Of a stretch of DNA of 64,000 bases, positions 1 through 64,000 are shown in pieces. The position numbers and the translations under genes were made by a program. The notes under the pieces were generated by a model. It saw only the letters and a list, made by a program, of their open reading frames with translations, had not been told where the DNA came from and searched no databases. Within the stretch, counting starts at the first letter, position 1. Every line of letters begins with the position of its first letter. The DNA comes from Caldimicrobium sp. (GTDB lineage: Bacteria; Desulfobacterota; Thermodesulfobacteria; Thermodesulfobacteriales; Thermodesulfobacteriaceae), in contig JANXCE010000001.1 in the NCBI GenBank assembly GCA_025059715.1, positions 1-64,000 on the forward strand. Reading direction: 5' to 3'.

Positions 1-3000
1 TTGTATGAGCCCACATACTTGGGTGTGAGTATTGTCCAGTCTTCCTCTCCATCTATGACACCGTACCATTCCTCAGAACTTTTTCCAAAGAGTATTGCCT
101 CTTGATCTAAAAAGGGTAGTCTCCCTCCAACATAGGAGTGTCCAACCCAAGGGTTGAAGTTAGAGGAGTAATTTCCATAGGTCAGCGTAGTAAGTATCCC
201 GATAATATTATCCTGATAAGTTGCATTAAGATAATAAAAAGTATTATTTAATGATACACTGGTGAGTCCATAAGAGTGATGACGGGTAAAAGTTGACGAA
301 GAGGGTGTGAAGTTTCCAAAACTAAAAAAATTCGTAAAATTACTTGCTGAAAGTCCTATGTGTTTCACATTATCCTTATCTAAATAAATTTCTCCGAGTT
401 CCCATATCCAATCTGAATCTGAATATATTTCAACTTCACTTAAGGTTCCTTGAGGACTGAGGTAAAATCCGTGGGCATAGGGTCTAAGTTGGGGTGAGGT
501 TGCATTTCTATAATAACCAGAAAGAAGCCCTATGAAAGTTCCATTTCCAAGGGGCGTTCCGTTTCCAGAGATAAGCGTGGGTTTAATTAAGCCATAATTA
601 TCCGTAGAATTTATAGTAGCGCTAAGAGTGATGGGATTATAAGCAAAATTCCAGAATGATCCATTGTTGAGGGTTGCATTGACCAAGATAGAACCTGTTA
701 AGTTCCCAATTTCATAAAGCCCACCTGTAGTAAGCCTAATTATATTGGCAGTAAAGTCAGAAATGCTTAGCGCAGAGGGATAACTCAGTATTTGGGGACT
801 GTGAGGGCCATAATTCATTACATAACCTGCACCTGTTCCCAAAAAAGTGCCGTTGTTGTAGAAGTTACCTGCGCCCCATCCTTCAAATCCAATATCATAT
901 ATACCTAAGACTCCAGTTCCGTTAATTAAGGCAGACCACTTATTATTTGACCACTGCCTCACGATGAACCGAGCACTAAGACCTCCACCAGTAAGTGTAG
1001 CATAGTCTCCGGTGCTAAGGGAATCTAAGTAAGTTCCGTATATTCCGTATATCTTATTTGTTGCCCAGAGGCGAGGGCTATGTCTGCTTGTGGGTGCTAA
1101 AAATACCACATCTTCCATAGTAAGACTGGGTATTTTTGTGCCACTACCAGTGAGCGTTACCCTTCCAACCTCTACCGAAGGAATTTGGAGATTCTTTAAG
1201 GCTATTCGGCCCTCATATGAATTTAAGAGCTCTAAAAGCTTATTCGTCTCCAGATATACTCCAGCCATAGGTATAAACCAATCGTAAGAAGTGAATGGCC
1301 CCTCCAATCTGGCATTACCCACTACGATGCCGGTCATTGGATTATTCACCTCCAGATTCGCCAGTGCACCATAAATGGGATAACCGTAAGAGGGATGACT
1401 GTAAAAGTGTTCAGTAAGTGAATAACCATATAGTATAAGTAAATTTCCAGTATTGCTTGAAGACATGACCTTAAGCTCATGTTCTGTATGACCATAAAGG
1501 TGAGTGGAATTACCCCACAAAACAAGATTAAAAGTTCCAAACTCTGGATGGCCAGTAATATGCTGAAATACAGGTGTTATGTAATTATATGAGGTGATAC
1601 TTCCATTAAAGTTAAGATAAAAGGTATAGACTTTGATGTTTCCAGTCAAAGTTCCATTAAAGTTGAATCCCGTGAGGCTAAAATCAGTGGAATTAGAAAC
1701 TCCAAGGGGGACTACATATAGGGGCAATTCACCCTCGTAAGCGTTAATCGAAGAATAAAAATAACGATCGTAATCATAGTTATTTAATAAAATGAGCCCT
1801 ATCTGATTGCTATTATTCTTAAAGAGTCCCGTGAATAATAGTAATGGAATATTACTAAATTCGCCACTAAATTCATTATAGAATCCTACAATATTTCCCT
1901 GAAAGGCACCCCCTTCGTAGCTCGTATAAGTGCTTGAATAGTCATTAAAACTTTTAACGGTAGATAGAATTAACTCCAAAGTGGAATTGCCACTGAGTCT
2001 ATCACCAAGCAGTAGGGTGAGAGCAGGTTTTCCTATAGTTGAATTCCAAAGAGAGGCCTCTGAGCCAAGATAGAAGGTTGCATTGGCGATAGGTAATGGA
2101 AAATTAGGGTTAAAGTAAGTAGAGTTTATGGTTTGAGCATAAAACTTTAGGGGTGATAAGTGAAAGGAACCAAGACTTACCATTTCATAAAAACTTGAGT
2201 TCTGCCCCAAGGGATAATTACCAATCATGTCTCCTTCGTAAAAGCCTATATGCTTTGGTGTGAGAATGCGCCACTCTTCATATCCAGTTATGGTTCCATT
2301 TGTCCAGTTTCCACTGCCACCTCCTACAAATCTTGCCTGTGCTCCTAAGAAGGGAAGCTCGCCCTTAACCATGTGGTTAAATTCATTTTCTTCACTAAGG
2401 GAGCCTGAGTAATTTCCATAATATAAGGTAGCAAGTATTCCTACAGTCCTTTCAGGAGTGTTGTTATACAGATAGTAAAAAGTATTATTTGAAATATATA
2501 TTTGAGGATTCCCATTTAAAGGTATGCCAGGTCCTATCCTCCATCCATATAGATTTATGGTGCTTGAAGGGGGAGAGTGGTTGCCAAAATGAAGGGAATT
2601 TCTGAAAGTTTCTGGCGATAGTCCTATATAAATAAATTCATCTCTATCTAAATACAATTTGCCATGAGCAAGAAAATTACCATGCTCGGTAGGGAGACTT
2701 TCACTAAATTCCATTTCCAGTCCTCCAACAGTGCCAGAGGGATCAAGATAAAATCCCAGAGCATGGGGTTTAAGATAGGAAGTATCTTCAATTCTTCTGT
2801 GGTATCCCGAAAGCAGTCCCACAAAAGTTCCGTTTGCTACAGGGGTTCCATTTCCCCTGATAAGAGTAGGTCCAATTAAACTGGAATTAGAGGTAACGGT
2901 TGCATTCAAAATAATGGGATTTATTGCAAAATTCCAGAGGGCTCCGCTGGTAGCATTAGATAGGTCCAGGAGGAGATGCCCAGTTAGGTTGCCAGAGGGG
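1..3000 (-). repeat. Large in-frame duplicated module (about 2.24-2.29 kb period) in the FecR protein
   Basis: Module 1 begins near base 3000 and module 2 near base 715 (reading leftward), the latter cut by the window edge. Matching protein landmarks include GNGTPVANGTFVGLLSGY (around 2800-2870) against GNGTPLGNGTFIGLLSGY (around 515-580), and ILTPKHIGFYEG (near 2240) against ILTPKYVGSY (near 5-35). The first pair is offset by 2289 bases (763 codons), the last by about 2235, so short in-frame indels have accumulated. The modules are diverged at DNA level, so this is an old duplication. Confidence 0.8.
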
Positions 3001-4145
3001 GTAGTAAATGTTCCAGGGGACACCAGGGAACTCGTAAAGAGTGTGGATATTTGATTAGACAAAAGTGGAGGTTCAGAGGCGGGCGGTTGAGAGGGCAAAA
3101 TTATCTCTGGATTAGTTTCTGTTATGGGTGGTGGGGTAGGAGTTGTTAATTCTGGGGGATTAATTAAAATAGTTTGAATTGGTTGAAAGGTTTGAGTTTG
3201 TATCAATTCTTCTGGTTTTATTAGCCCCTCGAGGGTGAACTTAGGGAGTTCGGTTGTTAGTGGCGGAGTTGTGGCAGGTTGCAAATCTGGAGTGGGAGGA
3301 GTAGTTGGTGAAATTTGGGTTGTTTGTTCTGTAGTAGGTTGAGCTAAAGTAACTGGTTGAGTTGGAGTGGGTTGTTCTGGTGAAGTTGTTTGTGCAGGTT
3401 GATCTCCCTGAGGAGGTTGGCCTGGTTGAGCTTGAGCCAAGCCCCCCTGATCTTCAGGCCTCTCTGGTGGAGTAGTTTCCACTCTTTTCTCTATATAGGT
3501 CTCCTTTTCAAGTTGTTTCATTTCTTTTTCAGTTGCGGCTCGGGGTGGAGCGGGAGGTTTTCCCTCGGATATGAAGGTTATTTGTCCGGGCTGGACTATT
3601 ACTACTTTGTCAGGTATCTGAGGATTATAAGTATAAACTTGGCCAGTTTTAACCAGAACTCCCGTTGCAACTCGTTCGTGAAAAACAAAGAAGTCGGTTC
3701 CCCTAACTCCTGCCACTGCCACGGGGGTTTTTATCTCAAATTTATGTTTCTTTGGATCCTGCTCTATTTTTTTACTGAGCTCTGGATTCACTTGGGCTTG
3801 AACCGTTCCCCTTTTGACTTCCAGAACCGCTCTGTTGGCCTCATCAAGTAGATATTCGCTTATGTCTACTCTTGATCTCTGGGCAACTCTAAGAACAGAA
3901 CCATCGGTGAAGGTTATCTCAAGCTTGGCACCACTTTTGGTTCTGAGGACATCTTTTTCGTAAATTAAATCGTTGAGTTTTAAAGGAATTGCCGGTATTT
4001 TCCCACCCCTCAGGACCTCCGCTACTCCCTCTATTCCAGTTACCTTTCCCACAGGCTTTGCTTGAAGGAGAGTAGCATTTAATATTAAAAAAACAAGCAA
4101 AGAAATAAGGACCAGGATAATTTTCCTAACATACACAATATTCAT
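1..4145 (-). CDS. Giant secreted FecR-domain repeat protein (partial, runs off left edge)
   Basis: An uninterrupted minus-strand frame starts at ATG 4143-4145 and continues past base 1, giving at least 1381 residues. I translated it at several points and saw no stop. The N-terminus (MNIVYVRK then a long hydrophobic run to about residue 30) looks like a signal peptide. Residues about 31-200 form a FecR-type domain (PF04773-like), with the hallmark TPVAVAGVRGTDFFV. A Pro/Thr/Gln-rich linker follows (about 205-365). The rest is a long beta-rich, Asn/Gly/Thr/Tyr-rich region with few Cys or Lys, built from a roughly 760-residue module repeated at least once. The upstream neighbour on the same strand, 10 bp away, is a TPR/outer-membrane barrel gene, so the pair may be a surface protein and its assembly or export partner (inference). 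The true C-terminus and any anchoring domain lie outside the window. Confidence 0.85.
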   Translation of the reverse strand, partial: MNIVYVRKIILVLISLLVFLILNATLLQAKPVGKVTGIEGVAEVLRGGKIPAIPLKLNDLIYEKDVLRTKSGAKLEITFTDGSVLRVAQRSRVDISEYLLDEANRAVLEVKRGTVQAQVNPELSKKIEQDPKKHKFEIKTPVAVAGVRGTDFFVFHERVATGVLVKTGQVYTYNPQIPDKVVIVQPGQITFISEGKPPAPPRAATEKEMKQLEKETYIEKRVETTPPERPEDQGGLAQAQPGQPPQGDQPAQTTSPEQPTPTQPVTLAQPTTEQTTQISPTTPPTPDLQPATTPPLTTELPKFTLEGLIKPEELIQTQTFQPIQTILINPPELTTPTPPPITETNPEIILPSQPPASEPPLLSNQISTLFTSSLVSPGTFTTPSGNLTGHLLLDLSNATSGALWNFAINPIILNATVTSNSSLIGPTLIRGNGTPVANGTFVGLLSGYHRRIEDTSYLKPHALGFYLDPSGTVGGLEMEFSESLPTEHGNFLAHGKLYLDRDEFIYIGLSPETFRNSLHFGNHSPPSSTINLYGWRIGPGIPLNGNPQIYISNNTFYYLYNNTPERTVGILATLYYGNYSGSLSEENEFNHMVKGELPFLGAQARFVGGGSGNWTNGTITGYEEWRILTPKHIGFYEGDMIGNYPLGQNSSFYEMVSLGSFHLSPLKFYAQTINSTYFNPNFPLPIANATFYLGSEASLWNSTIGKPALTLLLGDRLSGNSTLELILSTVKSFNDYSSTYTSYEGGAFQGNIVGFYNEFSGEFSNIPLLLFTGLFKNNSNQIGLILLNNYDYDRYFYSSINAYEGELPLYVVPLGVSNSTDFSLTGFNFNGTLTGNIKVYTFYLNFNGSITSYNYITPVFQHITGHPEFGTFNLVLWGNSTHLYGHTEHELKVMSSSNTGNLLILYGYSLTEHFYSHPSYGYPIYGALANLEVNNPMTGIVVGNARLEGPFTSYDWFIPMAGVYLETNKLLELLNSYEGRIALKNLQIPSVEVGRVTLTGSGTKIPSLTMEDVVFLAPTSRHSPRLWATNKIYGIYGTYLDSLSTGDYATLTGGGLSARFIVRQWSNNKWSALINGTGVLGIYDIGFEGWGAGNFYNNGTFLGTGAGYVMNYGPHSPQILSYPSALSISDFTANIIRLTTGGLYEIGNLTGSILVNATLNNGSFWNFAYNPITLSATINSTDNYGLIKPTLISGNGTPLGNGTFIGLLSGYYRNATSPQLRPYAHGFYLSPQGTLSEVEIYSDSDWIWELGEIYLDKDNVKHIGLSASNFTNFFSFGNFTPSSSTFTRHHSYGLTSVSLNNTFYYLNATYQDNIIGILTTLTYGNYSSNFNPWVGHSYVGGRLPFLDQEAILFGKSSEEWYGVIDGEEDWTILTPKYVGSY

Positions 4146-4155
4146 AATTATACCC

Positions 4156-5028
4156 CTAAAACTCATAATCAATCCCTATGGAAAAGGGTTTTTTGTCATA
4201 ATCGTAAACCTTTATGTTGGATTTGTTTCTAATGTAAACTCCTTGACAATTGATGCTCAGTCCTCTATATAGGATCCATCTTAAAAGAAAACCACCTGTC
4301 ATTTGGGTATCCTTTCTTTTTTTTCCAAACACAGTATGGACATAATTGAATCTTAGAGTTGAATAGTCTCCAAAAAGTGAAAGACTTAATTTTTTATGAA
4401 GGGGGATAAGAACTGTTCCAGAAAGTTTATCCCCTTTATTTTTCCAGTTTTTACCCTTAGCTTCGTTAATTTGATGTTCGTATCTTAGGTTAACCATTCC
4501 CCGACCCTCGGCAAAGCTGTAAATATAACCTAAACCAAAGTTGTAATGGGTTGAAGTTCTGCTCTCTTCCTCTTCTCTCTGCCAAGGATATTTTCTAATC
4601 ATTCTGGTTTTGCCATAACCAGTATAAAATTGAGAGAGGTGATTCTCCATGAGAATTAAATTCAAGCTGGGTTTTAAGGAATAGTTTTCTGAATATTCCT
4701 TTTCGTCAAGCCAATTTCGGGTGTAGGAGGTAGGTATAGAAAACATGCCCTTTGGAAGGTGAAATCCTGGAATACCTAAAAAGGTAATACTTTTGGTATT
4801 TAAATTGTCAAATCTTCCATAGTAGCTTGTGCTGAGATGGGATTGGAAATTGAAATACCATGGGGGTTCTATTAGAGGTTGAATCTCTAATCTAAGGGAG
4901 CCTGAATTTATAGTGTCATAGGCTCTTTTGACTATGGTTCCATCTGCTCCAACTGCGTTGTCATCATATTGATAATTAAGGGAAAGTCCTATCTTTAAAA
5001 ATTTATGTTCTTTAATTAGCCGTTCCAA
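4156..5028 (-). CDS. C-terminal beta-barrel fragment of the interrupted TPR-barrel protein
   Basis: This is the region after the in-frame TAG, counted from the first possible TTG start at 5026-5028 (290 residues). That TTG has no clear ribosome site and no signal peptide, so independent synthesis of a functional outer-membrane barrel is unlikely. The sequence shows repeated amphipathic beta strands (SLNYQYDDNAV, SLSLFGDYSTLRFNYV, GLSINCQGVYIRN) and a C-terminal Phe. I interpret it as the barrel half of the upstream TPR gene rather than a separate gene. Confidence 0.6.
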   Translation of the reverse strand: MERLIKEHKFLKIGLSLNYQYDDNAVGADGTIVKRAYDTINSGSLRLEIQPLIEPPWYFNFQSHLSTSYYGRFDNLNTKSITFLGIPGFHLPKGMFSIPTSYTRNWLDEKEYSENYSLKPSLNLILMENHLSQFYTGYGKTRMIRKYPWQREEEESRTSTHYNFGLGYIYSFAEGRGMVNLRYEHQINEAKGKNWKNKGDKLSGTVLIPLHKKLSLSLFGDYSTLRFNYVHTVFGKKRKDTQMTGGFLLRWILYRGLSINCQGVYIRNKSNIKVYDYDKKPFSIGIDYEF

Positions 5029-5148
5029 AGCTCGCTCATACTCCTTGGCAAACTCTGCAAGTTCACTTTTAGGGTCTATAGAAGTAACGATTTTAAGAGT
5101 TTGTAGAGCAGTTTTAAATTTTCTCTTCTTTATTTGAGCTAAAGCTAT

Positions 5149-5655
5149 CTAGAGATTAGCCGCCTGTTCCAAGGTGGGATCTAATTTTTTGGCTTCTTCA
5201 AAAGCTATGATAGCCTTGTCAATCTTGCCCTCCCTGAGGTGTAATAGCCCCTTGAGAAAGCTCACCTGAGCCGGTCTAACCTTTTCACCTTCTGCTTTAG
5301 CAAGCCAAAATTGGGCTTCCTTAAGATTATCCAGGGTAAGGAGAAGCTCTATTAGATCAAAATAGGCCTCTATTACTGGTGGTTGCAAAGTTACTGCCCG
5401 TTTGAATTCTTCAATAGAAGCTCTGATTTCTCCCATTTGTCTCAGTGTAAGGCCAAGAAAGTAGGCAACTAAAGCCGACTCTGGATTTTGTGCTTTAGCT
5501 ATTTTCAAACTTTCAAGGGCTTCCTCGTAATTTTCTGCCTGAAACTGCCTTATTCCCTCTTCCAACGGATTTGTCTGAGAATAAACTAAGCTAAAAAGGG
5601 CGCATAGGATTAAAAGGGAAAATAATGTAGTTAATATCGTCTTCCTTCTAAACAC
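5149..5655 (-). CDS. N-terminal fragment of the interrupted TPR-barrel protein (signal peptide and TPRs)
   Basis: This is the part that would be translated if the TAG at 5149-5151 terminates: 168 residues. It has a GTG start preceded by a GAAG-type ribosome site, a hydrophobic signal segment (about residues 6-26, ending near VYSQ), and about four TPR motifs (for example NYEEALESLKIAKAQNPES and GKIDKAIIAFEEAKKLDP). Without the downstream barrel it would be a small periplasmic TPR protein. A sigma-70 type promoter lies 25 bp upstream. Confidence 0.75.
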   Translation of the reverse strand: MFRRKTILTTLFSLLILCALFSLVYSQTNPLEEGIRQFQAENYEEALESLKIAKAQNPESALVAYFLGLTLRQMGEIRASIEEFKRAVTLQPPVIEAYFDLIELLLTLDNLKEAQFWLAKAEGEKVRPAQVSFLKGLLHLREGKIDKAIIAFEEAKKLDPTLEQAANL

Positions 5656-5680
5656 AATCTTCTTCCATTTTTTAGCAATT

Positions 5681-5708
5681 ATTATATTGTAATTTATTAA
5701 CGAGTCAA
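5681..5708 (-). promoter_or_regulatory. Sigma-70 type promoter for the TPR-barrel/FecR unit
   Basis: On the minus strand TTGACT (plus 5703-5708) and TATAAT (plus 5681-5686) are separated by 16 bp. The -10 box ends 25 bp before the GTG start of the TPR gene. It would drive the TPR-barrel gene and the FecR gene, which are separated by only 10 bp. Confidence 0.7.
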
Positions 5709-6231
5709 GATAAAAAATGCATAAGTTTTACTATCTTATAGAAATATATCTATCACTGCAGAGTATTCTCAACAAAGAGGGAAAAAAGTCGAAGGTAAGT
5801 ATGGAATCAAGATGCAAAGAAATCTTGAGAGACTCAACTCAACTAAACTGAGAATATCAAGAGGAAAGCACAAAAGCATTGGCGGGAGAGGTTGTGGATT
5901 TTATTAGAGATTGATTTGGTGAAAAGAGAGGAATGAAGCGGTCTCAGTATTGAAGATAGGGAGGAGAATAAGGTATTTGAAAGATAGGGGGTAACTTCGA
6001 GGGAAGGCAGAAGTGAGATTAAGCTTATATGCAAATTTGATTATCCGAGGAATCCGAAGGGGGAATAGATATGTAGTGCGATTAAATAGGACGATAGATG
6101 CGGATCTGATATAATATATGGAGGAGTTGGGGTATGATATATTGGGGTTTAATAGGGAGCTGATGAAGTATTTGTTGTGGGATAAAGTGGAGAGGTGGCC
6201 TTATGGATTGAATTGAGCTTATACATAAGGC
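5709..6231. other. Long non-coding stretch with a decayed transposase
   Basis: About 520 bp without an intact gene between two divergent units. The right-hand part (about 5990-6215) holds a recognisable transposase fragment on the plus strand. The left part (5709-5980) is purine-rich on the plus strand and may be earlier, unrecognisable parts of the same element. I found no terminal inverted repeats or target duplication. Confidence 0.5.
5990..6216 (+). pseudogene. Eroded integrase-core transposase remnant (C-terminal end)
   Basis: Allowing one extra G near base 6060, the plus strand reads YPRNPKGNRYVVRLNRTI, then a stop, then YMEELGYDILGFNREL, MKYLLWDKVERWPYGLN and a terminal TGA. This parallels the conserved C-terminal part of IS481/IS3-type rve transposases (YPRNPK..AYVERFNRTIQEE, then ..FN..L..YL.WYNTERPH.GL). 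The catalytic Glu position (VERFNRTI) is Val-Val-Arg here, and the NTERPH motif has decayed. With at least one frameshift and one internal stop it is a dead copy. Family assignment is from the motif pattern only. Confidence 0.55.
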
Positions 6232-6259
6232 TTGTTTTTTAGTAGAGTGCTATTATACT
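6232..6259 (+). promoter_or_regulatory. Candidate promoter for the coiled-coil gene
   Basis: TTGTTT (6232-6237) and TATACT (6254-6259) are spaced by 16 bp, 33 bp upstream of the ATG at 6293. The -35 is imperfect and the -10 is good. Confidence 0.4.
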
Positions 6260-6292
6260 TATTGAATATGGCTTAGATTGAGGGGTGAACAG

Positions 6293-6805
6293 ATGAATGG
6301 AGTGGAAGTTTTGAGTCAGAGTGAGTTAAAGGAGTGGATGGCTTCCATAGTGGAAGAGGTGATAAAGGAAAAGCTGAAGGAGTTTATAATTAAGCATGAG
6401 CGGGAGACAAGGGAGATCTCCTTAGTGGAGAGGCTATTAAGGTTGGAGGAAGAGTTAAAGTTTTTGAGGCAGTTAGAGGAGGAGAGATTTTCCGCCTTGT
6501 TAAAGGAAATGAACACCCGTTTTGAAGCCATGAATGCCCGTTTTGAAGCTCTGCAAAAGGAAATGAACACCCGTTTTGAAGCCATGAATGCCCGTTTTGA
6601 AGCTCTGCAAAAGGAGATGAACACCCGTTTTGAAGCTCTGCAAAAGGAAATGGATACCCGCTTTGAGGCAATGAATACCCGTTTTGAGGCCATGAATGCT
6701 CGTTTTGAGGCCTTAGATAGAAGATTTAACTTCCTGCAGTGGTTAATTGTAGCAGGTTTTTCCTTTTTGAGCCTTCTTCTTGTTTTAATAAGATTTGGAT
6801 CCTAA
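6293..6805 (+). CDS. Repeat-rich coiled-coil protein with C-terminal membrane anchor
   Basis: About 170 residues. I chose ATG 6293 because AGGGGTGA sits just upstream; an in-frame TTG at 6278 would add five residues. The N-terminal half is a charged helix (SELKEWMASIVEEVIKEKLKEF). It is followed by a coiled coil of near-identical MNTRFEA / MNARFEA / LQKE units (residues about 73-140). It ends in one hydrophobic segment (FLQWLIVAGFSFLSLLLVLI) and a short tail, so it is probably anchored in the inner membrane with the coil on one face. No enzymatic domain is visible. Similar RFE-repeat proteins are common in thermophilic bacteria, but their function is unknown to me. It stands alone beside a decayed transposase. 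Confidence 0.7.
   Translation: MNGVEVLSQSELKEWMASIVEEVIKEKLKEFIIKHERETREISLVERLLRLEEELKFLRQLEEERFSALLKEMNTRFEAMNARFEALQKEMNTRFEAMNARFEALQKEMNTRFEALQKEMDTRFEAMNTRFEAMNARFEALDRRFNFLQWLIVAGFSFLSLLLVLIRFGS
6509..6712 (+). repeat. Tandem coding repeat, 54-bp unit with 21-bp sub-units
   Basis: The unit encodes MNTRFEAMNARFEALQKE (18 residues, 7+7+4). Two copies are nearly identical at DNA level, followed by a shortened copy (MNTRFEALQKE) and by degenerate MDTRFEA/MNTRFEA/MNARFEA 7-mers. Such high DNA identity suggests recent slippage or unequal exchange, so copy number may vary between strains. Confidence 0.8.
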
Positions 6806-7148
6806 ATCTTTAATAATTGGGTTCAAAATCTTCTCCGGAGTTATTTCTGCATCACTCTGCTGCTTCCCTTATTTTACCACCACATCCTCTATTATATAAA
6901 ATATATAAAATATAAACTATAACTAACTGCCAAGTTTTCCTTCCCTTTACTAAAAAGGGGACAACTTAGTTTGCCACGACTCTATCTCCTAATGGGAGTC
7001 AAATTGGCAATTCTGCTTATGCTCTTTTTAGAGGGAAGCTTCTACAAAAAGCAAGAGAGCGTTTATGTTGGAGGATAGAGGGAAGATTAAAGCCTGAAGG
7101 CTAAAGTCATGGAAGGGCAACATTTTTTAGAGAGAGTCCCTGATAATG
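6806..7148. other. Gene-free spacer between two tail-to-tail genes
   Basis: 343 bp with no convincing coding frame. An AT-rich block lies at about 6892-6930. A short imperfect hairpin, CTCC-TAAT-GGGAG, lies near 6987-7000, without a T-tract. I see no RNA gene or clear terminator. Confidence 0.4.
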
Positions 7149-7964
7149 TCATAAAATTTGATTTAAAAACTTCTTTAAAGAAATCCTCTTGCCCTTTAGA
7201 CCAAATTTTTCTCTAATTTTTTTTCGGTAAAAGTTTACTGCATCTTTGCTTAAATTAAGGAGCTTACAAATTTCCTCCGAGGAGTGGCCTTCTTTCACCA
7301 TCAGGGCAACTTGAGCCTCCTTGGTGCTTAAATTAGCTAAGGGATGAAGCTTTCGCATCCTATCTTCCTTTAGTTTTTTTATCTCTTCCAGGGTTTTTCT
7401 TCGAAGGTGTTCGAGCTCAGAGGGAAGCTTATCTTGAAGTAACTCCAGAAAGGGTAGGACTATTTTGTCTAAGGATGTTAATTCATTTATATGAAGAGAA
7501 GTTCCCTTTTCTTCTTTCAAAGGGCTTTGGGGAGATCTTCCCTCGGAAGAACTCTTCTCTGAAGGAACATCTACTGATAGGATTTCCTCGTGGTAGATAA
7601 CGAATAGCTTAGGTTTGACTGGGAGGGGAAAAAAGGTTAGAAGATATTTTTTTAGGCTTCCATCAGGCTCATAAAAGGCATATGGCTTTCTAAAGTAGGA
7701 TAGGTCTCCCCTAAGGACCTTCTCCAGCCCTTCTTTTATCTCCTTTGCTTGTGGCTTTTCTTCCTCAGATACCCCCTCCAAAAGTTTAAAGTAATTATAG
7801 CCTATACAGTCCGCTCTGGCTATTAACCCTCTGGTTAAAGCTGACTCCTGCCAGGTCTTATTTGTGGCTAAAATGTTTCCCCTCTCGTCAAGAACTGCTA
7901 TGTAGCCTGGGAATCTCTCAAAAAACGCAAGATAGATCTTAGGTTTAAGGGTAAATTTCCTCAT
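7149..7964 (-). CDS. PAS-domain LuxR-type transcriptional regulator
   Basis: 271 residues. Residues about 12-125 look like a PAS sensor domain (GYIAVLDERGNILATNKTW, and CIGYNYFKL as a variant PAS core). A Ser/Glu-rich linker follows (about 132-160), then a helical segment. The C-terminal GerE/LuxR helix-turn-helix (about 208-260) has LSTKEAQVALMVKEGHSSEEI and LNLSKDAVNFYRKKIREKFGL. No receiver domain or kinase is present, so the signal is probably sensed directly by the PAS domain (heme, flavin or a small ligand, undetermined). The gene lies 27 bp downstream of fabH on the same strand, so it may be read from the fatty-acid operon. Its targets are unknown. Confidence 0.8.
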   Translation of the reverse strand: MRKFTLKPKIYLAFFERFPGYIAVLDERGNILATNKTWQESALTRGLIARADCIGYNYFKLLEGVSEEEKPQAKEIKEGLEKVLRGDLSYFRKPYAFYEPDGSLKKYLLTFFPLPVKPKLFVIYHEEILSVDVPSEKSSSEGRSPQSPLKEEKGTSLHINELTSLDKIVLPFLELLQDKLPSELEHLRRKTLEEIKKLKEDRMRKLHPLANLSTKEAQVALMVKEGHSSEEICKLLNLSKDAVNFYRKKIREKFGLKGKRISLKKFLNQIL

Positions 7965-7991
7965 GCTATAAATTTATCAAATGCTACCTCT

Positions 7992-8984
7992 TTACCAGCG
8001 CATTAAAACACCAGCATAGGTAAAGCCTCCTCCAAAGGCTACCATTAATAAGAGATTCCCCCTTTGGAGTTTGCCTTCTTTTTCCGCTTCGTAAAGTGCT
8101 ATAGGTATACTTGCAGCAGAGGTATTTCCGTAGCGATCGATGTTTACAAAAAACTTTTCCTTAGGAAGATTTAATCTCTCGCGAAGATACTCTATTATTC
8201 TTAGATTAGCTTGATGGGGGATGATAAGGTCGAGGTCTTCTGGTTTTAAATTGTTTCTTTCCAGAAGCTCCAGGGCGATTTTTTCCATGACTCGGGTGGC
8301 AATTTTAAAAACCTCTCTTCCCTGCATTCGAATATAATATTCTTCAGGAGGGAGTTTTTCATCCAAGGGAAAATAGGCGGAGCCTCCTCCTTTTAAAGTC
8401 AAAAGATGGGAATTTGAGCCATCTGCTCCTAAGATAAAATCAATAATACCTCTATCGTGATTCTCCTGCCCTGTCATTATCACTGCCCCAGCCCCATCTC
8501 CAAAAAGCACACAGGTAGTGCGATCTTGCCAGTTAGTCTTTCGGGATAGTGCCTCTGCACCTACGATTAGGATCTTTCTCTCTGGATTGTTTCTAACAAA
8601 CTGATCCCCAATACAGAGGGCATAGAGAAAGCCCGAACAAGTAGCGGATAAATCAAAGGCGCCTGCTTTTACCGCGCCTAAGCCATTTTGTATTAGAATT
8701 GACAAAGAAGGCATCAAGTAGTCAGGAGTAAGGGTAGCACATATAATTAAATCTATATCTTTCGCCTGAAGTCCAGCCCTCTTCAAGGCTTCCTTAGAGG
8801 CTTCAATAGCGTAAGTGCTAATTACTTCATTGTTATCAAGTATGTGCCTTTCTTTTATGCCAGTTCGCTCAATTATCCATTCATCTGAAGTATCTACCAT
8901 TTTTTCAAGGTCGTAGTTAGTAAGCACCTTGGGAGGCACAGCCATACCACTGGAGAGTATCACCGAAGCCTTTTTAATCTGCAA
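7992..8984 (-). CDS. fabH: Beta-ketoacyl-ACP synthase III
   Basis: 330 residues, normal for FabH, which condenses acetyl-CoA with malonyl-ACP to start type II fatty-acid synthesis in the cytoplasm. The thiolase-fold catalytic triad is visible: Cys116 (in ATCSGFLYAL), His257 (PHQANLRI) and Asn287 (YGNTSAAS). The glycine-rich C-terminus LLMVAFGGGFTYAGVLMRW is typical. The start overlaps the end of plsX by 11 bp, so translation is probably coupled. The order rpmF-plsX-fabH is the common bacterial one, but acpP, fabD and fabF do not follow; fabG lies 49 kb away. Confidence 0.97.
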   Translation of the reverse strand: MQIKKASVILSSGMAVPPKVLTNYDLEKMVDTSDEWIIERTGIKERHILDNNEVISTYAIEASKEALKRAGLQAKDIDLIICATLTPDYLMPSLSILIQNGLGAVKAGAFDLSATCSGFLYALCIGDQFVRNNPERKILIVGAEALSRKTNWQDRTTCVLFGDGAGAVIMTGQENHDRGIIDFILGADGSNSHLLTLKGGGSAYFPLDEKLPPEEYYIRMQGREVFKIATRVMEKIALELLERNNLKPEDLDLIIPHQANLRIIEYLRERLNLPKEKFFVNIDRYGNTSAASIPIALYEAEKEGKLQRGNLLLMVAFGGGFTYAGVLMRW

Positions 8985-9981
8985 CCTCTTCCTCCTCTAT
9001 GTGATGTTGTTGGATTGCTTTTTCCAGTTGATTTGCTAAGTCTAGCTTAGCAAAGTGTAAGGCCTGTCTTAAGGCATTTTTTATAGCAAGGGCATCGGAC
9101 TTTCCATGGGATATAATCACATTGCCCTTAACCCCCAAAAGAGGAGCTCCTCCATATTCGCGCCAATCCGTCTTCTTTTTAAAGGCCTTTAAAGCACCCT
9201 TAGCCAGAGACATTCCTAAGAGATAAAGAAAGGATTCTTTCACTTCCTTTTTTAACATCTCCAGAATGGTTTCCGCAAGTCCCTCCGATAATTTCAAACA
9301 TATGTTACCTATAAATCCATCACAGACTACAATGTCAACCTCTCCCCTATAAATGTCTCTGCCTTCAATGTTACCATAATAGTTAAGTGAGGAAGCGGAT
9401 AAGAGTTTATGGGTCTCCTTGACTAAGAAATTGCCCTTTCCAATTTCCTCTCCAATAGAGAGGAGGGCAATTTTAGGTTGAGGTCTTCCCCAAATCGTCT
9501 CAAGAAAAAGATTGGCCATAACCGCAAACTGATAGAGATCATAGGGTTTAGAATCCACATTAGCTCCCGCATCTATAAGAACCATAGGTTCGCGAAGAGT
9601 GGGAAGTAGGGTGGCAATAGCCGGTCTTCTAACCCCAGTTAGCCGTCCCAAGATAAACATGCTTCCCGCAACCACCGCTCCAGAATTACCAGCAGAAACA
9701 AAGGCTTGAGCATACCCCTTTTTTAGTAAGTCAAGACCAACAAAAATACTTGCGCCTCTCTTTTTTTTAAGAGCCTCTCCCGGAGACTCATCCATATAAA
9801 CCACTTCTTCTGCAAAAATGCCCTCTACTCTCGGATAAGTGAGGAAAGGTGCTATGACCCTTTGGGGACCAACTAAAACTAAATGTAGTTCAGGAAAACT
9901 CTTCAGAGCGAAAGTTGCTCCTTCAAGAGTAACTTGGGGGGCAAAATCTCCCCCCATTACATCTAAAGCTATGCGATACAT
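8974..9981 (-). CDS. plsX: Phosphate acyltransferase PlsX
   Basis: 335 residues. PlsX converts acyl-ACP to acyl-phosphate, feeding PlsY in phospholipid synthesis. It is usually peripheral on the inner membrane. Family signatures seen: N-terminal RIALDVMGGDFAPQVTLEGA, the substrate-loop region ARKKGAS-like (KKKRGASIFVGLDL), VSAGNSGAVVAGS, PMVLIDAGANVDSKP and DIVVCDGFIGNICLK. It starts 11 bp after rpmF and overlaps fabH. It is part of the DUF177-rpmF-plsX-fabH operon. Confidence 0.97.
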   Translation of the reverse strand: MYRIALDVMGGDFAPQVTLEGATFALKSFPELHLVLVGPQRVIAPFLTYPRVEGIFAEEVVYMDESPGEALKKKRGASIFVGLDLLKKGYAQAFVSAGNSGAVVAGSMFILGRLTGVRRPAIATLLPTLREPMVLIDAGANVDSKPYDLYQFAVMANLFLETIWGRPQPKIALLSIGEEIGKGNFLVKETHKLLSASSLNYYGNIEGRDIYRGEVDIVVCDGFIGNICLKLSEGLAETILEMLKKEVKESFLYLLGMSLAKGALKAFKKKTDWREYGGAPLLGVKGNVIISHGKSDALAIKNALRQALHFAKLDLANQLEKAIQQHHIEEEEVAD

Positions 9982-9992
9982 TTAATAGGAAT

Positions 9993-10175
9993 TTAGGATT
10001 CTGATTTTTCTATAAAGGTCTTCCCTTTGTAAAATCCACATTTCAAACAGATCCGATGGGGTAATTTGAAGGATTTACATCTGGGACAGATACTTCCTGA
10101 AGGAGGTGTTAGAGCTTGATGTGCCCTCCTCATCCCCCTTCTCGATCTCGAGGTTTTTCTCTTTGGAACCGCCAT
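9993..10175 (-). CDS. rpmF: Ribosomal protein bL32 (zinc-binding form)
   Basis: 60 residues, beginning [20 protein letters not shown], the standard bL32 N-terminus. Two CxxC pairs (CPRC and CLKC) show it is the zinc-binding type. It sits between the DUF177 gene and plsX, as in many bacteria; the gap to DUF177 is 1 bp. Confidence 0.97.
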
Positions 10176-10176
10176 T

Positions 10177-10737
10177 CTATCCCTCCCTAATTACTGTATT
10201 TTCGCTTTTCCTTAAAAGATTACCTAAAATCGCAAAGGGAGAGGTTTTCTTCATGCCTCTACAAGAACAGGTCTCCCTATTTAGATTTGTTCCACATTTT
10301 GAACAAAGCCCCTTACAATCCACAGCACAGAGATTTCTAAAGGGTAAGGTAAGTAATATCTCCTCTCTCAAAACTGAATAAAAAGATAGGAAGTTTTCTT
10401 CATAGAAACTCACTTCTAATTCCTCCGTCTCAAGTTCTCTTTCTTCTTCAAATTTCAGAGATTTCGCAGGAAGGAGAGCTACTTTAAAGGTTTCTTCAAT
10501 TGGAAATACAAAGAGTTCAAGACAGCGGTCACAGCGCAATTCTATAGCCCCTTTGAGCGACCCCTCAACCTCAATCTCAAAACCTAATTTTTTTATCCTG
10601 AGGTATCCATAAAAGGGAGTAACGATCTTAATATCCTCACCTAAAAAATTAATATCTTGAAATTCTAAAGTAAGGCCCTCGGGAGGAATTTCTTCTAAGG
10701 CTACTCCCCACGACGAGAGATCCTGAAGATTTTTCAT
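10177..10737 (-). CDS. DUF177 (YceD-family) protein
   Basis: 186 residues. The family (YceD/DUF177) is almost always encoded next to rpmF and has been linked to 23S rRNA processing or ribosome maturation. Seen here: a beta-rich N-terminus ([18 protein letters not shown]), the [10 protein letters not shown] motif at about 88-97, and a cysteine cluster ([17 protein letters not shown], then CSCRG) near residues 138-160 that could bind zinc. The tail [10 protein letters not shown] is the family's typical C-terminal sequence. It is the first gene of the lipid/ribosome operon, with its own promoter upstream. Confidence 0.88.
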
Positions 10738-10765
10738 AGATAGTCACCCTTTAGTAGTTTTCTCT

Positions 10766-10793
10766 AAGATAATACAAAAACACCTTTTGTCAA
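10766..10793 (-). promoter_or_regulatory. Promoter of the DUF177-rpmF-plsX-fabH operon
   Basis: On the minus strand TTGACA (plus 10788-10793) and TATCTT (plus 10766-10771) are separated by 16 bp, 28 bp before the DUF177 start. It is divergent from the ispF promoter. Confidence 0.65.
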
Positions 10794-10834
10794 TTAATAA
10801 AGACTTAATAAAGACTAAAAACTTTTCCTGTTCA

Positions 10835-10862
10835 TTGACGCAATTTTTTTCGAGGATAAAAT
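10835..10862 (+). promoter_or_regulatory. Promoter of ispF
   Basis: TTGACG (10835-10840) and TAAAAT (10857-10862) are spaced by 16 bp. The -10 box ends only 15 bp before the ispF ATG, so the 5' leader would be very short. Confidence 0.6.
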
Positions 10863-10877
10863 TTAAAGATAAGTTAG

Positions 10878-11384
10878 ATGTTAGAAGGAAGATTTTTCTT
10901 TGGATTTGGTTTTGACATTCATCCTTTAAAGGAAGGTAGAAAGCTCTATCTTGGTGGGGTGGAAATTCCCTATAGCCAAGGTGCTTATGGGCACTCAGAT
11001 GGAGATGTGCTTTTGCATGCCCTAATAGATGCAGGGCTGTCCGCAGGAGGGTTTCCCGACATTGGAACCCTTTTTCCGGATTCCGATCCACAGTTTAAAG
11101 ATATTAGAAGTTCCCTTCTTCTTCAAAAGACTTTGAAGCTTTTACTAAGTAAGAATTTAAAATTTTATCAAGTAGATCTAACCCTTGTTTTGGATGCGCC
11201 CCCAATTGCCCCCTTTTATTCCCAGATCAAGGAGAATCTCGGAAGTTTGTTAGGGCTCTCCCCTGAAAAAATAGGTTTAAAGGCAAGGAGAGGGGAGGGT
11301 ATACTGTTTTCTCAGGATAAGCCTGCTATTATGTGTTTTGCTCTGGTTGTTCTTGAAAAATTGGATTTTAGTGATACCCTATGA
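10878..11384 (+). CDS. ispF: 2-C-methyl-D-erythritol 2,4-cyclodiphosphate synthase
   Basis: 168 residues, close to the family's 155-165. IspF makes the cyclodiphosphate intermediate of the MEP isoprenoid pathway and is a homotrimer with a metal site. Seen: GFGFDIHPLKEGR (metal-binding Asp and His), LGGVEIPYSQGAYGHSDGDVLLHALIDA (third metal ligand), DIGTLFPDSDPQFK. The usual C-terminal KATTTEKLGFTGRGEGI is replaced by KARRGEGILFSQDKPAI: Lys, Ala and Glu are kept but the Thr run is lost, so this is a divergent member. No other MEP gene is nearby, and the next gene (FKBP) is probably co-transcribed. Confidence 0.9.
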   Translation: MLEGRFFFGFGFDIHPLKEGRKLYLGGVEIPYSQGAYGHSDGDVLLHALIDAGLSAGGFPDIGTLFPDSDPQFKDIRSSLLLQKTLKLLLSKNLKFYQVDLTLVLDAPPIAPFYSQIKENLGSLLGLSPEKIGLKARRGEGILFSQDKPAIMCFALVVLEKLDFSDTL

Positions 11385-11464
11385 CCAGATAGAAGCTTGA
11401 GTCTTTGGAGTCCTATCCTCTAAATTCTCAACTTCTATCAAATTTAGTAATAAAGGAGTCTTTT

Positions 11465-11929
11465 ATGCGTAAGGTGCAAATCGGAGATGTAATTAGTATT
11501 CATTGTGTGGGAAAGATTTCCTCCGGGGAAGTTTTTGAGGATACCTTCGGGGGAGATCCCTTTGTGTTTGAAGTAGGTTCCCCAGAGATAATTCCTGGCC
11601 TATCTGAGGCAGTTCTTGGTATGACCGAGGGGGAGGAAAGAGATGTGGTTATTCCTAAAGAGAAAGCCTTTGGTGAGAGAGATGAAAATCTTATTCGCTC
11701 CATTCCCAGAGATGCCCTCAATCTTGATGTGGAGCCCGCACCTGGACTTTTGATAAATCTTATTGTGGATACCCCTCAGGGTGAAATGACCTTCCCTGCG
11801 ATAGTGGTAGATGTGACTCCCTATGAAATAGTCTTAGATCTAAATCCTCCCCTTGCTGGGGAAGACCTTTATTTTAAAATAAGATTAGTGAAAATCTTAA
11901 ACGAGCCTGAAGAGAGCATGATTTTGTAA
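11465..11929 (+). CDS. FKBP-type peptidyl-prolyl isomerase, SlyD-like
   Basis: 154 residues from ATG 11465, chosen because AAAGGAG lies 7-13 bp upstream; an upstream TTG at 11405 has no ribosome site. The architecture is SlyD-like: an FKBP half (VQIGDVISIHCVGKISSGEVFEDT), an inserted chaperone flap (about 65-125) and the return strand (FKIRLVKIL). FEVGSPEIIPGLSEAVLGM is the conserved FKBP active-site segment. The His-rich metal-binding tail of E. coli SlyD is absent, so it is the short type. Role: cis-trans prolyl isomerase and folding helper in the cytoplasm. Confidence 0.9.
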   Translation: MRKVQIGDVISIHCVGKISSGEVFEDTFGGDPFVFEVGSPEIIPGLSEAVLGMTEGEERDVVIPKEKAFGERDENLIRSIPRDALNLDVEPAPGLLINLIVDTPQGEMTFPAIVVDVTPYEIVLDLNPPLAGEDLYFKIRLVKILNEPEESMIL

Positions 11930-11938
11930 GACCTATTT

Positions 11939-11965
11939 CTCCCCATCCTCCCAAAGGATGGGGAG
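11939..11965. terminator. Hairpin between convergent FKBP and DUF39 genes
   Basis: A perfect 11-bp stem, CTCCCCATCCT (11939-11949) with AGGATGGGGAG (11955-11965), and a 5-nt loop. It lies between two converging genes, as expected for a bidirectional terminator. Neither side has a strong T-tract, so efficiency is uncertain. Confidence 0.6.
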
Positions 11966-11972
11966 GATGGTC

Positions 11973-13163
11973 TTAGCGCATCCGAAAAAGTTCCGCACCT
12001 GGCAAGGGTGCAACAGGTTCAGTTAAGAGAAATTCACCCCTTTTAATCCAATCTTTAAGGATTTCGGCGATTTCTCTCGATTTGACTAAACTGGTCAAGG
12101 GGACAGTGGGGATTTCTTTGCCCAGAATCCTAATAGTTCCACTCTTTAATTCTTCGTAGCTAACAGTTCCGTAAGTTCTCTTAATTCCATTGGGATAGTC
12201 ATGGGAGTAGTCTACTACTTGAGCCAATAGATCCTCGTCCGCAAGCCCTGCCCATTCTGCTACTTGTTCATTTAATATTGGTATGGGTATTCCCAAGCCA
12301 ACTGCTAATGAACAACCATAACCCAGATGACTGGTTCCAATGAGCCATTCAGGCTTCATTTCCTTCAAATTACCCATTACCATTAGAGTGCCTGCAGGTT
12401 GAATGGGAACTCCCTTAGGTGAGCGTTTAACTTCAGTCTTGTGTTGCGTGCCTGCCCATACTACATAACCCTTAGTTCCTCCAAGAAAGATTCTCGTTCC
12501 CAGTCCTATGGTTTTTAAATAGGGATCCTTTAAGAGAGGAGATAAACAACCTGCAGTGGCATAGTTGGCATTAGCTAAATTAGGTTTGAGAATCCCCATA
12601 TATGTATATAATATTTTGTCTGAGAGATTTATAGCTACATTATAATTTTGATAAGCATTTCTTGGATTGCAAAGATAGGCATTAACCAAATCTTGTAGAG
12701 TGATTTCCATCTCGAGAGATTTCCGAGGATAACAGTGAGTGCCGTAGGCTGTGGCTCTCAGGAGGATTTTTTTGCCTGCAACGAGGTCATGAATTACATG
12801 GCCTCCACCATATAGAAATTGACCAGGGAAAACCTTATTAAGAGGGTCGTCCTCACGGGGCTCCGTTGCACCGATATATATGTCCACAGCGGCGAGTCCA
12901 GCATAAGCGGGCACATCATTTAACCACACTCTATGAGCCTTGATAGTGGGAACTGTATGACCAAAATTAATAAAGGCTCCTGAGGAACACATGGGAGAAA
13001 AGGTCCCTGTTGTAACTACATCCACCTCTTTGGCTGCTTGAAGAGGTCCTACCTCTTTAACAAGGTTTGAAAACTCTTCCGCTGTTAAAACTACTACCTC
13101 TCCCTTTTCAATTCTCCTATTTATTTCTTCAATAGTTCTTCTCACTTTAAATTCCTCAGCCAT
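11973..13163 (-). CDS. DUF39 homocysteine biosynthesis protein (probable L-aspartate-semialdehyde sulfurtransferase)
   Basis: 396 residues across one long DUF39/COG1900 domain. In methanogens and some sulfur bacteria, DUF39 proteins with a NIL/ferredoxin partner build homocysteine from aspartate semialdehyde and sulfide. Seen: MCSSGAFINFGH with Cys59, GTHCYPRKSLEMEI with Cys144, GGTKGYVVWAGTQH and HLGYGCSLAVGLGIPIPIL. Cys59 and Cys144 are my candidates for persulfide/catalytic cysteines (inference). In Methanosarcina the family carries CBS domains; here a separate CBS-domain gene lies upstream on the same strand. A ribosome site (AGGGGG) precedes the ATG. Confidence 0.85.
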   Translation of the reverse strand: MAEEFKVRRTIEEINRRIEKGEVVVLTAEEFSNLVKEVGPLQAAKEVDVVTTGTFSPMCSSGAFINFGHTVPTIKAHRVWLNDVPAYAGLAAVDIYIGATEPREDDPLNKVFPGQFLYGGGHVIHDLVAGKKILLRATAYGTHCYPRKSLEMEITLQDLVNAYLCNPRNAYQNYNVAINLSDKILYTYMGILKPNLANANYATAGCLSPLLKDPYLKTIGLGTRIFLGGTKGYVVWAGTQHKTEVKRSPKGVPIQPAGTLMVMGNLKEMKPEWLIGTSHLGYGCSLAVGLGIPIPILNEQVAEWAGLADEDLLAQVVDYSHDYPNGIKRTYGTVSYEELKSGTIRILGKEIPTVPLTSLVKSREIAEILKDWIKRGEFLLTEPVAPLPGAELFRMR

Positions 13164-13417
13164 TTTAAACCCCCTATTTCAAGGTGGAATTATAACTATA
13201 TATATTTATAGAAAAAAATCAAGTGATATTTGTAACCTAAATTCGCCGATAGAGACATTAAAAAAGCTATGAAAGGATTATCAAAACTAACTTTCCATAT
13301 GAATTCCCCTATCACCCAGCAGGTGTAAACCAAACAAAAGTCTGCCCCTTAGGAGAAGATAGCTTTCGCTTTTAACTTAGTGTTTAATTGGCCAATTAGG
13401 AGGTAATAAATTGGGAT
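13164..13417. other. Intergenic region between CBS and DUF39 genes, with a palindrome
   Basis: 254 bp. It contains TAATTGGCCAATTA (13385-13398), a perfect 14-bp palindrome about 20 bp beyond the CBS stop, and an AT-rich stretch (13190-13225) that may hold the DUF39 promoter (TTGATT and TATAGT on the minus strand). I saw no riboswitch-like fold. Confidence 0.4.
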
Positions 13418-14011
13418 TTATTCTATAAAGGAGACTACCTTGTGACCTCTGTTAGCTAATTGAGAGGCAAGAACCTCTAAAGGCATCTTTTCTAAGCGAA
13501 TAAAGTAGACTTTCTCTCCGTTAATGGTTATATCCATGCCAATGGAGATTATTTTTCCGCCTAAGGATCTTATTTCCTCTAAGACATCATCCAAATTGTC
13601 TTGATAGGGGACCACATCAATACGGGATGAAGCCTTTAAAATCCCCATAAGCTCGATGAAAGCTTCTAAGATATCTGTAACAGTAATTATCCCTGTAAGT
13701 TTACCATTTGACACTACAGGTAAACCTCCAATTTTGTATTTGTAAATAAGTCTTGCCGCTTCATCTATGGAGGCTTCGGGATCAATTACAATTGGATTTA
13801 TAATCATAACCTCTCTCAGGGGTAATTTTTGCTTCTCGGGAGAAAGATAGGCTCTCAAACTGCTCTCTGTTACTAAGCCTTTTAGAGTTTCGCCCTCAAC
13901 GATGGGAAGATGTCTTATGGAGTTAAGTTTCATGACCTGAAGGGCATCTTCTACTGTTTTGTCCGGTGAAATGGTTATGGGATTTGAAACCATCCAATTT
14001 TTTACCTTCAT
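13418..14011 (-). CDS. CBS-domain pair protein with C-terminal ACT-like domain
   Basis: 197 residues from ATG 14009-14011, chosen over the GTG four codons upstream because GGAGG overlaps that GTG and lies 10 bp from the ATG. Two CBS motifs are visible: WMVSNPITISPDKTVEDAL with IRHLPIVEGETLKGLVTE, and MIINPIVIDPEASIDEAAR with IGGLPVVSNGKLTGIITVTDIL. They should bind an adenosyl ligand (AMP, ATP or SAM). The C-terminal 75 residues (RIDVVPYQDNLDDVLEEIR) look like a degenerate ACT-type fold, the AcuB-like arrangement. Its proximity to DUF39 suggests a ligand-sensing partner of homocysteine synthesis, since methanogen homologs fuse the two (inference). Confidence 0.8.
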   Translation of the reverse strand: MKVKNWMVSNPITISPDKTVEDALQVMKLNSIRHLPIVEGETLKGLVTESSLRAYLSPEKQKLPLREVMIINPIVIDPEASIDEAARLIYKYKIGGLPVVSNGKLTGIITVTDILEAFIELMGILKASSRIDVVPYQDNLDDVLEEIRSLGGKIISIGMDITINGEKVYFIRLEKMPLEVLASQLANRGHKVVSFIE

Positions 14012-14061
14012 GAGAGACTTCACCTCCAGTTTTAAGATTCTCTAATAACTTACTCTAATTA

Positions 14062-14088
14062 CAGACTATACCACACCTTTTGACATTG
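14062..14088 (-). promoter_or_regulatory. Candidate promoter of the CBS gene
   Basis: On the minus strand TTGCAA and TATAGT are separated by about 15 bp in the uvrA-CBS spacer, about 50 bp before the CBS ATG. It would separate the CBS gene from the uvrA operon. The spacing is short, so support is modest. Confidence 0.35.
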
Positions 14089-14104
14089 CAAGATTTTGTT
14101 AGAT

Positions 14105-17100
14105 TTAGGCTTGTAGGTATTTTTTAAGAGCTTCAGAGGTAGGTGTGTAAGTTCTTAAAAATTCTTCGATAGGGCCCTGAAAAATGAGGTGGCCCCCTTT
14201 TTCTCCCCCTTCGGGGCCTAATTCAATAATCCAGTCTGCACACTTGATTAATTCTAAGTTGTGCTCTATTACCACTACGCTGTGCCCTTTATCTACAAGC
14301 TCTTGCAGGGCAGACACCAGTTTTTCAATGTCTAATATGTGGAGCCCAGTGGTGGGTTCATCCATCAGATACATTACAGGTTTACGCTGAATTTTGCCTA
14401 ATTCCTTAGCTAATTTTATTCTCTGAGCCTCTCCCCCAGAGAGAGTGGGACTTGGTTGACCTAAGGAAAGATAGTCAAGACCAATCTTACAGGGAAGCTC
14501 AAGTTTAGAGGCAATGTATGGGTAACCCTTGAAGAAATCTCTGGCTTCTTTAAAGTCCATCTCTAAAATTTCCGCTATGCTCTTTCCTCTGAGAGTTACC
14601 TCTAAGGTTTCCCGGTTATACCTTTTTCCCTCACAGAATTCACAAGTTTGATAGACCGCGGGTAAAAATTTTATTTCTACTTTGATCTTTCCCTGTCCTT
14701 TACAATGGGAACATTGGCCCTCTTCCGTATTAAAGGAAAATCTTCCCTCACGATACCCCCTCTCTCTGGCAAGTCTTGTCTGGGCATAGGCCCTTCTAAT
14801 TTCGTCAAAGACCTTTATGTATGTAGCAGGTATGGAGCGGGGGGTATTCCCAATTGGAGAGTGATCCACTAAGTAAACCTCCGATAGAGATTCAAAACCC
14901 TTTAATTCCCTTAGTCCCTTAAGTTTTTGCTGAGTTCCCTTGCTTAAAACCATCTTTAGGTTTTCATACAGGGCTTCACATATTAGACTAGACTTTCCAG
15001 CCCCAGATACACCTACTACACAAGTGAAAACTCCCAGGGGAATTTGGACATCAATGTTTTGAAGGTTTCTCCAATGCACACCACCTAAAAATAGAAAATT
15101 GCTGGGGTTTCTAAGCTTACTTTTTAGGGCTTTCCTTTCCCTGTTGCGAAGTGCCTTTGCAGTAAGTGAGCTCTGAGAGTTAAAAAGGGAGTCCTTGACT
15201 CCCGAAAATACAACCTTGCCTCCCCTTTTTCCCCCACCGGGCCCAAGATCTACAATAAAATCTCCACTTAGAATAACTTCTTCATCGTGTTCCACAACTA
15301 TGACGGTGTTTCCTTTATCACGGAGCTTCTTTAGAACCTGAAGTAATTTCTGAGTATCCTTGGGATGAAGTCCTATCGTGGGTTCATCTAATATGTAGGC
15401 AACTCCAGTGAGATTACTTCCTATCTCTGCTGAAATCCTCACGCGCTTTGCCTCCCCTGCAGAGAGAGTATCTGCGGAGCGGGATAGAGTTAGGTAATTA
15501 AGCCCCAAATCAACGAGATATTCCAGTCTCTTGGTGATCTCTGGTAACAGAGTTTCAAGAAAAATTTTCTCTCTGCCTTCTGTATTAAGGCTTCTTATAA
15601 ATTTCAAAGCTTCTTCAATGGAGAGTTCGCATAGCTCGGGAAGGGATAAGTTTTTTATTTTAAAGTAGTGAACTTCCCTTCGGTATCTACTTCCTTTACA
15701 GCTGGGGCAAATTTTTTCTTCTATTTTACCTATTCCCTGACACTCAGGACAGGCTCCAACCTTGGTATTAAAGGCAAAAAGCAGGGGATCTGGTTCGGGA
15801 AGACTTACTCCACAGCGGAGACAAACCCTCTTTTGACTCAAATAAAGCTCCTCTCCATTAGTCCTTAGGATCACAGATCCTTTTCCTTCCCTTAGAGCCT
15901 TTGACAAAAGGGTATGGAAACTCTCCTCCGAGTTAGCGCTTCCTAAAAATACCTCTATGGTGTGTTCGCGGTAGCGAGAAAGATTGGGAATAGGCGGTAG
16001 CTCATAGGTGATGCCGTCAATTATTACCCTATGATACCCCCTTTTTAAAAGGCTTTCTAAAAGAGGGCGATAATGTCCTTTACGATATCTCACAAGAGTT
16101 GCTAAAATCTCTATGCTTTGCTCAGAATGCTTTCTCCACCACTGCTTAGCTATCTCAAGTATTTCCTCTTTGGATTTAGGTGATAACTCTTCTCCACAAT
16201 TGGGGCAATAAGCCTTACTTGCTCGGGCATATAGAAGTCTCAAGTAAGGAAGGATTTCCGTTATGGTGCCTACTGTAGATCTTGGAGAAATTTCTCCGGA
16301 TTTTTGTTCCAGGGCAACTGTTGGGGGAAGTCCAGTAATGTTGTCAAAATCAATCTCTTCGTAGAGTTTAAAAAATTGCCTGAGATAGGCAGGAAGAGTC
16401 TCTAAAAATCTTCTTTGGCCTTCAGTGAAGAGAACATCAAAGGCAAGGGTTGATTTGCCAGACCCTGAGACCCCGGTAATAACTATGAACTTATTCCGAG
16501 GCAAATCCAAGTCTATGTTTTGCAGATTGTGATGACGGATACCCCGAAGTTTAATATAGCGCTCCTCAAATTGATAGGCGTTAGGCTTTGTCTCCTTTAA
16601 AGTTTTACCCTGGAGATACTCTTTCAAGTATACTGCAGTAGGGGTTGAAGTTTCTAAGAAATTTTTAAGTTCTCCCTGATAGAGGAGATAGCCCCCCTTT
16701 TCTCCTCCTTCAGGTCCAAATTCCAAAATCCAGTCTCCAAGTAGCATTACTTCAGGATGGTGTTCTACGATAACTACCGTGTGGCCCTTTTCTTTAAGAA
16801 GTCTTAGGGCTTGAAGAAGTTTTTCGATATCCTTTAAGTGTAGTCCAACTGTAGGTTCATCTAAGAGTATGATGGCCTTGGAGCTTCCAATTTGGGCTAA
16901 AAGCTCTGCTATCTTTAATCTCTGAGCTTCCCCACCTGAGAGAGTGGAAAGCGGTTGTCCTAATCTTAGATAACCAAGCCCAAGGCTCTCTAAGATCTGT
17001 AAAAGCCTCTGAATTTCTCGATGATTTCCAAAAAACTTAAGGGCGGATTCCACCGTAAGATCTAACATCTCGGAGATATTTTTGCCTCTCCATCTTATTT

Positions 17101-19330
17101 CAAGCACCTCCTCCTTAAATCTCCTTCCCTGACAAACCTCGCAAGGTATTATTAAATCTGGTAAAAATTGCATCTCCACTATTTCGAAACCTAAGCCTTT
17201 GCAATTCTCGCATTGGGCTAATTCGGAATTAAAGGAAAAGGCCCCTTCACTATAGCCCAAATTTTTGGCTTCATCAGTTGAGGCAAGAAGCTTTCGAAGG
17301 TAAGGATAAATTCCCATAAAGGTGGCTACTATTGCCCTTGGAGAGCGAGCTAAGGGCTCCTGAGTGAGATAGAGGACTTGATAGTAAGATTTAAACCCTC
17401 TGATCTCCTTAGAGTGTTCCGGCTTTCTGTGTTCTTTGAGCGCAAGTAGTCCCTTGTAGAGTATCTCCTCTAAAAAAGTGGACTTTCCAGAGCCAGAAAC
17501 CCCCGCTATGACAGTAATGTGTCCTAAGGGTATTTGAGCTGAGATATTTTTTAGGTTAAAGCGTTGTGCTTCTCTTATTTCCAGAAATTCCGTAGTTTTC
17601 AGATGTGGAGGTATAAACTCCCTTTGGGTAAGTATAGCTCTTAAAGCTTCCGAAGTAGGAGTATCCTTATTTAAGATGCCTGAAGGACTTCCCGCATAGA
17701 GGAGGTGCCCTCCCTCGTCGCCTCCTTTGGGACCAAGTTCTACTAAAAAATCTCCCTTTAAAATCATTTCGGGATCGTGTTCCACCACTATCACTGTGTT
17801 GTTCTGGGAGACCAGGTGATGAAGAAAGTCAAGGACTTTATGTGTATCCTTGGGATGAAGCCCTGTGGTAGGCTCATCTAATATATAGAGAGTTTCTACG
17901 AGATTTGAGGATAGGGCCCTTGTTAAGAGGCATCTACTTAGTTCTCCACCTGAAAGGGTTCGGCTGGCTCTTCCTAAGGTAAGGTATGAGAGGCCAACCC
18001 CTTCTAAGTAGTCAAGCCTTCTCTTGATTTCTTTAGCTAATCTCTCTCCCACAATAGAGGGAGAATCTTTAAGAAATTCTCCAATGAAAGAGTTAGCTTC
18101 CTTTATTTCCAGTTGATGGAACTCTGCGATATTAATGTCCCTTATCTTAAAATAGAGGGCCTGGGGATGGAAACGGGCACCTTTACAGGTTGGACATTTT
18201 ACTTCTCTTCTTAAGCGGGCTAATATTATGCGCAAGTGAGGCTTATACCGATGGGCTTCCAACCACTCCACTATCTCGCTTAAACCATACCAGTTGCCTT
18301 CTCCCTCAAAGATGCTCCTTTGTAAGGATAGAGGATAGTCCTTGAAGGGGATATCGGTGCTATATCCCTTTTTTCTGATAAAATCAAAGAGATCCCACTT
18401 AACCTCAAACATAGCGGGAAAATCAAGCGCCGGGATAGCACCTTTCTCTAAGCTTTTTTCAGGATACCTCACTAAGGCTTCTAAGTCTACCTTAAGCAAA
18501 TTACCAAAGCCCTTACATTCGGGGCAGGCTCCCTGAGAGGTGTTGAAGGAAAAGAGGGCAGGACTCTTAGGAGGAACTTTAAAACCGCATTTTGGGCATT
18601 CTTCCTTGTTTATGTAAATTTTTGCCTCTCCATATAGGGTTTGCACCTTCACCCTGTCAGAGATCTGTAAGGCTTGTTCTAATGTGGAAACGAGATCTGA
18701 AAGAATTTCTTCTTCTATCCTTAGGCGATGAAGAAGGATTTCTATCTCCTCTGAGTCAGGTAGAACCTCCATTTCATCAAGTTCATACACCTTTCCCTGA
18801 AGGACAATTCGGGTAAATCCAGAGGCTAATAGGCCTTCTCGGAGATAGTTAATGTCCTGTTCTACAACCCTGGGCACCATTATATAGACGAATTCATTTT
18901 TAAAGGTTCTTAAGATATCAGTGGCCATTTGATGGGCATCAAGGGATTTAATTTTGAGATTGCATATGGGGCAATAGGGCTCTGCAATGTGATAATAGAA
19001 CATTTTTATAAAGTGAGCTATTTCTGTTAGTGTAGAAACGGTAGAGCGGGAGGTTTTGACAAAGTTTCCTTGAGGAAAGGCCAAAGCTGGAGGAATAAAG
19101 CGTAGATCCTGTAATAGAGGTTTAGGGAGACGTTCAAAAAATTGTCTAACATAAGCTGAGAAAGTCTCTATGTATCTCCTACTGCCTTCCGCATAAAGGG
19201 TATCAAAGACAAGGCTTGATTTACCAGCTCCAGAAACCCCAGTGACAACAATTAAATGATAAAAGGGTAATAAAAGGTCAAAACCCTTAAGGTTGTTTTG
19301 TCTGACAGAGTAGAGCTCTATATATTTCAA
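14105..19330 (-). CDS. uvrA: Double-length tandem UvrA (excinuclease ABC subunit A), four ATPase modules
   Basis: 1741 residues, nearly twice the usual 940. UvrA dimers recognise bulky DNA damage and load UvrB in nucleotide excision repair. Four Walker A loops are visible: GVSGAGKSS (31-39), GVSGSGKST (610-618), GVSGSGKST (953-961) and GVSGAGKSS (1440-1448). Each has a matching signature and an LDEPT or MDEPT Walker B. Copy 1 is about 1-905 and copy 2 about 925-1741. Copy 1 keeps the insertion between CPEC (269-272) and CPTC (379-382). In copy 2 CPEC (1194-1197) and CPSC (1208-1211) are almost adjacent, so the DNA-binding insertion domain is missing. Signatures deviate: LSGGELSR in module 1 and LSAGEAKR in module 3. 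Chlamydial UvrA is also known as a double-length protein. The gene follows the DksA-like gene by 6 bp. Confidence 0.95.
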   Translation of the reverse strand: MKYIELYSVRQNNLKGFDLLLPFYHLIVVTGVSGAGKSSLVFDTLYAEGSRRYIETFSAYVRQFFERLPKPLLQDLRFIPPALAFPQGNFVKTSRSTVSTLTEIAHFIKMFYYHIAEPYCPICNLKIKSLDAHQMATDILRTFKNEFVYIMVPRVVEQDINYLREGLLASGFTRIVLQGKVYELDEMEVLPDSEEIEILLHRLRIEEEILSDLVSTLEQALQISDRVKVQTLYGEAKIYINKEECPKCGFKVPPKSPALFSFNTSQGACPECKGFGNLLKVDLEALVRYPEKSLEKGAIPALDFPAMFEVKWDLFDFIRKKGYSTDIPFKDYPLSLQRSIFEGEGNWYGLSEIVEWLEAHRYKPHLRIILARLRREVKCPTCKGARFHPQALYFKIRDINIAEFHQLEIKEANSFIGEFLKDSPSIVGERLAKEIKRRLDYLEGVGLSYLTLGRASRTLSGGELSRCLLTRALSSNLVETLYILDEPTTGLHPKDTHKVLDFLHHLVSQNNTVIVVEHDPEMILKGDFLVELGPKGGDEGGHLLYAGSPSGILNKDTPTSEALRAILTQREFIPPHLKTTEFLEIREAQRFNLKNISAQIPLGHITVIAGVSGSGKSTFLEEILYKGLLALKEHRKPEHSKEIRGFKSYYQVLYLTQEPLARSPRAIVATFMGIYPYLRKLLASTDEAKNLGYSEGAFSFNSELAQCENCKGLGFEIVEMQFLPDLIIPCEVCQGRRFKEEVLEIRWRGKNISEMLDLTVESALKFFGNHREIQRLLQILESLGLGYLRLGQPLSTLSGGEAQRLKIAELLAQIGSSKAIILLDEPTVGLHLKDIEKLLQALRLLKEKGHTVVIVEHHPEVMLLGDWILEFGPEGGEKGGYLLYQGELKNFLETSTPTAVYLKEYLQGKTLKETKPNAYQFEERYIKLRGIRHHNLQNIDLDLPRNKFIVITGVSGSGKSTLAFDVLFTEGQRRFLETLPAYLRQFFKLYEEIDFDNITGLPPTVALEQKSGEISPRSTVGTITEILPYLRLLYARASKAYCPNCGEELSPKSKEEILEIAKQWWRKHSEQSIEILATLVRYRKGHYRPLLESLLKRGYHRVIIDGITYELPPIPNLSRYREHTIEVFLGSANSEESFHTLLSKALREGKGSVILRTNGEELYLSQKRVCLRCGVSLPEPDPLLFAFNTKVGACPECQGIGKIEEKICPSCKGSRYRREVHYFKIKNLSLPELCELSIEEALKFIRSLNTEGREKIFLETLLPEITKRLEYLVDLGLNYLTLSRSADTLSAGEAKRVRISAEIGSNLTGVAYILDEPTIGLHPKDTQKLLQVLKKLRDKGNTVIVVEHDEEVILSGDFIVDLGPGGGKRGGKVVFSGVKDSLFNSQSSLTAKALRNRERKALKSKLRNPSNFLFLGGVHWRNLQNIDVQIPLGVFTCVVGVSGAGKSSLICEALYENLKMVLSKGTQQKLKGLRELKGFESLSEVYLVDHSPIGNTPRSIPATYIKVFDEIRRAYAQTRLARERGYREGRFSFNTEEGQCSHCKGQGKIKVEIKFLPAVYQTCEFCEGKRYNRETLEVTLRGKSIAEILEMDFKEARDFFKGYPYIASKLELPCKIGLDYLSLGQPSPTLSGGEAQRIKLAKELGKIQRKPVMYLMDEPTTGLHILDIEKLVSALQELVDKGHSVVVIEHNLELIKCADWIIELGPEGGEKGGHLIFQGPIEEFLRTYTPTSEALKKYLQA

Positions 19331-19336
19331 GGGGCA

Positions 19337-19705
19337 TTATTCACCCTTAATTCTTTCCAAGCGTTCCTGAGCTCGCTTACAATCGATACAAAGAGTTGCC
19401 TCCGGCCTGGCCATAAGTCTCTTCTCGCCTATTTCCGCTCCACAGGCTTCACATATACCATAAGTGCCCTCTTCAATTTTTTGTAAAGCCTTGTCAATTT
19501 TTTTAAGAAGTTTCTGATCTCTATCTCTTAGTCGGAGATCCAATACAAGAGTAGTCTCCCTTGCTGCCTGATCAACCGCATCTGGAAGATTTTCTGCTCC
19601 TTCCTCCAAATCCTTTATGGTTTCGGCAACCTCCCTTAAAATTTCCTCCCTCCTCTTTAAAAGTAACTCCTTAAAGATTTGCAGCTTTTCCCTCTCCATC
19701 CCCAC
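19337..19705 (-). CDS. DksA/TraR-family zinc-finger protein
   Basis: 122 residues. The N-terminal helical hairpin (LLKRREEILREVAETIKDLEE) is followed by a C4 zinc finger, CEACGAEIGEKRLMARP then CIDCKRAQE, which is the conserved DksA/TraR finger. DksA proteins insert into the RNA polymerase secondary channel and modulate transcription with ppGpp. Short members like this one have less certain roles. The coil-tip acidic DxxDxA motif of true DksA is only loosely represented (LPDAVDQAARE). It lies in the same operon as rpoZ, the omega subunit, 1.7 kb upstream. Confidence 0.85.
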   Translation of the reverse strand: MGMEREKLQIFKELLLKRREEILREVAETIKDLEEGAENLPDAVDQAARETTLVLDLRLRDRDQKLLKKIDKALQKIEEGTYGICEACGAEIGEKRLMARPEATLCIDCKRAQERLERIKGE

Positions 19706-19720
19706 CTCCCAAACAATTTT

Positions 19721-20209
19721 TTACTCCAAAATTACTTCTCCGCTCTTTCCCCCTCTCTTATACACAAGCCTGATGTTTTCAATTTTTATCCCCTTGTGCA
19801 GGGACTTACACATGTCATAGATGGTAAGGGCAGAGATACTTACTGCGGTAAGAGCCTCCATTTCCACTCCCGTTTGAGCAGTAGTCTTTACCTCTGCAGT
19901 TATTTCTAAGAGTGATCTTTCAGGTATAAATTGAAAGGAGATGTCTATGTGAGAGATAGGTAAAGGATGACATAGTGGTATGAGTTCACTGGTTTTTTTG
20001 GCGGCTAATATGCCAGCTACTTGAGCACAGGCTAAAAAATCACCTTTAGGCACATCCTTGTCCATAATTTTGGGAAAAATTTCCTCAGGGAATACCACTT
20101 CCGCTTTTGCGCGGGCAACTCTTTCTGTGAACCCCTTTTGCCCCACATCAACCATGTGAAGGCTTCCGTTCTCACGGAGATGAGTAAACTCAAAGGGTTT
20201 AACTTCCAA
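19721..20209 (-). CDS. moaC: Cyclic pyranopterin monophosphate synthase MoaC
   Basis: 162 residues, normal for MoaC, which converts the MoaA product into cyclic pyranopterin monophosphate in molybdenum-cofactor synthesis. Seen: [38 protein letters not shown] (with the catalytic-region Lys and His) and [23 protein letters not shown]. The start is TTG inside the last codons of dnaJ (overlap 11 bp), so translation is coupled. A molybdopterin-binding MoeA-like gene lies about 2 kb away on the opposite strand. Confidence 0.95.
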
Positions 20210-21362
20210 AGATACGCTCCCAAAGACTTTCTTTTTTTCTTCTTGCGTTTTCCCTCTTCTTTGAGTGGTTTTCTATTATTGGATTTATCTCGGTAAGAGA
20301 ACCCTTAGAGAGATTTTCAGTAAGGGCCAAGGCTTGAAGGAGTTCTCGCCCTTTAGGAGAGATTTCCTTAGGGAGTTCCACCTTAATTCCCAAAATAAGA
20401 TCTCCTACTATTCCAGTTTTCCAATCTCTTAGGCCCATACCTTTTAGAATTATTTTATCCCCAGGCTGGATTCCAGGTGGAATTTTTATCTCTAACTCTT
20501 TTCCAAAAAAGGGTATTTTAAGCTCCTCACCTAATATTGCAGAGACAAAATTAATTTTTAGCTCTCCATATAGATCATTTTTCTCCCTGCGAAAGAGTGG
20601 ATGGGGTTTAACTCTAACCCTGATATAGAGATCTCCAGGTTTCCCACCTAAGATGCCACCTTCTCCCTCTCCAGGATAGCGAAAGATAGCTCCATCTTCA
20701 ACCCCTGCCGGTAAGGTTATTTTAAGTTTTTTTCTCCTTTTTACTCTGCCCGCCCCTCCACAGACTACACACATCTCTTTATAGGTAAAACCTCTGCCAT
20801 TACATTCTGGACAGATATAGCTAACTCTAAAAAAGCCTTCGGTATAAGTTACCCTACCTCTGCCCTGACATTGAGGGCAACCCTTAGTGCCCTTTTGGAT
20901 GTCATAACCTAACCCTTGACAGTCCTCACAGGTTTCCCATTTTTCCAATTCCAGAGTAACCTCTTTGTCTTGGAGAATATCCTCAAAGTCGAGCCAGATC
21001 TCGGTGGAAAGATCCGCTCCATCTCTCTTTTGAGAATGAGCCCTTTCTTCAAAGGTGAATCCAAAGAATTCTTGGAAAAGATCAGAAAAGGTCCGAAAGA
21101 TGTCTGAGATATCTTCAAATCCTCTATAGCCTGAATTTCTTAACCCTGTATGGCCTCCTCTGTCATAAAGAGCCCTTTTTTCTGGATCAGAGAGCACTTC
21201 ATAAGCTTCGGAAATTTCTTTAAATTTTTCCTCAGCCTCTTTATTTCCTGGATTTCTATCTGGATGATATTTAAGTGCTAACTTTCTGTAGGCTCTCTTA
21301 ATTTCTTCTTGTGTGGCATTTCTTGGAACTCCAAGAATTTCGTAATAATCTCTATAAGTCAT
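20199..21362 (-). CDS. dnaJ: Chaperone protein DnaJ
   Basis: 387 residues. It is a type I J-protein that delivers substrates to DnaK and stimulates its ATPase. Domains in order: J domain (1-70) with the HPD motif in [16 protein letters not shown]; a short Gly/Phe-poor linker with FGFTFEE; and a zinc domain with four CxxCxGxG-type repeats ([32 protein letters not shown]). The C-terminal substrate-binding domains follow ([21 protein letters not shown]). The last repeat has Gly-Gly in place of the usual residue pair. dnaK and grpE are not adjacent. It is embedded between rpoZ and moaC. Confidence 0.95.
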
Positions 21363-21376
21363 AATGAAGGGAGTGG

Positions 21377-21643
21377 TTAAAACTTACCACTTCTCTGCTT
21401 TAATAGTTCCGCAATGTCATAGGGAGTAGCAGGCTTTTCCTTTACCACCAAATTTTTTATATTTTCCGGAGTAACTAAACCTTGAGCAATTTCTCTAAGT
21501 GCTAAAACGATCTCTTTGTTATCTGTTTTGAGCAGAGGAGGCGCTCCCTCTCTAAGCTGTTTAACCCGCTCGATAACAAGATGAATTAACTTAAATCGAT
21601 TAGGAACCTTTTCTAAACAATCCTCTACAGTTATTCTAGCCAT
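21377..21643 (-). CDS. rpoZ: RNA polymerase omega subunit
   Basis: 88 residues. It begins [20 protein letters not shown], the diagnostic omega start, followed by [13 protein letters not shown] and [20 protein letters not shown]. Omega helps assemble beta-prime and mediates ppGpp effects in some bacteria. It sits 14 bp upstream of dnaJ and 18 bp after the Nfu-type gene, in an operon that also encodes a DksA-like protein. Confidence 0.92.
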
Positions 21644-21661
21644 ATTTACCCACCCTATAGG

Positions 21662-21883
21662 TTATACCGCCACAACTTCAGTTACCTCTGGAACCTCTCT
21701 TTTGATAAATCTTTCAATTCCCATTTTTAAGGTCATTACTGACATAGGACAGCAACCACAAGCACCTTGAAGTCTTACTTTCACTACTCCATCCTGGGTT
21801 ACCTCAACCAACTCCACATCTCCACCATCCGCTTGAAGCATTGGCCTAACCTTTTCTAAGGCTCTTTCTACTGCTTCTCTCAT
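21662..21883 (-). CDS. NifU C-terminal (Nfu) domain iron-sulfur protein
   Basis: 73 residues, consisting only of an Nfu domain: [17 protein letters not shown] and [21 protein letters not shown]. The CxxC (CGCC) binds or transfers an Fe-S cluster to apo-proteins. It is the first gene of the nfu-rpoZ-dnaJ-moaC-DksA-uvrA run, with a strong ribosome site (GGAGG). Candidate clients in the window include IlvD (iron-sulfur), but this is inference. Confidence 0.92.
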
Positions 21884-21915
21884 TTTTTAAACCTCCAATA
21901 AATTTTTCAAATAAT

Positions 21916-21945
21916 TTAACACATTTTTCTTTAAGAGCAAGTCAA
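21916..21945 (-). promoter_or_regulatory. Candidate promoter of the nfu-rpoZ-dnaJ operon
   Basis: On the minus strand TTGACT (plus 21940-21945) and TGTTAA (plus 21916-21921) are separated by 18 bp, about 33 bp before the Nfu ATG. Confidence 0.45.
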
Positions 21946-21967
21946 GGAAATTTTTATTCTAAATTTG

Positions 21968-21994
21968 TTGACATAATTTTAAATTAGTTATAAT
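21968..21994 (+). promoter_or_regulatory. Candidate promoter of the molybdopterin-binding protein/ilvD unit
   Basis: TTGACA (21968-21973) and TATAAT (21989-21994) are both perfect hexamers, but the 15-bp spacer is shorter than ideal. It lies 44 bp upstream of the ATG at 22039, which has the ribosome site AGGAGGAAAGG. Confidence 0.55.
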
Positions 21995-22038
21995 TGGTTA
22001 TATACCAAGGGATTACCTAAATAGGAGGAAAGGGAACT

Positions 22039-23079
22039 ATGAAATACAGGGTAGTGCCTATTGAAGAGGCCGTAGGAATGGTTTTGCCCCATGATGTAAC
22101 GGAAATAATTCCTGGTGAATTCAAGGGAGCGCGTTTCAAAAAGGGGCATATTATTAAAGAAGAGGATGTGCCAAAGTTAAAGGATTTAGGAAAAAATCAT
22201 ATTTATGTGCTTGAACTCGAGGAAGAGGATATCCACGAGGATGAGGCTGCCCTTCGAATGGCAAGGGCTGTGGCGGGCGAGGGAGTGGGATGGTCTGAAA
22301 GCGTAAGTGAGGGGAAAATCACTTTTAAAGCCCTTTATGAGGGCTTATTAAAGGTTGACATAGAAAGACTTTTGGAGATCAATCTACTGGGCGAGGTTGC
22401 TCTCACTACAAAACATAACAATGTGTGGGTAAAAAAGGGAGAACCCTTGGCTGGAGTGCGAGCAATCCCCTTGGTAGTGAAGGAGGCCCTATTAAGAGAA
22501 GTGGAGAGAATAGCCCAGAGTTCCGACAAAAAGATCCTTCGTGTGCTACCTCAGAAGATATTTAAAGCGGGATTACTTATTACAGGGACTGAAGTGTTCT
22601 ATGGACGCATTAAAGATGCCTTTGCCCCCAAAATGCTTCCCAAGCTTTCGGCTTTTAACTTGAGCGCTGAGGGTCCCCTCTATGCACCTGATGAGAAGGA
22701 CTTCATCAGAGATACTATAAGAGATTTTCTGGACCGAGGTTGTGAGGTTGTGCTGGTCACAGGTGGTATGTCCGTAGATCCCGATGATGTAACTAAGGTT
22801 GCCATAAGGGAGTTAAATCCGGAGGTATATGTATACGGAGCTCCAGTCCTTCCGGGTAACATGTTTCTATATGCCCTCTTAGGAGATAACAGAGTCATTT
22901 TGGGTATACCCGCCTGTGCTATGTATTTTAAAGTCACTATTTTAGATATTATTTTGCCACGGGTTCTCGTTGGAGAGAAATTAGACCGAAGGGCGATTGC
23001 TAGTTTGGGACACGGTGGGTTTTGTTATAATTGTAAAGAGTGTCACTATCCCATTTGTCCCTTTGGGAAGGCAAGTTGA
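22039..23079 (+). CDS. Molybdopterin-binding (MoeA/MoaB-fold) protein
   Basis: 346 residues. The first ~110 residues resemble a MoeA N-terminal region (VVPIEEAVGMVLPHDVTEI). Residues about 175-320 form the MoaB/Mog-type molybdopterin-binding fold with LLITGTEVFYGRIKDAF and VVLVTGGMSVDPDDVTKVA, then GNMFLYALLGDNRVILGIPACAM. It ends in a small Cys cluster (CYNCKECHYPICPFGKAS) that could bind a metal or Fe-S cluster. It is shorter than MoeA and probably acts in molybdenum-cofactor handling rather than as MoeA itself. moaC lies on the other strand nearby; ilvD follows by 56 bp. Confidence 0.85.
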   Translation: MKYRVVPIEEAVGMVLPHDVTEIIPGEFKGARFKKGHIIKEEDVPKLKDLGKNHIYVLELEEEDIHEDEAALRMARAVAGEGVGWSESVSEGKITFKALYEGLLKVDIERLLEINLLGEVALTTKHNNVWVKKGEPLAGVRAIPLVVKEALLREVERIAQSSDKKILRVLPQKIFKAGLLITGTEVFYGRIKDAFAPKMLPKLSAFNLSAEGPLYAPDEKDFIRDTIRDFLDRGCEVVLVTGGMSVDPDDVTKVAIRELNPEVYVYGAPVLPGNMFLYALLGDNRVILGIPACAMYFKVTILDIILPRVLVGEKLDRRAIASLGHGGFCYNCKECHYPICPFGKAS

Positions 23080-23135
23080 CGGAGACTTTAATTCTGATTA
23101 GAATAGAACTTCAAGTTAGTGAATAGGGAGGAACT

Positions 23136-24794
23136 ATGAGAAGTGACAGAATCAAAAAGGGGCTAGAAAGGGCTCCTCACCGCGCTTTGTTAAGGGCATT
23201 GGGCTTTAGTGATGATGATCTAAAGGCACCTCTTATTGGGATTGCTAATTCCTTTAATGAGATAATTCCTGGGCATATTCATTTGAGGGAAATTGTCTCA
23301 GCGGTAAAAGCAGGTGTTAGACAGGCAGGAGGTGTTCCTGTAGAGTTCGGAGTAATAGGAGTTTGCGATGGTTTAGCTATGAATCACGAAGGTATGAAGT
23401 ATTCCCTTCCCAGCAGGGACCTGATAGCGGACTCAGTGGAGATCATGGCCATGGCTCATGCCTTTGATGGTTTAGTCTTGGTTTCTAGCTGTGACAAAAT
23501 TACGCCTGGTATGCTCATGGTGGCCCTTCGGCTAAATATACCCTCTATTCTTATTGCTGGTGGTCCTATGTTAACGGGCGAGTTTAGAGGCCAAAAGGTT
23601 AATCTTATTTCCGCCTTTGAAGGTATTGGAAAGGTTAAGAAAGGAGAGATGACAGAGGAGGAGCTCTTTGAATTAGAGGCCTGTGCTTGCCCAACTTGTG
23701 GCTCCTGTGCAGGAATGTTCACTGCAAACTCTATGAATTGTCTTACTGAGGCCTTAGGCTTAGCCCTTCCTGGAAATGGAACAATTCCTGCGGTATATGC
23801 GGATAGGATTCGATTAGCCAAAGAGACTGGCAAAACGATCGTCAGCCTTGTAAAAAAGGGCCTTACCCCTCGCAAAATTGTTACCTTGAATTCCCTTAAA
23901 AATGCTATTGCGGTAGATATGGCTTTAGGATGCTCCACAAACACGGTTCTTCATTTATTAGCTATAGCAAAGGAGGCGGATCTGCCCTTAAATCTACAGA
24001 TGTTTGATGAGATCTCCCGAAGAACTCCCCTTTTAGCTAAGTTGATTCCAGCAGGGCCCTATAGTGTCTCTGAGCTCCATCAGGCCGGAGGAATACCTGC
24101 TGTGTTAAAGGAGCTATCTAAGCTGGGGCTTATTGATACTACCTGTAAAACGGTTTCAGGGAAAACCATAGGAGAAATTATTAACTCCGCGGAGAATAGA
24201 AACCCCGAAATTATTAGACCTGCGGAAAATCCTCACAGTAAAGAGGGAGGTATAGCGATACTTTACGGTAATTTAGCTCCAGAAGGGTCAGTTGTGAAAT
24301 CGAGTGCGGTAGTGCCTGAGATGTTGAAACATAGGGGACCTGCTAAGGTCTTCAATTCTGAAGAGGAGGCCTATGAGGCTATTTTAGGAGGACACATTCA
24401 GCCAGGGGATGTAGTAGTGATTCGATACGAAGGACCTAAGGGAGGCCCAGGCATGAGGGAGATGCTCTCCCCCACTTCCGCTATCGTAGGGATGGGATTA
24501 GGGTCTTCTGTAGCGCTGATTACTGATGGCCGTTTTAGTGGTGGAACTCAAGGAGCCTGTGTAGGACATGTTTCTCCTGAAGCAGCAGAAGGTGGCCCCA
24601 TAGCCCTGGTAGAAGAGGGAGATATTATAGAGATTGATATACCAGGAAGAAGATTAGAACTTTTAGTAGAAGAAAAAGAATTAGAGGAAAGAAGGAAAAA
24701 ATGGAAACCTCCGAAGAAAAAAAATCTAAAGGGTGTCTTGAAAAAATATGAAGTCTTAGTAAGCTCTGGAGCTAAGGGAGCCATTTTAGAATGA
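23136..24794 (+). CDS. ilvD: Dihydroxy-acid dehydratase
   Basis: 552 residues, normal for IlvD, which dehydrates 2,3-dihydroxy-3-methylvalerate and -isovalerate in isoleucine/valine synthesis with an Fe-S cluster and Mg2+. Cluster ligands are seen in [14 protein letters not shown] and [18 protein letters not shown]. Other signatures: [44 protein letters not shown]. No other branched-chain gene is nearby. The stop overlaps the mlaE ATG by 4 bp, coupling it to a lipid transporter operon, an arrangement with no obvious functional link. Confidence 0.96.
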
Positions 24795-25558
24795 ATCCTT
24801 TCCGAGCCTTAGGGCGTGCTCTTTTAAGATTTTTAGAGGAAGCAGGAGGAATATTTCTCTTCTTTTGGAAAGCCCTTTTATACACCTTTACTCCTCCCTT
24901 TAGAGTTCGCTTATTCTTAAAACACATAGAATTTATTGGAGTAAGATCCTGGCTTGTTGTAGCTTTAACAGCACTATTTTCTGGAATGGTCACCGCCTAT
25001 CAGGTTCATCACGCCTTAGTCAAATTTGGAGGGCAGAGTGTCTTAGGAGGTGTGGTAGCTCTAACCCTTACCAGAGAGTTAGGTCCGGTGTTAAGTGCCA
25101 TTATGGTAGTAGCAAGAGCGGGTTCCGCGATAACTGCAGAGATTGGCAGCATGCGCATAACAGAACAGATTGATGCCTTAAAAATTATGGCGGTGAATCC
25201 CATTCAATATTTAGTGACACCTCGGCTATGGGCAGCTATGATAGTTGTTCCCTTGCTTACTGCCATGGCAGATTTAATAGGTATTGCTGGTGGTTATGTG
25301 ATCGGAGTGTTAGTCTTAGGTATTGATCATGGGATTTTCATTGCTCGCATGCAAGATATGGTAGAGTTAATGGACATAATGAGTGGAATATACAAGGCAA
25401 TTTTCTTTGGAGCTTTTACGGTAGCAGTTTGTTGTTACAAGGGATATTTTGCTCGAGGAGGAGCAGAAGGTGTAGGAAGGGCAACTACTGAGGCGGTAGT
25501 AATATCCTCTGTAGGGATCTTGGTTTCGGATTATATTTTAACTACTCTTTTCTTTTAG
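24791..25558 (+). CDS. mlaE: MlaE-family ABC permease
   Basis: 255 residues, an inner-membrane permease of the Mla/MCE lipid transporter that moves phospholipid between inner and outer membranes. Family motifs: [68 protein letters not shown] and [15 protein letters not shown]. About five membrane segments. First of mlaE-mlaF-mlaD, with ATGA overlap to ilvD and 4 bp before mlaF. Confidence 0.95.
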
Positions 25559-25562
25559 ACCT

Positions 25563-26318
25563 ATGATTGAAATTAAGGGGCTCAAAAAGACCTTTGGGGA
25601 TTTGCAGGTTTTAAGGGGTGTTAATTTAACCATTCCAAAGGAAAGTATAACCTTTATCATGGGAGGAAGTGGAACTGGCAAAAGCGTGCTTTTAAAACAT
25701 TTAGTGGGACTTCTTAAATCTGATGAGGGAGAAATTTGGTTTGATGGACAGGATCTCACCAAGCTCTCGGAGAGAGAATGGCAAAGGGTCAGGAAAAAAA
25801 TTGGCATGCTCTTTCAAGAGGGCGCCCTTTTTGATTCAATGACTGTGGCGGAAAATGTTGCCTTTCCCTTGATTGAACATAGTGCTGGCACGATGAGAGA
25901 AATCCAAAAAAGGGTAGAAGAGCTTCTGGAAGCGGTAGAACTTTTACCAGCTAAGGACAAATACCCTTCTGAACTTTCTGGAGGAATGAAAAAGAGAGCC
26001 TCACTTGCGCGCACCTTAGCCCTAAATCCTCAGGTAATCTTATTTGACGAACCCACCACGGGCCTTGACCCTATTCTTCAAATTACTATTATGGACCTAA
26101 TCAAAAGGATCAAAGAAACCTATAAACTTACCTGTGTTGTGGTGAGTCATGATGTGATTTTAGCCCTTAAGTATGCCCAAAAGATAGCCTTTCTCCACGA
26201 GGGCACTATTATTGAAGAAGGTTCTCCTGAAGAGGTAAAACACTCTTCTCACCCCTTTGTTAGAAGATTTATTGATTCCGCTTTATTATTAGAAAAAAAG
26301 GAGGTGTTCTATGAGTAA
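25563..26318 (+). CDS. mlaF: MlaF-family ABC ATPase
   Basis: 251 residues. It is the cytoplasmic ATPase that energises MlaE. Walker A is GGSGTGKSVLLKHL, the signature is the MCE-type LSGGMKKRASLARTLALNP, and Walker B is VILFDEPTTGLDP. The stretch MLFQEGALFDSMTVAENVAFPL is typical of MlaF. The stop overlaps the start of mlaD by 8 bp. Confidence 0.96.
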   Translation: MIEIKGLKKTFGDLQVLRGVNLTIPKESITFIMGGSGTGKSVLLKHLVGLLKSDEGEIWFDGQDLTKLSEREWQRVRKKIGMLFQEGALFDSMTVAENVAFPLIEHSAGTMREIQKRVEELLEAVELLPAKDKYPSELSGGMKKRASLARTLALNPQVILFDEPTTGLDPILQITIMDLIKRIKETYKLTCVVVSHDVILALKYAQKIAFLHEGTIIEEGSPEEVKHSSHPFVRRFIDSALLLEKKEVFYE

Positions 26319-27369
26319 CAGAGGTGCCGTAGAATTAAAAGTAGGAATCTTTGTTTTTTTAGGAATTTTAGCCCTACTTTATTTAACGCTCCAATTAGCT
26401 CAAGAGGCCTTTGCTCCCAAGGATACCTATAAAATTTATGGGGTTTTTGATAGTGTTTCAGGTTTAATTAGAGGAGCTAAGGTAGAGATGGCAGGAGTGC
26501 CAATCGGAAAGGTTGGAGATATAAGTCTTACCCCCGAGGGAAAGGCGAAAGTGGAACTTTTAATTTTTAAGAAGTACAAAATTCAGGAGGATGCCGTCGG
26601 TGTGGTGCGCACCTTTGGAGTTTTAGGAGATAAATTTATTGAGATAAGACCTGGCACATCCCCAAATTATCTTTCGGAAGGCGGTACTATAGCAAAGACA
26701 GAAAGTCCCGTAGATTTAGATCAGATCTTAGCAAGTATCGGGCCTGCGGTTGAGGGACTAAAGGAGGTTCTTGGCACCAAGGAAGGAAAGGAAAATTTGA
26801 GGATCCTTGTGGCTAATATCCGGGATGCCTCAGAGAGTTTTAAAAAAATTGCAGATAAGGTGGAAAAAGGCCAGGGGACCCTGGGAAAACTTATTGCAGA
26901 CGACAAGTTATATATGGAATTTACTGCTATTTCTCAGAGTCTAAAAAATGCAAGCCAGAAAATAGAAGGTCTTGCTAATCAAATAGACCGGGGAGAGGGG
27001 ACCTTAGGAAAGCTAATTAAAGATGAAACCCTTTATGCCACTCTGAAAAATACCGCTTCCAATTTGGAAAGGGTTTCTAAAAAACTTGAAAAGGGTGAAG
27101 GTACCTTGGGAAAACTCATCGCAGATGAGGAAATTTACAGGGATCTTAAGAATCTATCTAAGGATTTAAGAAATACCGCTCAAAATTTGGATAAAATCGT
27201 GGCTAAGATCGAAAGGGGAGAGGGAACCTTGGGCAAGCTTGTTAAAGATGATAGCCTCTACAATGAGGCCAAAAGGACTCTGAGGAGTGTCAATAGGGCA
27301 GCTAAAGGTGTGGAAGAACAAGTTCCAATCACAGTCTTGGGAACGGTAGCAGGCGCTGCCATGAAATAG
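26311..27369 (+). CDS. mlaD: MlaD/MCE-domain protein with GEGTLGKL repeats
   Basis: 352 residues. One N-terminal membrane anchor (about 11-28) is followed by an MCE domain (about 35-120; YGVFDSVSGLIRGAKVEMAGV, GDKFIEIRPG), which forms the lipid-carrying hexamer ring in the periplasm. The long C-terminal region carries four spaced copies of G(Q/E)GTLGKL followed by D(D/E)xLY, each separated by a predicted helix (for example NLERVSKKLEKGEG). This should make an extended helical tail, possibly a needle or tunnel reaching towards the outer membrane (inference). A strong terminator follows, ending the operon. Confidence 0.93.
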   Translation: MSNRGAVELKVGIFVFLGILALLYLTLQLAQEAFAPKDTYKIYGVFDSVSGLIRGAKVEMAGVPIGKVGDISLTPEGKAKVELLIFKKYKIQEDAVGVVRTFGVLGDKFIEIRPGTSPNYLSEGGTIAKTESPVDLDQILASIGPAVEGLKEVLGTKEGKENLRILVANIRDASESFKKIADKVEKGQGTLGKLIADDKLYMEFTAISQSLKNASQKIEGLANQIDRGEGTLGKLIKDETLYATLKNTASNLERVSKKLEKGEGTLGKLIADEEIYRDLKNLSKDLRNTAQNLDKIVAKIERGEGTLGKLVKDDSLYNEAKRTLRSVNRAAKGVEEQVPITVLGTVAGAAMK

Positions 27370-27390
27370 ATCCAGTCATGGATTTTTAGG

Positions 27391-27415
27391 AGGAGCCCTA
27401 ATGGGGCTCCTTTTT
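27391..27415 (+). terminator. Rho-independent terminator after mlaD
   Basis: Stem AGGAGCCC (27391-27398) pairs with GGGCTCCT (27404-27411), with a 5-nt loop, followed by TTTTATT. It closes the ilvD-mla operon. Confidence 0.88.
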
Positions 27416-27439
27416 ATTCTTCTAACATTATTCAAAAAT

Positions 27440-27467
27440 TTGACACTTGTCAAAATTATAATATAAT
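27440..27467 (+). promoter_or_regulatory. Promoter of the first sigma-54 activator gene, with possible leaderless start
   Basis: TTGACA (27440-27445) and TATAAT (27462-27467) are perfect hexamers with a 16-bp spacer. The ATG at 27474 is only 6 bp after the -10 box, about where transcription should start, and no ribosome site precedes it. Confidence 0.7.
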
Positions 27468-27473
27468 CACTCT

Positions 27474-28475
27474 ATGAGCTATCTTTTAGAAAGTTTTAAT
27501 CCTAAGATGCAGGAGATTTATAAAGTAGCTAAAAGAGTTGCCCCTTCTTCCAGCACTGTCTTGATTTTAGGAGAATCGGGCACAGGAAAGGAGGTTTTAG
27601 CTCGTTACATTCACTACTGTAGCGGTCGAAAGGGGCCCTTTGTGGCGGTTAATTGTGCAGCTATACCTGAGGATTTACTTGAGGCAGAGCTCTTTGGCTA
27701 TGAGAAAGGTGCCTTCACCGGAGCTATTAAATCAAAACCCGGAAAGTTTGAATTTGCCTCAGGAGGAACGCTCTTTCTCGATGAAATCGGGGACCTATGT
27801 TTAAAACTACAAGCCAAGCTTCTTAGGGCCCTTCAAGAGAAGGTTATTGAGAGATTAGGTGGAGAGAATCCCATAAAGGTGAATACTCGAATTATTGCAG
27901 CTACTAACCAAAATCTTGAAAAATTAGTAAAAGAAGGGCGCTTTAGAGAGGATCTTTATTTTAGGTTGAATGTAATTCCCATATACCTTTTGCCCCTAAG
28001 AGAACGAAAGGAGGATCTTCCTCTTTTGGTTAATTTTCTGGTTTCTAAAATATGTGAAAGAGAAAATATCCCACCAAAGAGAGTTTCGCAGGAAGTCTTA
28101 GTGGCTCTGTCAAAGTATTCTTGGCCTGGAAATATTAGAGAACTTGAGAATCTCTTGGAGAGAATGATCATTCTTTCAGAGGGTGAAGAACTCACCCTTG
28201 AAGATCTGCCTCCCCATTTAAGGGCAAGCTGGGAAGTTCTCAGCACCAGAGATGAGCTTCTTGAAGAGAGGAATTTCTTTACCAAGAGGCTTTTTGAACT
28301 ACCAGATATTACTGAGGGAGAGATCTCCTTACAGGACCTTTTAAGAGAGGTTGAACGATACTACTTGTTGAGAGCTCTGGAACTCTCTCAAGGTGTAAAA
28401 AGTAAAGCAGCTAAACTTCTTGGCTTAAATAGAACAACCCTGATAGAAAAACTTAAAAAATATCAATTGGTATGA
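27474..28475 (+). CDS. Sigma-54-dependent activator lacking a sensory domain
   Basis: 333 residues. The AAA+ sigma-54 activation domain begins almost at residue 1: Walker A GESGTGKE (33-40), the sigma-54 contact loop GAFTGA (79-84), Walker B FLDEIG (101-106), and the arginine-finger region [14 protein letters not shown]. The C-terminal Fis-type helix-turn-helix ([18 protein letters not shown]) binds DNA. There is no receiver, PAS or GAF domain, so activity must be set by expression level or a partner protein. FlrA-like or FlgR-like control of the flagellar genes 4 kb downstream is plausible (inference). The ATG has no ribosome site and may be leaderless. Confidence 0.93.
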
Positions 28476-28497
28476 AATTTGAGAAGGTTTTTCTTTG

Positions 28498-30336
28498 ATG
28501 ATCAGACTTTCCTTTTTTTTCTGGGTAATTTGCATCTTGTGTTTTCTTTATACCAATCTCGAGGTTAGATCGCAGGTTCAACGGGATAAATCAAGGATAA
28601 TTTTTCATAATATAACCAAGCCTTCCCCTGAAGAGGAAAAATTGATTAGAGAGCTTGAAAGTGCTTATAGAAGTAGAGATTATGAAAGGGTGGTGAACAT
28701 ACATCAGACCTTGTCACCCCTAATAAGTCTTTCTGCAGAGGAAATGTTACAAATTGCGGAAAGTTATTTGAGAACTGGTGATCCTAAAATAGCCCTTGAT
28801 TATGCAGAGAGAGCTATTGGGCTCCGCAGAGGGACTGAACTTGCTTGTCGAGGTAGACTCATTAAAAGTAAAGCTTTCTTACTTTTAGGTAGAGAGAAGG
28901 AGGCTTTTAGTGAGGTTAAAAATTTGAGTGAGGATTTTTGTAAAGACTTTCTTGAGGAAGAGCTAAAGGCTCTTCGCCTTTTATATTTTAAGGCAAAGGA
29001 AGATAAGCTTGATCCAAAGATCCTAAAGTCTCTCACCGAGGAAATACTTGGCGCAAAAATCAATCAATATCTTAAGATGGAAAAGTTTAGAGAGGCGGAG
29101 CAGAGTATCTATGATTATATCAACCTTACTGGGGAATACACTAAGGCTAAGGATTACTTCTTTAAACTAGCGGAGCGCTATTTTGCTAAAGGAGAGATAC
29201 TTACCGCTAAAAGGTTTTATCAGCTTATAATTACCGAGTGGGATAATACCAAAGAGGCCTTTTTATCCAAGTTTAGACTATATCAAATTGCCTATGAGCG
29301 AGCAACAGTAAAAGAACTTTTACCTACAAAGACAATTGAGGACCTTCTTACATACATCACTCAAATAAAAGTCAAATATCCCAAAGAGAAGATTGCGGAA
29401 GAGGCCTCTTATTTAGGAATTAGGATTTATTTCGAGAGAAAGAATTGGGTAAAGGTAAGGGAACAAGTTAAAGAATTTCTAAAGATTTATGCTGATAGCC
29501 AGTATAAGGCGCAAATCTTAGATCTTTTTTGTCAAGCTATTCAACAACTTGTTCCTATAAAATTTTTAAGGGGCGAAATTAATAATCTGATGAGGCTGGT
29601 GGAAGAAGATCAAATTTATATACGAGAAGCAAGCTGTGGGGATTTCTATTATATGTTGGGAGGAGAATTTTTTAAGTATAAACTTTGGACTTGGAGTATT
29701 CACTATCTTTTAAGTGCCTACGATTTAAAGATCTCTCCTCAACATCGCTTGGACTATTACCTGAAATTAGCTCATCTTGCGGAAGAAAGGGATGAAAGAG
29801 AGCTATTTAATCTCTTGATGAATTACATTGAAAAAAAATGGTCTAAAGAGCTGATGAAGGCGCCGGAATTCCTATATCTTCATACCAAAAGAAATTTGAG
29901 AAATGACCTCACCTTAGGGCTAAAACTTTTAAACATCTCTTTGAAAGAACCTCTTCCACTGGTCTATAAGAAGGAGCTTTTTCATCTTGGGTTTTACCGA
30001 GCTTTAGAGGCTAAGAAATACTCTCAAGTCTATACATTAATTAAGACCCATCAGGACCTAACTGATTTTGACCACTATTACAGTTTACTCATAGAGGTAT
30101 TAAATGCGGAGCCCAAACTTTTTGAGGAAATTTTAAAGGATGCCCAAAAGAGGTTTGGGAATCACACTAAACTTTCCTGGTTGGAGGCCTATTACTTAGA
30201 GAGAAAAGGAGAGTTAAAGAAGACCTCCGAAATATGGGAGCATTTAGAGAAAAGTCAAGGAGTTGAGGGAGAAATGGCAAGGAGATATAGAACCTTTCGT
30301 GATTTAATTAATAAGGCTCAAAGATTGGTGTATTGA
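28498..30336 (+). CDS. Secreted TPR-like protein of unknown role
   Basis: About 612 residues from ATG 28498 (GAGAAGG lies 10 bp upstream; a TTG directly before it is less likely). A signal peptide is evident (residues 1-26, hydrophobic FFFWVICILCFLY). The remainder is helical, with degenerate TPR repeats (for example YRSRDYERVVNIHQTL, GDPKIALDYAERAI, YFAKGEILTAKRFYQLII), consistent with a periplasmic scaffold. No catalytic motif is seen. It sits between two sigma-54 activator genes and just upstream of the flagellar block, so a motility or cell-envelope role is likely (inference). Confidence 0.75.
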   Translation: MIRLSFFFWVICILCFLYTNLEVRSQVQRDKSRIIFHNITKPSPEEEKLIRELESAYRSRDYERVVNIHQTLSPLISLSAEEMLQIAESYLRTGDPKIALDYAERAIGLRRGTELACRGRLIKSKAFLLLGREKEAFSEVKNLSEDFCKDFLEEELKALRLLYFKAKEDKLDPKILKSLTEEILGAKINQYLKMEKFREAEQSIYDYINLTGEYTKAKDYFFKLAERYFAKGEILTAKRFYQLIITEWDNTKEAFLSKFRLYQIAYERATVKELLPTKTIEDLLTYITQIKVKYPKEKIAEEASYLGIRIYFERKNWVKVREQVKEFLKIYADSQYKAQILDLFCQAIQQLVPIKFLRGEINNLMRLVEEDQIYIREASCGDFYYMLGGEFFKYKLWTWSIHYLLSAYDLKISPQHRLDYYLKLAHLAEERDERELFNLLMNYIEKKWSKELMKAPEFLYLHTKRNLRNDLTLGLKLLNISLKEPLPLVYKKELFHLGFYRALEAKKYSQVYTLIKTHQDLTDFDHYYSLLIEVLNAEPKLFEEILKDAQKRFGNHTKLSWLEAYYLERKGELKKTSEIWEHLEKSQGVEGEMARRYRTFRDLINKAQRLVY

Positions 30337-30351
30337 AATTGGTATATTGAG

Positions 30352-31713
30352 ATGAAAGGAAAAGTAGGTGTAGTAGGAGAGTCCTTAGAGGCTAAAGTTT
30401 TAGTAGATTCACTCAGGGAGAGGGGTCTTGAGGTAATTCACTGGGATAAGAGTAGTTTTTCATTGGAGAGTATTCCCGAGGATCTATCAGTTTTGGCTTA
30501 CGAGTGTTCTGAAGAAGAAATTGAGGAAGATCCTAAGTTAGAAGCGCTACTTAGAAAAAGACATCCCTCCATCATCGTGCTAACAGAAGATATTTCTTTA
30601 GACTCAGCGATAGCTCTCTTACGGAAGGGAGCTATGGATGTTAAGTTGTTAAGTTCCTCTATAGAGCTGATTGAGAAGAGTGTGCTCTACGCTTTAGAAA
30701 ATAGGATGATTACTTCTCAAGAAGAAACCTTCTATACTTGTGAACCTAAATTGTTAAAGATACTGGGGGCTTTAGAGGAGGTAGCCAAAACTAAGGTTTC
30801 TGTGCTATTGATTGGAGAGTCTGGAACCGGAAAGGAGCTTTTGGCAAGGTATATCCATTTCAAAAGTCCCCGCAGAGAGGGTCCCTTTATAGCTATTAAT
30901 TGTGCTGCCCTACCTGAAAATCTGCTTGAATCGGAACTTTTTGGATACGAAAAGGGAGCTTTCTCAGGAGCTGCCTTTAGAAAAAAGGGAAAGATAGAGT
31001 TAGCCCATCAAGGAACCCTCTTTTTAGACGAAATAACCGAGATGGCCCTTCCTTTACAAGGTAAAATTTTGAGAGTAATCCAGGAAGGAGAAGTGGATCG
31101 TTTGGGAGGTTATTATCCCATCAAAGTAGATTTTAGGCTGATTTCCGCAACTAATAGGGATATAGAAAAAGAGGTAGAGGCAGGACGTTTTCGTTCCGAT
31201 CTTTACTATCGCCTAAATGTGATAACTGTGAAAATTCCCCCTCTTAGGGAAAGAAGGGAGGATGTCAAATTTTTGGCAAAATATTACTTGGAAAAATTTT
31301 CCCGCCTCTACAATAAGAAATTAACAGGATTTACCGAGAGAGCTTGGCAATTTTTATTGAATTATTCCTTTCCAGGAAATGTCAGGGAATTGAAAAACAT
31401 AATAGAGAGAGCGGTCATACTTTGTGGAGAAGAAAAAATAGATGTTAGTTATTTGACGCAACCCTTGGGAGAGGAAAGTAGCTCGCCAGTAAGGGAGAGC
31501 CCCTCTTTTGTTAACATCTCTGGCATGAACTTTGATAATAATAAAGAAGAGATAGTAGAAATAAAACCCTTAGAAGAGGTAGAGAGGGAGGTTATATTGA
31601 AGGCTTTACAACTAACTAAGGGCAATAAGAACAGGGCTGCGGAACTCTTGGGTATCACGGTGAGAACCCTGAGAAACAAGTTGAAAATGTATGAAGAGCA
31701 AGGGCTCCTTTAG
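30352..31713 (+). CDS. Sigma-54-dependent activator with degenerate receiver, likely flagellar regulator
   Basis: 453 residues. The N-terminal 120 residues have a receiver-like pattern (HPSIIVLTEDISLDSAIALLRKGAMDV), but the usual acidic pocket and phospho-acceptor Asp are not evident. The AAA+ domain has Walker A GESGTGKE (155-162), Walker B FLDEIT, and a variant contact loop GAFSGA (202-207) in place of GAFTGA. The C-terminal Fis-type HTH is GNKNRAAELLGITVRTLRNKL. It ends 12 bp before flgB, so it probably controls the flagellar operon as an FlgR/FleR-type regulator. No sensor kinase is adjacent. Confidence 0.92.
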   Translation: MKGKVGVVGESLEAKVLVDSLRERGLEVIHWDKSSFSLESIPEDLSVLAYECSEEEIEEDPKLEALLRKRHPSIIVLTEDISLDSAIALLRKGAMDVKLLSSSIELIEKSVLYALENRMITSQEETFYTCEPKLLKILGALEEVAKTKVSVLLIGESGTGKELLARYIHFKSPRREGPFIAINCAALPENLLESELFGYEKGAFSGAAFRKKGKIELAHQGTLFLDEITEMALPLQGKILRVIQEGEVDRLGGYYPIKVDFRLISATNRDIEKEVEAGRFRSDLYYRLNVITVKIPPLRERREDVKFLAKYYLEKFSRLYNKKLTGFTERAWQFLLNYSFPGNVRELKNIIERAVILCGEEKIDVSYLTQPLGEESSSPVRESPSFVNISGMNFDNNKEEIVEIKPLEEVEREVILKALQLTKGNKNRAAELLGITVRTLRNKLKMYEEQGLL

Positions 31714-31725
31714 GAGGTTTTACCG

Positions 31726-32121
31726 ATGTGGGGTAGTCTTGCAAAATTAATGGATATAGTAAGGGTATCCCTGAAAATAAGAACGGAGAAGCATAAAATA
31801 ATATCGGCAAATATAGCCAATGTGGATACTCCAGGTTATAGGAGGAAAGATCTTTCCTTTGAAAGGGCTATACAAACCTATTTATCTCAGGAGAGGGCAC
31901 TTAGAACAACTAAAGATAGGCATTTTCCTGTAAGAGGTAGGACCATTGAAGAGGTATTTGGGATCTATCAGCCACAAACCTTAGGCACACCCAACAATGT
32001 AAACCTAGAGGAGGAGATGGTCTCTTTAACGGAAAACCAATTACTCTATGAGAGCACCTTACAGGCATTAGCCAAAGAGTTGGAAAGACTAAGAGAAATA
32101 ATTAGTGAGGGAGGTAGGTAA
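31726..32121 (+). CDS. flgB: Flagellar basal-body rod protein FlgB
   Basis: 131 residues. It is a proximal-rod subunit exported by the flagellar type III system. N-terminal rod motif KHKIISANIANVDTPGYRRKDLSFE; C-terminus MVSLTENQLLYESTLQALAKELERLREII. The ribosome site AGGAGG precedes ATG 31726. It starts the flgB-flgC-fliE-fliF block. Confidence 0.95.
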   Translation: MWGSLAKLMDIVRVSLKIRTEKHKIISANIANVDTPGYRRKDLSFERAIQTYLSQERALRTTKDRHFPVRGRTIEEVFGIYQPQTLGTPNNVNLEEEMVSLTENQLLYESTLQALAKELERLREIISEGGR

Positions 32122-32123
32122 TT

Positions 32124-32534
32124 ATGAATTTACTTAAGGCAGGTAGGATTGCAGGCAGTGCTTTACAAGCACAGAGAGTGAGAATGAATATCACTGCGAC
32201 CAATATAGCCAATGCCCAGGTTACCAGAACTTTGGAGGGTGGTCCTTATAGAGCTAAAAATGTGGTTTTTAAAGCGGTCCCTCTATCTCCTAAGGAACCC
32301 TTTCTTAAAACCGTTAAGTTGGAGAGGATTCAAGATGATCCCCAGCCCTTTCGCGAGGTTTACGATCCTGGACATCCTGATGCAGATGAAAGGGGAATTG
32401 TGAGGTATCCTAATGTGGATATAATTACAGAAATGGTAGAGCTATTGTCCGCAGGAAGGGCCTATGAGGCCAATTTGAATGTGCTAACTACCACTAAAAG
32501 TATGTATTTGCGAACCTTAGAGCTTTTAAAATAA
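32124..32534 (+). CDS. flgC: Flagellar basal-body rod protein FlgC
   Basis: 136 residues, a proximal-rod protein. Conserved start RIAGSALQAQRVRMNITATNIANAQ and end YPNVDIITEMVELLSAGRAYEANLNVL. Two bp after flgB. Confidence 0.96.
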   Translation: MNLLKAGRIAGSALQAQRVRMNITATNIANAQVTRTLEGGPYRAKNVVFKAVPLSPKEPFLKTVKLERIQDDPQPFREVYDPGHPDADERGIVRYPNVDIITEMVELLSAGRAYEANLNVLTTTKSMYLRTLELLK

Positions 32535-32557
32535 ATAACTCTTAAGGAGATGAGGCC

Positions 32558-32842
32558 ATGAAGATTCAGGGTCCTATTTTAAAGAGTATTCACCTCTATC
32601 GCACTATAGAGAAGGGGACTTCTCCTGATTTTGGGAGACTCCTTTGGGAGCAATTAAAGGAGGTTGATGCCAAGGAAAAATTAGCAGAAGAGGCTATTCA
32701 AGCCTTGGCCAGAGGGGAAGATATAGATCCAGCAGAGGTTGCAATGAAAATCTCTCAAGCGGACAACAGCATGAAACTCCTATTAAGAGTAAGAAATAAG
32801 ATTTTAGAAGCCTATCAGGAGATTATGAGAATGCAAATTTAG
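32558..32842 (+). CDS. fliE: Flagellar hook-basal body protein FliE
   Basis: 94 residues. FliE joins the MS ring to the proximal rod. C-terminal signature DIDPAEVAMKISQADNSMKLLLRVRNKILEAYQEIMRMQI is split here by position 55-94 and is diagnostic. Translation starts at ATG 32558 after AAGGAGATG. Confidence 0.94.
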   Translation: MKIQGPILKSIHLYRTIEKGTSPDFGRLLWEQLKEVDAKEKLAEEAIQALARGEDIDPAEVAMKISQADNSMKLLLRVRNKILEAYQEIMRMQI

Positions 32843-32853
32843 GGGACTAATCT

Positions 32854-34404
32854 ATGGCTCCTTTAGATTTAAGGGCTATTTCCCTTCAATTAAAGGAATT
32901 TTGGCAAAAATTAAGCATTAAACAAAAGGCGCTACTAATAGGAGGAATAGTAGGTTCAGCTTTATTACTAACCTTAGTGATTTGGCTGATTAGTAGGCCA
33001 TCTTACGGTCTTTTATACCGAGGGCTTGATGAAACAACTGCTGGTCAAGTAGTCCAATATCTTAAAGAACAGAAGATTCCCTATCGGGTAGAAAGGGATG
33101 GAAGTATTTATGTTCCTCAAGAAAGGGTCCCCGAGATTAGAATGGAGATTGCAAGTAAAGGTCTCATTGGTGCAGGTGGGCCTGGATTTGAGCTTTTCGA
33201 TAAAGAAAGATTTGGGATAACTGAATTTCAAGAAAAGGTAAACTATCAACGGGCTTTGGAGGGAGAGCTTGCTCGCACTATCGCAGGGATAAAAGGAGTG
33301 AAGTCGGTGAGGGTCCATTTGGCTCTTCCCAAGGAGAGTTTATTTATTGAGGAAGAAAAACCTCCCAAAGCCTCTGTATTGATTGAATTGAAACCAGGTT
33401 TTACCCTTACTCCTGACCAGATTAAGGGTATTGTTAACTTAGTAAGTGGTGCGGTGCCAAAGCTTGAACCCACAAACATAACAGTAGTAGATGCTTCTAC
33501 CGGGAAAAAATTATATACGCCAGAGACCCAAGAGGAATTACTTACCACAACGCAATTAGCTTATAAAAGAAGGGTAGAGGAGAATTTAAAAAATAAGGTG
33601 GAAGAACTTTTAAGTTCAGCTTTAGGTCCAGGTAAAGCTCAAGCACAAGTCACAGTGGATATATCTTTTAATAAGGAAAATTTAGTTGAAGAGACTGTTG
33701 ATCCTGAAGGGACTGCAGTTTTATCAGAAGACTTAGAGGAAGAGACCAGGCAGAGTGGTAGGCCTCAAGAGGAGGGAGTGCCTGGAGTAAAGGGAGCTTT
33801 AACCCAGAAATTTGAAGCCACCACTCCTGAAGCAGGAGGAGAAAGTTATACCAAAAAAAGAGTAGTGAGAAACTATGAAATAAGCAAAAAAGTAAGGAAT
33901 TTGGAGGTAGCTCCAGGGAATATCAAGAGGTTGAGCGTGGCGGTAGTAGTTGATAAGAAGGTTCTTGGTGAAAATGATACCGCCAAAATAGAGTGGATTG
34001 AAAATTTGGTAAAGGGAGCTGTGGGATATAATCCTGACAGGGGTGATGAAGTAAAAATTGAGGTAAAACCCTTTGTAGAGCCTCCTGTAAAGAAACCCGA
34101 AATTACCGATTACTTAGCACAATTTTACAAACCCTTTGCTTTGGTTATTTTGCTGATTTTAGTCTATCTTTTGGTGATCAGGCCTCTTATGAAGGCTCTT
34201 AAACCTACTCCCAAGGTTCCAGAGGTCCCTCCTACTCCTGAGGTGAAGGTTCCCGTTGAGGAGGCCGTAGAGGAAATATTGCCGCGGGAGATTGCCATAG
34301 GTATAATTCGCAGTCAACCTGAGAGAGCAGCAGCACTAGTAAAAAAATGGCTTTTAGAGGAAACTTTGGAAGAACGTAAAAAGGCTCTGGCTGAGGCTAA
34401 ATAA
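32854..34404 (+). CDS. fliF: Flagellar MS-ring protein FliF
   Basis: 516 residues. It forms the inner-membrane MS ring that houses the export gate. Two membrane segments (about 27-46 and 426-446) flank a large periplasmic region with the RBM motifs (YGLLYRGLDETTAGQVVQYL; EREGITEFQEKVNYQRALEGEL-like ITEFQEKVNYQRALEGELA). The C-terminal tail (EIAIGIIRSQPERAAALVKKW) is the FliG-binding segment. The last base overlaps the fliG ATG. Confidence 0.96.
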   Translation: MAPLDLRAISLQLKEFWQKLSIKQKALLIGGIVGSALLLTLVIWLISRPSYGLLYRGLDETTAGQVVQYLKEQKIPYRVERDGSIYVPQERVPEIRMEIASKGLIGAGGPGFELFDKERFGITEFQEKVNYQRALEGELARTIAGIKGVKSVRVHLALPKESLFIEEEKPPKASVLIELKPGFTLTPDQIKGIVNLVSGAVPKLEPTNITVVDASTGKKLYTPETQEELLTTTQLAYKRRVEENLKNKVEELLSSALGPGKAQAQVTVDISFNKENLVEETVDPEGTAVLSEDLEEETRQSGRPQEEGVPGVKGALTQKFEATTPEAGGESYTKKRVVRNYEISKKVRNLEVAPGNIKRLSVAVVVDKKVLGENDTAKIEWIENLVKGAVGYNPDRGDEVKIEVKPFVEPPVKKPEITDYLAQFYKPFALVILLILVYLLVIRPLMKALKPTPKVPEVPPTPEVKVPVEEAVEEILPREIAIGIIRSQPERAAALVKKWLLEETLEERKKALAEAK

Positions 34405-35414
34405 TGGCCAAAATTGATCCAGATAAGTTAACTGGACCTCAGAAGGCAGCTATTTTTTTAATGCTCATGGGAGAGGAGTTTACCTCACAAGTTTACAAGC
34501 ATCTTGATGAAGAGGATATCAAACGAATAGGTGTTGAGATGGCAAAAATTGACTTCATTCCCTCTGAGGTTGCTAAAAGAGTATTGGAAGAGGCAAACAT
34601 TGAAGCTAAGGATCTCCTTTCTAATCTTTCTCTATCGCCAGATGAGTTTCTTAAAAAGAGCTTGATAGAAGCCTATGGTGAAAAGGGAAAGATTCTATAC
34701 GAAGAAATTAAAAGGGAAGTTGGACCAGAGACTTTTAAGAAATTAAAAAAATTGGATCCTAAAACTATTGCCAATTTTCTATCCAATGAACATCCCCAGA
34801 CTATTGCCATTATCTTAGTTCATTTAGAGCCCGAATTATCGGGTCAGGTCTTACAGCTGTTACCAGAAAAGATAAGAGGAGAGGTTCTTCTGCGTATTGC
34901 CCTCTTGGATAAGGTAGATCCTGAAATAGTGAAGGACATAAGTGATGCTTTGGAAGAGGAGTTAAAGGCTGTAGGTGGGGCCTTAGGGAGGAAGATTGGA
35001 GGAGCGGAAAAAGCTGCAGAAATTCTCTCCCATGCAGGTAGAGATCTCGAAGATGAGCTTTTGGCAGAAATTGAAGATGAAAATGCGAGCCTGGCCGAAG
35101 AGATAAGAAAGTATCTCTTCACCTTTGAAGACTTTATCAATGTGGACGACTTTGCTATACAGACCTTACTTAGAGAAATCTCTACTGACGATCTGAAATT
35201 GGCGCTAAAGGGTGCTTCGGAAGAGATAAAACAAAAGTTTTTCCGAAACATGAGTAAGAGGGCAGCGGATCTACTGAAGGAGGAATTAGAGATGATGGGG
35301 CCCGTCAGGTTAACCGAGGTAGAAAAGGCCCAGATGAATATAATAAAGACCGCTAAAAAATTAGAACAGGAAGGAAAGATTGTTCTTAGTAGAGGAGAGG
35401 AAGAATTTGTCTAA
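34404..35414 (+). CDS. fliG: Flagellar motor switch protein FliG
   Basis: 336 residues, a C-ring protein that transmits torque and binds FliF and the stator. Motifs: LTGPQKAAIFLMLMGEEF (N domain), NEHPQTIAIILVHLEPEL (middle domain EHPQ motif), and a charged C-terminal torque helix (EDFINVDDFAIQTLLREIS, MSKRAADLLKEELEMMGPVR). Overlaps fliF by 1 bp and fliH by 8 bp. Confidence 0.96.
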   Translation: MAKIDPDKLTGPQKAAIFLMLMGEEFTSQVYKHLDEEDIKRIGVEMAKIDFIPSEVAKRVLEEANIEAKDLLSNLSLSPDEFLKKSLIEAYGEKGKILYEEIKREVGPETFKKLKKLDPKTIANFLSNEHPQTIAIILVHLEPELSGQVLQLLPEKIRGEVLLRIALLDKVDPEIVKDISDALEEELKAVGGALGRKIGGAEKAAEILSHAGRDLEDELLAEIEDENASLAEEIRKYLFTFEDFINVDDFAIQTLLREISTDDLKLALKGASEEIKQKFFRNMSKRAADLLKEELEMMGPVRLTEVEKAQMNIIKTAKKLEQEGKIVLSRGEEEFV

Positions 35415-36159
35415 GTTAATTAAGGCGAATAAACTTCTCAAACATAAAGTTTTTGAGCCTAAGCTTGAGATTTCCAAAGAAGAAATTTTTATATCCCTAT
35501 TAAGTGAAGATTTTTCCAAGACAAAAATATCCAATGAAATAGAAAACTATCAAAAGACTTTGGAGGAGGCATTAAAAAGGGGTTATGAAGAGGGTTTTAA
35601 GAAGGGCTATGAGGAGGGGTTTGCACTGGCAAAGGAACAGGGCTATGAGGATGGTTTGGAGGAGGGAAGAAGAGAGGCTGAGAAAATTTTAGAAAGAGAG
35701 CGAGCCTTACTTAACTCCAAATTTGAGGAGGAAAAAAGGAAAGCTTTAAACAAGATAGAAGAATTTTTAAAAAAAGTAGAGGAAGAACTTAAAAACTTAG
35801 TTTTAGATTTAGATGAACCCATTCTTAAACTTGCCCTTGATATTACTCAAAAAATGCTCTTAAAGGAGCTTGAAACTGATCGGGAACTTTTAAAAAGGAT
35901 TATAAGAGAGGCACTTAATTACATCATTGAGGGTTACGAAATAATAATAAGAGTTAATCCTGAGGAGGTAGAGTTTCTTGAAGGAAAGTTAGACCTTATT
36001 CCGCAAAACTACAAAATTACACTAATCCCCGATATGGCTATCTCCAAAGGAGGGCTATTTATTGAAACTAAACTGGGGGTAATTGATGCAACTTTTGAAA
36101 GGAGGTGGCAAAAAATATTAAATGCTTTAAATGAAGTCAAAGGTCAATCTTCAGAGTGA
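35407..36159 (+). CDS. fliH: Flagellar assembly protein FliH
   Basis: About 250 residues from TTG 35407, chosen because GGAGAGG lies just upstream. FliH regulates the FliI ATPase and tethers it to the export gate. It has a repeat region of aromatic/Gly-Glu units (RGYEEGFKKGYEEGFALAKE), then a long coiled coil, then a C-terminal domain (LALDITQKMLLKELETDRELL). The glycine-repeat helix is typical of FliH. Confidence 0.88.
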   Translation: MSKLIKANKLLKHKVFEPKLEISKEEIFISLLSEDFSKTKISNEIENYQKTLEEALKRGYEEGFKKGYEEGFALAKEQGYEDGLEEGRREAEKILERERALLNSKFEEEKRKALNKIEEFLKKVEEELKNLVLDLDEPILKLALDITQKMLLKELETDRELLKRIIREALNYIIEGYEIIIRVNPEEVEFLEGKLDLIPQNYKITLIPDMAISKGGLFIETKLGVIDATFERRWQKILNALNEVKGQSSE

Positions 36160-36181
36160 CCGTTCAAGGGGTGACCTTTAG

Positions 36182-37498
36182 ATGAAGTTAAGGGACCCAA
36201 GAGTTTTTGAGAGAAAATTACACACGCTTTTGCCCTTTGAAGTGTATGGTTATATTACGAAGATTATGGGGATTCTTTTAGAAAGTTCAGGTCCTTTTTT
36301 AAAAATTGGAGATCTTTGCAGAATAGTTGGTAGGGAGGCGGAGGCTTTGGCTGAGGTGGTGGGATTTAAGGAGGATAGGATAGTATTAACTGCTTTAAGT
36401 GATGTTCGGGGACTTGAAGTTGGAGCAAAGGTTTATCCTTTAGGAAGAGTTCAAGCACCAGTGGGTATGAATTTTATAGGAAGGGTGATAAATGCCTTGG
36501 GTGAAGCTTTAGATGATAAGCCAACCCCCCAGCCTCAAGAGTATTATCCTATATATGGAGATCCCTTAAAACCTTTGGAGAGAGATAGAATAACAAAAAT
36601 ACTCGATGTAGGTATAAAGGCGGTAAATGCTCTCTTGACTGTGGGTGAGGGTCAAAGAGTAGCCATTATGGCCGGATCAGGGGTAGGTAAAAGCACACTT
36701 TTAGGTATGATTGCCCGCTACACGGAGGCAGATATTAATGTTATTGCCCTTGTTGGAGAGCGGGGAAGAGAGGTAAGAGAATTCATAGAGAGAGATCTTG
36801 GAGAGGAGGGTTTGAAGAGATCGGTAGTGGTAGTTGCTACTTCTGATGAGAGTCCTGCCATGAGAACTCGAGCAGCTTATTATGCAACTACCTTAGCGGA
36901 GTTCTTTAGAGATCAAGGGTTTAGGGTATTGTTATTAATGGATTCATTGACGAGATTTTGTATGGCAGCAAGAGAGATTGGTCTTGCCAGTGGAGAGCCG
37001 CCAACCGCAAGAGGTTATACTCCTTCAGTATTTGCCCTGCTGCCACAGCTTCTTGAAAGATGTGGCACCAAAAGAGATTCAGGATCAATCACCGCGATAT
37101 ATACCGTCCTTGTAGAAGGAGATGACTTCACTGATCCTATTGCAGATGCAGTAAGAAGTATAGTAGATGGACACATTGTTTTATCACGCGACTTAGCTCA
37201 AGGAGGTCACTATCCTCCTATTGATGTCTTAGCGAGTATTTCAAGAGTAATGAAAGATTTGGTAACTAAAGAGCACCTTAAACTCTCTCAAGAGGCTGTT
37301 CACATTCTTGCTACATATAGAAGGGCTGAAGATCTGGTAAACATAGGAGCCTATGTAAAGGGGTCTAATGGAGAAATTGATAGAGCCTTAGTGATTTATC
37401 CCAAACTAAGGGAATTTTTAATACAGGAAATAGAGGAAGGTTATTCCTATGAGAAATCTCTGGAGTTGCTAAGAGAGGCATTAGGGGTTAGATCTTGA
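36182..37498 (+). CDS. fliI: Flagellum-specific ATP synthase FliI
   Basis: 438 residues. FliI is the hexameric ATPase of the flagellar type III export apparatus. Walker A GSGVGKSTLLGMIARY, then NVIALVGERGREVREFIERDL, Walker B VLLLMDSLTRFCMAAREIGLA and SGEPPTARGYTPSVFALLPQLLERCG, all diagnostic of FliI/YscN. ATG 36182 follows an AAGGGGTGA ribosome site. The stop overlaps fliJ by 4 bp. Confidence 0.97.
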   Translation: MKLRDPRVFERKLHTLLPFEVYGYITKIMGILLESSGPFLKIGDLCRIVGREAEALAEVVGFKEDRIVLTALSDVRGLEVGAKVYPLGRVQAPVGMNFIGRVINALGEALDDKPTPQPQEYYPIYGDPLKPLERDRITKILDVGIKAVNALLTVGEGQRVAIMAGSGVGKSTLLGMIARYTEADINVIALVGERGREVREFIERDLGEEGLKRSVVVVATSDESPAMRTRAAYYATTLAEFFRDQGFRVLLLMDSLTRFCMAAREIGLASGEPPTARGYTPSVFALLPQLLERCGTKRDSGSITAIYTVLVEGDDFTDPIADAVRSIVDGHIVLSRDLAQGGHYPPIDVLASISRVMKDLVTKEHLKLSQEAVHILATYRRAEDLVNIGAYVKGSNGEIDRALVIYPKLREFLIQEIEEGYSYEKSLELLREALGVRS

Positions 37499-37935
37499 GA
37501 GATAGATTAAGACTTTACAAATTTTTAACTTGGTTAAAAGAATTGCAAGAAGAACAAGCAAAAGTAAGAGTTTTTAATGCTAAGATAAACCTTCAGAAGC
37601 TTAGAGAGGAAAAAGAGATACTTTCTGAAGAGTATCAGGAGAGTCAAAATTATTTAAAGGAGAAGAGAAATCTAAGGGGTGAAGAACTTAAAAACTGGTT
37701 TCTTTATTTAAATAGACTTTCAGAATTTTTAAACATTGTGGATAGGAAGATTGAAAGCCAAGAGATGGCGCTTCAGGAACTTGTAGAGGATTTTATGAAT
37801 AAACATAGAGAAAAGAGGATAATGGAGAGATTATATCAAAGGGCTACAAAAGCTTCAAAGGAAGTAGAGTTTAAGAAGGCACTCAAAATATTAGATGATT
37901 TAATTTTACTGAGGAAGGGGAGAGATATTGCTTAG
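37495..37935 (+). CDS. fliJ: Flagellar protein FliJ
   Basis: 146 residues, all helical with coiled-coil character (LREEKEILSEEYQESQNYLKE). It shows the size, position after fliI, and charged coil expected of FliJ, the stalk protein inside the FliI hexamer. Sequence motifs in this family are weak, so the call leans on context. TTG start overlapping the fliI stop. Confidence 0.85.
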   Translation: MRDRLRLYKFLTWLKELQEEQAKVRVFNAKINLQKLREEKEILSEEYQESQNYLKEKRNLRGEELKNWFLYLNRLSEFLNIVDRKIESQEMALQELVEDFMNKHREKRIMERLYQRATKASKEVEFKKALKILDDLILLRKGRDIA

Positions 37936-38455
37936 GCCTATATTAATTTTCAAAATTATTTTGTTTTTTTTCACTTTGAAACTTTTTTTAAATATGGCCA
38001 TTTATATAATGGGATTGCCAAGTTTGTCTGCCAAGGAGGGAAACGCTACTTTTAATTGCCCCCCTGAAGTTTCTGATTTACTATATGTGGAAAGAGAGAA
38101 GTATCTTCAGAAATTGAGAGAAGTAGAAAAAAGAGAGCGTGAGCTAAGACTTCTGGAAAAAAAGATTGAGGAACAACTCAATGCCTTAACTCAATTATCC
38201 TCAGAGGTTGAGGAAAAACTACAAAGAATTTCTGCTATACATGATCAGAGAACAAAACTTTTAATAAAAGCTTATTCGGAGATGAGACCTGCTAAAGCGG
38301 CCCAACAACTAATGAACATGAATAGAGAAATGGCAGTCAAAATACTAAGTCAACTTAGGAGTGATCAGATAGCTAGCATCTTAAGCGCTATGCCTCCGGA
38401 GAAGGCAGCTTATCTTGCGGAGGCACTCTCTGGTTATCCACCAAGAGAATATTAA
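37928..38455 (+). CDS. MotE-like protein (membrane anchor, coiled coil, MgtE-N-type domain)
   Basis: Up to 175 residues. One hydrophobic segment lies near the N-terminus (ILIFKIILFFFTLKLFL), then a coiled coil (YLQKLREVEKREREL), then a C-terminal MgtE-N-like region: MRPAKAAQQLMNMNREMAVKIL and DQIASILSAMPPEKAAYLAEAL. This matches the MotE type of flagellar motor/stator chaperone. The TTG start at 37928 overlaps the end of fliJ. The 3' 68 bp overlap tatC on the other strand, an unusual tail-to-tail overlap. Last gene of the flagellar block in this window. Confidence 0.78.
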   Translation: MLRPILIFKIILFFFTLKLFLNMAIYIMGLPSLSAKEGNATFNCPPEVSDLLYVEREKYLQKLREVEKRERELRLLEKKIEEQLNALTQLSSEVEEKLQRISAIHDQRTKLLIKAYSEMRPAKAAQQLMNMNREMAVKILSQLRSDQIASILSAMPPEKAAYLAEALSGYPPREY

Positions 38456-39155
38456 TTCTACATAAAAATTTGCCAAGAATTAAGCCCACCTCAATAAGAG
38501 CATAGAGTGGAATAGCAAGTAAGCTCATGTTAATAGCATCTGGGGTGGGTGTTACGATAGCCGAGATTACGACTGTGAAAAAAAAGATCTCTTTTCTATA
38601 GCGGGCTACCTTATAGGGATTTAACACTCTTAAAAGGACTAAAAGAGCTAAAATTAGAGGTAGTTCAAAGATTATTCCAAAAGCTAAAAGAAAAAAACTA
38701 AAAAAATTTACAAAATGTATAAGTGAAATAGATGGTTCTAAACTTTCTGTCTTAAAGGAAATAAGAAATTTTATACCATAGGGTAAAGTTATCATATAGG
38801 AAAAGAAGATTCCACTATAGAAGAATAAAATACCCAATAAAAAGATTAAATAGAAAAAATTTTTGCGGAGAGGTAGAAGTAGTTGTATAAAGGAAATAAA
38901 ACCAAGATATACAAAAGGAAAAAAGATAATAATAAAAAGGGTAAGAGAAAATTTTAAAACAGCTATAATTGGTTCTGTTATACCAAAAAAAACAAACTTT
39001 TGGTTGAATCTTTGCTGAAGGTATTGAAGAATGTCAGGGGTAAACCAGAAGATTAGAAGATAGGAGACAAGGGCTAAGGGCAAAATATACAATCCCTTTG
39101 ATTTTAAAAGAATTATGAATTTTTTTAAAGTCTTAACCCAATGGGAGCGCTTCAT
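38388..39155 (-). CDS. tatC: Sec-independent protein translocase TatC
   Basis: 255 residues with six hydrophobic segments. TatC is the signal-peptide receptor of the twin-arginine pathway for folded, often cofactor-containing proteins. The conserved C-terminal half is clear: FGIIFELPLILALL (with the essential Glu), VARYRKEIFFFTVVISAIVTPTPDAINMSLLAIPLY. The N-terminal half is more diverged. tatA is not adjacent. Its end overlaps the MotE-like gene by 68 bp; purQ lies 8 bp upstream. Confidence 0.9.
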   Translation of the reverse strand: MKRSHWVKTLKKFIILLKSKGLYILPLALVSYLLIFWFTPDILQYLQQRFNQKFVFFGITEPIIAVLKFSLTLFIIIFFPFVYLGFISFIQLLLPLRKNFFYLIFLLGILFFYSGIFFSYMITLPYGIKFLISFKTESLEPSISLIHFVNFFSFFLLAFGIIFELPLILALLVLLRVLNPYKVARYRKEIFFFTVVISAIVTPTPDAINMSLLAIPLYALIEVGLILGKFLCRINILLVDNQRVPPQDKLPSPEA

Positions 39156-39163
39156 TCAAGTAA

Positions 39164-39979
39164 TTAAAGGACATTCCTTTTAACCCAAGAGACTGCATTT
39201 TCAAAGATCAGTAATCCTTCCGCAGTTTTTGTTTCTAAGCGAGTCCATCGGGGATGATTGGTAAAATGATTAAAGGCCTCAGGATGGGGCATAAGTCCAA
39301 ATACTCTTCCTGTCGGGTCACATAGACCTGCCACTGCTCCCACTGATCCATTAGGATTGTAAGGATATTCCTGAGTAGGTTCCTTAGTGTAGGGATTCAC
39401 ATATTGCAAGGCTATTTGCCCCTTCTCCATTAGGACATCCAATAGTTGAAGATTTTCTGGAATAAATTTACCCTCTCCATGTCTAACAGGGAGATAAAGT
39501 TCCGATAAATTTTTTAGAAATACGCAGGGAGTTTGGGGATTAACTTTTAAGTAAACCCATCTATCTTCAAATTTACCGGAATCGTTATAGGTGAGAGTTA
39601 CCTTTCGTTGTCCGAGATAGGATCCCCCAGGGAGTAAACCCATCTTTACTAAGAGTTGAAAGCCATTACAAATGCCTAAAATAAGACCTCCCCCTTCTAA
39701 AAAGGCGATAATTTCATCCCAAAGGAGATATTTGCCTTGAATTTTAAGATATCTAAAACGATGGCTACAGGCTTGCGCAGAGCCCAGATGATCTCCATCA
39801 AGAAAACCACCTGGGAAGCAGAGAATATGATAGTTTCTAATCTTAAATTCTCCAGAAAAAATTTGATAAAGGTGAATTATCTCTGCTTGGGCTCCTACCT
39901 TTTTAAAAGCATAAGCAGTCTCTTGTTCACAGTTTATTCCATACCCCCAAAGCACTAAGATTTTAACTTTTTTTTCCAT
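39164..39979 (-). CDS. purQ: Phosphoribosylformylglycinamidine synthase, glutaminase subunit
   Basis: 271 residues, longer than the usual 225-230. PurQ hydrolyses glutamine for the FGAM synthase step of purine synthesis. Class I glutamine amidotransferase features: nucleophile Cys in GICNGFQLLVKMGLLP, and His/Glu in MPHPEAFNHFTNHPRW. GFLDGDHLGSAQ is the substrate loop of the family. The extra residues lie in 130-215 (PYTKEPTQEYPYNPNGS). purL and purS are not adjacent; tatC follows. Confidence 0.93.
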   Translation of the reverse strand: MEKKVKILVLWGYGINCEQETAYAFKKVGAQAEIIHLYQIFSGEFKIRNYHILCFPGGFLDGDHLGSAQACSHRFRYLKIQGKYLLWDEIIAFLEGGGLILGICNGFQLLVKMGLLPGGSYLGQRKVTLTYNDSGKFEDRWVYLKVNPQTPCVFLKNLSELYLPVRHGEGKFIPENLQLLDVLMEKGQIALQYVNPYTKEPTQEYPYNPNGSVGAVAGLCDPTGRVFGLMPHPEAFNHFTNHPRWTRLETKTAEGLLIFENAVSWVKRNVL

Positions 39980-39988
39980 AAAAAATAC

Positions 39989-40017
39989 TTGAAAAGGTCC
40001 ACAAAATAAATTATACT
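39989..40017 (+). promoter_or_regulatory. Promoter of the M1-like/ChaN/PDZ gene
   Basis: TTGAAA (39989-39994) and TATACT (40012-40017) are spaced by an ideal 17 bp, 40 bp before the ATG at 40058. It is divergent from purQ. Confidence 0.6.
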
Positions 40018-40057
40018 GAAAGGTAAATTATAACCCTATTTTAAATTTTCCCAAGGG

Positions 40058-42868
40058 ATGGCCATTCTGTTCTTATTAATATTTCTTTTTAGCTTCATTA
40101 ATTCCCTTTGGGCAAGACCTCTAAAAGGCTTTTATGAACTTCACTTTGACCGGGAAAATAGAATTCTAAGAGGTAAGGCAAGTTTTGAATTAGAAAAAGA
40201 GGGATTTTACGAATTTTTTCTGGGGAATATTAAGCTATTGGAGTTCTCTTTTGACAATGCTACTGGAGGTTTTACGCCTTCGCCCGATGGAAAAACCTTT
40301 AAAATTTATAACTACAAAAAAAATTCCAAAGTAATCCTTCTCTTTGAAAGGGACTTACCTTCTAAATCTCCCTTGGGTTATAGGATAATAAATGATTATT
40401 TACCCTATCCTTTAGAAAGGAGTTTCATAGAAATTTCCCTTAAAATTCCTATAGAGGATAGGCACTCTCTGTTCATTCCTGCTGAGGAAGAGTTTGTTCG
40501 GGATGATGGTTATGTAGTCTATAAAATTAACAAAGCTCTTAAAGAAGCTCCTCCCCTAGTTATGGGAGCATTTGTTAGGAAGGATCTAAAATTAGAGGGC
40601 ACATACTTCACCTTCTTATTTCCCAATAAGCAAAGGATTGAGGAGAAAGAGTGGAAGACCTTTGAGAGTAGCCTGCGTAAAGAGTTAGCCAGGTTGCCTG
40701 AACCAAGCTTATTTACTCCCTTTAACCGTATTTTTTTCTTATCCGCAGAGGGCGATAACTTCTATCCACTAATAGTCTCTATGCCCATTACTCTTAAAGA
40801 AAGAGATCTTCCCCTCAGAATTTTTAAAAATACATTGAAACAAGCTCTTAGGTTTGGGCTGGATATTAAAGAGAATTCTACATGGGAGATTGCTACCCTT
40901 TCTTTTGTGGAATATTTTTTGAGTGTAGATCAAAAAGATTATCGCAAAAGATTACTTCTCAATGACCCTTACGAGAGCATAGTTTTCTTCTATTTTTATG
41001 AGAAGTTAACCCCTGCCAAAGAGAGAGAATTTTTCAACTTTTTCTTCAGCTTTTTAAGGAAATATCTTTTCACCGACTTTAAAGAGGCTTATTTATCTAA
41101 GGCACTCTCAGAGAGGTTTGGTATTGATTTTAGAGAACCTCCAACTCAGCAGAGTTTTTGTAAGATAACTCTAAAGCCCTTTCCAGAGATAAAAAGATTA
41201 GAAAACCGTAATAGCTTTCATCTACGAGTTAAGTTTAATATGGGGGATTGCTTTAGACCCTTGAGTTTTAGGATGATAATAAGAGGAAAATCCTTTGTAA
41301 AGGAACAGAGGTTAAACCTTGACAGACCTGAGAAAATATTTGATTTTTATCTGAAGGACTCACCAGAATCTATTCAAATGGATCCAGACTATGAAATTTA
41401 CAGGAAATTAACCTATTTGGAAAGGGATTTAGATCTTAATTCTTTATTTCAACGAAGAGGCACAATCTATCTGCCAACTCAAGAGGTCTATCCTCTTTAC
41501 AAAGAACTAATTCATTTGCTTAGGGACTACGGGTATACCCTTAAAATTGGTCTACCAGATGTTACTGGACTTCCCAAAGGGAACATAGTTCTCTTGGATC
41601 AAGCGCCGAAGAACTTTCACCTTGCTTTACCAAAGGAAGGGTTTTATTTCAAAGGCTTATTACATCCCAGAGATATTGAATCTGCTCTTTTTGTGGTTAA
41701 GGCAAGTTCTCTTAGGGAATTTAGAGAAGCTTGGCAGCGGAGGGAGTTATGGAAAGATGCCGAGGAGGTATTTTTTTTAAAAGGTAGATTAATAACTAAA
41801 ATAGAAAAAAAACCAACAGATGGAATTAATATTGATTTAGTCAAAGATCCAATATTTACTGGTATAAGAACAGTAGAATTAATGAATATTAAGGACTTAG
41901 TTTTAGAATTGCTACCTTATCAGGTTGTGCTTATCGGAGAAAGCCACGATCAATATAGTCATCATTTTTTTCAATTACAAGTGATCAAGAACCTTAGATA
42001 TTACACAAAGGATTTAGTTATTGGGTTGGAGATGGTTCAAGTTCCCTTTCAACGCTATTTAGACGAATTTATTGAAGGAAAACTCTCGGAGAGGGAACTA
42101 TTGGAAAAAATAGAATACTTTGACCGATGGAGATTTGATTGGCGACTTTATCGAGATATCTTTCTTTGGGCAAGAGAACAAAAAATAAAACTTTTGGCCT
42201 TAGATGTTCCGCAGGAGATAGTTAAAAGGATTTTTAGATCAGGTATTGATGCCCTTAGTCCTGAGGAAAGAGTTTATCTCCCAGAGCTTGATTTAAACAA
42301 TCCCTCCTATGAAGATTATTTAAGAAAATCCTTTGAGAAGCATCCTTTTACTAACAATGCTTCCTTCGAATTCTTTTATTTAGCCCAAGCGGTAAGAGAT
42401 GAAGGAATGGCGGAGAGGATATTAGATTACTTAAGAAAGCATCCTGAAAAGAAGATGATTGTTCTAGTAGGAAAGGGACATTTACTATATGGATTTGGGA
42501 TCCCTCAGGCATTAAAAAGAAGAAATTTTCACCAATTTAAAACGATCATTTTAGGAGATATAGATGAATTAACCTCTACGGTTGGAGATTATTGGTTCCC
42601 CCTTGCCCCTATGTCCTACTCTAAAACTCCACAATTGGGACTTATTTTGGAGGAAGTGGAGCAAGGGTTAAGAGTTAAGGAGGTTTTGGAAAATACTCCC
42701 AGTAGTAAGGCAGATATTAAAGTCGGGGACATCCTGTTAAAAGTAAATAATCAACCTGTTAGAAAAATAAACACTTTAAAAATACTATTAAGTATTAACA
42801 ATAGGGAAGAAATAGAAATTGAACTACTTCGAAATAATAAAATAGTAAAAATTAATATTAGATTATAA
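40058..42868 (+). CDS. Secreted three-part protein: inactive M1-like domain, ChaN domain, PDZ domain
   Basis: 936 residues with an N-terminal signal peptide (MAILFLLIFLFSFINSLWA). The N-terminal ~450 residues resemble an M1-aminopeptidase-like fold: beta domain, then a helical region with a WEIATLSFVEYFL segment where the Zn-Glu helix would be. I found no HExxH, so this part is probably not a peptidase. Residues about 600-830 carry a ChaN/DUF399-type domain (VVLIGESHDQYSHHFFQ, IGLEMVQVPFQRYLDEF, IKLLALDVPQEIVKRI, KMIVLVGKGHLLYGFGIP), the family of ChaN heme-binding and TIKI/EreA-related proteins. The C-terminal ~85 residues form a PDZ domain (LGLILEEVEQGLRVKEVLE, ADIKVGDILLKVNNQPV). Probably periplasmic; substrate unknown. 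A terminator follows. Confidence 0.82.
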   Translation: MAILFLLIFLFSFINSLWARPLKGFYELHFDRENRILRGKASFELEKEGFYEFFLGNIKLLEFSFDNATGGFTPSPDGKTFKIYNYKKNSKVILLFERDLPSKSPLGYRIINDYLPYPLERSFIEISLKIPIEDRHSLFIPAEEEFVRDDGYVVYKINKALKEAPPLVMGAFVRKDLKLEGTYFTFLFPNKQRIEEKEWKTFESSLRKELARLPEPSLFTPFNRIFFLSAEGDNFYPLIVSMPITLKERDLPLRIFKNTLKQALRFGLDIKENSTWEIATLSFVEYFLSVDQKDYRKRLLLNDPYESIVFFYFYEKLTPAKEREFFNFFFSFLRKYLFTDFKEAYLSKALSERFGIDFREPPTQQSFCKITLKPFPEIKRLENRNSFHLRVKFNMGDCFRPLSFRMIIRGKSFVKEQRLNLDRPEKIFDFYLKDSPESIQMDPDYEIYRKLTYLERDLDLNSLFQRRGTIYLPTQEVYPLYKELIHLLRDYGYTLKIGLPDVTGLPKGNIVLLDQAPKNFHLALPKEGFYFKGLLHPRDIESALFVVKASSLREFREAWQRRELWKDAEEVFFLKGRLITKIEKKPTDGINIDLVKDPIFTGIRTVELMNIKDLVLELLPYQVVLIGESHDQYSHHFFQLQVIKNLRYYTKDLVIGLEMVQVPFQRYLDEFIEGKLSERELLEKIEYFDRWRFDWRLYRDIFLWAREQKIKLLALDVPQEIVKRIFRSGIDALSPEERVYLPELDLNNPSYEDYLRKSFEKHPFTNNASFEFFYLAQAVRDEGMAERILDYLRKHPEKKMIVLVGKGHLLYGFGIPQALKRRNFHQFKTIILGDIDELTSTVGDYWFPLAPMSYSKTPQLGLILEEVEQGLRVKEVLENTPSSKADIKVGDILLKVNNQPVRKINTLKILLSINNREEIEIELLRNNKIVKINIRL

Positions 42869-42881
42869 TTAGTAAATACAA

Positions 42882-42906
42882 TAGAGGCAGGAAATACCTG
42901 CCTCTA
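42882..42906. terminator. Bidirectional terminator between ChaN-like gene and HU
   Basis: A perfect 10-bp stem, TAGAGGCAGG (42882-42891) with CCTGCCTCTA (42897-42906), and a 5-nt loop between convergent genes. T-rich sequence is modest on the minus side (TTGTATTTACT) and the plus side is A-rich. Confidence 0.75.
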
Positions 42907-42919
42907 AGATTAAATAAAA

Positions 42920-43192
42920 TTATTTAACGGACTCTTCTAATTTTTTTCCGGGAGTGAATTTAACTACCTTTTTTGCTGGTATTTTGAGGGGTTCTCCAGT
43001 GCGAGGGTTTCTGCCATTTCTCGCCGCTCTTTTAACTACTTGAAAGGTTCCAAATCCAACCAAAACAACCCTATCTTCCTTAGAAATCGCTTCTGTAACT
43101 GCTTCCATGAAGGCGTCTAATAATCTCTCCGCATTTGCCTTGGTTGTGCCTGCAATTTCAGCCATTCTCTTTACTAAATCCGCCTTGTTCAT
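42920..43192 (-). CDS. hup: HU-type DNA-binding protein
   Basis: 90 residues. It starts MNKADLVKRMAEIAGTTKANAERLL and has the arm motif VGFGTFQVVKRAARNGRNPRTGEPL, both diagnostic of the HU/IHF family. It is a nucleoid protein acting as a dimer. The sequence favours HU over IHF. A strong sigma-70 promoter and GGAGG site precede it. Confidence 0.95.
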   Translation of the reverse strand: MNKADLVKRMAEIAGTTKANAERLLDAFMEAVTEAISKEDRVVLVGFGTFQVVKRAARNGRNPRTGEPLKIPAKKVVKFTPGKKLEESVK

Positions 43193-43225
43193 ATTACCCT
43201 CCTTATTTTAAGGTTTTTAGAGATT

Positions 43226-43254
43226 TATATATAAAGTATTTTGAATTTTGTCAA
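43226..43254 (-). promoter_or_regulatory. Promoter of the HU gene
   Basis: On the minus strand TTGACA (plus 43249-43254) and TATATA (plus 43226-43231) are spaced by 17 bp, 33 bp before the ATG. AGGAGG precedes the start. Confidence 0.7.
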
Positions 43255-43290
43255 GACCAAATTTTCTGTAATTTTGCAGCTCAATAGCAA

Positions 43291-44241
43291 TCAGTGGGGG
43301 ATATTTTTTGTCAAAATATACAAAGCCAGCTCTGGGTTTACAAAATTCTCTAAAGCTTTTTTCACTAAGGCTAAGTTAGAGAGGGACTCAAAGGGATTTC
43401 CTTTAAATTTTTCTTCAGGGAGGGCCTTTGGGTAAGGATATTCGATTTTAAGATGTAAGTAGGATCTCCAATACCAAAGTCCCAAAAGATAGAGAAGCAA
43501 TTCCAAATAAGACCTCTCCTGCTTGGCAAGCTTTTCAATAGTCATTAATTTGAGGTCCTCTCTTTTACTTAGAGTAACCTTTACAAATCTATTTAATTCC
43601 TCAAGAAGACCTCCTTTAAAGATTTCTACTGCTTTACCTAAACTTCCTAAGGATACTTCGGCAATACTCTTAGCCACTACCTCATCGCAGGCCAAATATT
43701 TTATCAAATATTCCTTGATGTGTTTTTCCGCAAGAGTTCTAAATCTCACTATTTGAGAGCGCGAAAGAATTGTGGGCAAAATTTGGGATTGGTTTTCAGT
43801 GGTAAGGATAAAAAGAGCAAAAAGAGGCGGCTCCTCAAGGGATTTGAGAAGTGCATTACCTGCTTCAGGATTTAATCTATCAGCATGAAGGATAATAATT
43901 ACTCTGTATTGACCCTCTAACGGGGGATAGCGCAGAAACTTCTCCCCCTCTCTAACAGAATCAATGCGGATATCCCTCTTTTCAGGAGTAATTATCATGA
44001 CATCTGGATGAATACCTTTGGTAAGCTTTTTACAAGCAAGGCAAGTTCCACAGGGACTTATAGAACTAATTTGACAGAAAAGATGGTATAAAAGAGCCTT
44101 AGCGGTAGTCTCCTTCCCCACTCCCTCAGGTCCTGAAAAAAGATAACACTGGGCTAATCTTTTTTTTTGAAGGGCAGACCTGAGCAGATTGATAGCTGGT
44201 TCTTGTCCTATGATTTCGTTAATATTTCTTATTATAATCAT
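43291..44241 (-). CDS. holB: DNA polymerase III delta-prime subunit
   Basis: 316 residues. It is a clamp-loader subunit that opens and loads the beta clamp. AAA+ features: P-loop GPEGVGKETTAKALLYH, a zinc-type Cys cluster (CGTCLACKK), Walker B region RVIIILHADRLNPEAGNALLKSLEEPP, and sensor 1 LTTENQSQILPTILSRSQ. The C-terminal collar domain is short. It overlaps murA by 4 bp. It could also be described as a DnaX-like protein, but it lacks the long tau tail. Confidence 0.9.
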   Translation of the reverse strand: MIIIRNINEIIGQEPAINLLRSALQKKRLAQCYLFSGPEGVGKETTAKALLYHLFCQISSISPCGTCLACKKLTKGIHPDVMIITPEKRDIRIDSVREGEKFLRYPPLEGQYRVIIILHADRLNPEAGNALLKSLEEPPLFALFILTTENQSQILPTILSRSQIVRFRTLAEKHIKEYLIKYLACDEVVAKSIAEVSLGSLGKAVEIFKGGLLEELNRFVKVTLSKREDLKLMTIEKLAKQERSYLELLLYLLGLWYWRSYLHLKIEYPYPKALPEEKFKGNPFESLSNLALVKKALENFVNPELALYILTKNIPH

Positions 44242-45527
44242 TCTCGATTAATTAATTGTAATTCATCTTCAACCTTTATTTCCCCTCCTAAAGCATTTAT
44301 CCTTCCGGGGAGATCTTCATATCCTCTTTCTACAAGCTCTGCCTGATATAAGACAGTGGTGTTTTCTGCCAATAAACCCGCCAAAACTAAGGCTGCTCCC
44401 GCTCTTAAATCTGTAGCCCGAACCGGAGATCCTGTAAGGGGAGTGGGCCCCTTTATGAAGGCGGTTTTCTCCTCAATTAAAATATCTGCTCCAAGACGAT
44501 TTAATTCCATAGCATAGAGAAAACGATTTTCAAAGAGGTTTTCCCTAATGGTTGATAGACCTTGGGCTTGGGTAAGTAAAACAGCAAAAATTGGTTGTAA
44601 ATCTGTAGGAAAACCAGGATAGGGAGCGGTTTGAATTTCTAAAGGATATAAATTTTTGCTTCTTTTGGCTTTAACAGTGTTTTTGTCAAATTTTTCTATG
44701 GTTCCTCCCATCTCTCTAAATTTTAACAGGGGATACTCCAGAAATTCCCACGGGAAATTGCGAATTATAATTTCATTTTCTGGAAATAGAGCAGAGAGTA
44801 TGAGAAAGGTGCCTGCTTCAATTCTATCGGATATGATCTCCATTTTTACAGGCTTAAGGTGTTTTTTACCTTTTATGAGGATTGTATCTTCACCCGCACC
44901 CTTTATTTCTGCTCCCATTTTTTTTAACATCTTCGCTAAAAATATTACCTCAGGTTCCTTAGCTGCATTCTTTATCTTGGTCTCACCTTCTGCTAAACTT
45001 GCAGCCATAAGGAGATTTTCTGTGGCAGTAACCGACGGAAAGTCAAGAATAATCTCTCCTCCTTTTAGTTTACTGGCTTTGGCTATTAAGTTACCATGAT
45101 CTAAAGTTATTTCTGCGGAGAGCTTTTTGAGACCCCTTTCGTGAAAGTTTACAGGTCTTTTGCCAATAGCACAACCACCTGGAAGGGGAACAATGGCCTC
45201 ACCAGTTGAGGCAGTTAAAGCTCCTAAAAAAAGGATTGAAGCCCTTATCTTAGAAGCAAGCTCATAGGGAATGTCAACTCTGCTTACATGAGAAGTATCA
45301 ACAAATAGCTCGGATCCCTTAAAGAAATATTTACCTCCTAAATGCTCTAAAATTCTTAACATACAGAATACATCTCTCACCCTGGGAACATTTTTAAATT
45401 GATACTCACCCCTGGCAAGGAGACAACAAGCTAAAGCAGGTAACACTGCATTCTTGGCTCCCTTAACCTCGATTTCGCCCTTTAAAGGCTTCATCCCTTT
45501 AATCACATACTTCAATCCTCTCTCCAT
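44238..45527 (-). CDS. murA: UDP-N-acetylglucosamine 1-carboxyvinyltransferase
   Basis: 429 residues, normal for MurA, which transfers enolpyruvyl from PEP to UDP-GlcNAc as the first committed step of peptidoglycan synthesis. The catalytic Cys119 is present in PLPGGCAIGKRP, so a fosfomycin-sensitive type is expected. Other motifs: GAKNAVLPALACCLL, YPGFPTDLQPIFAVLLTQA and TDLRAGAALVLAGLLAEN. The start overlaps the prmC end by 16 bp, but the second Met at residue 12 may be the true start. Confidence 0.96.
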   Translation of the reverse strand: MERGLKYVIKGMKPLKGEIEVKGAKNAVLPALACCLLARGEYQFKNVPRVRDVFCMLRILEHLGGKYFFKGSELFVDTSHVSRVDIPYELASKIRASILFLGALTASTGEAIVPLPGGCAIGKRPVNFHERGLKKLSAEITLDHGNLIAKASKLKGGEIILDFPSVTATENLLMAASLAEGETKIKNAAKEPEVIFLAKMLKKMGAEIKGAGEDTILIKGKKHLKPVKMEIISDRIEAGTFLILSALFPENEIIIRNFPWEFLEYPLLKFREMGGTIEKFDKNTVKAKRSKNLYPLEIQTAPYPGFPTDLQPIFAVLLTQAQGLSTIRENLFENRFLYAMELNRLGADILIEEKTAFIKGPTPLTGSPVRATDLRAGAALVLAGLLAENTTVLYQAELVERGYEDLPGRINALGGEIKVEDELQLINRE

Positions 45528-46342
45528 ATCAGCACCACCCTTGGATAACCTAAGAGATCCTTAAAAATTTTATAAGAACTTTTATGAATCAATTCCTCTA
45601 TTTTAGGAGCTTGATTATAACCCATTTCAAAGAGAATAAAACCTTGAGGATATAGATACTTGTAACCCTCTCTAATTATGATTTCCTGATACTCTGTGCC
45701 TTTTGGTCCTGCAATTAATGCCTCTTTGGGCTCAAAGTCCTTTACTTCCCAAGGTAGAGTTTCCCACTCTTCAAGAGATAGGTAGGGAGGATTAGATATA
45801 ATAGCCTTAAAAAGAGGCTGCTCTTTAAGTGAGCTCAACCAATTGCCTCGGATCAAAAAAAGCCTCTCTTCTACTTGATATTTTTGGGCGTTTATTTTGG
45901 CCACTGTTAGTGCCTTTGAGGATACATCAACGGCTAAAACTTTTAGTTTAGGTCTTTCCAGTAGAAGAGTTATGGAGATTATGCCTGAACCACAGCCTAA
46001 CTCCAAAATCCAACCCTCTTCAATCCCTAATTGGAGAAATACCTCTACAATTAGTTCAGTCTCCCCTCGGGGAATTAGCACGCCCTCTTCAATATAAAAG
46101 GCTCTTCCAAAAAAGAAGGCTTTTTTTAGTATATAGGGAAGAGGTTTACCAGTTAATCTCTCCTTCAATATTTGGTGAAGTGCCTCAAAGGGAACATCTT
46201 TTTCCAGGTGGAGATACACGTTTAGGGGGGAAATATTGAGAAAATGGGCGATTATATCTTGGGCCTCTTGTTGTGCATATATTTTTTCCTCTATCCTTAC
46301 AAGCTCTTCTCTGAGATAAGAGAGTGCTTCTCTAACTTTCAT
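45512..46342 (-). CDS. prmC: Peptide chain release factor N5-glutamine methyltransferase
   Basis: 276 residues. It methylates the Gln of the GGQ motif in RF1/RF2. N-terminal helical domain (1-75), then a Rossmann SAM domain: ILELGCGSGIISITLL, and the catalytic NPPY within AIISNPPYLSLEEWETLP. PRGETELIVE is another family motif. prfA is not adjacent. Overlaps the upstream methyltransferase by 11 bp and murA by 16 bp. Confidence 0.94.
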   Translation of the reverse strand: MKVREALSYLREELVRIEEKIYAQQEAQDIIAHFLNISPLNVYLHLEKDVPFEALHQILKERLTGKPLPYILKKAFFFGRAFYIEEGVLIPRGETELIVEVFLQLGIEEGWILELGCGSGIISITLLLERPKLKVLAVDVSSKALTVAKINAQKYQVEERLFLIRGNWLSSLKEQPLFKAIISNPPYLSLEEWETLPWEVKDFEPKEALIAGPKGTEYQEIIIREGYKYLYPQGFILFEMGYNQAPKIEELIHKSSYKIFKDLLGYPRVVLIWRED

Positions 46343-46976
46343 CTTTAGGAGATAGCTTGTTGAGGATTATTTCTATACATTCATTGGAATCCGTGATTTT
46401 GCGAATACTTGTTTTTACCTCAAAAAAAGATTCTGCTTGATAAAGAAAGGGAATCAAAATTCTTTTTCTATCCATGGAATGAGCTAATAAAACCTCCCCT
46501 CCTTCTTTTAATCCCTTCCGAAAAAGCTCCAAAAGAGGTTTATAGTATATTCTTTTGTAGATCACTTCTGCTCCAACTATAAGATCAAACTTCTGCTCTA
46601 AATGAGCTTCGAGCCAGTTTAGTTTTTGGGTTTGAAGGGTTAATCCGTTAATTGAAGCAGAAATTTTTATTAATTCTAAGGGAAGATCATCACAATCAGT
46701 GGCAACTACCTTATGACCAAGGGCACTGGCAAATAAACTTACTACCCCTAATCCTGCCCCAATCTCTAAGATTTCTTTCACTGGTTCTATATTGAATAGA
46801 TAATCCGCAAGAATTAAACTGGATTCCCAAATTTTGAACCAAAAGGGAAATGCTTCTGACTCTAATAGAGGATCCCCTCTAAAAATTTCTTCTAAATGAG
46901 AGGGTCTTACAATTTTGAGAGCTTTGCCTCTAATGGTTATATTTTCTTCTTCTAAAGTGAGATGTTCAATGGACAT
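46332..46976 (-). CDS. SAM-dependent methyltransferase, METTL21/lysine-methyltransferase-like
   Basis: 214 residues. The SAM site is clear: ILEIGAGLGVVSLFASALG, VVATDCDDLPLELI, and FDLIVGAEVIYKRIYYKPLLELF, a D/AEVIY motif in place of the acidic D-x-x-Y. The WESSLILADYL helix before the SAM site resembles the Methyltransf_16 group, which methylates protein lysines. The substrate cannot be predicted. It is the first gene of the methyltransferase-prmC-murA-holB block. Confidence 0.75.
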   Translation of the reverse strand: MSIEHLTLEEENITIRGKALKIVRPSHLEEIFRGDPLLESEAFPFWFKIWESSLILADYLFNIEPVKEILEIGAGLGVVSLFASALGHKVVATDCDDLPLELIKISASINGLTLQTQKLNWLEAHLEQKFDLIVGAEVIYKRIYYKPLLELFRKGLKEGGEVLLAHSMDRKRILIPFLYQAESFFEVKTSIRKITDSNECIEIILNKLSPKDES

Positions 46977-47015
46977 TACATTTCCTTTGTTTGATTAATT
47001 TTAATTTAAGTATAT

Positions 47016-47762
47016 TTAATTTAAGTATATACTAAGAATGATTAAAGCCAATAATAGGCGATAAACTACGAAGGCATACATGGAATGTTTTTTTAGGAAG
47101 GAGAGCAAAAAAATTATAGCTAAGAGGCTTGAAAGGGTAGAGGAGATAAAGCCTGTTAAGGCCATTTCAAAGGTAATAATTTCACTTTTTACAAGTTCCA
47201 GGCTTTCATATAAACCTGCTCCAAGGATTAAAGGAGCGCCAGCAAGAAAAGAGAATTTGGCTGCTTCTTCTCTCTTCAAGCCCACAAGAAGGCCTGCTGA
47301 GATGGTAATTCCACTTCGTGATGTTCCAGGAAAGAGGGCTAAAGCTTGAGCACAACCAATAAATAGGGCCTTCGCAATGGTTAGATCTCCTATTGATTTT
47401 TCCTTTTTTCCAAATCTTTCCCCGATTACCATAGGTAAGGACATGATTATCAACATAAGGGCAACAGATTCCGGAGACCTGAAATAGTTTTCAATTAGGG
47501 ATTCTAAAGAGAGGCCTGCTAAAGCTCCAGGTATAGCGGAAAGGAAAATAAATCTTTTATATTGCCAGATTTCACCTAACTCTCGGTGGTAGTAAAGCAA
47601 AATAGCTAAAAAAGAGCCCAAGTGAATGAAGGCATCAAAGGAGAGGTTACTTGGAAAGTTGATAAAATTAGCAAAGAGTATGAGATGACCAGTACTGGAG
47701 ATGGGCAAAAACTCAGTTAAGCCCTGAATAATGCCTAAGATTAAAGGATAGATAAGCAGCAT
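47016..47762 (-). CDS. uppP: Undecaprenyl-diphosphatase UppP/BacA
   Basis: 248 residues with about seven hydrophobic segments. It dephosphorylates undecaprenyl-PP to recycle the lipid carrier for peptidoglycan and LPS. Motifs: GLTEFLPISSTGHLIL (catalytic Glu region) and ALFPGTSRSGITISAGLLVG (PGTSRSGxT). Within the minus-strand cell-wall block, near murA. Confidence 0.96.
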   Translation of the reverse strand: MLLIYPLILGIIQGLTEFLPISSTGHLILFANFINFPSNLSFDAFIHLGSFLAILLYYHRELGEIWQYKRFIFLSAIPGALAGLSLESLIENYFRSPESVALMLIIMSLPMVIGERFGKKEKSIGDLTIAKALFIGCAQALALFPGTSRSGITISAGLLVGLKREEAAKFSFLAGAPLILGAGLYESLELVKSEIITFEMALTGFISSTLSSLLAIIFLLSFLKKHSMYAFVVYRLLLALIILSIYLN

Positions 47763-47785
47763 AAAACCAAGCCTTCTTTATCGTA

Positions 47786-48772
47786 TTATAGGAATCTTTT
47801 TCTACGAAAATAGATTAGAATAGATAAGCAGATCGTAACAATAATAGCGTTAACGATATAAAAAGCATGAGGGGTTCCTTTAAGAGGCCCTAACTCCTGA
47901 AAGGGAAGTGGAATATTCATACCATACATACTATAAATAACAGTGGGAATAGCTAACACCACCGCCATAGTTGCTAAAAATTTCATAATTACATTAACAT
48001 TGTTGTTGATAATAGAAGCGTAGGCATCCATTGTATTAGAAAGAATGTTTATGAAAATTCTGGTCATCTCTAGGGCTTGTTTATTTTCTATTTGAACATC
48101 TTCTAAGAGCTCTAGGTCTTCTTCTGTTAATCTTAAGTATCTTCCGGCCTGTAACTTAGTTAGAACTACATCGTTACCTTGAAGAGAGGTATTAAAATAG
48201 GTCAAGGTTTTTTCTAAGCTAAGCATCTTGAGAAATTCTTCATTACTAAGGGCCTTAAAAATTAGTTCTTCATACTCTTCAATTGTTTTATCGATTTGTC
48301 TTAAAAATTTGATATATAATGATGTAGCTTTATAAAAAAAATTAAGGAGGAAAAGAACGGGTTTCTGGAGATCAAAGGTTCTACTTTTATTGACAAAGTT
48401 AATGAAATCTTCAAATATGGGATGATCGATAAGACAGATGGTCAGAATATTTTCTTCCGTAATTACTATCCCAATGGGAATAGTTTCATATCTCACATAT
48501 AAACCCGAAGGAGCGGGATTGGGAATTCTAATAATTATTAAAACCTGATTTTCCTCCTTTTCTAATCTTGGTCTTTCCTCTTCGTCTAAAGGATATCGGA
48601 GGAACTCTGGCAATATCTTAAGTCTTGTTTCCAAGTAGTTGATTTCAAGCTCGGTGGGATTGGTTACGCAAATCCAACTATGCTTTTTTATTTCCTCCGC
48701 AGGGACTAAAAGGCCTCTTTCCGAACAAAAAATTTTAATCATCGCTACAGGAATACCTTGGAAATTTTCCAT
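47786..48772 (-). CDS. corA: CorA-family magnesium/divalent cation transporter
   Basis: 328 residues. It forms a pentameric inner-membrane channel with a long helical cytoplasmic funnel. The signature YGMNIPLPF sits between two C-terminal membrane segments (VVLAIPTVIYSM and FYIVNAIIVTICLSILIYF). The preceding coiled helix (SNTMDAYASIINNNVNVIMKF) is the classic stalk. The start is ambiguous: ATG 48772, or the Met at residue 11, which has a weak AAGG about 12 bp upstream. Confidence 0.92.
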   Translation of the reverse strand: MENFQGIPVAMIKIFCSERGLLVPAEEIKKHSWICVTNPTELEINYLETRLKILPEFLRYPLDEEERPRLEKEENQVLIIIRIPNPAPSGLYVRYETIPIGIVITEENILTICLIDHPIFEDFINFVNKSRTFDLQKPVLFLLNFFYKATSLYIKFLRQIDKTIEEYEELIFKALSNEEFLKMLSLEKTLTYFNTSLQGNDVVLTKLQAGRYLRLTEEDLELLEDVQIENKQALEMTRIFINILSNTMDAYASIINNNVNVIMKFLATMAVVLAIPTVIYSMYGMNIPLPFQELGPLKGTPHAFYIVNAIIVTICLSILIYFRRKRFL

Positions 48773-48883
48773 ATTTAACTTCTTTTTTTCCGAGTGTCAA
48801 TAGTGATTCCCATGGAAAGGGATAGCTAAAAAGAGAATAAAAAGTCGTTGATATTTGCCTTTAGGAATTTATATTTAATTCCG

Positions 48884-49990
48884 ATGAAAAAACTTTATCT
48901 TACATTGATATTTTTATCCTTAGGAGTCTTGGTGTTTTTTCTTTCCAAGAAATTAATCTTTTCAAGCCCTGTTTATGAAAAAGCGGAGATACGACCTGTA
49001 AAACGGGTTATTTATGCTTCAGGCTATGTTAGGCCTGTTGAGTATGTAATAATTAAAGGAGAAGTGGCAGGTTATGTTAAGAAGATTTATGCCAAAGAGG
49101 GAGATTTTGTTAGGAAGGGTAGCCTTCTTGCGGAGTTGGAGCCAAGGGGTCTTCCTGCTCAACTCGCCGAAATTGAAAGGAGATTAGCCTTAGTAGAGGA
49201 GAGATTAAATCCTGAGTCAGACTATCTCCAAAGTATCAGAAAGGAAGTGGAGGTTGCTAAGAGGGAGTTTCAAAATGAAGGCCAAAAGCTTAAGAGAAGA
49301 GAAGAATTATTCAAAGAGGGGTTGATTGCTCGAGAGGATTTAGAGGAGGCTCAAAAGCGCTACGAAAACGCAAAAGATACCTTGGAAAAGCTCCAAAGAA
49401 AATATGAGGATACTGTAAAGTCTTTGGCTACCGAAAGAAAAATTCTCCTTGAGCAAAAGAGGTTTTTTTCTGCAGAATGGGGAAAATATCTGATTAAAGC
49501 TCCTATTACCGGCACAATTTTAAAGAAGTATGTGGAAGAAGGGGACTATGTTAATCCTTTTTTTGGAGATAACAAACTTTTTAGTATAGGAAGTAGTAGT
49601 TTGGAGGTAATTTTAGAGGTGGATGAGGAGTATGCCGGATTAGTTAGAGAGAAACAAAGGGTTTTTTTATCCTTTGACAGCCATCCAGAAAGGATCTTTG
49701 AGGGAGAGCTTTTTCAAATAACCAGGGAAATAGATAAAACTAAAAGAAGCTTTATTGTTAAAGTAAAACTTAAAGAGTCTTTGTCCTTACCTGCTCAGGC
49801 AACAGCAGAGGCTAATATACTTTTAGAGGAAAAAGAAGCCTTAGTTATTCCCCTTAGGGCGATCAGGGAGAAAGATTGGGTAGAGGTTAGGGGTAGAGGT
49901 AAAGTAAAGGTTCAATTGGGAGAGCGCTATGGGGATTATGTGGAAGTTTTAACGGGTCTCAAAGCAGGAGAGGAGGTTAGAGTTTTTTAG
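48884..49990 (+). CDS. HlyD/MacA-type periplasmic adaptor
   Basis: About 368 residues from ATG 48884; an upstream TTG at 48848 is less likely. One N-terminal membrane anchor (KLYLTLIFLSLGVLVFFL), a biotinyl-lipoyl half-motif (GEVAGYVKKIYAKEGDFVRKGSLLAELE), a long coiled-coil hairpin (about 100-200), the second half-motif (IKAPITGTILKKYVEEGDYV), then barrel domains. It links the inner-membrane FtsX-like permease to an outer-membrane channel. No TolC gene is adjacent. The stop overlaps the permease GTG start by one base. Confidence 0.9.
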   Translation: MKKLYLTLIFLSLGVLVFFLSKKLIFSSPVYEKAEIRPVKRVIYASGYVRPVEYVIIKGEVAGYVKKIYAKEGDFVRKGSLLAELEPRGLPAQLAEIERRLALVEERLNPESDYLQSIRKEVEVAKREFQNEGQKLKRREELFKEGLIAREDLEEAQKRYENAKDTLEKLQRKYEDTVKSLATERKILLEQKRFFSAEWGKYLIKAPITGTILKKYVEEGDYVNPFFGDNKLFSIGSSSLEVILEVDEEYAGLVREKQRVFLSFDSHPERIFEGELFQITREIDKTKRSFIVKVKLKESLSLPAQATAEANILLEEKEALVIPLRAIREKDWVEVRGRGKVKVQLGERYGDYVEVLTGLKAGEEVRVF

Positions 49991-51234
49991 TGAAAGCTGT
50001 TCTATTTATAAGTTTTGCCCTTTTGAAAAAGCGAAAAAAACAGACTATGGTTACTCTATTAGGTGTAGCCATTAGTGTATCTGCATTTGTTGTGATGAGT
50101 TCCATTATGTTCGGTTTTCAAAAATACTTTATTCAGCAGGTAATTGATATTGAAGCTCATATCACCATCCGACCTAAGGAGGAATTAGCGGAAGATAGGT
50201 TGATTAGGAAATTTGATAATAGGAGCCTGATCAAAGTTTACGGCAATCGTCCTAAGGAAAAGGATAGGATCTTGGGATGGAAGGAAATAATAAGGAGGTT
50301 GGAACAAAATCCCCATATCTTAGCTGTCGCCCCCCATTTAGAGAGTAAAGGAGTCCTTAAATATGGTGCTAAAGAAAAACCTGTTAGTATAATAGGTATA
50401 GAACCCTCTTTAGAGGTCAGGGCTTCAGTCATAGAACGGTTCTTAGAAAATAAAAATCTAAAGGCATTAGATACTAATAGGGATAGTGTCATCATTGGAA
50501 AGGTGGTGGCTCGAGATCTTGGATTGCAGGAAATATATAGAAAGGTAGTTTTGTCGCTGCCTAATGGGGAAATTAAAATGGTAAAAGTAGTAGATTTTTT
50601 AAATTCAGGGATTACCAACATTGATGCGACAAGGGTTTACATGCCCTTAAAAACTCTTCAGGCCCTTTTAGGGAAGGTAGAGGAGGTTAATGTTTTAATT
50701 GTAAAGATAAAGGATGTAAATCAAGCAGAAGCAGTAGCTAAGGCTCTAAAAAAAGAGATTAGATACGAGGTAGAGTCCTGGCAAAGGGCCTATGTGAATT
50801 TTCTAAAACTTTTCAAGGTTCAAAATTTGATCACCTATATCATAGTTTTGGTTATAATAACAGTTTCTGCCTTTGGAATCTTCAACATTATTATGATGAC
50901 AGTCATGGAAAAAAGAAAGGAAATTGCCATACTTATGGCTATGGGTTTTACTTCCAAAGATATTACCCTAATTTTTCTATTCACAGGTTTAGTTACAAGT
51001 ATTTTGGGAGGAATTTTAGGATTTTTAATAGCTTTTGGACTTCTTGAATATCTTTCCGCTATAGAATTAGATATTGAAGGATTGCTTAGGAGTAAGGGCT
51101 TTATTTTGGATAGATCCTATACCTATTATCTTCTGGGTTTTTTTCTAACCTTGTTTTTTTCTCTTTTAGCCAGTTTTTATCCCGCATACAGGGCTAGCAA
51201 GTTAGACCCGGTAGAAATCTTTAAAAGCCTCTAA
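49990..51234 (+). CDS. FtsX/MacB-type ABC transporter permease
   Basis: 414 residues. Four hydrophobic segments are visible: one near residues 18-45 and three C-terminal (ITYIIVLVIITVSAFGIFNII, IFLFTGLVTSILGGILGFLIAFGLLEYL, YLLGFFLTLFFSLLASF). The periplasmic domain lies between. The conserved final motif YPAYRASKLDPVEIFK is typical of MacB/LolC/FtsX permeases. With the HlyD gene and the ATPase it forms a DevBCA/MacAB-like exporter of lipoprotein, glycolipid or peptide; the substrate is unknown. Confidence 0.92.
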   Translation: MKAVLFISFALLKKRKKQTMVTLLGVAISVSAFVVMSSIMFGFQKYFIQQVIDIEAHITIRPKEELAEDRLIRKFDNRSLIKVYGNRPKEKDRILGWKEIIRRLEQNPHILAVAPHLESKGVLKYGAKEKPVSIIGIEPSLEVRASVIERFLENKNLKALDTNRDSVIIGKVVARDLGLQEIYRKVVLSLPNGEIKMVKVVDFLNSGITNIDATRVYMPLKTLQALLGKVEEVNVLIVKIKDVNQAEAVAKALKKEIRYEVESWQRAYVNFLKLFKVQNLITYIIVLVIITVSAFGIFNIIMMTVMEKRKEIAILMAMGFTSKDITLIFLFTGLVTSILGGILGFLIAFGLLEYLSAIELDIEGLLRSKGFILDRSYTYYLLGFFLTLFFSLLASFYPAYRASKLDPVEIFKSL

Positions 51235-51237
51235 GCT

Positions 51238-51915
51238 ATGCTTTTAAGGTTAGAAAACATTGAGAAGTGGGTAGGTAAAGAGTATATCTTAAAAAAAGTT
51301 TCGCTAAAAATTGAGAGGGGAGATTTTGTAGCCATTGTGGGCCCCTCTGGCTCAGGTAAAAGTTCATTGTTGTATATTATGGGCCTTTTAGATAAGCCTA
51401 CCAGTGGAAATATATATTATCATAATAAAGTTATTGACTTCTCTAATAAAGATTGGATTTGTAAGTTTCGTAATGAGACTATAGGGTTTGTCTTTCAATT
51501 TCATTATTTAATACCAGAGTTAAATGTGCTAGAGAATGTTATGGCGCCTCAGATAAAAAGGGGGTTCTCTATTAAAGAGGCTGAAGATAGGTCAATTCTA
51601 CTGTTAGAACGTTTAGGACTAAAGGGGAAAGAGAGGCGTCAAATTTTTGAAATTTCTGGCGGAGAAATGCAGCGAGTTGCCATCGCAAGGGCTTTAGCTA
51701 ACGATCCAGAGATTTTACTTTGTGATGAACCTACTGGAAATTTAGATAGTAAAAATACACATATGGTCATGGAGATCTTTCGTGAGATAAATCAAAGGGG
51801 GACGACAATTATAATGGTTACCCATGACCTGAATTTGGCTAAAGGGACCAAAAGAATCATAGAAATGCTTGATGGGGAGATAAAGACTTCATTTTATCTT
51901 GAAAGAGTGGATTAA
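51238..51915 (+). CDS. ABC transporter ATPase, LolD/MacB type
   Basis: 225 residues. Walker A VGPSGSGKSSLLYIMGLLDKPT, Q-loop FVFQFHYLIPELNVLENV, signature ISGGEMQRVAIARALANDP, Walker B ILLCDEPTGNLDSKNT. The ISGGE signature in place of LSGGE is a mild variation. Third gene of the HlyD-permease-ATPase unit, 3 bp after the permease. Confidence 0.95.
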   Translation: MLLRLENIEKWVGKEYILKKVSLKIERGDFVAIVGPSGSGKSSLLYIMGLLDKPTSGNIYYHNKVIDFSNKDWICKFRNETIGFVFQFHYLIPELNVLENVMAPQIKRGFSIKEAEDRSILLLERLGLKGKERRQIFEISGGEMQRVAIARALANDPEILLCDEPTGNLDSKNTHMVMEIFREINQRGTTIIMVTHDLNLAKGTKRIIEMLDGEIKTSFYLERVD

Positions 51916-51982
51916 AGGACTTAACTTTTAAAATAATTGCAAAAATTGGCTTGAAAAAAAAATTTAAAGGGAAGAAGAGAAG

Positions 51983-54370
51983 ATGAAGGAGTCTCAGGAA
52001 TTCAATCTCCAAGAATTACCAGAGGGGGAAGTTATTGATGTGCCCGAAAATCTGCCATTAATGGCCATAAGGGATATGGTTCTCTTCCCTTCCATGGTGG
52101 TTCCTCTCTTTGTTGGACGAGTTAAATCTCTCAGGGCGGTAGAGGAGGCTCAAAAAAGGGAGAATCTCATCGTGCTTTCCACTCAAAAGAACCCGCGTTT
52201 GGAAAATCCCCAACAAAAGGACATTTATAAAATTGGAACCTTAGCAATTATTTTAAAGACTATAAGTTTATCGGAAAATAGGAAAAAAGTGATTGTGCAA
52301 ATCCTGTCTAGAGTGGAAATAAAGGATTACTTGAAAATTGAACCTTTCTTTGAGGTAGCCATTGAACCATGTAAAGAGGTAGAGCCTGAGGTTATCACAC
52401 CTGATATAGAGGCTCTGATGCGAAGTGTAAAGTCAAATATTGAGAAATTGCTATCTCTCAAGGGAATTCAAAATCCAGAGCTGAGCCATGTTATTCAATC
52501 AATGGAGGAACCTGGTAGGTTGGCTGATTTAGTTGCTGCCTATCTTAAATTAAAGGTTCCTACTGCTCAAGAACTGCTTGAGACACTTGAGGGTAGGGAG
52601 AGGCTAAGTAAAATCTCTAAGATCCTTCTACAGGAAATTGAAATCACCACTTTACAGAACAAGATACAGAGTGAAGCTCAGGAAGAGATGGGCAGAACTC
52701 AACGGGAATACTTTCTTCGACAACAGCTAAAGGCTATTAAGCGAGAGCTTGGTGAGGAAGAGGACTTAGAATCGGACCTTAAGGAGCTAAAAAGGAAGAT
52801 CAAAAAAGCTAAGATGCCAAAAAAGGTTGAAGAAGAGGCTTTAAAACAGCTGAAGCGATTAGAGCTGATGCCTGCAGAATCCGCAGAAGCAGGGGTAATT
52901 AGAAATTATTTAGAATGGCTTTTAGAGCTTCCCTGGAACATCTCTACGACAGATAATTTGGATTTAAAACATGTGAAGAAAATCTTGGACGAAGATCATT
53001 ATGATCTTGAGAAAATAAAGGAGAGGTTGTTGGAATTTTTAGCAGTCAAAAAATTGAATCCCAATGCCAAGGGAGCTATTATTTGTTTTGTTGGGCCACC
53101 TGGTGTGGGTAAAACCAGTCTTGGAAAATCCATCGCTCGTGCCCTGGGAAGAAAGTTTGTGAGAGTGGCTTTGGGTGGAGTAAGGGATGAAGCGGAGATT
53201 CGTGGTCATCGAAGAACCTATGTGGGATCCATGCCAGGAAGGATAATACAGGGAATAAAACAAGCGGGAGTTAACAATCCAGTATTTCTCTTGGATGAAA
53301 TAGATAAGTTGTGTAGTGATTTTCATGGAGATCCAGGCTCTGCCCTGCTCGAAGTATTAGATCCCGAACAAAATAGGGAATTTGTGGATCATTACTTAGA
53401 TGTGCCCTTTGATCTATCAAAGGTCCTTTTTATAGCCACTGCCAATATGATTGAACCCATTCCCAAGGTGCTCTTAGACAGAATGGAGGTAATCTATCTT
53501 TCAGGTTACACCTTTAAAGAAAAATTAGAGATTGCTAACAGACATCTATTACCGAAATTATTGAAGGAACATGGCTTAAAGAAGAAAGATCTCCAACTTT
53601 CTGAGGAGGTTATCTTAAGGATTATTGAGGAATACACTTCTGAATCAGGAGTAAGGGAATTAGAAAGAAAGTTGGCTACTCTTTGTAGAAAAATAGCTCG
53701 AAAGAAGGCCGAAGGGGAAGAGGGCCCCTTTGAGATTACCCCAGAAAATTTGAAGGACTATCTGGGGCCACCAGAATACCTTGAAGAGATGAGATTAACC
53801 CAAGACGAGATTGGGGTAGCTACTGGGCTTGCCTGGACACCCCATGGAGGGGAGGTCCTTTATGTAGAAGCATTGGTTATGCCTGGGAAGGGGAATTTAA
53901 TTTTAACGGGATCCTTAGGGGATGTTATGAAAGAAAGTGCCCATGCAGCTCTATCTTACATCAGATCTATAAGTAAAGAGCTTAATCTTGATCCTAAGTT
54001 TTATACGAAATATGATTTTCATCTTCATGTGCCTGCTGGAGCTATTCCTAAGGATGGCCCAAGTGCAGGTGTCACTATGGCCATAGCCCTCATTTCCGCT
54101 CTGACCAAAAAACCTGTCTTTAGGGATTATGCTATGACTGGAGAGATCACCCTGAGAGGAAAGATTTTGCCTGTAGGTGGAATCAAAGAGAAGGCCCTTG
54201 CAGCTTTAAGAAAGGGTATTACTCAGGTTATAATTCCCATTCAAAATGAAAAGGATCTCGAAGAAATACCAGAGGATCTTAGATCACAAATTAAATTTAT
54301 AAAAGTTTCACATTTAGATGAAGTAAGAAAATTAGTGATAAAATTTTACAACAGGGAAACAAATGAGTGA
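51983..54370 (+). CDS. lon: ATP-dependent protease Lon
   Basis: 795 residues, normal for LonA, the soluble hexameric protease for misfolded and regulatory proteins. N-terminal LON domain ([22 protein letters not shown]), a coiled linker, AAA+ Walker [22 protein letters not shown], Walker [12 protein letters not shown], and the Ser-Lys protease domain: catalytic Ser in [19 protein letters not shown] and Lys in [18 protein letters not shown] 51983 follows a purine-rich GGGAAGAAGAGAAG site. The stop overlaps the NUDIX start by 8 bp. Confidence 0.97.
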
Positions 54371-54953
54371 GAGAAAAAAGAGAGGCAGAAAGCCTAAGGA
54401 AAGCTTAGAAAGGATCATTCGTGAGCCTATAGAGGTGGTAGATGAAAATTGTCAACCACTTGGAGTATTATCTCGAGGTATGGTTCATGCACGGGGGCTT
54501 TTTCACCGGTCTGTGCATATTTTTCTCTTTAATTCTAAAGGAGAAATTTACTTACAGAGAAGAAATCTTGATCGGGAGGAAAATCCAGGTTTGTGGAGCT
54601 CCTCTGCCTCAGGGCATTTAAGTCCAGGGGAACCTTTATTTTTTGCTGCCCAAAGAGAATTAAAAGAGGAGTTGAATATAAAGGTTAAACTCGAGGAGAT
54701 TGCCCGAGTGCCCCCCTGTCAGGAGACCAATTGGGAATGTGTCACTCTTTTTGTTGCTAAAACCGATAGAATTCCAAAACCAAACCCTTCGGAAATTAGT
54801 GAAGGGCGGTTCTTCAGCCTTCAAGAATTAGAGAGTCTAATAGAGGAGAAGCCTGAAATCTTTAGCCCTGCTTTTTTATATCTTTGGAGACTCTACAAAA
54901 GTACAAAAGGAAACAATCTCAGGGATAATTTCTTTCAAGTTTTCCCTTTCTAA
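54363..54953 (+). CDS. NUDIX hydrolase of the IPP-isomerase-like type
   Basis: 196 residues. A basic N-terminus ([16 protein letters not shown]) is followed by a NUDIX domain: [30 protein letters not shown], and the NUDIX box GHLSPGE plus REL(K)EEL. The order resembles isopentenyl-diphosphate isomerase-like and YfcD-type NUDIX proteins. The substrate is undetermined; there is no sign of the Cys/Glu pair of true type I IDI (inference). It starts inside the last codons of lon, and its last 78 bp overlap the siroheme gene tail-to-tail. Confidence 0.85.
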
Positions 54954-55562
54954 GATAACTTCAATTAGATGCCAGTAACCCCTTTTAATGTATTGCCAAA
55001 GAGGAGCTAAAGCTAATCTTTGAATTTTCACTTCCTTTTCCGCAGGGTCAAGAGGCATCCTTAATAGGCTCTCCCTAATTTTACCCATTAGTCTTACATA
55101 AATTTCAAATTCTTCTTCGAATTCTCTTTCTAAGATTTCTCTCAATCTGCGCGCTAGGGCAGGACTTGCACCACCAGTGGAAATAGCCAAAACAAAATTT
55201 CCTCTTTTTATAGTTGAAGGAACAATAAAGGAGCTTAGGGAAGGTTTATCTACTATATTACAGGGTATACCACGCTTCTCAGCCTCCTGAAAGATTCTCT
55301 CCTGAACCTCAGGATCATTAGTAGCTGCAATTACTATAAAAGCGCCTTCAAGGTCCCCCTCTTGATAGGGTCTACTTTCCCAGTCAATCTTCTTTCTCTC
55401 CGCTAAGTCTCTCAACTTAGGAGTTAAGTTTGGAGAGATCACCCTAATTTGAGCTTGACAAGATAGAAGAGAGAGAATCTTTCTCTCTGCAACCTGACCT
55501 CCACCAATTACTACACACAATTTATCCTTGAGTTTAAGAAAAATTGGATAATATTCAGTCAA
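54876..55562 (-). CDS. Siroheme synthase, precorrin-2 dehydrogenase/ferrochelatase (Met8/CysG N-half)
   Basis: 228 residues. It performs NAD-dependent oxidation of precorrin-2 and, in bifunctional types, Fe insertion to make siroheme, the cofactor of sulfite and nitrite reductases. Motifs: LCVVIGGGQVAERKILSLL (NAD-binding), FIVIAATNDPEVQERI, and IPCNIVDKPSLSSFIVPSTIKRG. The catalytic-region ISTGGASPALARRLREI is present. There is no SAM uroporphyrinogen methyltransferase domain, so this is the dehydrogenase/chelatase half only. TTG start overlapping the RNA-ligase stop by 8 bp; the last gene of the fabG operon. Confidence 0.93.
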   Translation of the reverse strand: MTEYYPIFLKLKDKLCVVIGGGQVAERKILSLLSCQAQIRVISPNLTPKLRDLAERKKIDWESRPYQEGDLEGAFIVIAATNDPEVQERIFQEAEKRGIPCNIVDKPSLSSFIVPSTIKRGNFVLAISTGGASPALARRLREILEREFEEEFEIYVRLMGKIRESLLRMPLDPAEKEVKIQRLALAPLWQYIKRGYWHLIEVILERENLKEIIPEIVSFCTFVESPKI

Positions 55563-56706
55563 TTTCCCCCCAACCTTCCAGTTTATGCCCCCAAAATTGA
55601 GTGGCTCTTGGGTATATTTTCTTAAATCTTACCACAAGATAGCCCTCTTTCCAATCTTTTTCAAGTATTTCCACATTAACTCTGGCTAATTTAAAATGGG
55701 CAAGTAGGGCATTAAAATTTTCTTCCCTTTTGAAGCGCACTTGAAAGAATTCCTCCAAAATCTCCTTTTTTTTGAGTAATCTTAAAGTTTCTTCGAAAAG
55801 ATAGTTCCCTAAAACTTTGTATACCTCATCTTTATATTCCTCAAATTCCAGTAGATTTAGGGCTAACCTAATAAGTCTTAAACTAATGTAGTTTGGTTCC
55901 ACTTCTCCTAAATAGGGAAAGACAACCTTTAAGTCGTTAAGATTAGAATAGGGAGTGACATATTTTACTCTGCTTCCTTCCTTTTCGGGCTTGAAGACTA
56001 CTCCTTCTCTACCCTCTTCATGATATCTCTTGAGTAGAAATTTTATTTTTTGGTAATCAACCTCTGGATCAAAGGGACCATGGATTTCAGGATGTGTTAG
56101 TTGATACTTTTGGAGAAGTATTCTCTTTTGAGAAGTAGGTAAAAATTCTCCCGTTCCAATCTTGGCAAAGTCAAAGACGAAGTATTGAATGTCTTCTTTT
56201 ACTTGTGGAGGCCACTCGCTTACGAAGGGATTTTCCGGTCCAGCAACTTCACAACAGATTATATAATCAGGGAATTCCCTCCAAAATTCTGGAGCTCGGG
56301 GTAGAAATTCCTCCCATCTGTCAGTTGCAAAGGGGCACACATAACCTCTTCGCGTGAAGGCCAGTATATCGTGGCCAACCTTAACTAATCTGACATTATA
56401 GCCCTCTATTTTTTCTTCTGCGTAAAAGGGATATTGTAAATATCTTTTTAAGCCCGTTTGAAGAACATAGATCCTTGGTATGGAGGGATAACCTTTTACC
56501 AGAAGGGTATCATTGAAAAAGGTCCCCACGGGATAATTTTTAAACTCTTTGTTTAGTCTAAAAAATTGATGTTCTTTCCAAGTAAAGAATATTAATTTTC
56601 CTGAGGCATAGGCTTTTTCCCAGTCCTCTATGGGTAGAACTTTTAGGAAGGGATTTCTATCCCAAAAAAAACTAAGAATTTCTAAGACTTCCTTATCTTC
56701 TTTCAA
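55555..56706 (-). CDS. Archaeal-type ATP-dependent RNA ligase (Rnl3/Pab1020 family)
   Basis: 383 residues, the size of Pab1020-family ligases (homodimeric; join or circularise RNA). Nucleotidyltransferase motifs: motif I EEKIEGYNVRL with candidate nucleophile Lys99, motif III CEVAGPENPF, motif IV EGVVFKP (Lys239), motif V VKYVTP (Lys248). The C-terminal helical domain (about 265-383) is the family-specific dimer region. It starts with TTG inside the 3' end of rtcA (overlap 14 bp), so the two are translationally coupled. The pairing suggests one RNA end-processing pathway, RtcA cyclising or adenylating ends and the ligase sealing them. Biological substrate unknown. Confidence 0.85.
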   Translation of the reverse strand: MKEDKEVLEILSFFWDRNPFLKVLPIEDWEKAYASGKLIFFTWKEHQFFRLNKEFKNYPVGTFFNDTLLVKGYPSIPRIYVLQTGLKRYLQYPFYAEEKIEGYNVRLVKVGHDILAFTRRGYVCPFATDRWEEFLPRAPEFWREFPDYIICCEVAGPENPFVSEWPPQVKEDIQYFVFDFAKIGTGEFLPTSQKRILLQKYQLTHPEIHGPFDPEVDYQKIKFLLKRYHEEGREGVVFKPEKEGSRVKYVTPYSNLNDLKVVFPYLGEVEPNYISLRLIRLALNLLEFEEYKDEVYKVLGNYLFEETLRLLKKKEILEEFFQVRFKREENFNALLAHFKLARVNVEILEKDWKEGYLVVRFKKIYPRATQFWGHKLEGWGEID

Positions 56707-57754
56707 TGAGAACCCTCCCTGGTTCTTCTATGGTGATTTTAATGTTTTCTAAGAATTGAGATATTAGCCAGGCTTGAGTTAGAAGGTGTTTAGTTATTTT
56801 TGAGACGCTGTATTGAAAAGATTTATCTTTTCCTTGAAGAAGGCAGAGACTCGCTGGTAGAAGTAGTTGGTCTCCGAGATGTTCTTCAAATTGAGCAGAT
56901 GTCTCCAGAAATTTTAATAACATGTGGCTAGTGTTTCTTCCTACCTCCTCTGCAGGAAGCCCCTTTTTTCCAAGAGAGGAAAATCCAGCTCTCTTAAGAC
57001 CATTTATAGCAACAATTAAGAGCTCAGTTCCCGGGGAAGAACTTTTTACCTTTTCAAAATAGACCTCTCCCTCAAGGTTATTTTCTTTTAAAATCTGAAG
57101 CGCAGAGTTTGCTTGTCGCACCATAATATGCTCCGGCAGTTCTTCACTTATAAGACTTAAGATTTTCAGCCTTTCCACTCTAAAACCCGGAGAGAGCTTA
57201 GGAACTTTTATCTCTTTTATAGGCCAAACCTTTGCCCTAATTTTTCCTCCACCCCTTGGATAGAATCCAACTCTCTCAAGTTCAAGGCTGGCCCTAAATC
57301 CGAAGAGCTCTGCAAGTGGGAGGAAAACCTCTTTTAAGTAGTGATAGGAGGGGCTATAGGGAACATGGGTTCCCCCTTCTAAAAGGAGAGTCCCCCCTTG
57401 TGAGAAGGCTAAAGGATATAGAAGGGTTTGAAAGAGGAGAGAGGTTGAGCCCGCTGTGCCAATTTGAAAGTGGTAAAGTTTATTTTCAGGCTTTTTCGTT
57501 GGAATAAAGATTAATTCTTGAGAATCAAGGTGATCACCCTCTACGAGGGCGGAAGATATTCTTTGACAGGCTTTAACACAGGTGAGATGCTGAGGTTGAA
57601 GCCCAGGTTTTGGTCTATTTGCTCGTATGTTTTTAATCTTAAAGGGTTTATTTAGTATAATGGAGAGGGATAGTGCACTACGGAGAAGTTGACCGCCTCC
57701 TTCTCCGTAAGAACCATCAATGAATAGCAGGCCTTTATCCTCTGTAGAGACCAC
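56693..57754 (-). CDS. rtcA: RNA 3'-terminal phosphate cyclase
   Basis: 353 residues. RtcA uses ATP to convert RNA 3'-phosphate to 2',3'-cyclic phosphate and can also adenylate other nucleic-acid ends. Motifs: FIDGSYGEGGGQLLRSALSLS, RPKPGLQPQHLTCV, HVPYSPSYHYLKEVFLP, FYPRGGGKI, HLGDQLLLPASL and the catalytic His323 in ITKHLLTQAWL. The GTG start overlaps the fabG end by 20 bp. rtcB and rtcR, common E. coli partners, are absent; an Rnl3 ligase follows directly. Confidence 0.94.
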   Translation of the reverse strand: MVSTEDKGLLFIDGSYGEGGGQLLRSALSLSIILNKPFKIKNIRANRPKPGLQPQHLTCVKACQRISSALVEGDHLDSQELIFIPTKKPENKLYHFQIGTAGSTSLLFQTLLYPLAFSQGGTLLLEGGTHVPYSPSYHYLKEVFLPLAELFGFRASLELERVGFYPRGGGKIRAKVWPIKEIKVPKLSPGFRVERLKILSLISEELPEHIMVRQANSALQILKENNLEGEVYFEKVKSSSPGTELLIVAINGLKRAGFSSLGKKGLPAEEVGRNTSHMLLKFLETSAQFEEHLGDQLLLPASLCLLQGKDKSFQYSVSKITKHLLTQAWLISQFLENIKITIEEPGRVLIERR

Positions 57755-58478
57755 CGTTTATGTGAAAAACAGCTCCCGTAATGTAAGAGGCAAGATCACT
57801 GGCTAAAAAAACTGTCAGATGAGCTACTTCCTCGGGAAGACCTGCCCTTTTTAGCGGAATTTCCCTTAAAAAGGCTTCCTTTACCCCTTCGGGAAGCTTT
57901 TCTGTCATATCAGTTGCTATATATCCTGGAGCAATTGCATTAACAGTTATATTTCTACTGGCTACCTCTAAGGATAGAGCTTTAGTAAAGCCTATAAGTC
58001 CCGCCTTTGCGGAGGCATAATTAACTTGTCCTGGATTCCCAGTAAAGGCTACTACCGAAGAAATGTTAATAATTCTTCCCCAGCGAGCTTTCAACATCAT
58101 AGGCAATACCCCTTGAGTGACATAAAAAGCGGAAAACAGGTTTGTCCGAAGCACCACCTCCCAATCTTCCTCTTTCATTCTAAGAAAGAGTTGATCTCTG
58201 GTTATACCTGCATTATTAACTAAGATGTGAATTGTCCCTACTTTTTTTTCTAAGTCTTTAATAGCATCCTTCACTTCCTCAAAATTGGATACGTCAAAAG
58301 GGGCAAGATGGGCCTTCTTTCCCATGGAGATAATTTGTTCTTTTACTTCTTGAGCTTTAGCTTCTGATCCCAAGTAATTTATTATAACCTCTGCTCCTGC
58401 TTTAGCCAATTCTATAGCAATGGCTCTACCTATCCCCCTTGAAGCACCTGTTACTAAGGCAATCCTCCCTTCAAGCAT
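57735..58478 (-). CDS. fabG: 3-oxoacyl-ACP reductase
   Basis: 247 residues from ATG 58476-58478, which has GGGAGG five bases upstream; the longer frame from 58505 has no ribosome site. FabG reduces beta-ketoacyl-ACP with NADPH in fatty-acid elongation. SDR motifs: VTGASRGIGRAIA, LVNNAGITRD, the catalytic ISS...Y(A)SAKAG set (IINISSVVAF, YASAKAGLIGFTK), and the C-terminus ITGAVFHINGGLY. Why it heads an RNA-repair/siroheme operon is unclear. Confidence 0.95.
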   Translation of the reverse strand: MLEGRIALVTGASRGIGRAIAIELAKAGAEVIINYLGSEAKAQEVKEQIISMGKKAHLAPFDVSNFEEVKDAIKDLEKKVGTIHILVNNAGITRDQLFLRMKEEDWEVVLRTNLFSAFYVTQGVLPMMLKARWGRIINISSVVAFTGNPGQVNYASAKAGLIGFTKALSLEVASRNITVNAIAPGYIATDMTEKLPEGVKEAFLREIPLKRAGLPEEVAHLTVFLASDLASYITGAVFHINGGLYRG

Positions 58479-58503
58479 TGCATCCTCCCTAATTTTTAAA
58501 ATC

Positions 58504-58531
58504 ATTTTACATAAAGTAAAATCTTTGTCAA
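58504..58531 (-). promoter_or_regulatory. Promoter of the fabG-rtcA-RNA ligase-siroheme operon
   Basis: On the minus strand TTGACA (plus 58526-58531) and TAAAAT (plus 58504-58509) are spaced by 16 bp, 25 bp before the chosen fabG ATG. Confidence 0.65.
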
Positions 58532-58708
58532 TTTAAAGTTTTTTAACCCGCCTTTTAAGTTCTAATTATGAGGAGGTTACCCTTTGTCAGTGAGTCACTA
58601 TCAGAATAATTGGTAAATTCCTTTTGCAATTCATACAAAATTAGCGTGCATCAGTTAAGTTCTGCTTTTAATGAGAAACAATGAATTTAGTTAAATTCAT
58701 GAAAGTTG

Positions 58709-58736
58709 TTGACAGGACTATATTTTGGGTTAGATT
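58709..58736 (+). promoter_or_regulatory. Promoter of gatB and downstream genes
   Basis: TTGACA (58709-58714) and TAGATT (58731-58736) are spaced by 16 bp, 28 bp before the ATG at 58765, which has a GAGG ribosome site. It probably drives gatB-mtnA-rex-dut-thyX and perhaps the tRNA. Confidence 0.6.
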
Positions 58737-58764
58737 AATAAAAATTTAACAAATAGAGGTTTTC

Positions 58765-60198
58765 ATGGAATTTGAAGCAGTAATTGGTCTGGAGGTTCAT
58801 GTTCAGTTAAGCACTCAAAGTAAACTCTTTTGTTCCTGTTCTACAAAATTTGGTTCACATCCAAATTCTCAGATCTGTCCCATATGCACCGGTCAGCCCG
58901 GAGTTTTACCAGTGATCAATAAAAAAGCTGTTGAGTATGCCTTAAAATTAGCTCTTGCGCTGGGATGTAAAATAAATCTTTATTCCGTAATGGCAAGGAA
59001 ACATTACTTTTATCCGGATCTACCAAAAAACTATCAAATTTCTCAATATGATCTTCCTTTAGCTGAGGGTGGTGAAGTAGAGATTGAGGTAAATGGAAAT
59101 AGGAGGAGAATTGGGCTCACTAGAATTCATCTTGAAGAGGATGCTGGGAAATTGGTGCATGATGAAAACCTACCCTACTCTTATGTAGACTTCAATCGGA
59201 CTGGAGTTCCTCTATTAGAAATAGTTTCAAAACCAGAGATTTATTCTCCGGAGGAAGCAGTATCATTCCTAAAAACCTTGAGAAGCATCGTGAGATATTT
59301 GGGAATATGTGATGGAAATATGGAGGAGGGAAGTTTAAGATGTGATGCTAATGTTTCAGTGAGGCCAAAAGGTTCAAAAGAATTTGGCACAAAGGTGGAA
59401 CTAAAGAATATGAATTCCTTTAAACATGTAGAAAGGGCGCTTTCCTACGAAATTAGGCGTCAGATTGGCCTCTTACTGGAGGGAAGGGAGGTTATCCAGG
59501 AGACCAGACTTTTCGATGAAACCACCCAAACTACCCATCCTATGAGAGGCAAAGAAGAAGCCCACGATTACTGTTATTTTCCTGATCCTGATCTTATTGA
59601 AATTAAGCTTGAGGAAAGTTTTCTTGAGGAAATAAAAAGGTCTTTACCAGAGTTACCTTTGCGGAGAAAGGAACGCTTTGAGAGAGAATATAACCTTAGT
59701 TCCTATGAGGCAGGAATTCTTACGGAGGAAAAAACTTTAGCTGACTTCTTTGAGGATACTCTTAAAATTTATCCCAATCCCAAGGCCCTATCTAATTTTA
59801 TCCTTACGGAAGTTTTAAGATACTTAAATAGAGACAAAATAGATATTTCTCAGAGTAAGTTAACTCCAGCTCATATTGCAGAGCTTTTGGAGTTGGTAGA
59901 TAAGGAGCTTCTTTCCATTACTTTAGCTAAACAACAGGTTTTTCCTGAAGTTTACGAAAAGGGGCTGTCACCTAAGAGGGTAATGGAAGAAAGGGGGTTA
60001 GTGCAGGAGAGCTCTGAAGAATTTCTTCGGAAGGTTTGTGAGGAGGTTTTAGCAGAAAATCCTCAAGAGGTGGTAAGATATAGGGGAGGCAAAAAAGGGT
60101 TACTCGGCTTCTTTGTGGGACAGGTTATGAAGAAAACCCAAGGTAAAGCCAATCCTAAGCTTGTAAATAAAATCATAGCTGAGCTTTTGGAGCAGTAG
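58765..60198 (+). CDS. gatB: Asp-tRNA(Asn)/Glu-tRNA(Gln) amidotransferase subunit B
   Basis: 477 residues, normal for GatB, which binds and phosphorylates mischarged tRNA in the GatCAB complex. Motifs: FEAVIGLEVHVQLSTQSKLFC, a zinc-type Cys set (CSCSTKFG, CPICTGQPGVLPVIN), HLEEDAGKLVHD, EGSLRCDANVSVRP and the C-terminal GatB/Yqey tail (GKANPKLVNKIIAELLEQ). gatA and gatC are elsewhere. Its stop is directly followed by the mtnA TTG start. Confidence 0.97.
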   Translation: MEFEAVIGLEVHVQLSTQSKLFCSCSTKFGSHPNSQICPICTGQPGVLPVINKKAVEYALKLALALGCKINLYSVMARKHYFYPDLPKNYQISQYDLPLAEGGEVEIEVNGNRRRIGLTRIHLEEDAGKLVHDENLPYSYVDFNRTGVPLLEIVSKPEIYSPEEAVSFLKTLRSIVRYLGICDGNMEEGSLRCDANVSVRPKGSKEFGTKVELKNMNSFKHVERALSYEIRRQIGLLLEGREVIQETRLFDETTQTTHPMRGKEEAHDYCYFPDPDLIEIKLEESFLEEIKRSLPELPLRRKERFEREYNLSSYEAGILTEEKTLADFFEDTLKIYPNPKALSNFILTEVLRYLNRDKIDISQSKLTPAHIAELLELVDKELLSITLAKQQVFPEVYEKGLSPKRVMEERGLVQESSEEFLRKVCEEVLAENPQEVVRYRGGKKGLLGFFVGQVMKKTQGKANPKLVNKIIAELLEQ

Positions 60199-61326
60199 TT
60201 GCGAATCGAAAAGGCAAGATTAATCAAACCCAATTACTCAGATAAAATCAGTGCCTTTTATTGGTCTGAGGATGCTCTGTATATCTTAGATCAAAGGAAG
60301 CTACCAGAAAGAGAGATATATTTTAAAGCTAATACTTTGACAAAGGTTTTTCGATCAATTAAAGATATGTTGGTGCGAGGAGCACCAGCCATTGGTATTG
60401 TCAGTGCTATAGGGGTTTATATTGCTCTAAAGGAACTTTTAAAGAAGAAGCTTCAGCCTATAAGCAAGGCTAAGTTAGATAAATACTTTACCGAAGTAAT
60501 AAACAAACTTGCCAGTTCAAGACCTACGGCGGTAAATCTTTTTTGGGCTCTATCAAGGATGCAAAAAATTTATGAGAAGTTTACGTCATCTTTAGAGACA
60601 GAGACGATAGATGAGAAGACCCTACAGGTCTTACTTGGGAAATTAAAAGCTGAGGCTTTAGAAATTTGGCAAGAGGACATATTGGCAAATCTTAGAATGG
60701 GAGAATTAGGTGCACCGTTACTTCCCGAAGGTGGAATTCTTACTCACTGTAATACTGGCGCTTTGGCAACCGGTGGCTATGGGACCGCCTTAGGAGTTAT
60801 TAGAAGGGCCTTGGAGACGGGGAAAAAGATTGAGGTTTGGATAGATGAAACTCGGCCCTATCTTCAGGGGGCAAGACTTACCGCTTGGGAGTTAAGTAAA
60901 CTTAAAATTCCTTATAGAATTATTACTGATAATTCCGCTGGTTTTTTGATGCAAAAGGGTCTGATTCAAGCAATAGTTGTAGGGGCGGACAGAATTGCCC
61001 AAAATGGTGATACCGCCAATAAAATTGGCACCTATTCCTTAGCAATATTAGCCAATTTTCACAAGATTCCCTTTTATGTCTGTGCCCCTAGTTCCACCTT
61101 TGACTTAAGCACAACCTCTGGAGAAGAGATCCCGGTGGAGGAGCGTTCAGAAAAGGAAGTTCTCTATTGTTGGGGAAAAAGGATAGCCCCCACTAAGGCT
61201 TGTGCTTTAAATTTTTCTTTCGATATCACTCCCGCCTCCCTGATTAGTGCCTTTATCACAGAACGGGGAATAATTTATCCTCCCTTCAGGGAGAATATAA
61301 AGAAAGTATTGGAGTGTGAAATATGA
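60199..61326 (+). CDS. mtnA: S-methyl-5-thioribose-1-phosphate isomerase
   Basis: 375 residues. MtnA interconverts methylthioribose-1-P and methylthioribulose-1-P in methionine salvage. Motifs: MLVRGAPAIGIVSAIGVYIAL, LTHCNTGALATGGYGTALGVI (catalytic Cys), DETRPYLQGARLTAWEL, and VGADRIAQNGDTANKIGTYSLA (catalytic Asp). TTG start immediately after the gatB stop. No other methionine-salvage gene is present, so the product may feed a shunt rather than full salvage (inference). Overlaps rex by 4 bp. Confidence 0.95.
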   Translation: MRIEKARLIKPNYSDKISAFYWSEDALYILDQRKLPEREIYFKANTLTKVFRSIKDMLVRGAPAIGIVSAIGVYIALKELLKKKLQPISKAKLDKYFTEVINKLASSRPTAVNLFWALSRMQKIYEKFTSSLETETIDEKTLQVLLGKLKAEALEIWQEDILANLRMGELGAPLLPEGGILTHCNTGALATGGYGTALGVIRRALETGKKIEVWIDETRPYLQGARLTAWELSKLKIPYRIITDNSAGFLMQKGLIQAIVVGADRIAQNGDTANKIGTYSLAILANFHKIPFYVCAPSSTFDLSTTSGEEIPVEERSEKEVLYCWGKRIAPTKACALNFSFDITPASLISAFITERGIIYPPFRENIKKVLECEI

Positions 61327-61952
61327 AAATCAAAAATTTACCAGAGAATACTTTACACAGATTGGTTATTTATTTAAATGTCCTTGAATCCATGGAGAGG
61401 AAAAAGATTGAATCTATAAGCTCTGAGGATTTAGCTAGGAGATGTGGGGTAAATCCTGCCCAGTTGCGAAAGGATTTAAGTTATGTAGGTAATTTGGGAA
61501 CCAAAGGGGTAGGCTATTCAGTCAAAAGTTTAAAATTTAGTTTGAAGAAATTTTTGGGTAGAACCGAAGAATGGAATCTTGTTTTAGGAGGGTTATCACC
61601 ACTTGGAGAGTTCCTTTTGAACAACAGAGATATTCAAAAAGAAGGGTTTTATTTCATGGCTGCCTTTGATACCAGAGAAGAAAACATAGGTAAAGTAATA
61701 AACGGAGTTTCAATCTATAATTTGGATCAAATAAGTTATGTTACAAAAGCCATACGAGTGGATATGGCCATCATTACCTCAGAAGACAAGCCTGAGGAAT
61801 ATTTAGAAGCCTTTTTGAGCCAGAAAATTAAAGCTATTCTTAATTTAACCTCCACGCCCCTTTTTACTGAGGATCAGGATATTAAAATTGAAAATTTTTC
61901 CTTCCCTATGGCCTTGACTAAATTATCTTTTTTTCTGAAAAATTCTCGTTGA
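61323..61952 (+). CDS. rex: Redox-sensing repressor Rex-like protein with altered NAD site
   Basis: 209 residues. It has the Rex winged-helix DNA-binding N-domain (MKIKNLPENTLHRLVIYLNV, then QLRKDLSYVGNLGTKGVGYSV, a slight variant of the hallmark RKDLSYFGEFGTRGVGY) and a Rossmann core. The NAD-binding loop reads VLGGLSPLGEFL where Rex normally has a GxGNLG pattern: the second Gly is Ser and Asn is Pro. NADH sensing may therefore be weakened or changed. Rex represses fermentation and respiration genes at low NADH/NAD+. Its operators in this genome are not identifiable here. Confidence 0.88.
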   Translation: MKIKNLPENTLHRLVIYLNVLESMERKKIESISSEDLARRCGVNPAQLRKDLSYVGNLGTKGVGYSVKSLKFSLKKFLGRTEEWNLVLGGLSPLGEFLLNNRDIQKEGFYFMAAFDTREENIGKVINGVSIYNLDQISYVTKAIRVDMAIITSEDKPEEYLEAFLSQKIKAILNLTSTPLFTEDQDIKIENFSFPMALTKLSFFLKNSR

Positions 61953-61962
61953 GGTAAGACTT

Positions 61963-62406
61963 TTGATTATTAAAGTCTGGAGAATAGACCCTCGGGCAAA
62001 ACTTCCTGAGAGATCTACTGCCGGCTCAGTGGGCTACGATCTGTTTTCATTAGAAGAGACAGTTATTGAGCCAAAGGGCTTTGCTTTGATAAGAACGGGC
62101 TTAGTTGTTAAAGCGGAACCTCCCTACGCCCTTTTTGTCTTTCCCAGATCCTCTCTTTTTAGGAAAAAGAATCTTATCATGCCCAATTCTGCAGGTATCA
62201 TTGATTTTGACTATTGTGGTGAAAGGGATGAAATAAAAATACCAGTGTTTAACTTAGGAGAAGAGGCAACGACAATACAAGCTTATGAAAGGATCGCCCA
62301 GGCGGTATTCATAATGGTTGCCTCACCAAAGTTGATCGAGGGTGATCCCAGTGAATTAGCGGAAAATTCAAGGGGTGGCTTTGGCTCTACAGGAGGTTAT
62401 AAATGA
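61963..62406 (+). CDS. dut: dUTP diphosphatase
   Basis: 147 residues, the trimeric dUTPase size. It hydrolyses dUTP to dUMP, preventing uracil incorporation and feeding thymidylate synthase. The five family motifs appear in order: AGSVGYDLFS, PRSSL, NSAGIIDFDYCGE, ERIAQAVF, RGGFGSTG. TTG start preceded by GAGGT. The stop overlaps thyX by 4 bp, a sensible pathway pair since ThyX uses dUMP. Confidence 0.95.
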   Translation: MIIKVWRIDPRAKLPERSTAGSVGYDLFSLEETVIEPKGFALIRTGLVVKAEPPYALFVFPRSSLFRKKNLIMPNSAGIIDFDYCGERDEIKIPVFNLGEEATTIQAYERIAQAVFIMVASPKLIEGDPSELAENSRGGFGSTGGYK

Positions 62407-63356
62407 ACCTCAAAGAGTTTCGACAGAGACAAAAAGAGCTTGCTAAACTCCTCGTAGAGAGAGTAGATAGAGGTGCCTTAAGAACCTTTCTCATATTTAG
62501 TTATCTGGGAGCAAGGATCTGCTACGCAGAAACCCATCCTCTCTTGTTATTTGATGAAGAAAAGTTTAGAGATTTTGAGCGTTTCAAAAGTTTTCTTCTC
62601 CATCTTAAAAAGGCAGGACATTTTAGTGTCTTTGCTCACACCCCCCTTTTTGTTAATCTTGAGGATCTCTCTTTATACCAAAAACTTGCTCTTGCCCAAA
62701 ATTTCTATAAAGTTTTCTGGGATGAGGAAAAAAAGCTTGCTCTTTTTAACTTAAGACACTTAGCAGAAACCCTTCCAGATCAGGAGTTTTTGTATTTAAT
62801 AAATCAAGAACCAGATTTGACGGAAATTGAGGTAATATTGACCAAGAACTATCAGATCACTTATCGAGGAAAACTCTCCGAGCTCGATAGTTCCTATCTT
62901 ACAGAGAAAGACAGTATTTTTGCTGAGCCTGAGGTAATACTTTTGCGTAGTTTTAAAGAATATCCCTTTAAGTGGGTGGCAGTGGTGACTCACCACTTTT
63001 CTCGAATTTTTAGTCATCAGTATGTAAGACATACCTGGTTAAATTTTAATCAACGCTCGCATCGCTATACTAAAGTTGATAAATTTGTAATTCCTAAAGC
63101 CTTCAAAGAGAATGATGTAAAAAAATATTACGAAGTTATCCAAAAGGGGTTGGAAATTTATAGAGATATCACTAAGAATATAAAGAGAGAAAGTGCTCGA
63201 TTTGTTGTGCCCCAGGGTGTGGCGACCACACTTTTGGCAACTGGGCCTGAACTGGTGTGGCAGGACTTTATTGAGAAAAGGGCCATACCTCAAGCACAAG
63301 AGGAGATAAGGGATTTAGCGGTATTTTTAAAAGAGCTTTTGGAGATGGGCTTGTAG
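62403..63356 (+). CDS. thyX: Flavin-dependent thymidylate synthase, divergent long form
   Basis: 317 residues, longer than the usual 220-250. ThyX makes dTMP from dUMP with FAD, NADPH and methylene-THF. The region before the signature has AGHFSVFAHTP (compare GHxSVFEH), then about 100 extra residues, then FSHQYVRHTWLNFNQRSHRY. Its signature RHxx7S reads RHT at 209-211 where ThyX has RHR, so one flavin-contacting Arg is replaced. C-terminal ESARFVVPQGVATTLL fits the family. The last 10 bases overlap a tRNA-Arg gene on the same strand, and the TAG stop is tRNA bases 8-10. Confidence 0.88.
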   Translation: MNLKEFRQRQKELAKLLVERVDRGALRTFLIFSYLGARICYAETHPLLLFDEEKFRDFERFKSFLLHLKKAGHFSVFAHTPLFVNLEDLSLYQKLALAQNFYKVFWDEEKKLALFNLRHLAETLPDQEFLYLINQEPDLTEIEVILTKNYQITYRGKLSELDSSYLTEKDSIFAEPEVILLRSFKEYPFKWVAVVTHHFSRIFSHQYVRHTWLNFNQRSHRYTKVDKFVIPKAFKENDVKKYYEVIQKGLEIYRDITKNIKRESARFVVPQGVATTLLATGPELVWQDFIEKRAIPQAQEEIRDLAVFLKELLEMGL

Positions 63357-63419
63357 CTCAGCGGACAGAGCACTGGCCTCCGGAGCCAGGGGTCGGGGGT
63401 TCAAATCCCCCCAAGCCCG
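63347..63419 (+). tRNA. tRNA-Arg (anticodon CCG)
   Basis: A 73-nt cloverleaf: acceptor GGGCTTG/CAAGCCC, D stem GCTC/GAGC, anticodon stem CTGGC/GCCAG with loop CTCCGGA (anticodon CCG, reading CGG), variable GGGTC, T stem GGGGG/CCCCC with TTCAAAT, discriminator G. CCA is not encoded. The first 10 bases lie in the thyX coding region, including its stop codon. It is probably co-transcribed with thyX. Confidence 0.95.
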
Positions 63420-64000
63420 TTTGTTTAATCCTTTGCCTATGCTCAGGAAAAATTTATGCATCACAAAATAACGCGTATCTATGTTACTTTGGAAGGAAGA
63501 AAAAAACGTTCAATCTGATGTGCTGCAAATGAATTTATCAATTACTGCTAAGGGTAATAAGATAGTAGAAGTAATTAATGTGCTTGCAGGTGTCGATAGA
63601 GCAATAAGAGGTCCAAAAGTTGAATATTTTAATGAAAAATTCACTATTAACAAAAATTGCTTTTGAGAGAACCATTAGGGGCGCACGGTGGATCGGTCAG
63701 TCAAATCCTCTCTGAAGCTGAGTTGCCAAACAACTCCTTTACTGCTACTAAAGGATTATACGGAATCTCCAAGCAAACTCTTGACAAGCAAAGACCAAAA
63801 ATACAAAGGCTTCTACTTTTGAGCCTCTCAAAAGATTAAAAAACTCTTGAAACTAAAACTACAAGACTCAGAAAATTGCCAGCATGTAAAGAACCTGAAT
63901 TACAAGCAAAAACTCTCCCGTCCAAAGCCCCTCTTTTTGAGTCATTAACCTGAGAGATGCTCTATCCCTCCTTCAACTTTCTATGACCAAAAACAAGGGA
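63420..64000. other. Unassigned region downstream of tRNA-Arg
   Basis: About 580 bp with no recognised gene. Two short open frames (63481-63666, reading YFNEKFTINKN near its end; and 63657-63839) match nothing I know. The second shows a run such as GLYGISKQTLDKQRP. They overlap and lack convincing ribosome sites. Composition suggests a decayed gene or element, possibly an insertion beside the tRNA. I saw no duplicated tRNA 3' end that would mark an integration site. Confidence 0.4.

Follow-up and report, generated by a model that had tools for sequence, protein, structure and literature searches.

A single in-frame TAG interrupts a conserved TPR and outer-membrane-barrel gene next to a FecR-domain gene in Caldimicrobium sp.

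A TPR/outer-membrane-barrel gene of Caldimicrobium sp. is cut after residue 168 by one in-frame TAG, with an open frame on both sides of it. The gene lies on the minus strand of the window analysed in this work, a stretch of 64,000 nucleotides (assembly GCA_025059715.1, contig JANXCE010000001.1, positions 1 to 64,000). A nonsense interpretation is favoured over the alternatives, and we consider it reasonably probable that the TAG terminates translation and represents a real and recent null allele in a conserved gene encoding TPRs and a roughly 14-stranded barrel, whose intact product would be a Slam/T11SS-like translocator for the adjoining FecR-domain protein, the latter now staying inside the cell or being degraded.

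Results

The interrupted frame and its two parts

The frame runs from 5655 to 4156 of the window on the minus strand (499-500 codons), and contains exactly one internal stop, the TAG at 5149-5151, which occupies codon 169. Its start is a GTG preceded by a stretch that appears purine-rich by eye, and its 3' end encodes ...IDYEF followed by the terminal TAG at 4156-4158. A candidate sigma-70-like promoter (TTGACT-16-TATAAT, 5681-5708, minus strand) is located about 26 bases upstream of the GTG; it is a consensus match only, at 11 of 12 positions, and the best of the 7 sites detected in the region, where 6.4 were expected in shuffled sequences. The first open part (5149-5655, minus strand), of 168 aa and ending in the TAG, comprises a signal-like N-terminus and TPR helices, as seen in the structural model, whereas the second (4159-5148, same strand) carries the remaining TPR helices, followed at the C-terminus by a barrel of about 14 strands that closes with a final Phe. 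A search of the read-through protein against its own genome returned this one place, with the TAG inside, and no second copy at E<=0.001; together with the frame itself, this confirmed the single TAG with open sequence on either side that a sequence-only reading of the window had described.

The model of the read-through protein (mean pLDDT 94.5, pTM 0.76) displays a TPR superhelix joined to a barrel, predicted to have about 14 strands according to our reading of its DSSP string, and residue 169 falls within a helix spanning residues 160-176. By Pfam profiles, TPRs lie within the first 200 residues, and DUF2860 matches residues 366-498 (24.1 bits, cut-off 22.9). Relatives encode the protein in one open frame, with matches over its full length, and the model keeps its confidence through the junction. 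The halves therefore belong together and are not a chance juxtaposition, in agreement with the continuous TPR helices leading into a Phe-ending barrel that had been proposed from the peptide.

The residue replaced by the stop

In a phylum sample of 395 genomes, 59 displayed a match at E<=1e-12, including the genome under study, and from the 58 others 28 relatives with near full-length matches were aligned; at the position of the stop, 25 of them carry Gln, 2 Arg and 1 Ala. Several matches outside this alignment are partial or in two pieces, and in the search table the latter have a frameshift-like appearance (G187:C93, G112:C18 and G330:C33). A scan of named genomes provided 80 loci, of which 74 hold the gene as a full-length single frame, so that one gene, not two, normally encodes both halves. 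The six loci left out of the corresponding alignment were L169, L171 and L183 (contig ends), L173 (frameshift), L174 (in-frame TAG) and L181 (a TPR-only distant hit). Among the 74 full-length relatives, Gln is found in 69 (CAG in 60, CAA in 9), with R, H, N, E and A in the remainder, and none has a stop codon at position 169. The stop thus sits at a nearly invariant Gln, and the loss of a sense codon, for which a CAG-to-TAG change had been suggested, is supported.

Regarding the two broken named loci, L174 (7980-9671) carries its own in-frame TAG at 9228-9230, within the barrel and elsewhere than position 169, and adjoins an open FecR ORF of 2162 aa; in L173 (8001-9453) the TPR-barrel gene matches in two frames. 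Such breaks are scattered rather than programmed. Internal TGA or TAA codons were also observed in TPR-type matches of relatives at G031:C43:4060-4578, G012:C1:123346-123876, G013:C1:1092331-1092846 and G019:C7:70052-70564.

Genomic setting

The contig carries duf177-rpmF-plsX-fabH-PAS/HTH in the order of the genus, which is kept in four genus relatives, and its PlsX is 74-84% identical to theirs (84% in G003). Given this gene order and identity, the contig is native, and contamination as its source was rejected. A search of the other 24 genomes of the family found no FecR gene and, for the TPR-barrel gene, nothing beyond TPR-only matches; in G003 the PAS/HTH gene has another gene after it. 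As the flank is native, the pair was either gained in the window's genome or lost in the other genomes of the family. Upstream of the interrupted gene, the non-coding stretch 5670-6275 is a dispersed degenerate repeat, partially matched at 20 other places of the same genome (71-84% identity), and positions 6278-6805 hold a coiled-coil-like gene in which a short motif recurs in tandem in nearly identical copies.

Recent null allele or consensus error

No further stops or frameshifts were found in the TPR-barrel frame. The window protein keeps 59 of the 77 residues conserved at the 80% level and 82 of 115 at the 70% level, in both cases the lowest of 75 rows, and 41 of 47 at the 90% level, the fourth lowest. 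At the 80% level the next lowest count (61/77) is that of L104, the nearest relative of the window protein, and the end branches of the two are similar, at 0.97 (window protein) and 0.83 (L104). Low retention is therefore largely a trait of the branch, and it was rejected as proof of relaxed constraint. With one stop, no frameshift and a retention resembling that of L104, the earlier argument against long decay holds.

With the stop confirmed, the relatives whole and recoding unlikely (see below), the TAG is either a null allele of recent origin or an error in the consensus, and the lack of decay fits both equally. According to the latter explanation, the TAG would be a consensus or assembly error, or else a minority allele, and the gene would be whole in most cells. 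We regard this as unlikely, albeit worthy of weight: the assembly consists of 80 contigs with an estimated contamination of 4.8%, the contig breaks off about 5 kb from the stop, within a gene that has repeated units, and decay elsewhere in the interrupted gene does not exceed that of its nearest relative. Against it, only one base is substituted, the site lies away from the contig end, and consensus error rates are low.

A TPR-barrel family with a FecR-domain neighbour

The TPR-barrel family, whose hosts include Thermodesulfobacteriota, Nitrospirota, Omnitrophota and others, shows a partial sequence relationship to Slam proteins: among 75 members, 25 matched SlipAM (PF04575) and 45 matched TPR_Slam (PF24575) at E<=0.01. 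The barrel of the window reached 15.1 bits with SlipAM, under the cut-off of 22, over profile positions 57-287 of 288. When ten barrels were scanned alone, four scored over the cut-off (L105, 35.4; L178, 35.2; L106, 34.4; L110, 26.0), those of L104 (21.6) and L112 (16.6) remained under it, and no SlipAM row was obtained for L168, L165 and L130. In fold comparisons, the best matches of the barrel among solved structures were CymA (Z 22.2) and OmpG (Z 21.0), and the top Foldseek match of the whole chain was BcsC, with PelB also listed; Slam structures were not among the fold matches listed for the whole chain or the barrel, which excludes nothing.

The neighbourhoods of the 74 full-length loci were surveyed for FecR-domain genes. 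Such a gene lies downstream on the same strand in 68 of them, starting within 300 bases in 54 and farther away in 14, and the encoded proteins range from 271 to 2295 aa (complete ORFs). It was not seen in the other six loci, five of which have less than 1.4 kb of sequence left, the sixth (L126) having 8 kb.

In the window, the partner gene (1-4145, minus strand) begins about 10 bases downstream of the barrel gene, with ATG 4145 chosen as its start (the ORF listing gives TTG 4172). It encodes a signal-like N-terminus, a FecR domain (PF04773, 3636-3953, 55.3 bits, cut-off 24), a P/T/Q-rich linker and a pair of related units. Aligned to each other, these units are identical in 119 of 282 columns (score 475, against at most 86 in 100 shuffles). 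The frame is free of stops as far as position 1 of the window, which is the first base of the contig (C11), and there it runs off; its end is unseen, so the gene cannot be called intact as it had been in the sequence-only reading.

The first unit contains a C-terminal domain that is conserved in the partner family (825-1427, minus strand). With the end of this unit as query, 31 ORFs matched (blastp, E<=0.01), in each case with the best match at most 72 residues from the C-terminus. A profile of the domain was found in 33 of 54 ORFs (32 of 54 with a stricter profile), a count that leans towards itself because the profile derives from blastp hits among the very ORFs in which it was then searched. 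From the 38 terminal matches listed an alignment was made, leaving out the L165 fragment; no Pfam family is common to the 38, DUF6252 being the most frequent with 2. The domain comprises about 190 residues and is modelled as beta-rich (pLDDT 87.6). Foldseek returned nothing under E 0.001 for this model, and its other fold matches are weak, with a best Z of 5.5; small barrels, hemophilin, TbpB, LbpB and fHbp appear among the best 50 at Z of about 3.7-4.6, below the level that can be trusted.

An additional internal copy of the C-terminal domain is present in the partners of L105, L152 and L173. Short FecR partners of 290-332 aa, without the domain, were observed in L106 (9455-10333), L107 (9392-10261) and L112 (9416-10411); these perhaps correspond to another cargo type or to a split system. 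L112, where the pair is intact, comes from a Geotalea sp. SG265 record.

Comparison with known secretion and export systems

The available excerpts of PMC8406197 and PMC12282271 describe the T11SS of Proteobacteria, in which DUF560 proteins have 14-stranded barrels with TPRs and the cargo has C-terminal barrels. The present family resembles these proteins in its N-terminal TPRs, its C-terminal barrel of about 14 strands, its size of about 500 residues, its adjoining candidate cargo gene and the matches of its members to PF04575 and PF24575. It differs in that its neighbour is a FecR-domain protein, not a lipoprotein of TbpB/hemophilin type, and in its hosts, namely Thermodesulfobacteriota, Nitrospirota, Omnitrophota and others; moreover, the barrel of the window scores below the SlipAM cut-off, and we consequently do not claim membership in Slam/T11SS. 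FecR is not mentioned in the excerpts of PMC8406197, PMC12282271 and PMC10066038, and no report on FecR with DUF560, T11SS or a TPR-barrel/FecR pair was found in the open-licence literature. With these likenesses and differences in view, the family could be made up of Slam-like translocators with FecR-domain cargo.

The intact protein could otherwise be a polysaccharide exporter, with the FecR-domain protein as a bystander or regulator. BcsC, PelB and PgaA work with polysaccharide synthases, and the barrels of BcsC and PelB have 16 strands. The combination of TPRs and barrel is the same, BcsC is the best whole-chain fold match with PelB also among those listed, and exopolysaccharide exporters of the BcsC/PgaA/PelB type likewise carry TPRs, as stated in the excerpted text of PMC8406197. 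Nevertheless, the model has about 14 strands against the 16 given there for PgaA (PMC8406197), SlipAM and TPR_Slam are matched within the family, the neighbourhoods, as surveyed for FecR-domain genes, show such a gene with great regularity, and no sequence-family match of the BcsC/PelB/PgaA kind scored over its cut-off. We judge such an exporter improbable.

Two other arrangements share single traits with the pair. Two-partner secretion (TpsB/TpsA) also places the gene of an outer-membrane transporter beside that of a large exoprotein; TpsB is, however, a POTRA/FhaC-type barrel, and Pfam found no POTRA match in the window protein. The FecA-FecI-FecR system shares the FecR domain of the partner, whereas here the barrel protein has TPRs and no TonB-receptor match (Pfam), and no sigma factor was recognised by eye beside the pair among the listed window ORFs.

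TAG as a terminator

Read-through of the TAG had been raised as an explanation, together with a search for a suppressor tRNA. Among 46 tRNA matches in the genome (RF00005 search with ARAGORN on the matched stretches, covering regular tRNAs in the assembled sequence), none has a CUA anticodon. RF1 is intact (prfA, 542.7 bits, over the cut-off), and the two genome matches to PylS are weak, at 22.6 and 18.8 bits against a cut-off of 178.15, which one of 14 control genomes passed. A tRNA-Sec gene with UCA was identified at G000:C7:12411-12499, so the organism may make selenoproteins; this tRNA reads UGA and not UAG. In addition, TAG terminates 13 of the 52 long frames of the window, including both parts of the TPR-barrel gene. 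Two of these ends lie between neighbours in the same frame: a gene that we take to be gatB-like ends in TAG before a presumably mtnA-like ORF, and a presumed NtrC-type gene does so before an ORF that we assume to be flgB-like, and a sense reading of TAG would join the members of each pair into one protein. The long in-frame continuations after 31713 and 60198 were accordingly rejected as further interrupted genes, being the separate flgB-like and mtnA-like genes.

A reading of the TAG as an amino acid, by a suppressor, pyrrolysine, a code change or programmed read-through, would yield a full-length protein, and would suit the frame being open on either side of the stop and the conserved residues kept before and after it (20/24 and 20/22, respectively, at the 90% level). 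Besides the tRNA, RF1 and PylS results and the ordinary use of TAG between in-frame neighbours, this reading is opposed by the RNA after the stop, which folds no better than shuffles (z 1.45), and by the 74 relatives without a stop at that place. Recoding of TAG in this genome is unlikely; read-through and suppression were rejected on this evidence, and for a full-length product made in this way we see very little likelihood.

Equally hard to credit is that the parts act as separate proteins, with a new start for the barrel at TTG 5028: the longest ORF after the stop does begin there (4156-5028, minus strand, 290 aa), but it covers the barrel only and, by reading, lacks a signal peptide, so that its product would not reach the outer membrane, the relatives encode one chain, and the TPR superhelix of the model would be cut within a helix.

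Discussion

Under the favoured interpretation, a null allele that is probably real and recent rather than a consensus error, termination at the TAG would leave the cell with only a 168-residue periplasmic TPR fragment, and no barrel would be inserted in the outer membrane. In an intact system, the FecR-domain protein encoded alongside would cross the inner membrane, the TPRs would guide its C-terminal domain to the barrel, and the Slam/T11SS-like translocator would move the cargo to or through the outer membrane. With the barrel lost, the FecR-domain cargo would in this lineage stay inside or be degraded.

A wider proposal is more tentative, and we hold it with some doubt. The broken gene may belong to a branch of Slam-like translocators not described so far, distributed in Thermodesulfobacteriota, Myxococcota-labelled deltaproteobacteria, Nitrospirota, Nitrospinota and Omnitrophota, which would export large FecR-domain surface proteins by means of a conserved C-terminal domain to which no common Pfam family gives a match; the window would then offer a natural case of translocator loss beside the cargo.

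The stop itself is an ordinary event, and its family context is of more interest. The TPR-barrel/FecR pair is conserved across several phyla and resembles a protein secretion system described for Proteobacteria in the excerpts of PMC8406197 and PMC12282271. If the FecR-domain protein is the cargo, the pair would give environmental lineages a means of bringing large proteins to the cell surface, with a C-terminal targeting domain that is directly testable, and the natural null would serve as a ready comparison strain.

Follow-up and report, generated by a model that had tools for sequence, protein, structure and literature searches.

A conserved pairing of RtcA with an Rnl3-family RNA ligase in the bacterial order Thermodesulfobacteriales and its putative role in RNA-end healing and sealing

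ATP-dependent RNA ligases of the Pab1020/MthRnl (Rnl3) family join 5′-phosphate to 3′-OH ends and make AppRNA by themselves; they can also turn a 3′-phosphate into a cyclic phosphate, and they react unproductively with 3′-phosphate ends (PMC5599603). When the Thermococcus enzyme (TkoRnl) is deleted, C/D box sRNAs are no longer circularized and aberrant rRNA fragments remain (PMC9014305). In prokaryotes, co-occurrence of Rnl3 (TIGR01209) with HARP, an RNase P made of protein only (TIGR03875, "RNA ligase partner"), has been reported, with adjacency of the two genes described as common but not universal (PMC12153264). RtcA converts 3′- and 2′-phosphates to cyclic phosphates, can adenylate 5′-phosphate ends and may feed RtcB (PMC8131947); in Escherichia coli and Salmonella it is encoded in an rtcBA operon with RtcR (PMC7790460).

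Within a 64,000-nt stretch of Caldimicrobium sp. DNA (the window), we analyzed a locus that shares features with each of these systems. As in the HARP–Rnl3 pair, the ligase is an Rnl3 and HARP is present in the same genome, and in the basal family of the order the two genes abut tail-to-tail as they do in Aquificaceae, Brocadiales and Nitrospirota; in the window genome and nearly all of the order, however, the ligase gene lies away from HARP and in tandem behind rtcA. This re-linking of a HARP-linked ligase to RtcA through most of an order is the most informative point for specialists, and RtcA in apparent coupling with Rnl3 adds a third enzyme to the HARP–Rnl3 puzzle. As in the Rtc operon, RtcA is coupled to an RNA ligase gene and RtcB is encoded in the genome, but the linked ligase is the unrelated Rnl3, and RtcB (G000:C14:19840-21135) is on a different contig from rtcA (C11). 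RtcR (PF06956) was found in 0 of the 41 available genomes forming our order sample while being detected in the E. coli control, which rules out control of the pair by RtcR and agrees with the original prediction of a locus with neither RtcR nor a linked RtcB. The archaeal Rnl3 enzymes (PAB1020, MthRnl, TkoRnl) share the sequence family, the catalytic lysines and the C-terminal dimerization domain, whereas motif I in the order reads KIEG or KVEG instead of KxDG. RtcA beside a 5′-phosphate/3′-OH ligase instead of RtcB is not covered by current accounts of RtcA in the literature searched, although an earlier survey may mention it. We regard the pair as real and conserved, a new arrangement of known families whose function we infer.

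The genes of the operon are co-directional and overlap at each junction (Table 1). For fabG, the longest open reading frame begins at 58505, yet the originally assigned start is more likely because a −10-like TAAAAT ends at 58504; this hexamer belongs to a strong promoter-like TTGACA-16-TAAAAT (58531-58504) just upstream of the gene that agrees with 11 of 12 positions by consensus matching only. The GTG start of rtcA is uncertain, so its overlap with fabG is given as at most 20 bp. By comparison, the overlap of rtcA with rnl3 is exact, as originally described: the TTG start of the ligase gene (TTG AAA GAA GAT) lies inside the rtcA end (...GAAAGAAGATAA), and the sequence before it, AGGGAGGG, provides a GGGAGGG Shine-Dalgarno-like run, making translational coupling probable. 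No Rfam matches were found around the operon, and both rtcA and rnl3 are single-copy in the 1.84-Mb, 80-contig genome (G000). At the far end of the operon, the convergent NUDIX hydrolase gene shares 78 bp with the met8-like gene at the 3′ end of the latter, and the NUDIX product has a weak, below cut-off similarity to type 1 IPP isomerase.

Table 1. Features of the rtcA–rnl3 locus, in window coordinates
Feature	Position	Strand	Remarks
fabG (3-oxoacyl-ACP reductase)	57735..58478	-	First gene of the operon; NF004197/TIGR01830 above cut-off
rtcA, RNA 3′-terminal phosphate cyclase	56693..57754	-	TIGR03399 equivalog; PF01137 + PF05189
rtcA stop/rnl3 start overlap, 14 bp	56693..56706	-	GGGAGGG ribosome-binding-like run upstream
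rnl3, ATP-dependent RNA ligase, Pab1020/MthRnl (Rnl3) family	55555..56706	-	TIGR01209; PF09414 + PF18330
cysG N-terminal/met8-like precorrin-2 dehydrogenase gene	54876..55562	-	TIGR01470, 162.5 bits; 8-bp overlap with rnl3
NUDIX hydrolase gene	54363..54953	+	PF00293; convergent with met8-like gene, outside the pair

Both proteins pass their family cut-offs with catalytic residues kept, upholding the identities first proposed. RtcA scores 327.7 bits against the TIGR03399 equivalog (cut-off 250.05) with both the RTC and RTC_insert domains present, and its nearest solved relative is the 4o89 RtcA; the catalytic His323, within TKHLLT, aligns with the conserved histidine of the 3kgd and 4o89 chains, the motifs GGGQLLR and IRANRPKPGLQPQH are intact, and the Arg, Gln and His motifs are kept across the order. 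The ligase scores 303.8 bits against TIGR01209 over residues 26-378 (cut-off 136.9) and 103 bits against the Lig_C C-terminal dimerization domain, PF18330 (cut-off 25), with 3qwu, the 8uce group and 2vug (PAB1020) as its closest solved relatives and 5d1o as a further one. The lysines that were altered in the 8ucg and 8ucf chains correspond in the alignment to its motif I Lys99 (EEKIEGYN) and motif V Lys248 (VKYVT). The glutamate that replaces the usual aspartate in motif I was found in 33 of 33 order members examined; among the other Rnl3 sequences, the motif could be located in 78, and 77 of these read KxDG. Since the glutamate is also present in G269, where the two genes are unlinked, the substitution is older than the pairing. 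The chemistry attributed here to RtcA, Rnl3, HARP and RtcB is that expected from the named families.

Across the 41 order genomes, the ligase was detected in 38, RtcA in 38 and both in 37. In 34 of these 37, the two genes lie on one contig and one strand within 1.8 kb of each other, with no intervening gene in 32, so rtcA and rnl3 are linked much more often than chance would give. The interrupted cases are G100, in which a PMT_2 gene separates the two, and G248, with approximately 1.1 kb lacking a clear gene between them; in G399 and G407, one member seems to be missing only because short contigs stop next to the other. The genes lie apart in G269, G395 and G396. Stop/start overlap recurs in most genera, although the start codon varies: in the window genome, three other g1 genomes and g247, as well as in G180 and G345, the ligase begins with a TTG at −14, inside rtcA; the start is at −23 (ATG) and/or −14 (TTG) in g2 and at −20 (ATG) or −17 (GTG) in g3 and g4, while candidate starts in g5, of family f2, are at −8, +4 and +23. 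Translational coupling is therefore probably well conserved in family f1 and partly relaxed in g5. The pairing is thus order-wide, not a peculiarity of the window genome, and its catalytic residues are intact, so that neither of the two findings named in advance as refuting the original prediction was obtained.

The flanking genes, by comparison, change from genus to genus, with at least three neighborhoods carrying the pair. In g3, g4 and g5, rtcA-rnl3 follows one or more ABC ATPase genes and mostly faces an ArsP-like permease gene; in g1 and g247, the order is fabG-rtcA-rnl3-met8 facing nudix-lon; and in g2, a creatininase-family gene takes the place of fabG. The met8-like gene adjoins rnl3 only in g1, g2 and g247. 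Because the pair stays together while both flanks vary, we consider fabG and the siroheme gene incidental: a functional role is ruled out for these neighbors, and the original view that they call for an explanation does not hold. The arrangement in g3 to g5 may be the older one, with linkage lost in G395 and G396, because parts of it persist in genomes with separated genes: rtcA lies behind ABC ATPase genes in G396 and G269, and the ligase gene faces the permease gene in G395. A different change was seen directly in G410 (99% complete), where fabG abuts met8 at the site of the pair (L221; G410:C41, 7612-9044) with rtcA-rnl3 exactly absent. RtcB is kept in this genome, and HARP was not found, although an assembly gap could account for the latter; this is a single event.

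The original prediction missed the unlinked RtcB and also HARP, which tracks Rnl3 in the phylum: among 395 sampled genomes, Rnl3 was found in 21 and HARP above cut-off in the identical 21, in agreement with the earlier report (PMC12153264). In a set of 80 further loci from elsewhere, the bacterial ligase genes mostly face HARP directly. TIGR03875 matches 36 of the 41 order genomes (28 of the 30 of good quality), including that of the window (185 bits; G000:C1:1783-2337, on a different contig from the ligase), and HARP is unlinked to the ligase except in G269. In this member of the basal family, the ligase gene abuts HARP tail-to-tail (L206, 6230-7939), while rtcA follows an ABC ATPase gene at a distance of 1.87 Mb. 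The main text of Seshadri and Gopalan (2025; PMC12153264) does not include this order in its list of HARP-bearing bacteria, and no mention of RtcA was found there. RNase P RNA is present alongside HARP in the window genome (G000:C55:80898-81286) and was identified in 33 of the 41 order genomes, so that tRNA 5′ processing in the window genome has a candidate besides HARP, and HARP is ruled out as the sole RNase P; under strict filters, no RNase P RNA was found in G410, G405, G411 or G418.

RtcA shows no such constancy. It occurs in 134 of the 395 phylum genomes: all 17 order members in this sample, two of the four other Rnl3-positive genomes and 115 of the 374 Rnl3-negative ones, so that a general co-occurrence of RtcA and Rnl3 was not found outside the order. 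RtcA is present in 31 of the 50 genomes from which the named loci come, many Aquificaceae with Rnl3 are without it, and no direct rtcA-ligase tandem was seen at the named loci outside the order. Since RtcA is patchy among Rnl3 genomes, it is a facultative companion of the ligase, and HARP is the constant one. Five Aquificaceae loci (L148, L150, L155, L169 and L172) nevertheless have a tight run of rtcA-gyrA-purS-purQ-rnl3 facing HARP, and an rtcA end also lies at the edge of L151. The GyrA encoded at L155 carries an intein.

In quick maximum-likelihood trees with SH-aLRT support only, the order's ligases form one clade (support 100), as do its RtcA proteins (95), and inside both the structure follows families, with G269 either the basal branch or unresolved in that part of the tree. 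This fits vertical inheritance of both proteins within the order, on which basis the pair was probably joined later from two resident genes and did not arrive ready-made. The single order-level clades, with the unlinked G269 at or near their base, rule out for the order's recent history that the pair was recently transferred from archaea, the archaea sampled being Thermococci and two haloarchaeal plasmid copies only. Describing the ligase as archaeal-type was thus too simple, as Rnl3 is established in the sampled bacterial lineages and the order's copy was vertically inherited. Phage or plasmid carriage was likewise ruled out, with 0 ligase matches in 50,697 phage records and plasmid copies limited to two haloarchaeal megaplasmids, where they adjoin HARP.

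For the function of the pair, our best reading is that RtcA was recruited beside the known HARP–Rnl3 module for a shared task in RNA-end repair or processing. Specifically, rtcA and rnl3 would be transcribed together and coupled in translation, forming a unit for RNA-end healing and sealing that acts alongside the unlinked HARP and RtcB; we assign this model a probability of about 0.5. RNA cut by HARP would present a 5′-phosphate and a 3′-OH, while metal-independent nucleases or hydrolysis would alternatively leave 2′,3′-cyclic, 2′- or 3′-phosphates. Rnl3 would adenylate the 5′-phosphate and join it to the 3′-OH, repairing or circularizing the RNA; RtcA would convert the 3′- and 2′-phosphates that Rnl3 is unable to join into 2′,3′-cyclic phosphates, which RtcB would join to 5′-OH ends. 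The observations beneath this model are the genes with their intactness, conserved linkage and, in other parts of the same genome, HARP, RtcB and RNase P RNA.

The principal alternative, which we consider a tentative but serious possibility, is that rtcA and rnl3 were joined once by rearrangement and serve separate pathways (RtcA with RtcB, Rnl3 with HARP), their overlap making separation costly. Genomes drawn from a single order are not independent observations, and the linkage may have arisen a single time, as the vertical trees and the separated genes of basal G269 allow; neighbors such as fabG, met8, gyrA and purQ show that unrelated genes share operons in these genomes; and beyond the order RtcA and Rnl3 are only weakly associated. 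Except for the mixed operons, these points, together with the separated genes of G395 and G396 and the Rnl3-bearing Aquificaceae that lack RtcA, also weaken the case for a healing and sealing unit. Against the bystander reading, the pair stays together in 34 of 37 genomes while both flanks changed, is absent as a block along with HARP in G410 with RtcB remaining, and has a second, looser counterpart in the operon-like run of Aquificaceae, in another phylum. All three observations support the healing and sealing unit, as do the overlapping stop and start kept in family f1, the identical distribution of HARP and Rnl3 in the phylum, RtcB in the window genome and the family chemistry (PMC5599603, PMC8131947, PMC9014305). 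A separate reservation concerns RtcA, which may be redundant with the ligase because MthRnl itself turns 3′-phosphates into cyclic phosphates (PMC5599603).

It is improbable that RtcA acts as a gatekeeper, capping 3′-phosphates as cyclic phosphates to leave Rnl3 to join or circularize only RNAs with clean 3′-OH ends, for example after maturation by HARP and exonucleases; the unproductive reaction of Rnl3 with 3′-phosphates (PMC5599603) and the tracking of Rnl3 by HARP are in keeping with this, yet other lineages with Rnl3 and HARP manage without RtcA. The adenylate relay of the original prediction, in which RtcA adenylates 5′-phosphate ends and passes AppRNA to Rnl3, draws on the gene coupling and on the ability of E. 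coli RtcA to adenylate RNA as well as DNA at the 5′-phosphate (reviewed in PMC8131947), but is very unlikely because Rnl3 activates these ends unaided (PMC5599603), the ligase here retains the lysines of motifs I and V and so should not depend on another enzyme for activation, and many Rnl3 genomes are without RtcA.

As an RNA-end healing and sealing unit, the pairing would point to a candidate pathway for RNA repair or RNA circle-making in heat-loving bacteria. A stronger version, that RtcA, Rnl3 and HARP constitute one dedicated bacterial pathway in which HARP cuts, RtcA edits 3′ ends and Rnl3 seals or circularizes specific cellular RNAs, we consider doubtful; if true, thermophilic bacteria would possess a programmed circular-RNA or RNA-repair system without C/D box sRNAs and without RtcR. 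C/D box sRNAs are not known from bacteria, so the substrate of the ligase must differ from those archaeal RNAs. The two overlapping thermophile genes offer a concrete system, with proteins expected to be stable and straightforward to assay. Outside the order, we also observed that anammox Planctomycetota, a group missing from the main-text list of PMC12153264, widely carry Rnl3, as at L163 and L164 (no HARP within 6 kb), L180 and other Brocadiales/Planctomycetota loci, usually together with HARP.
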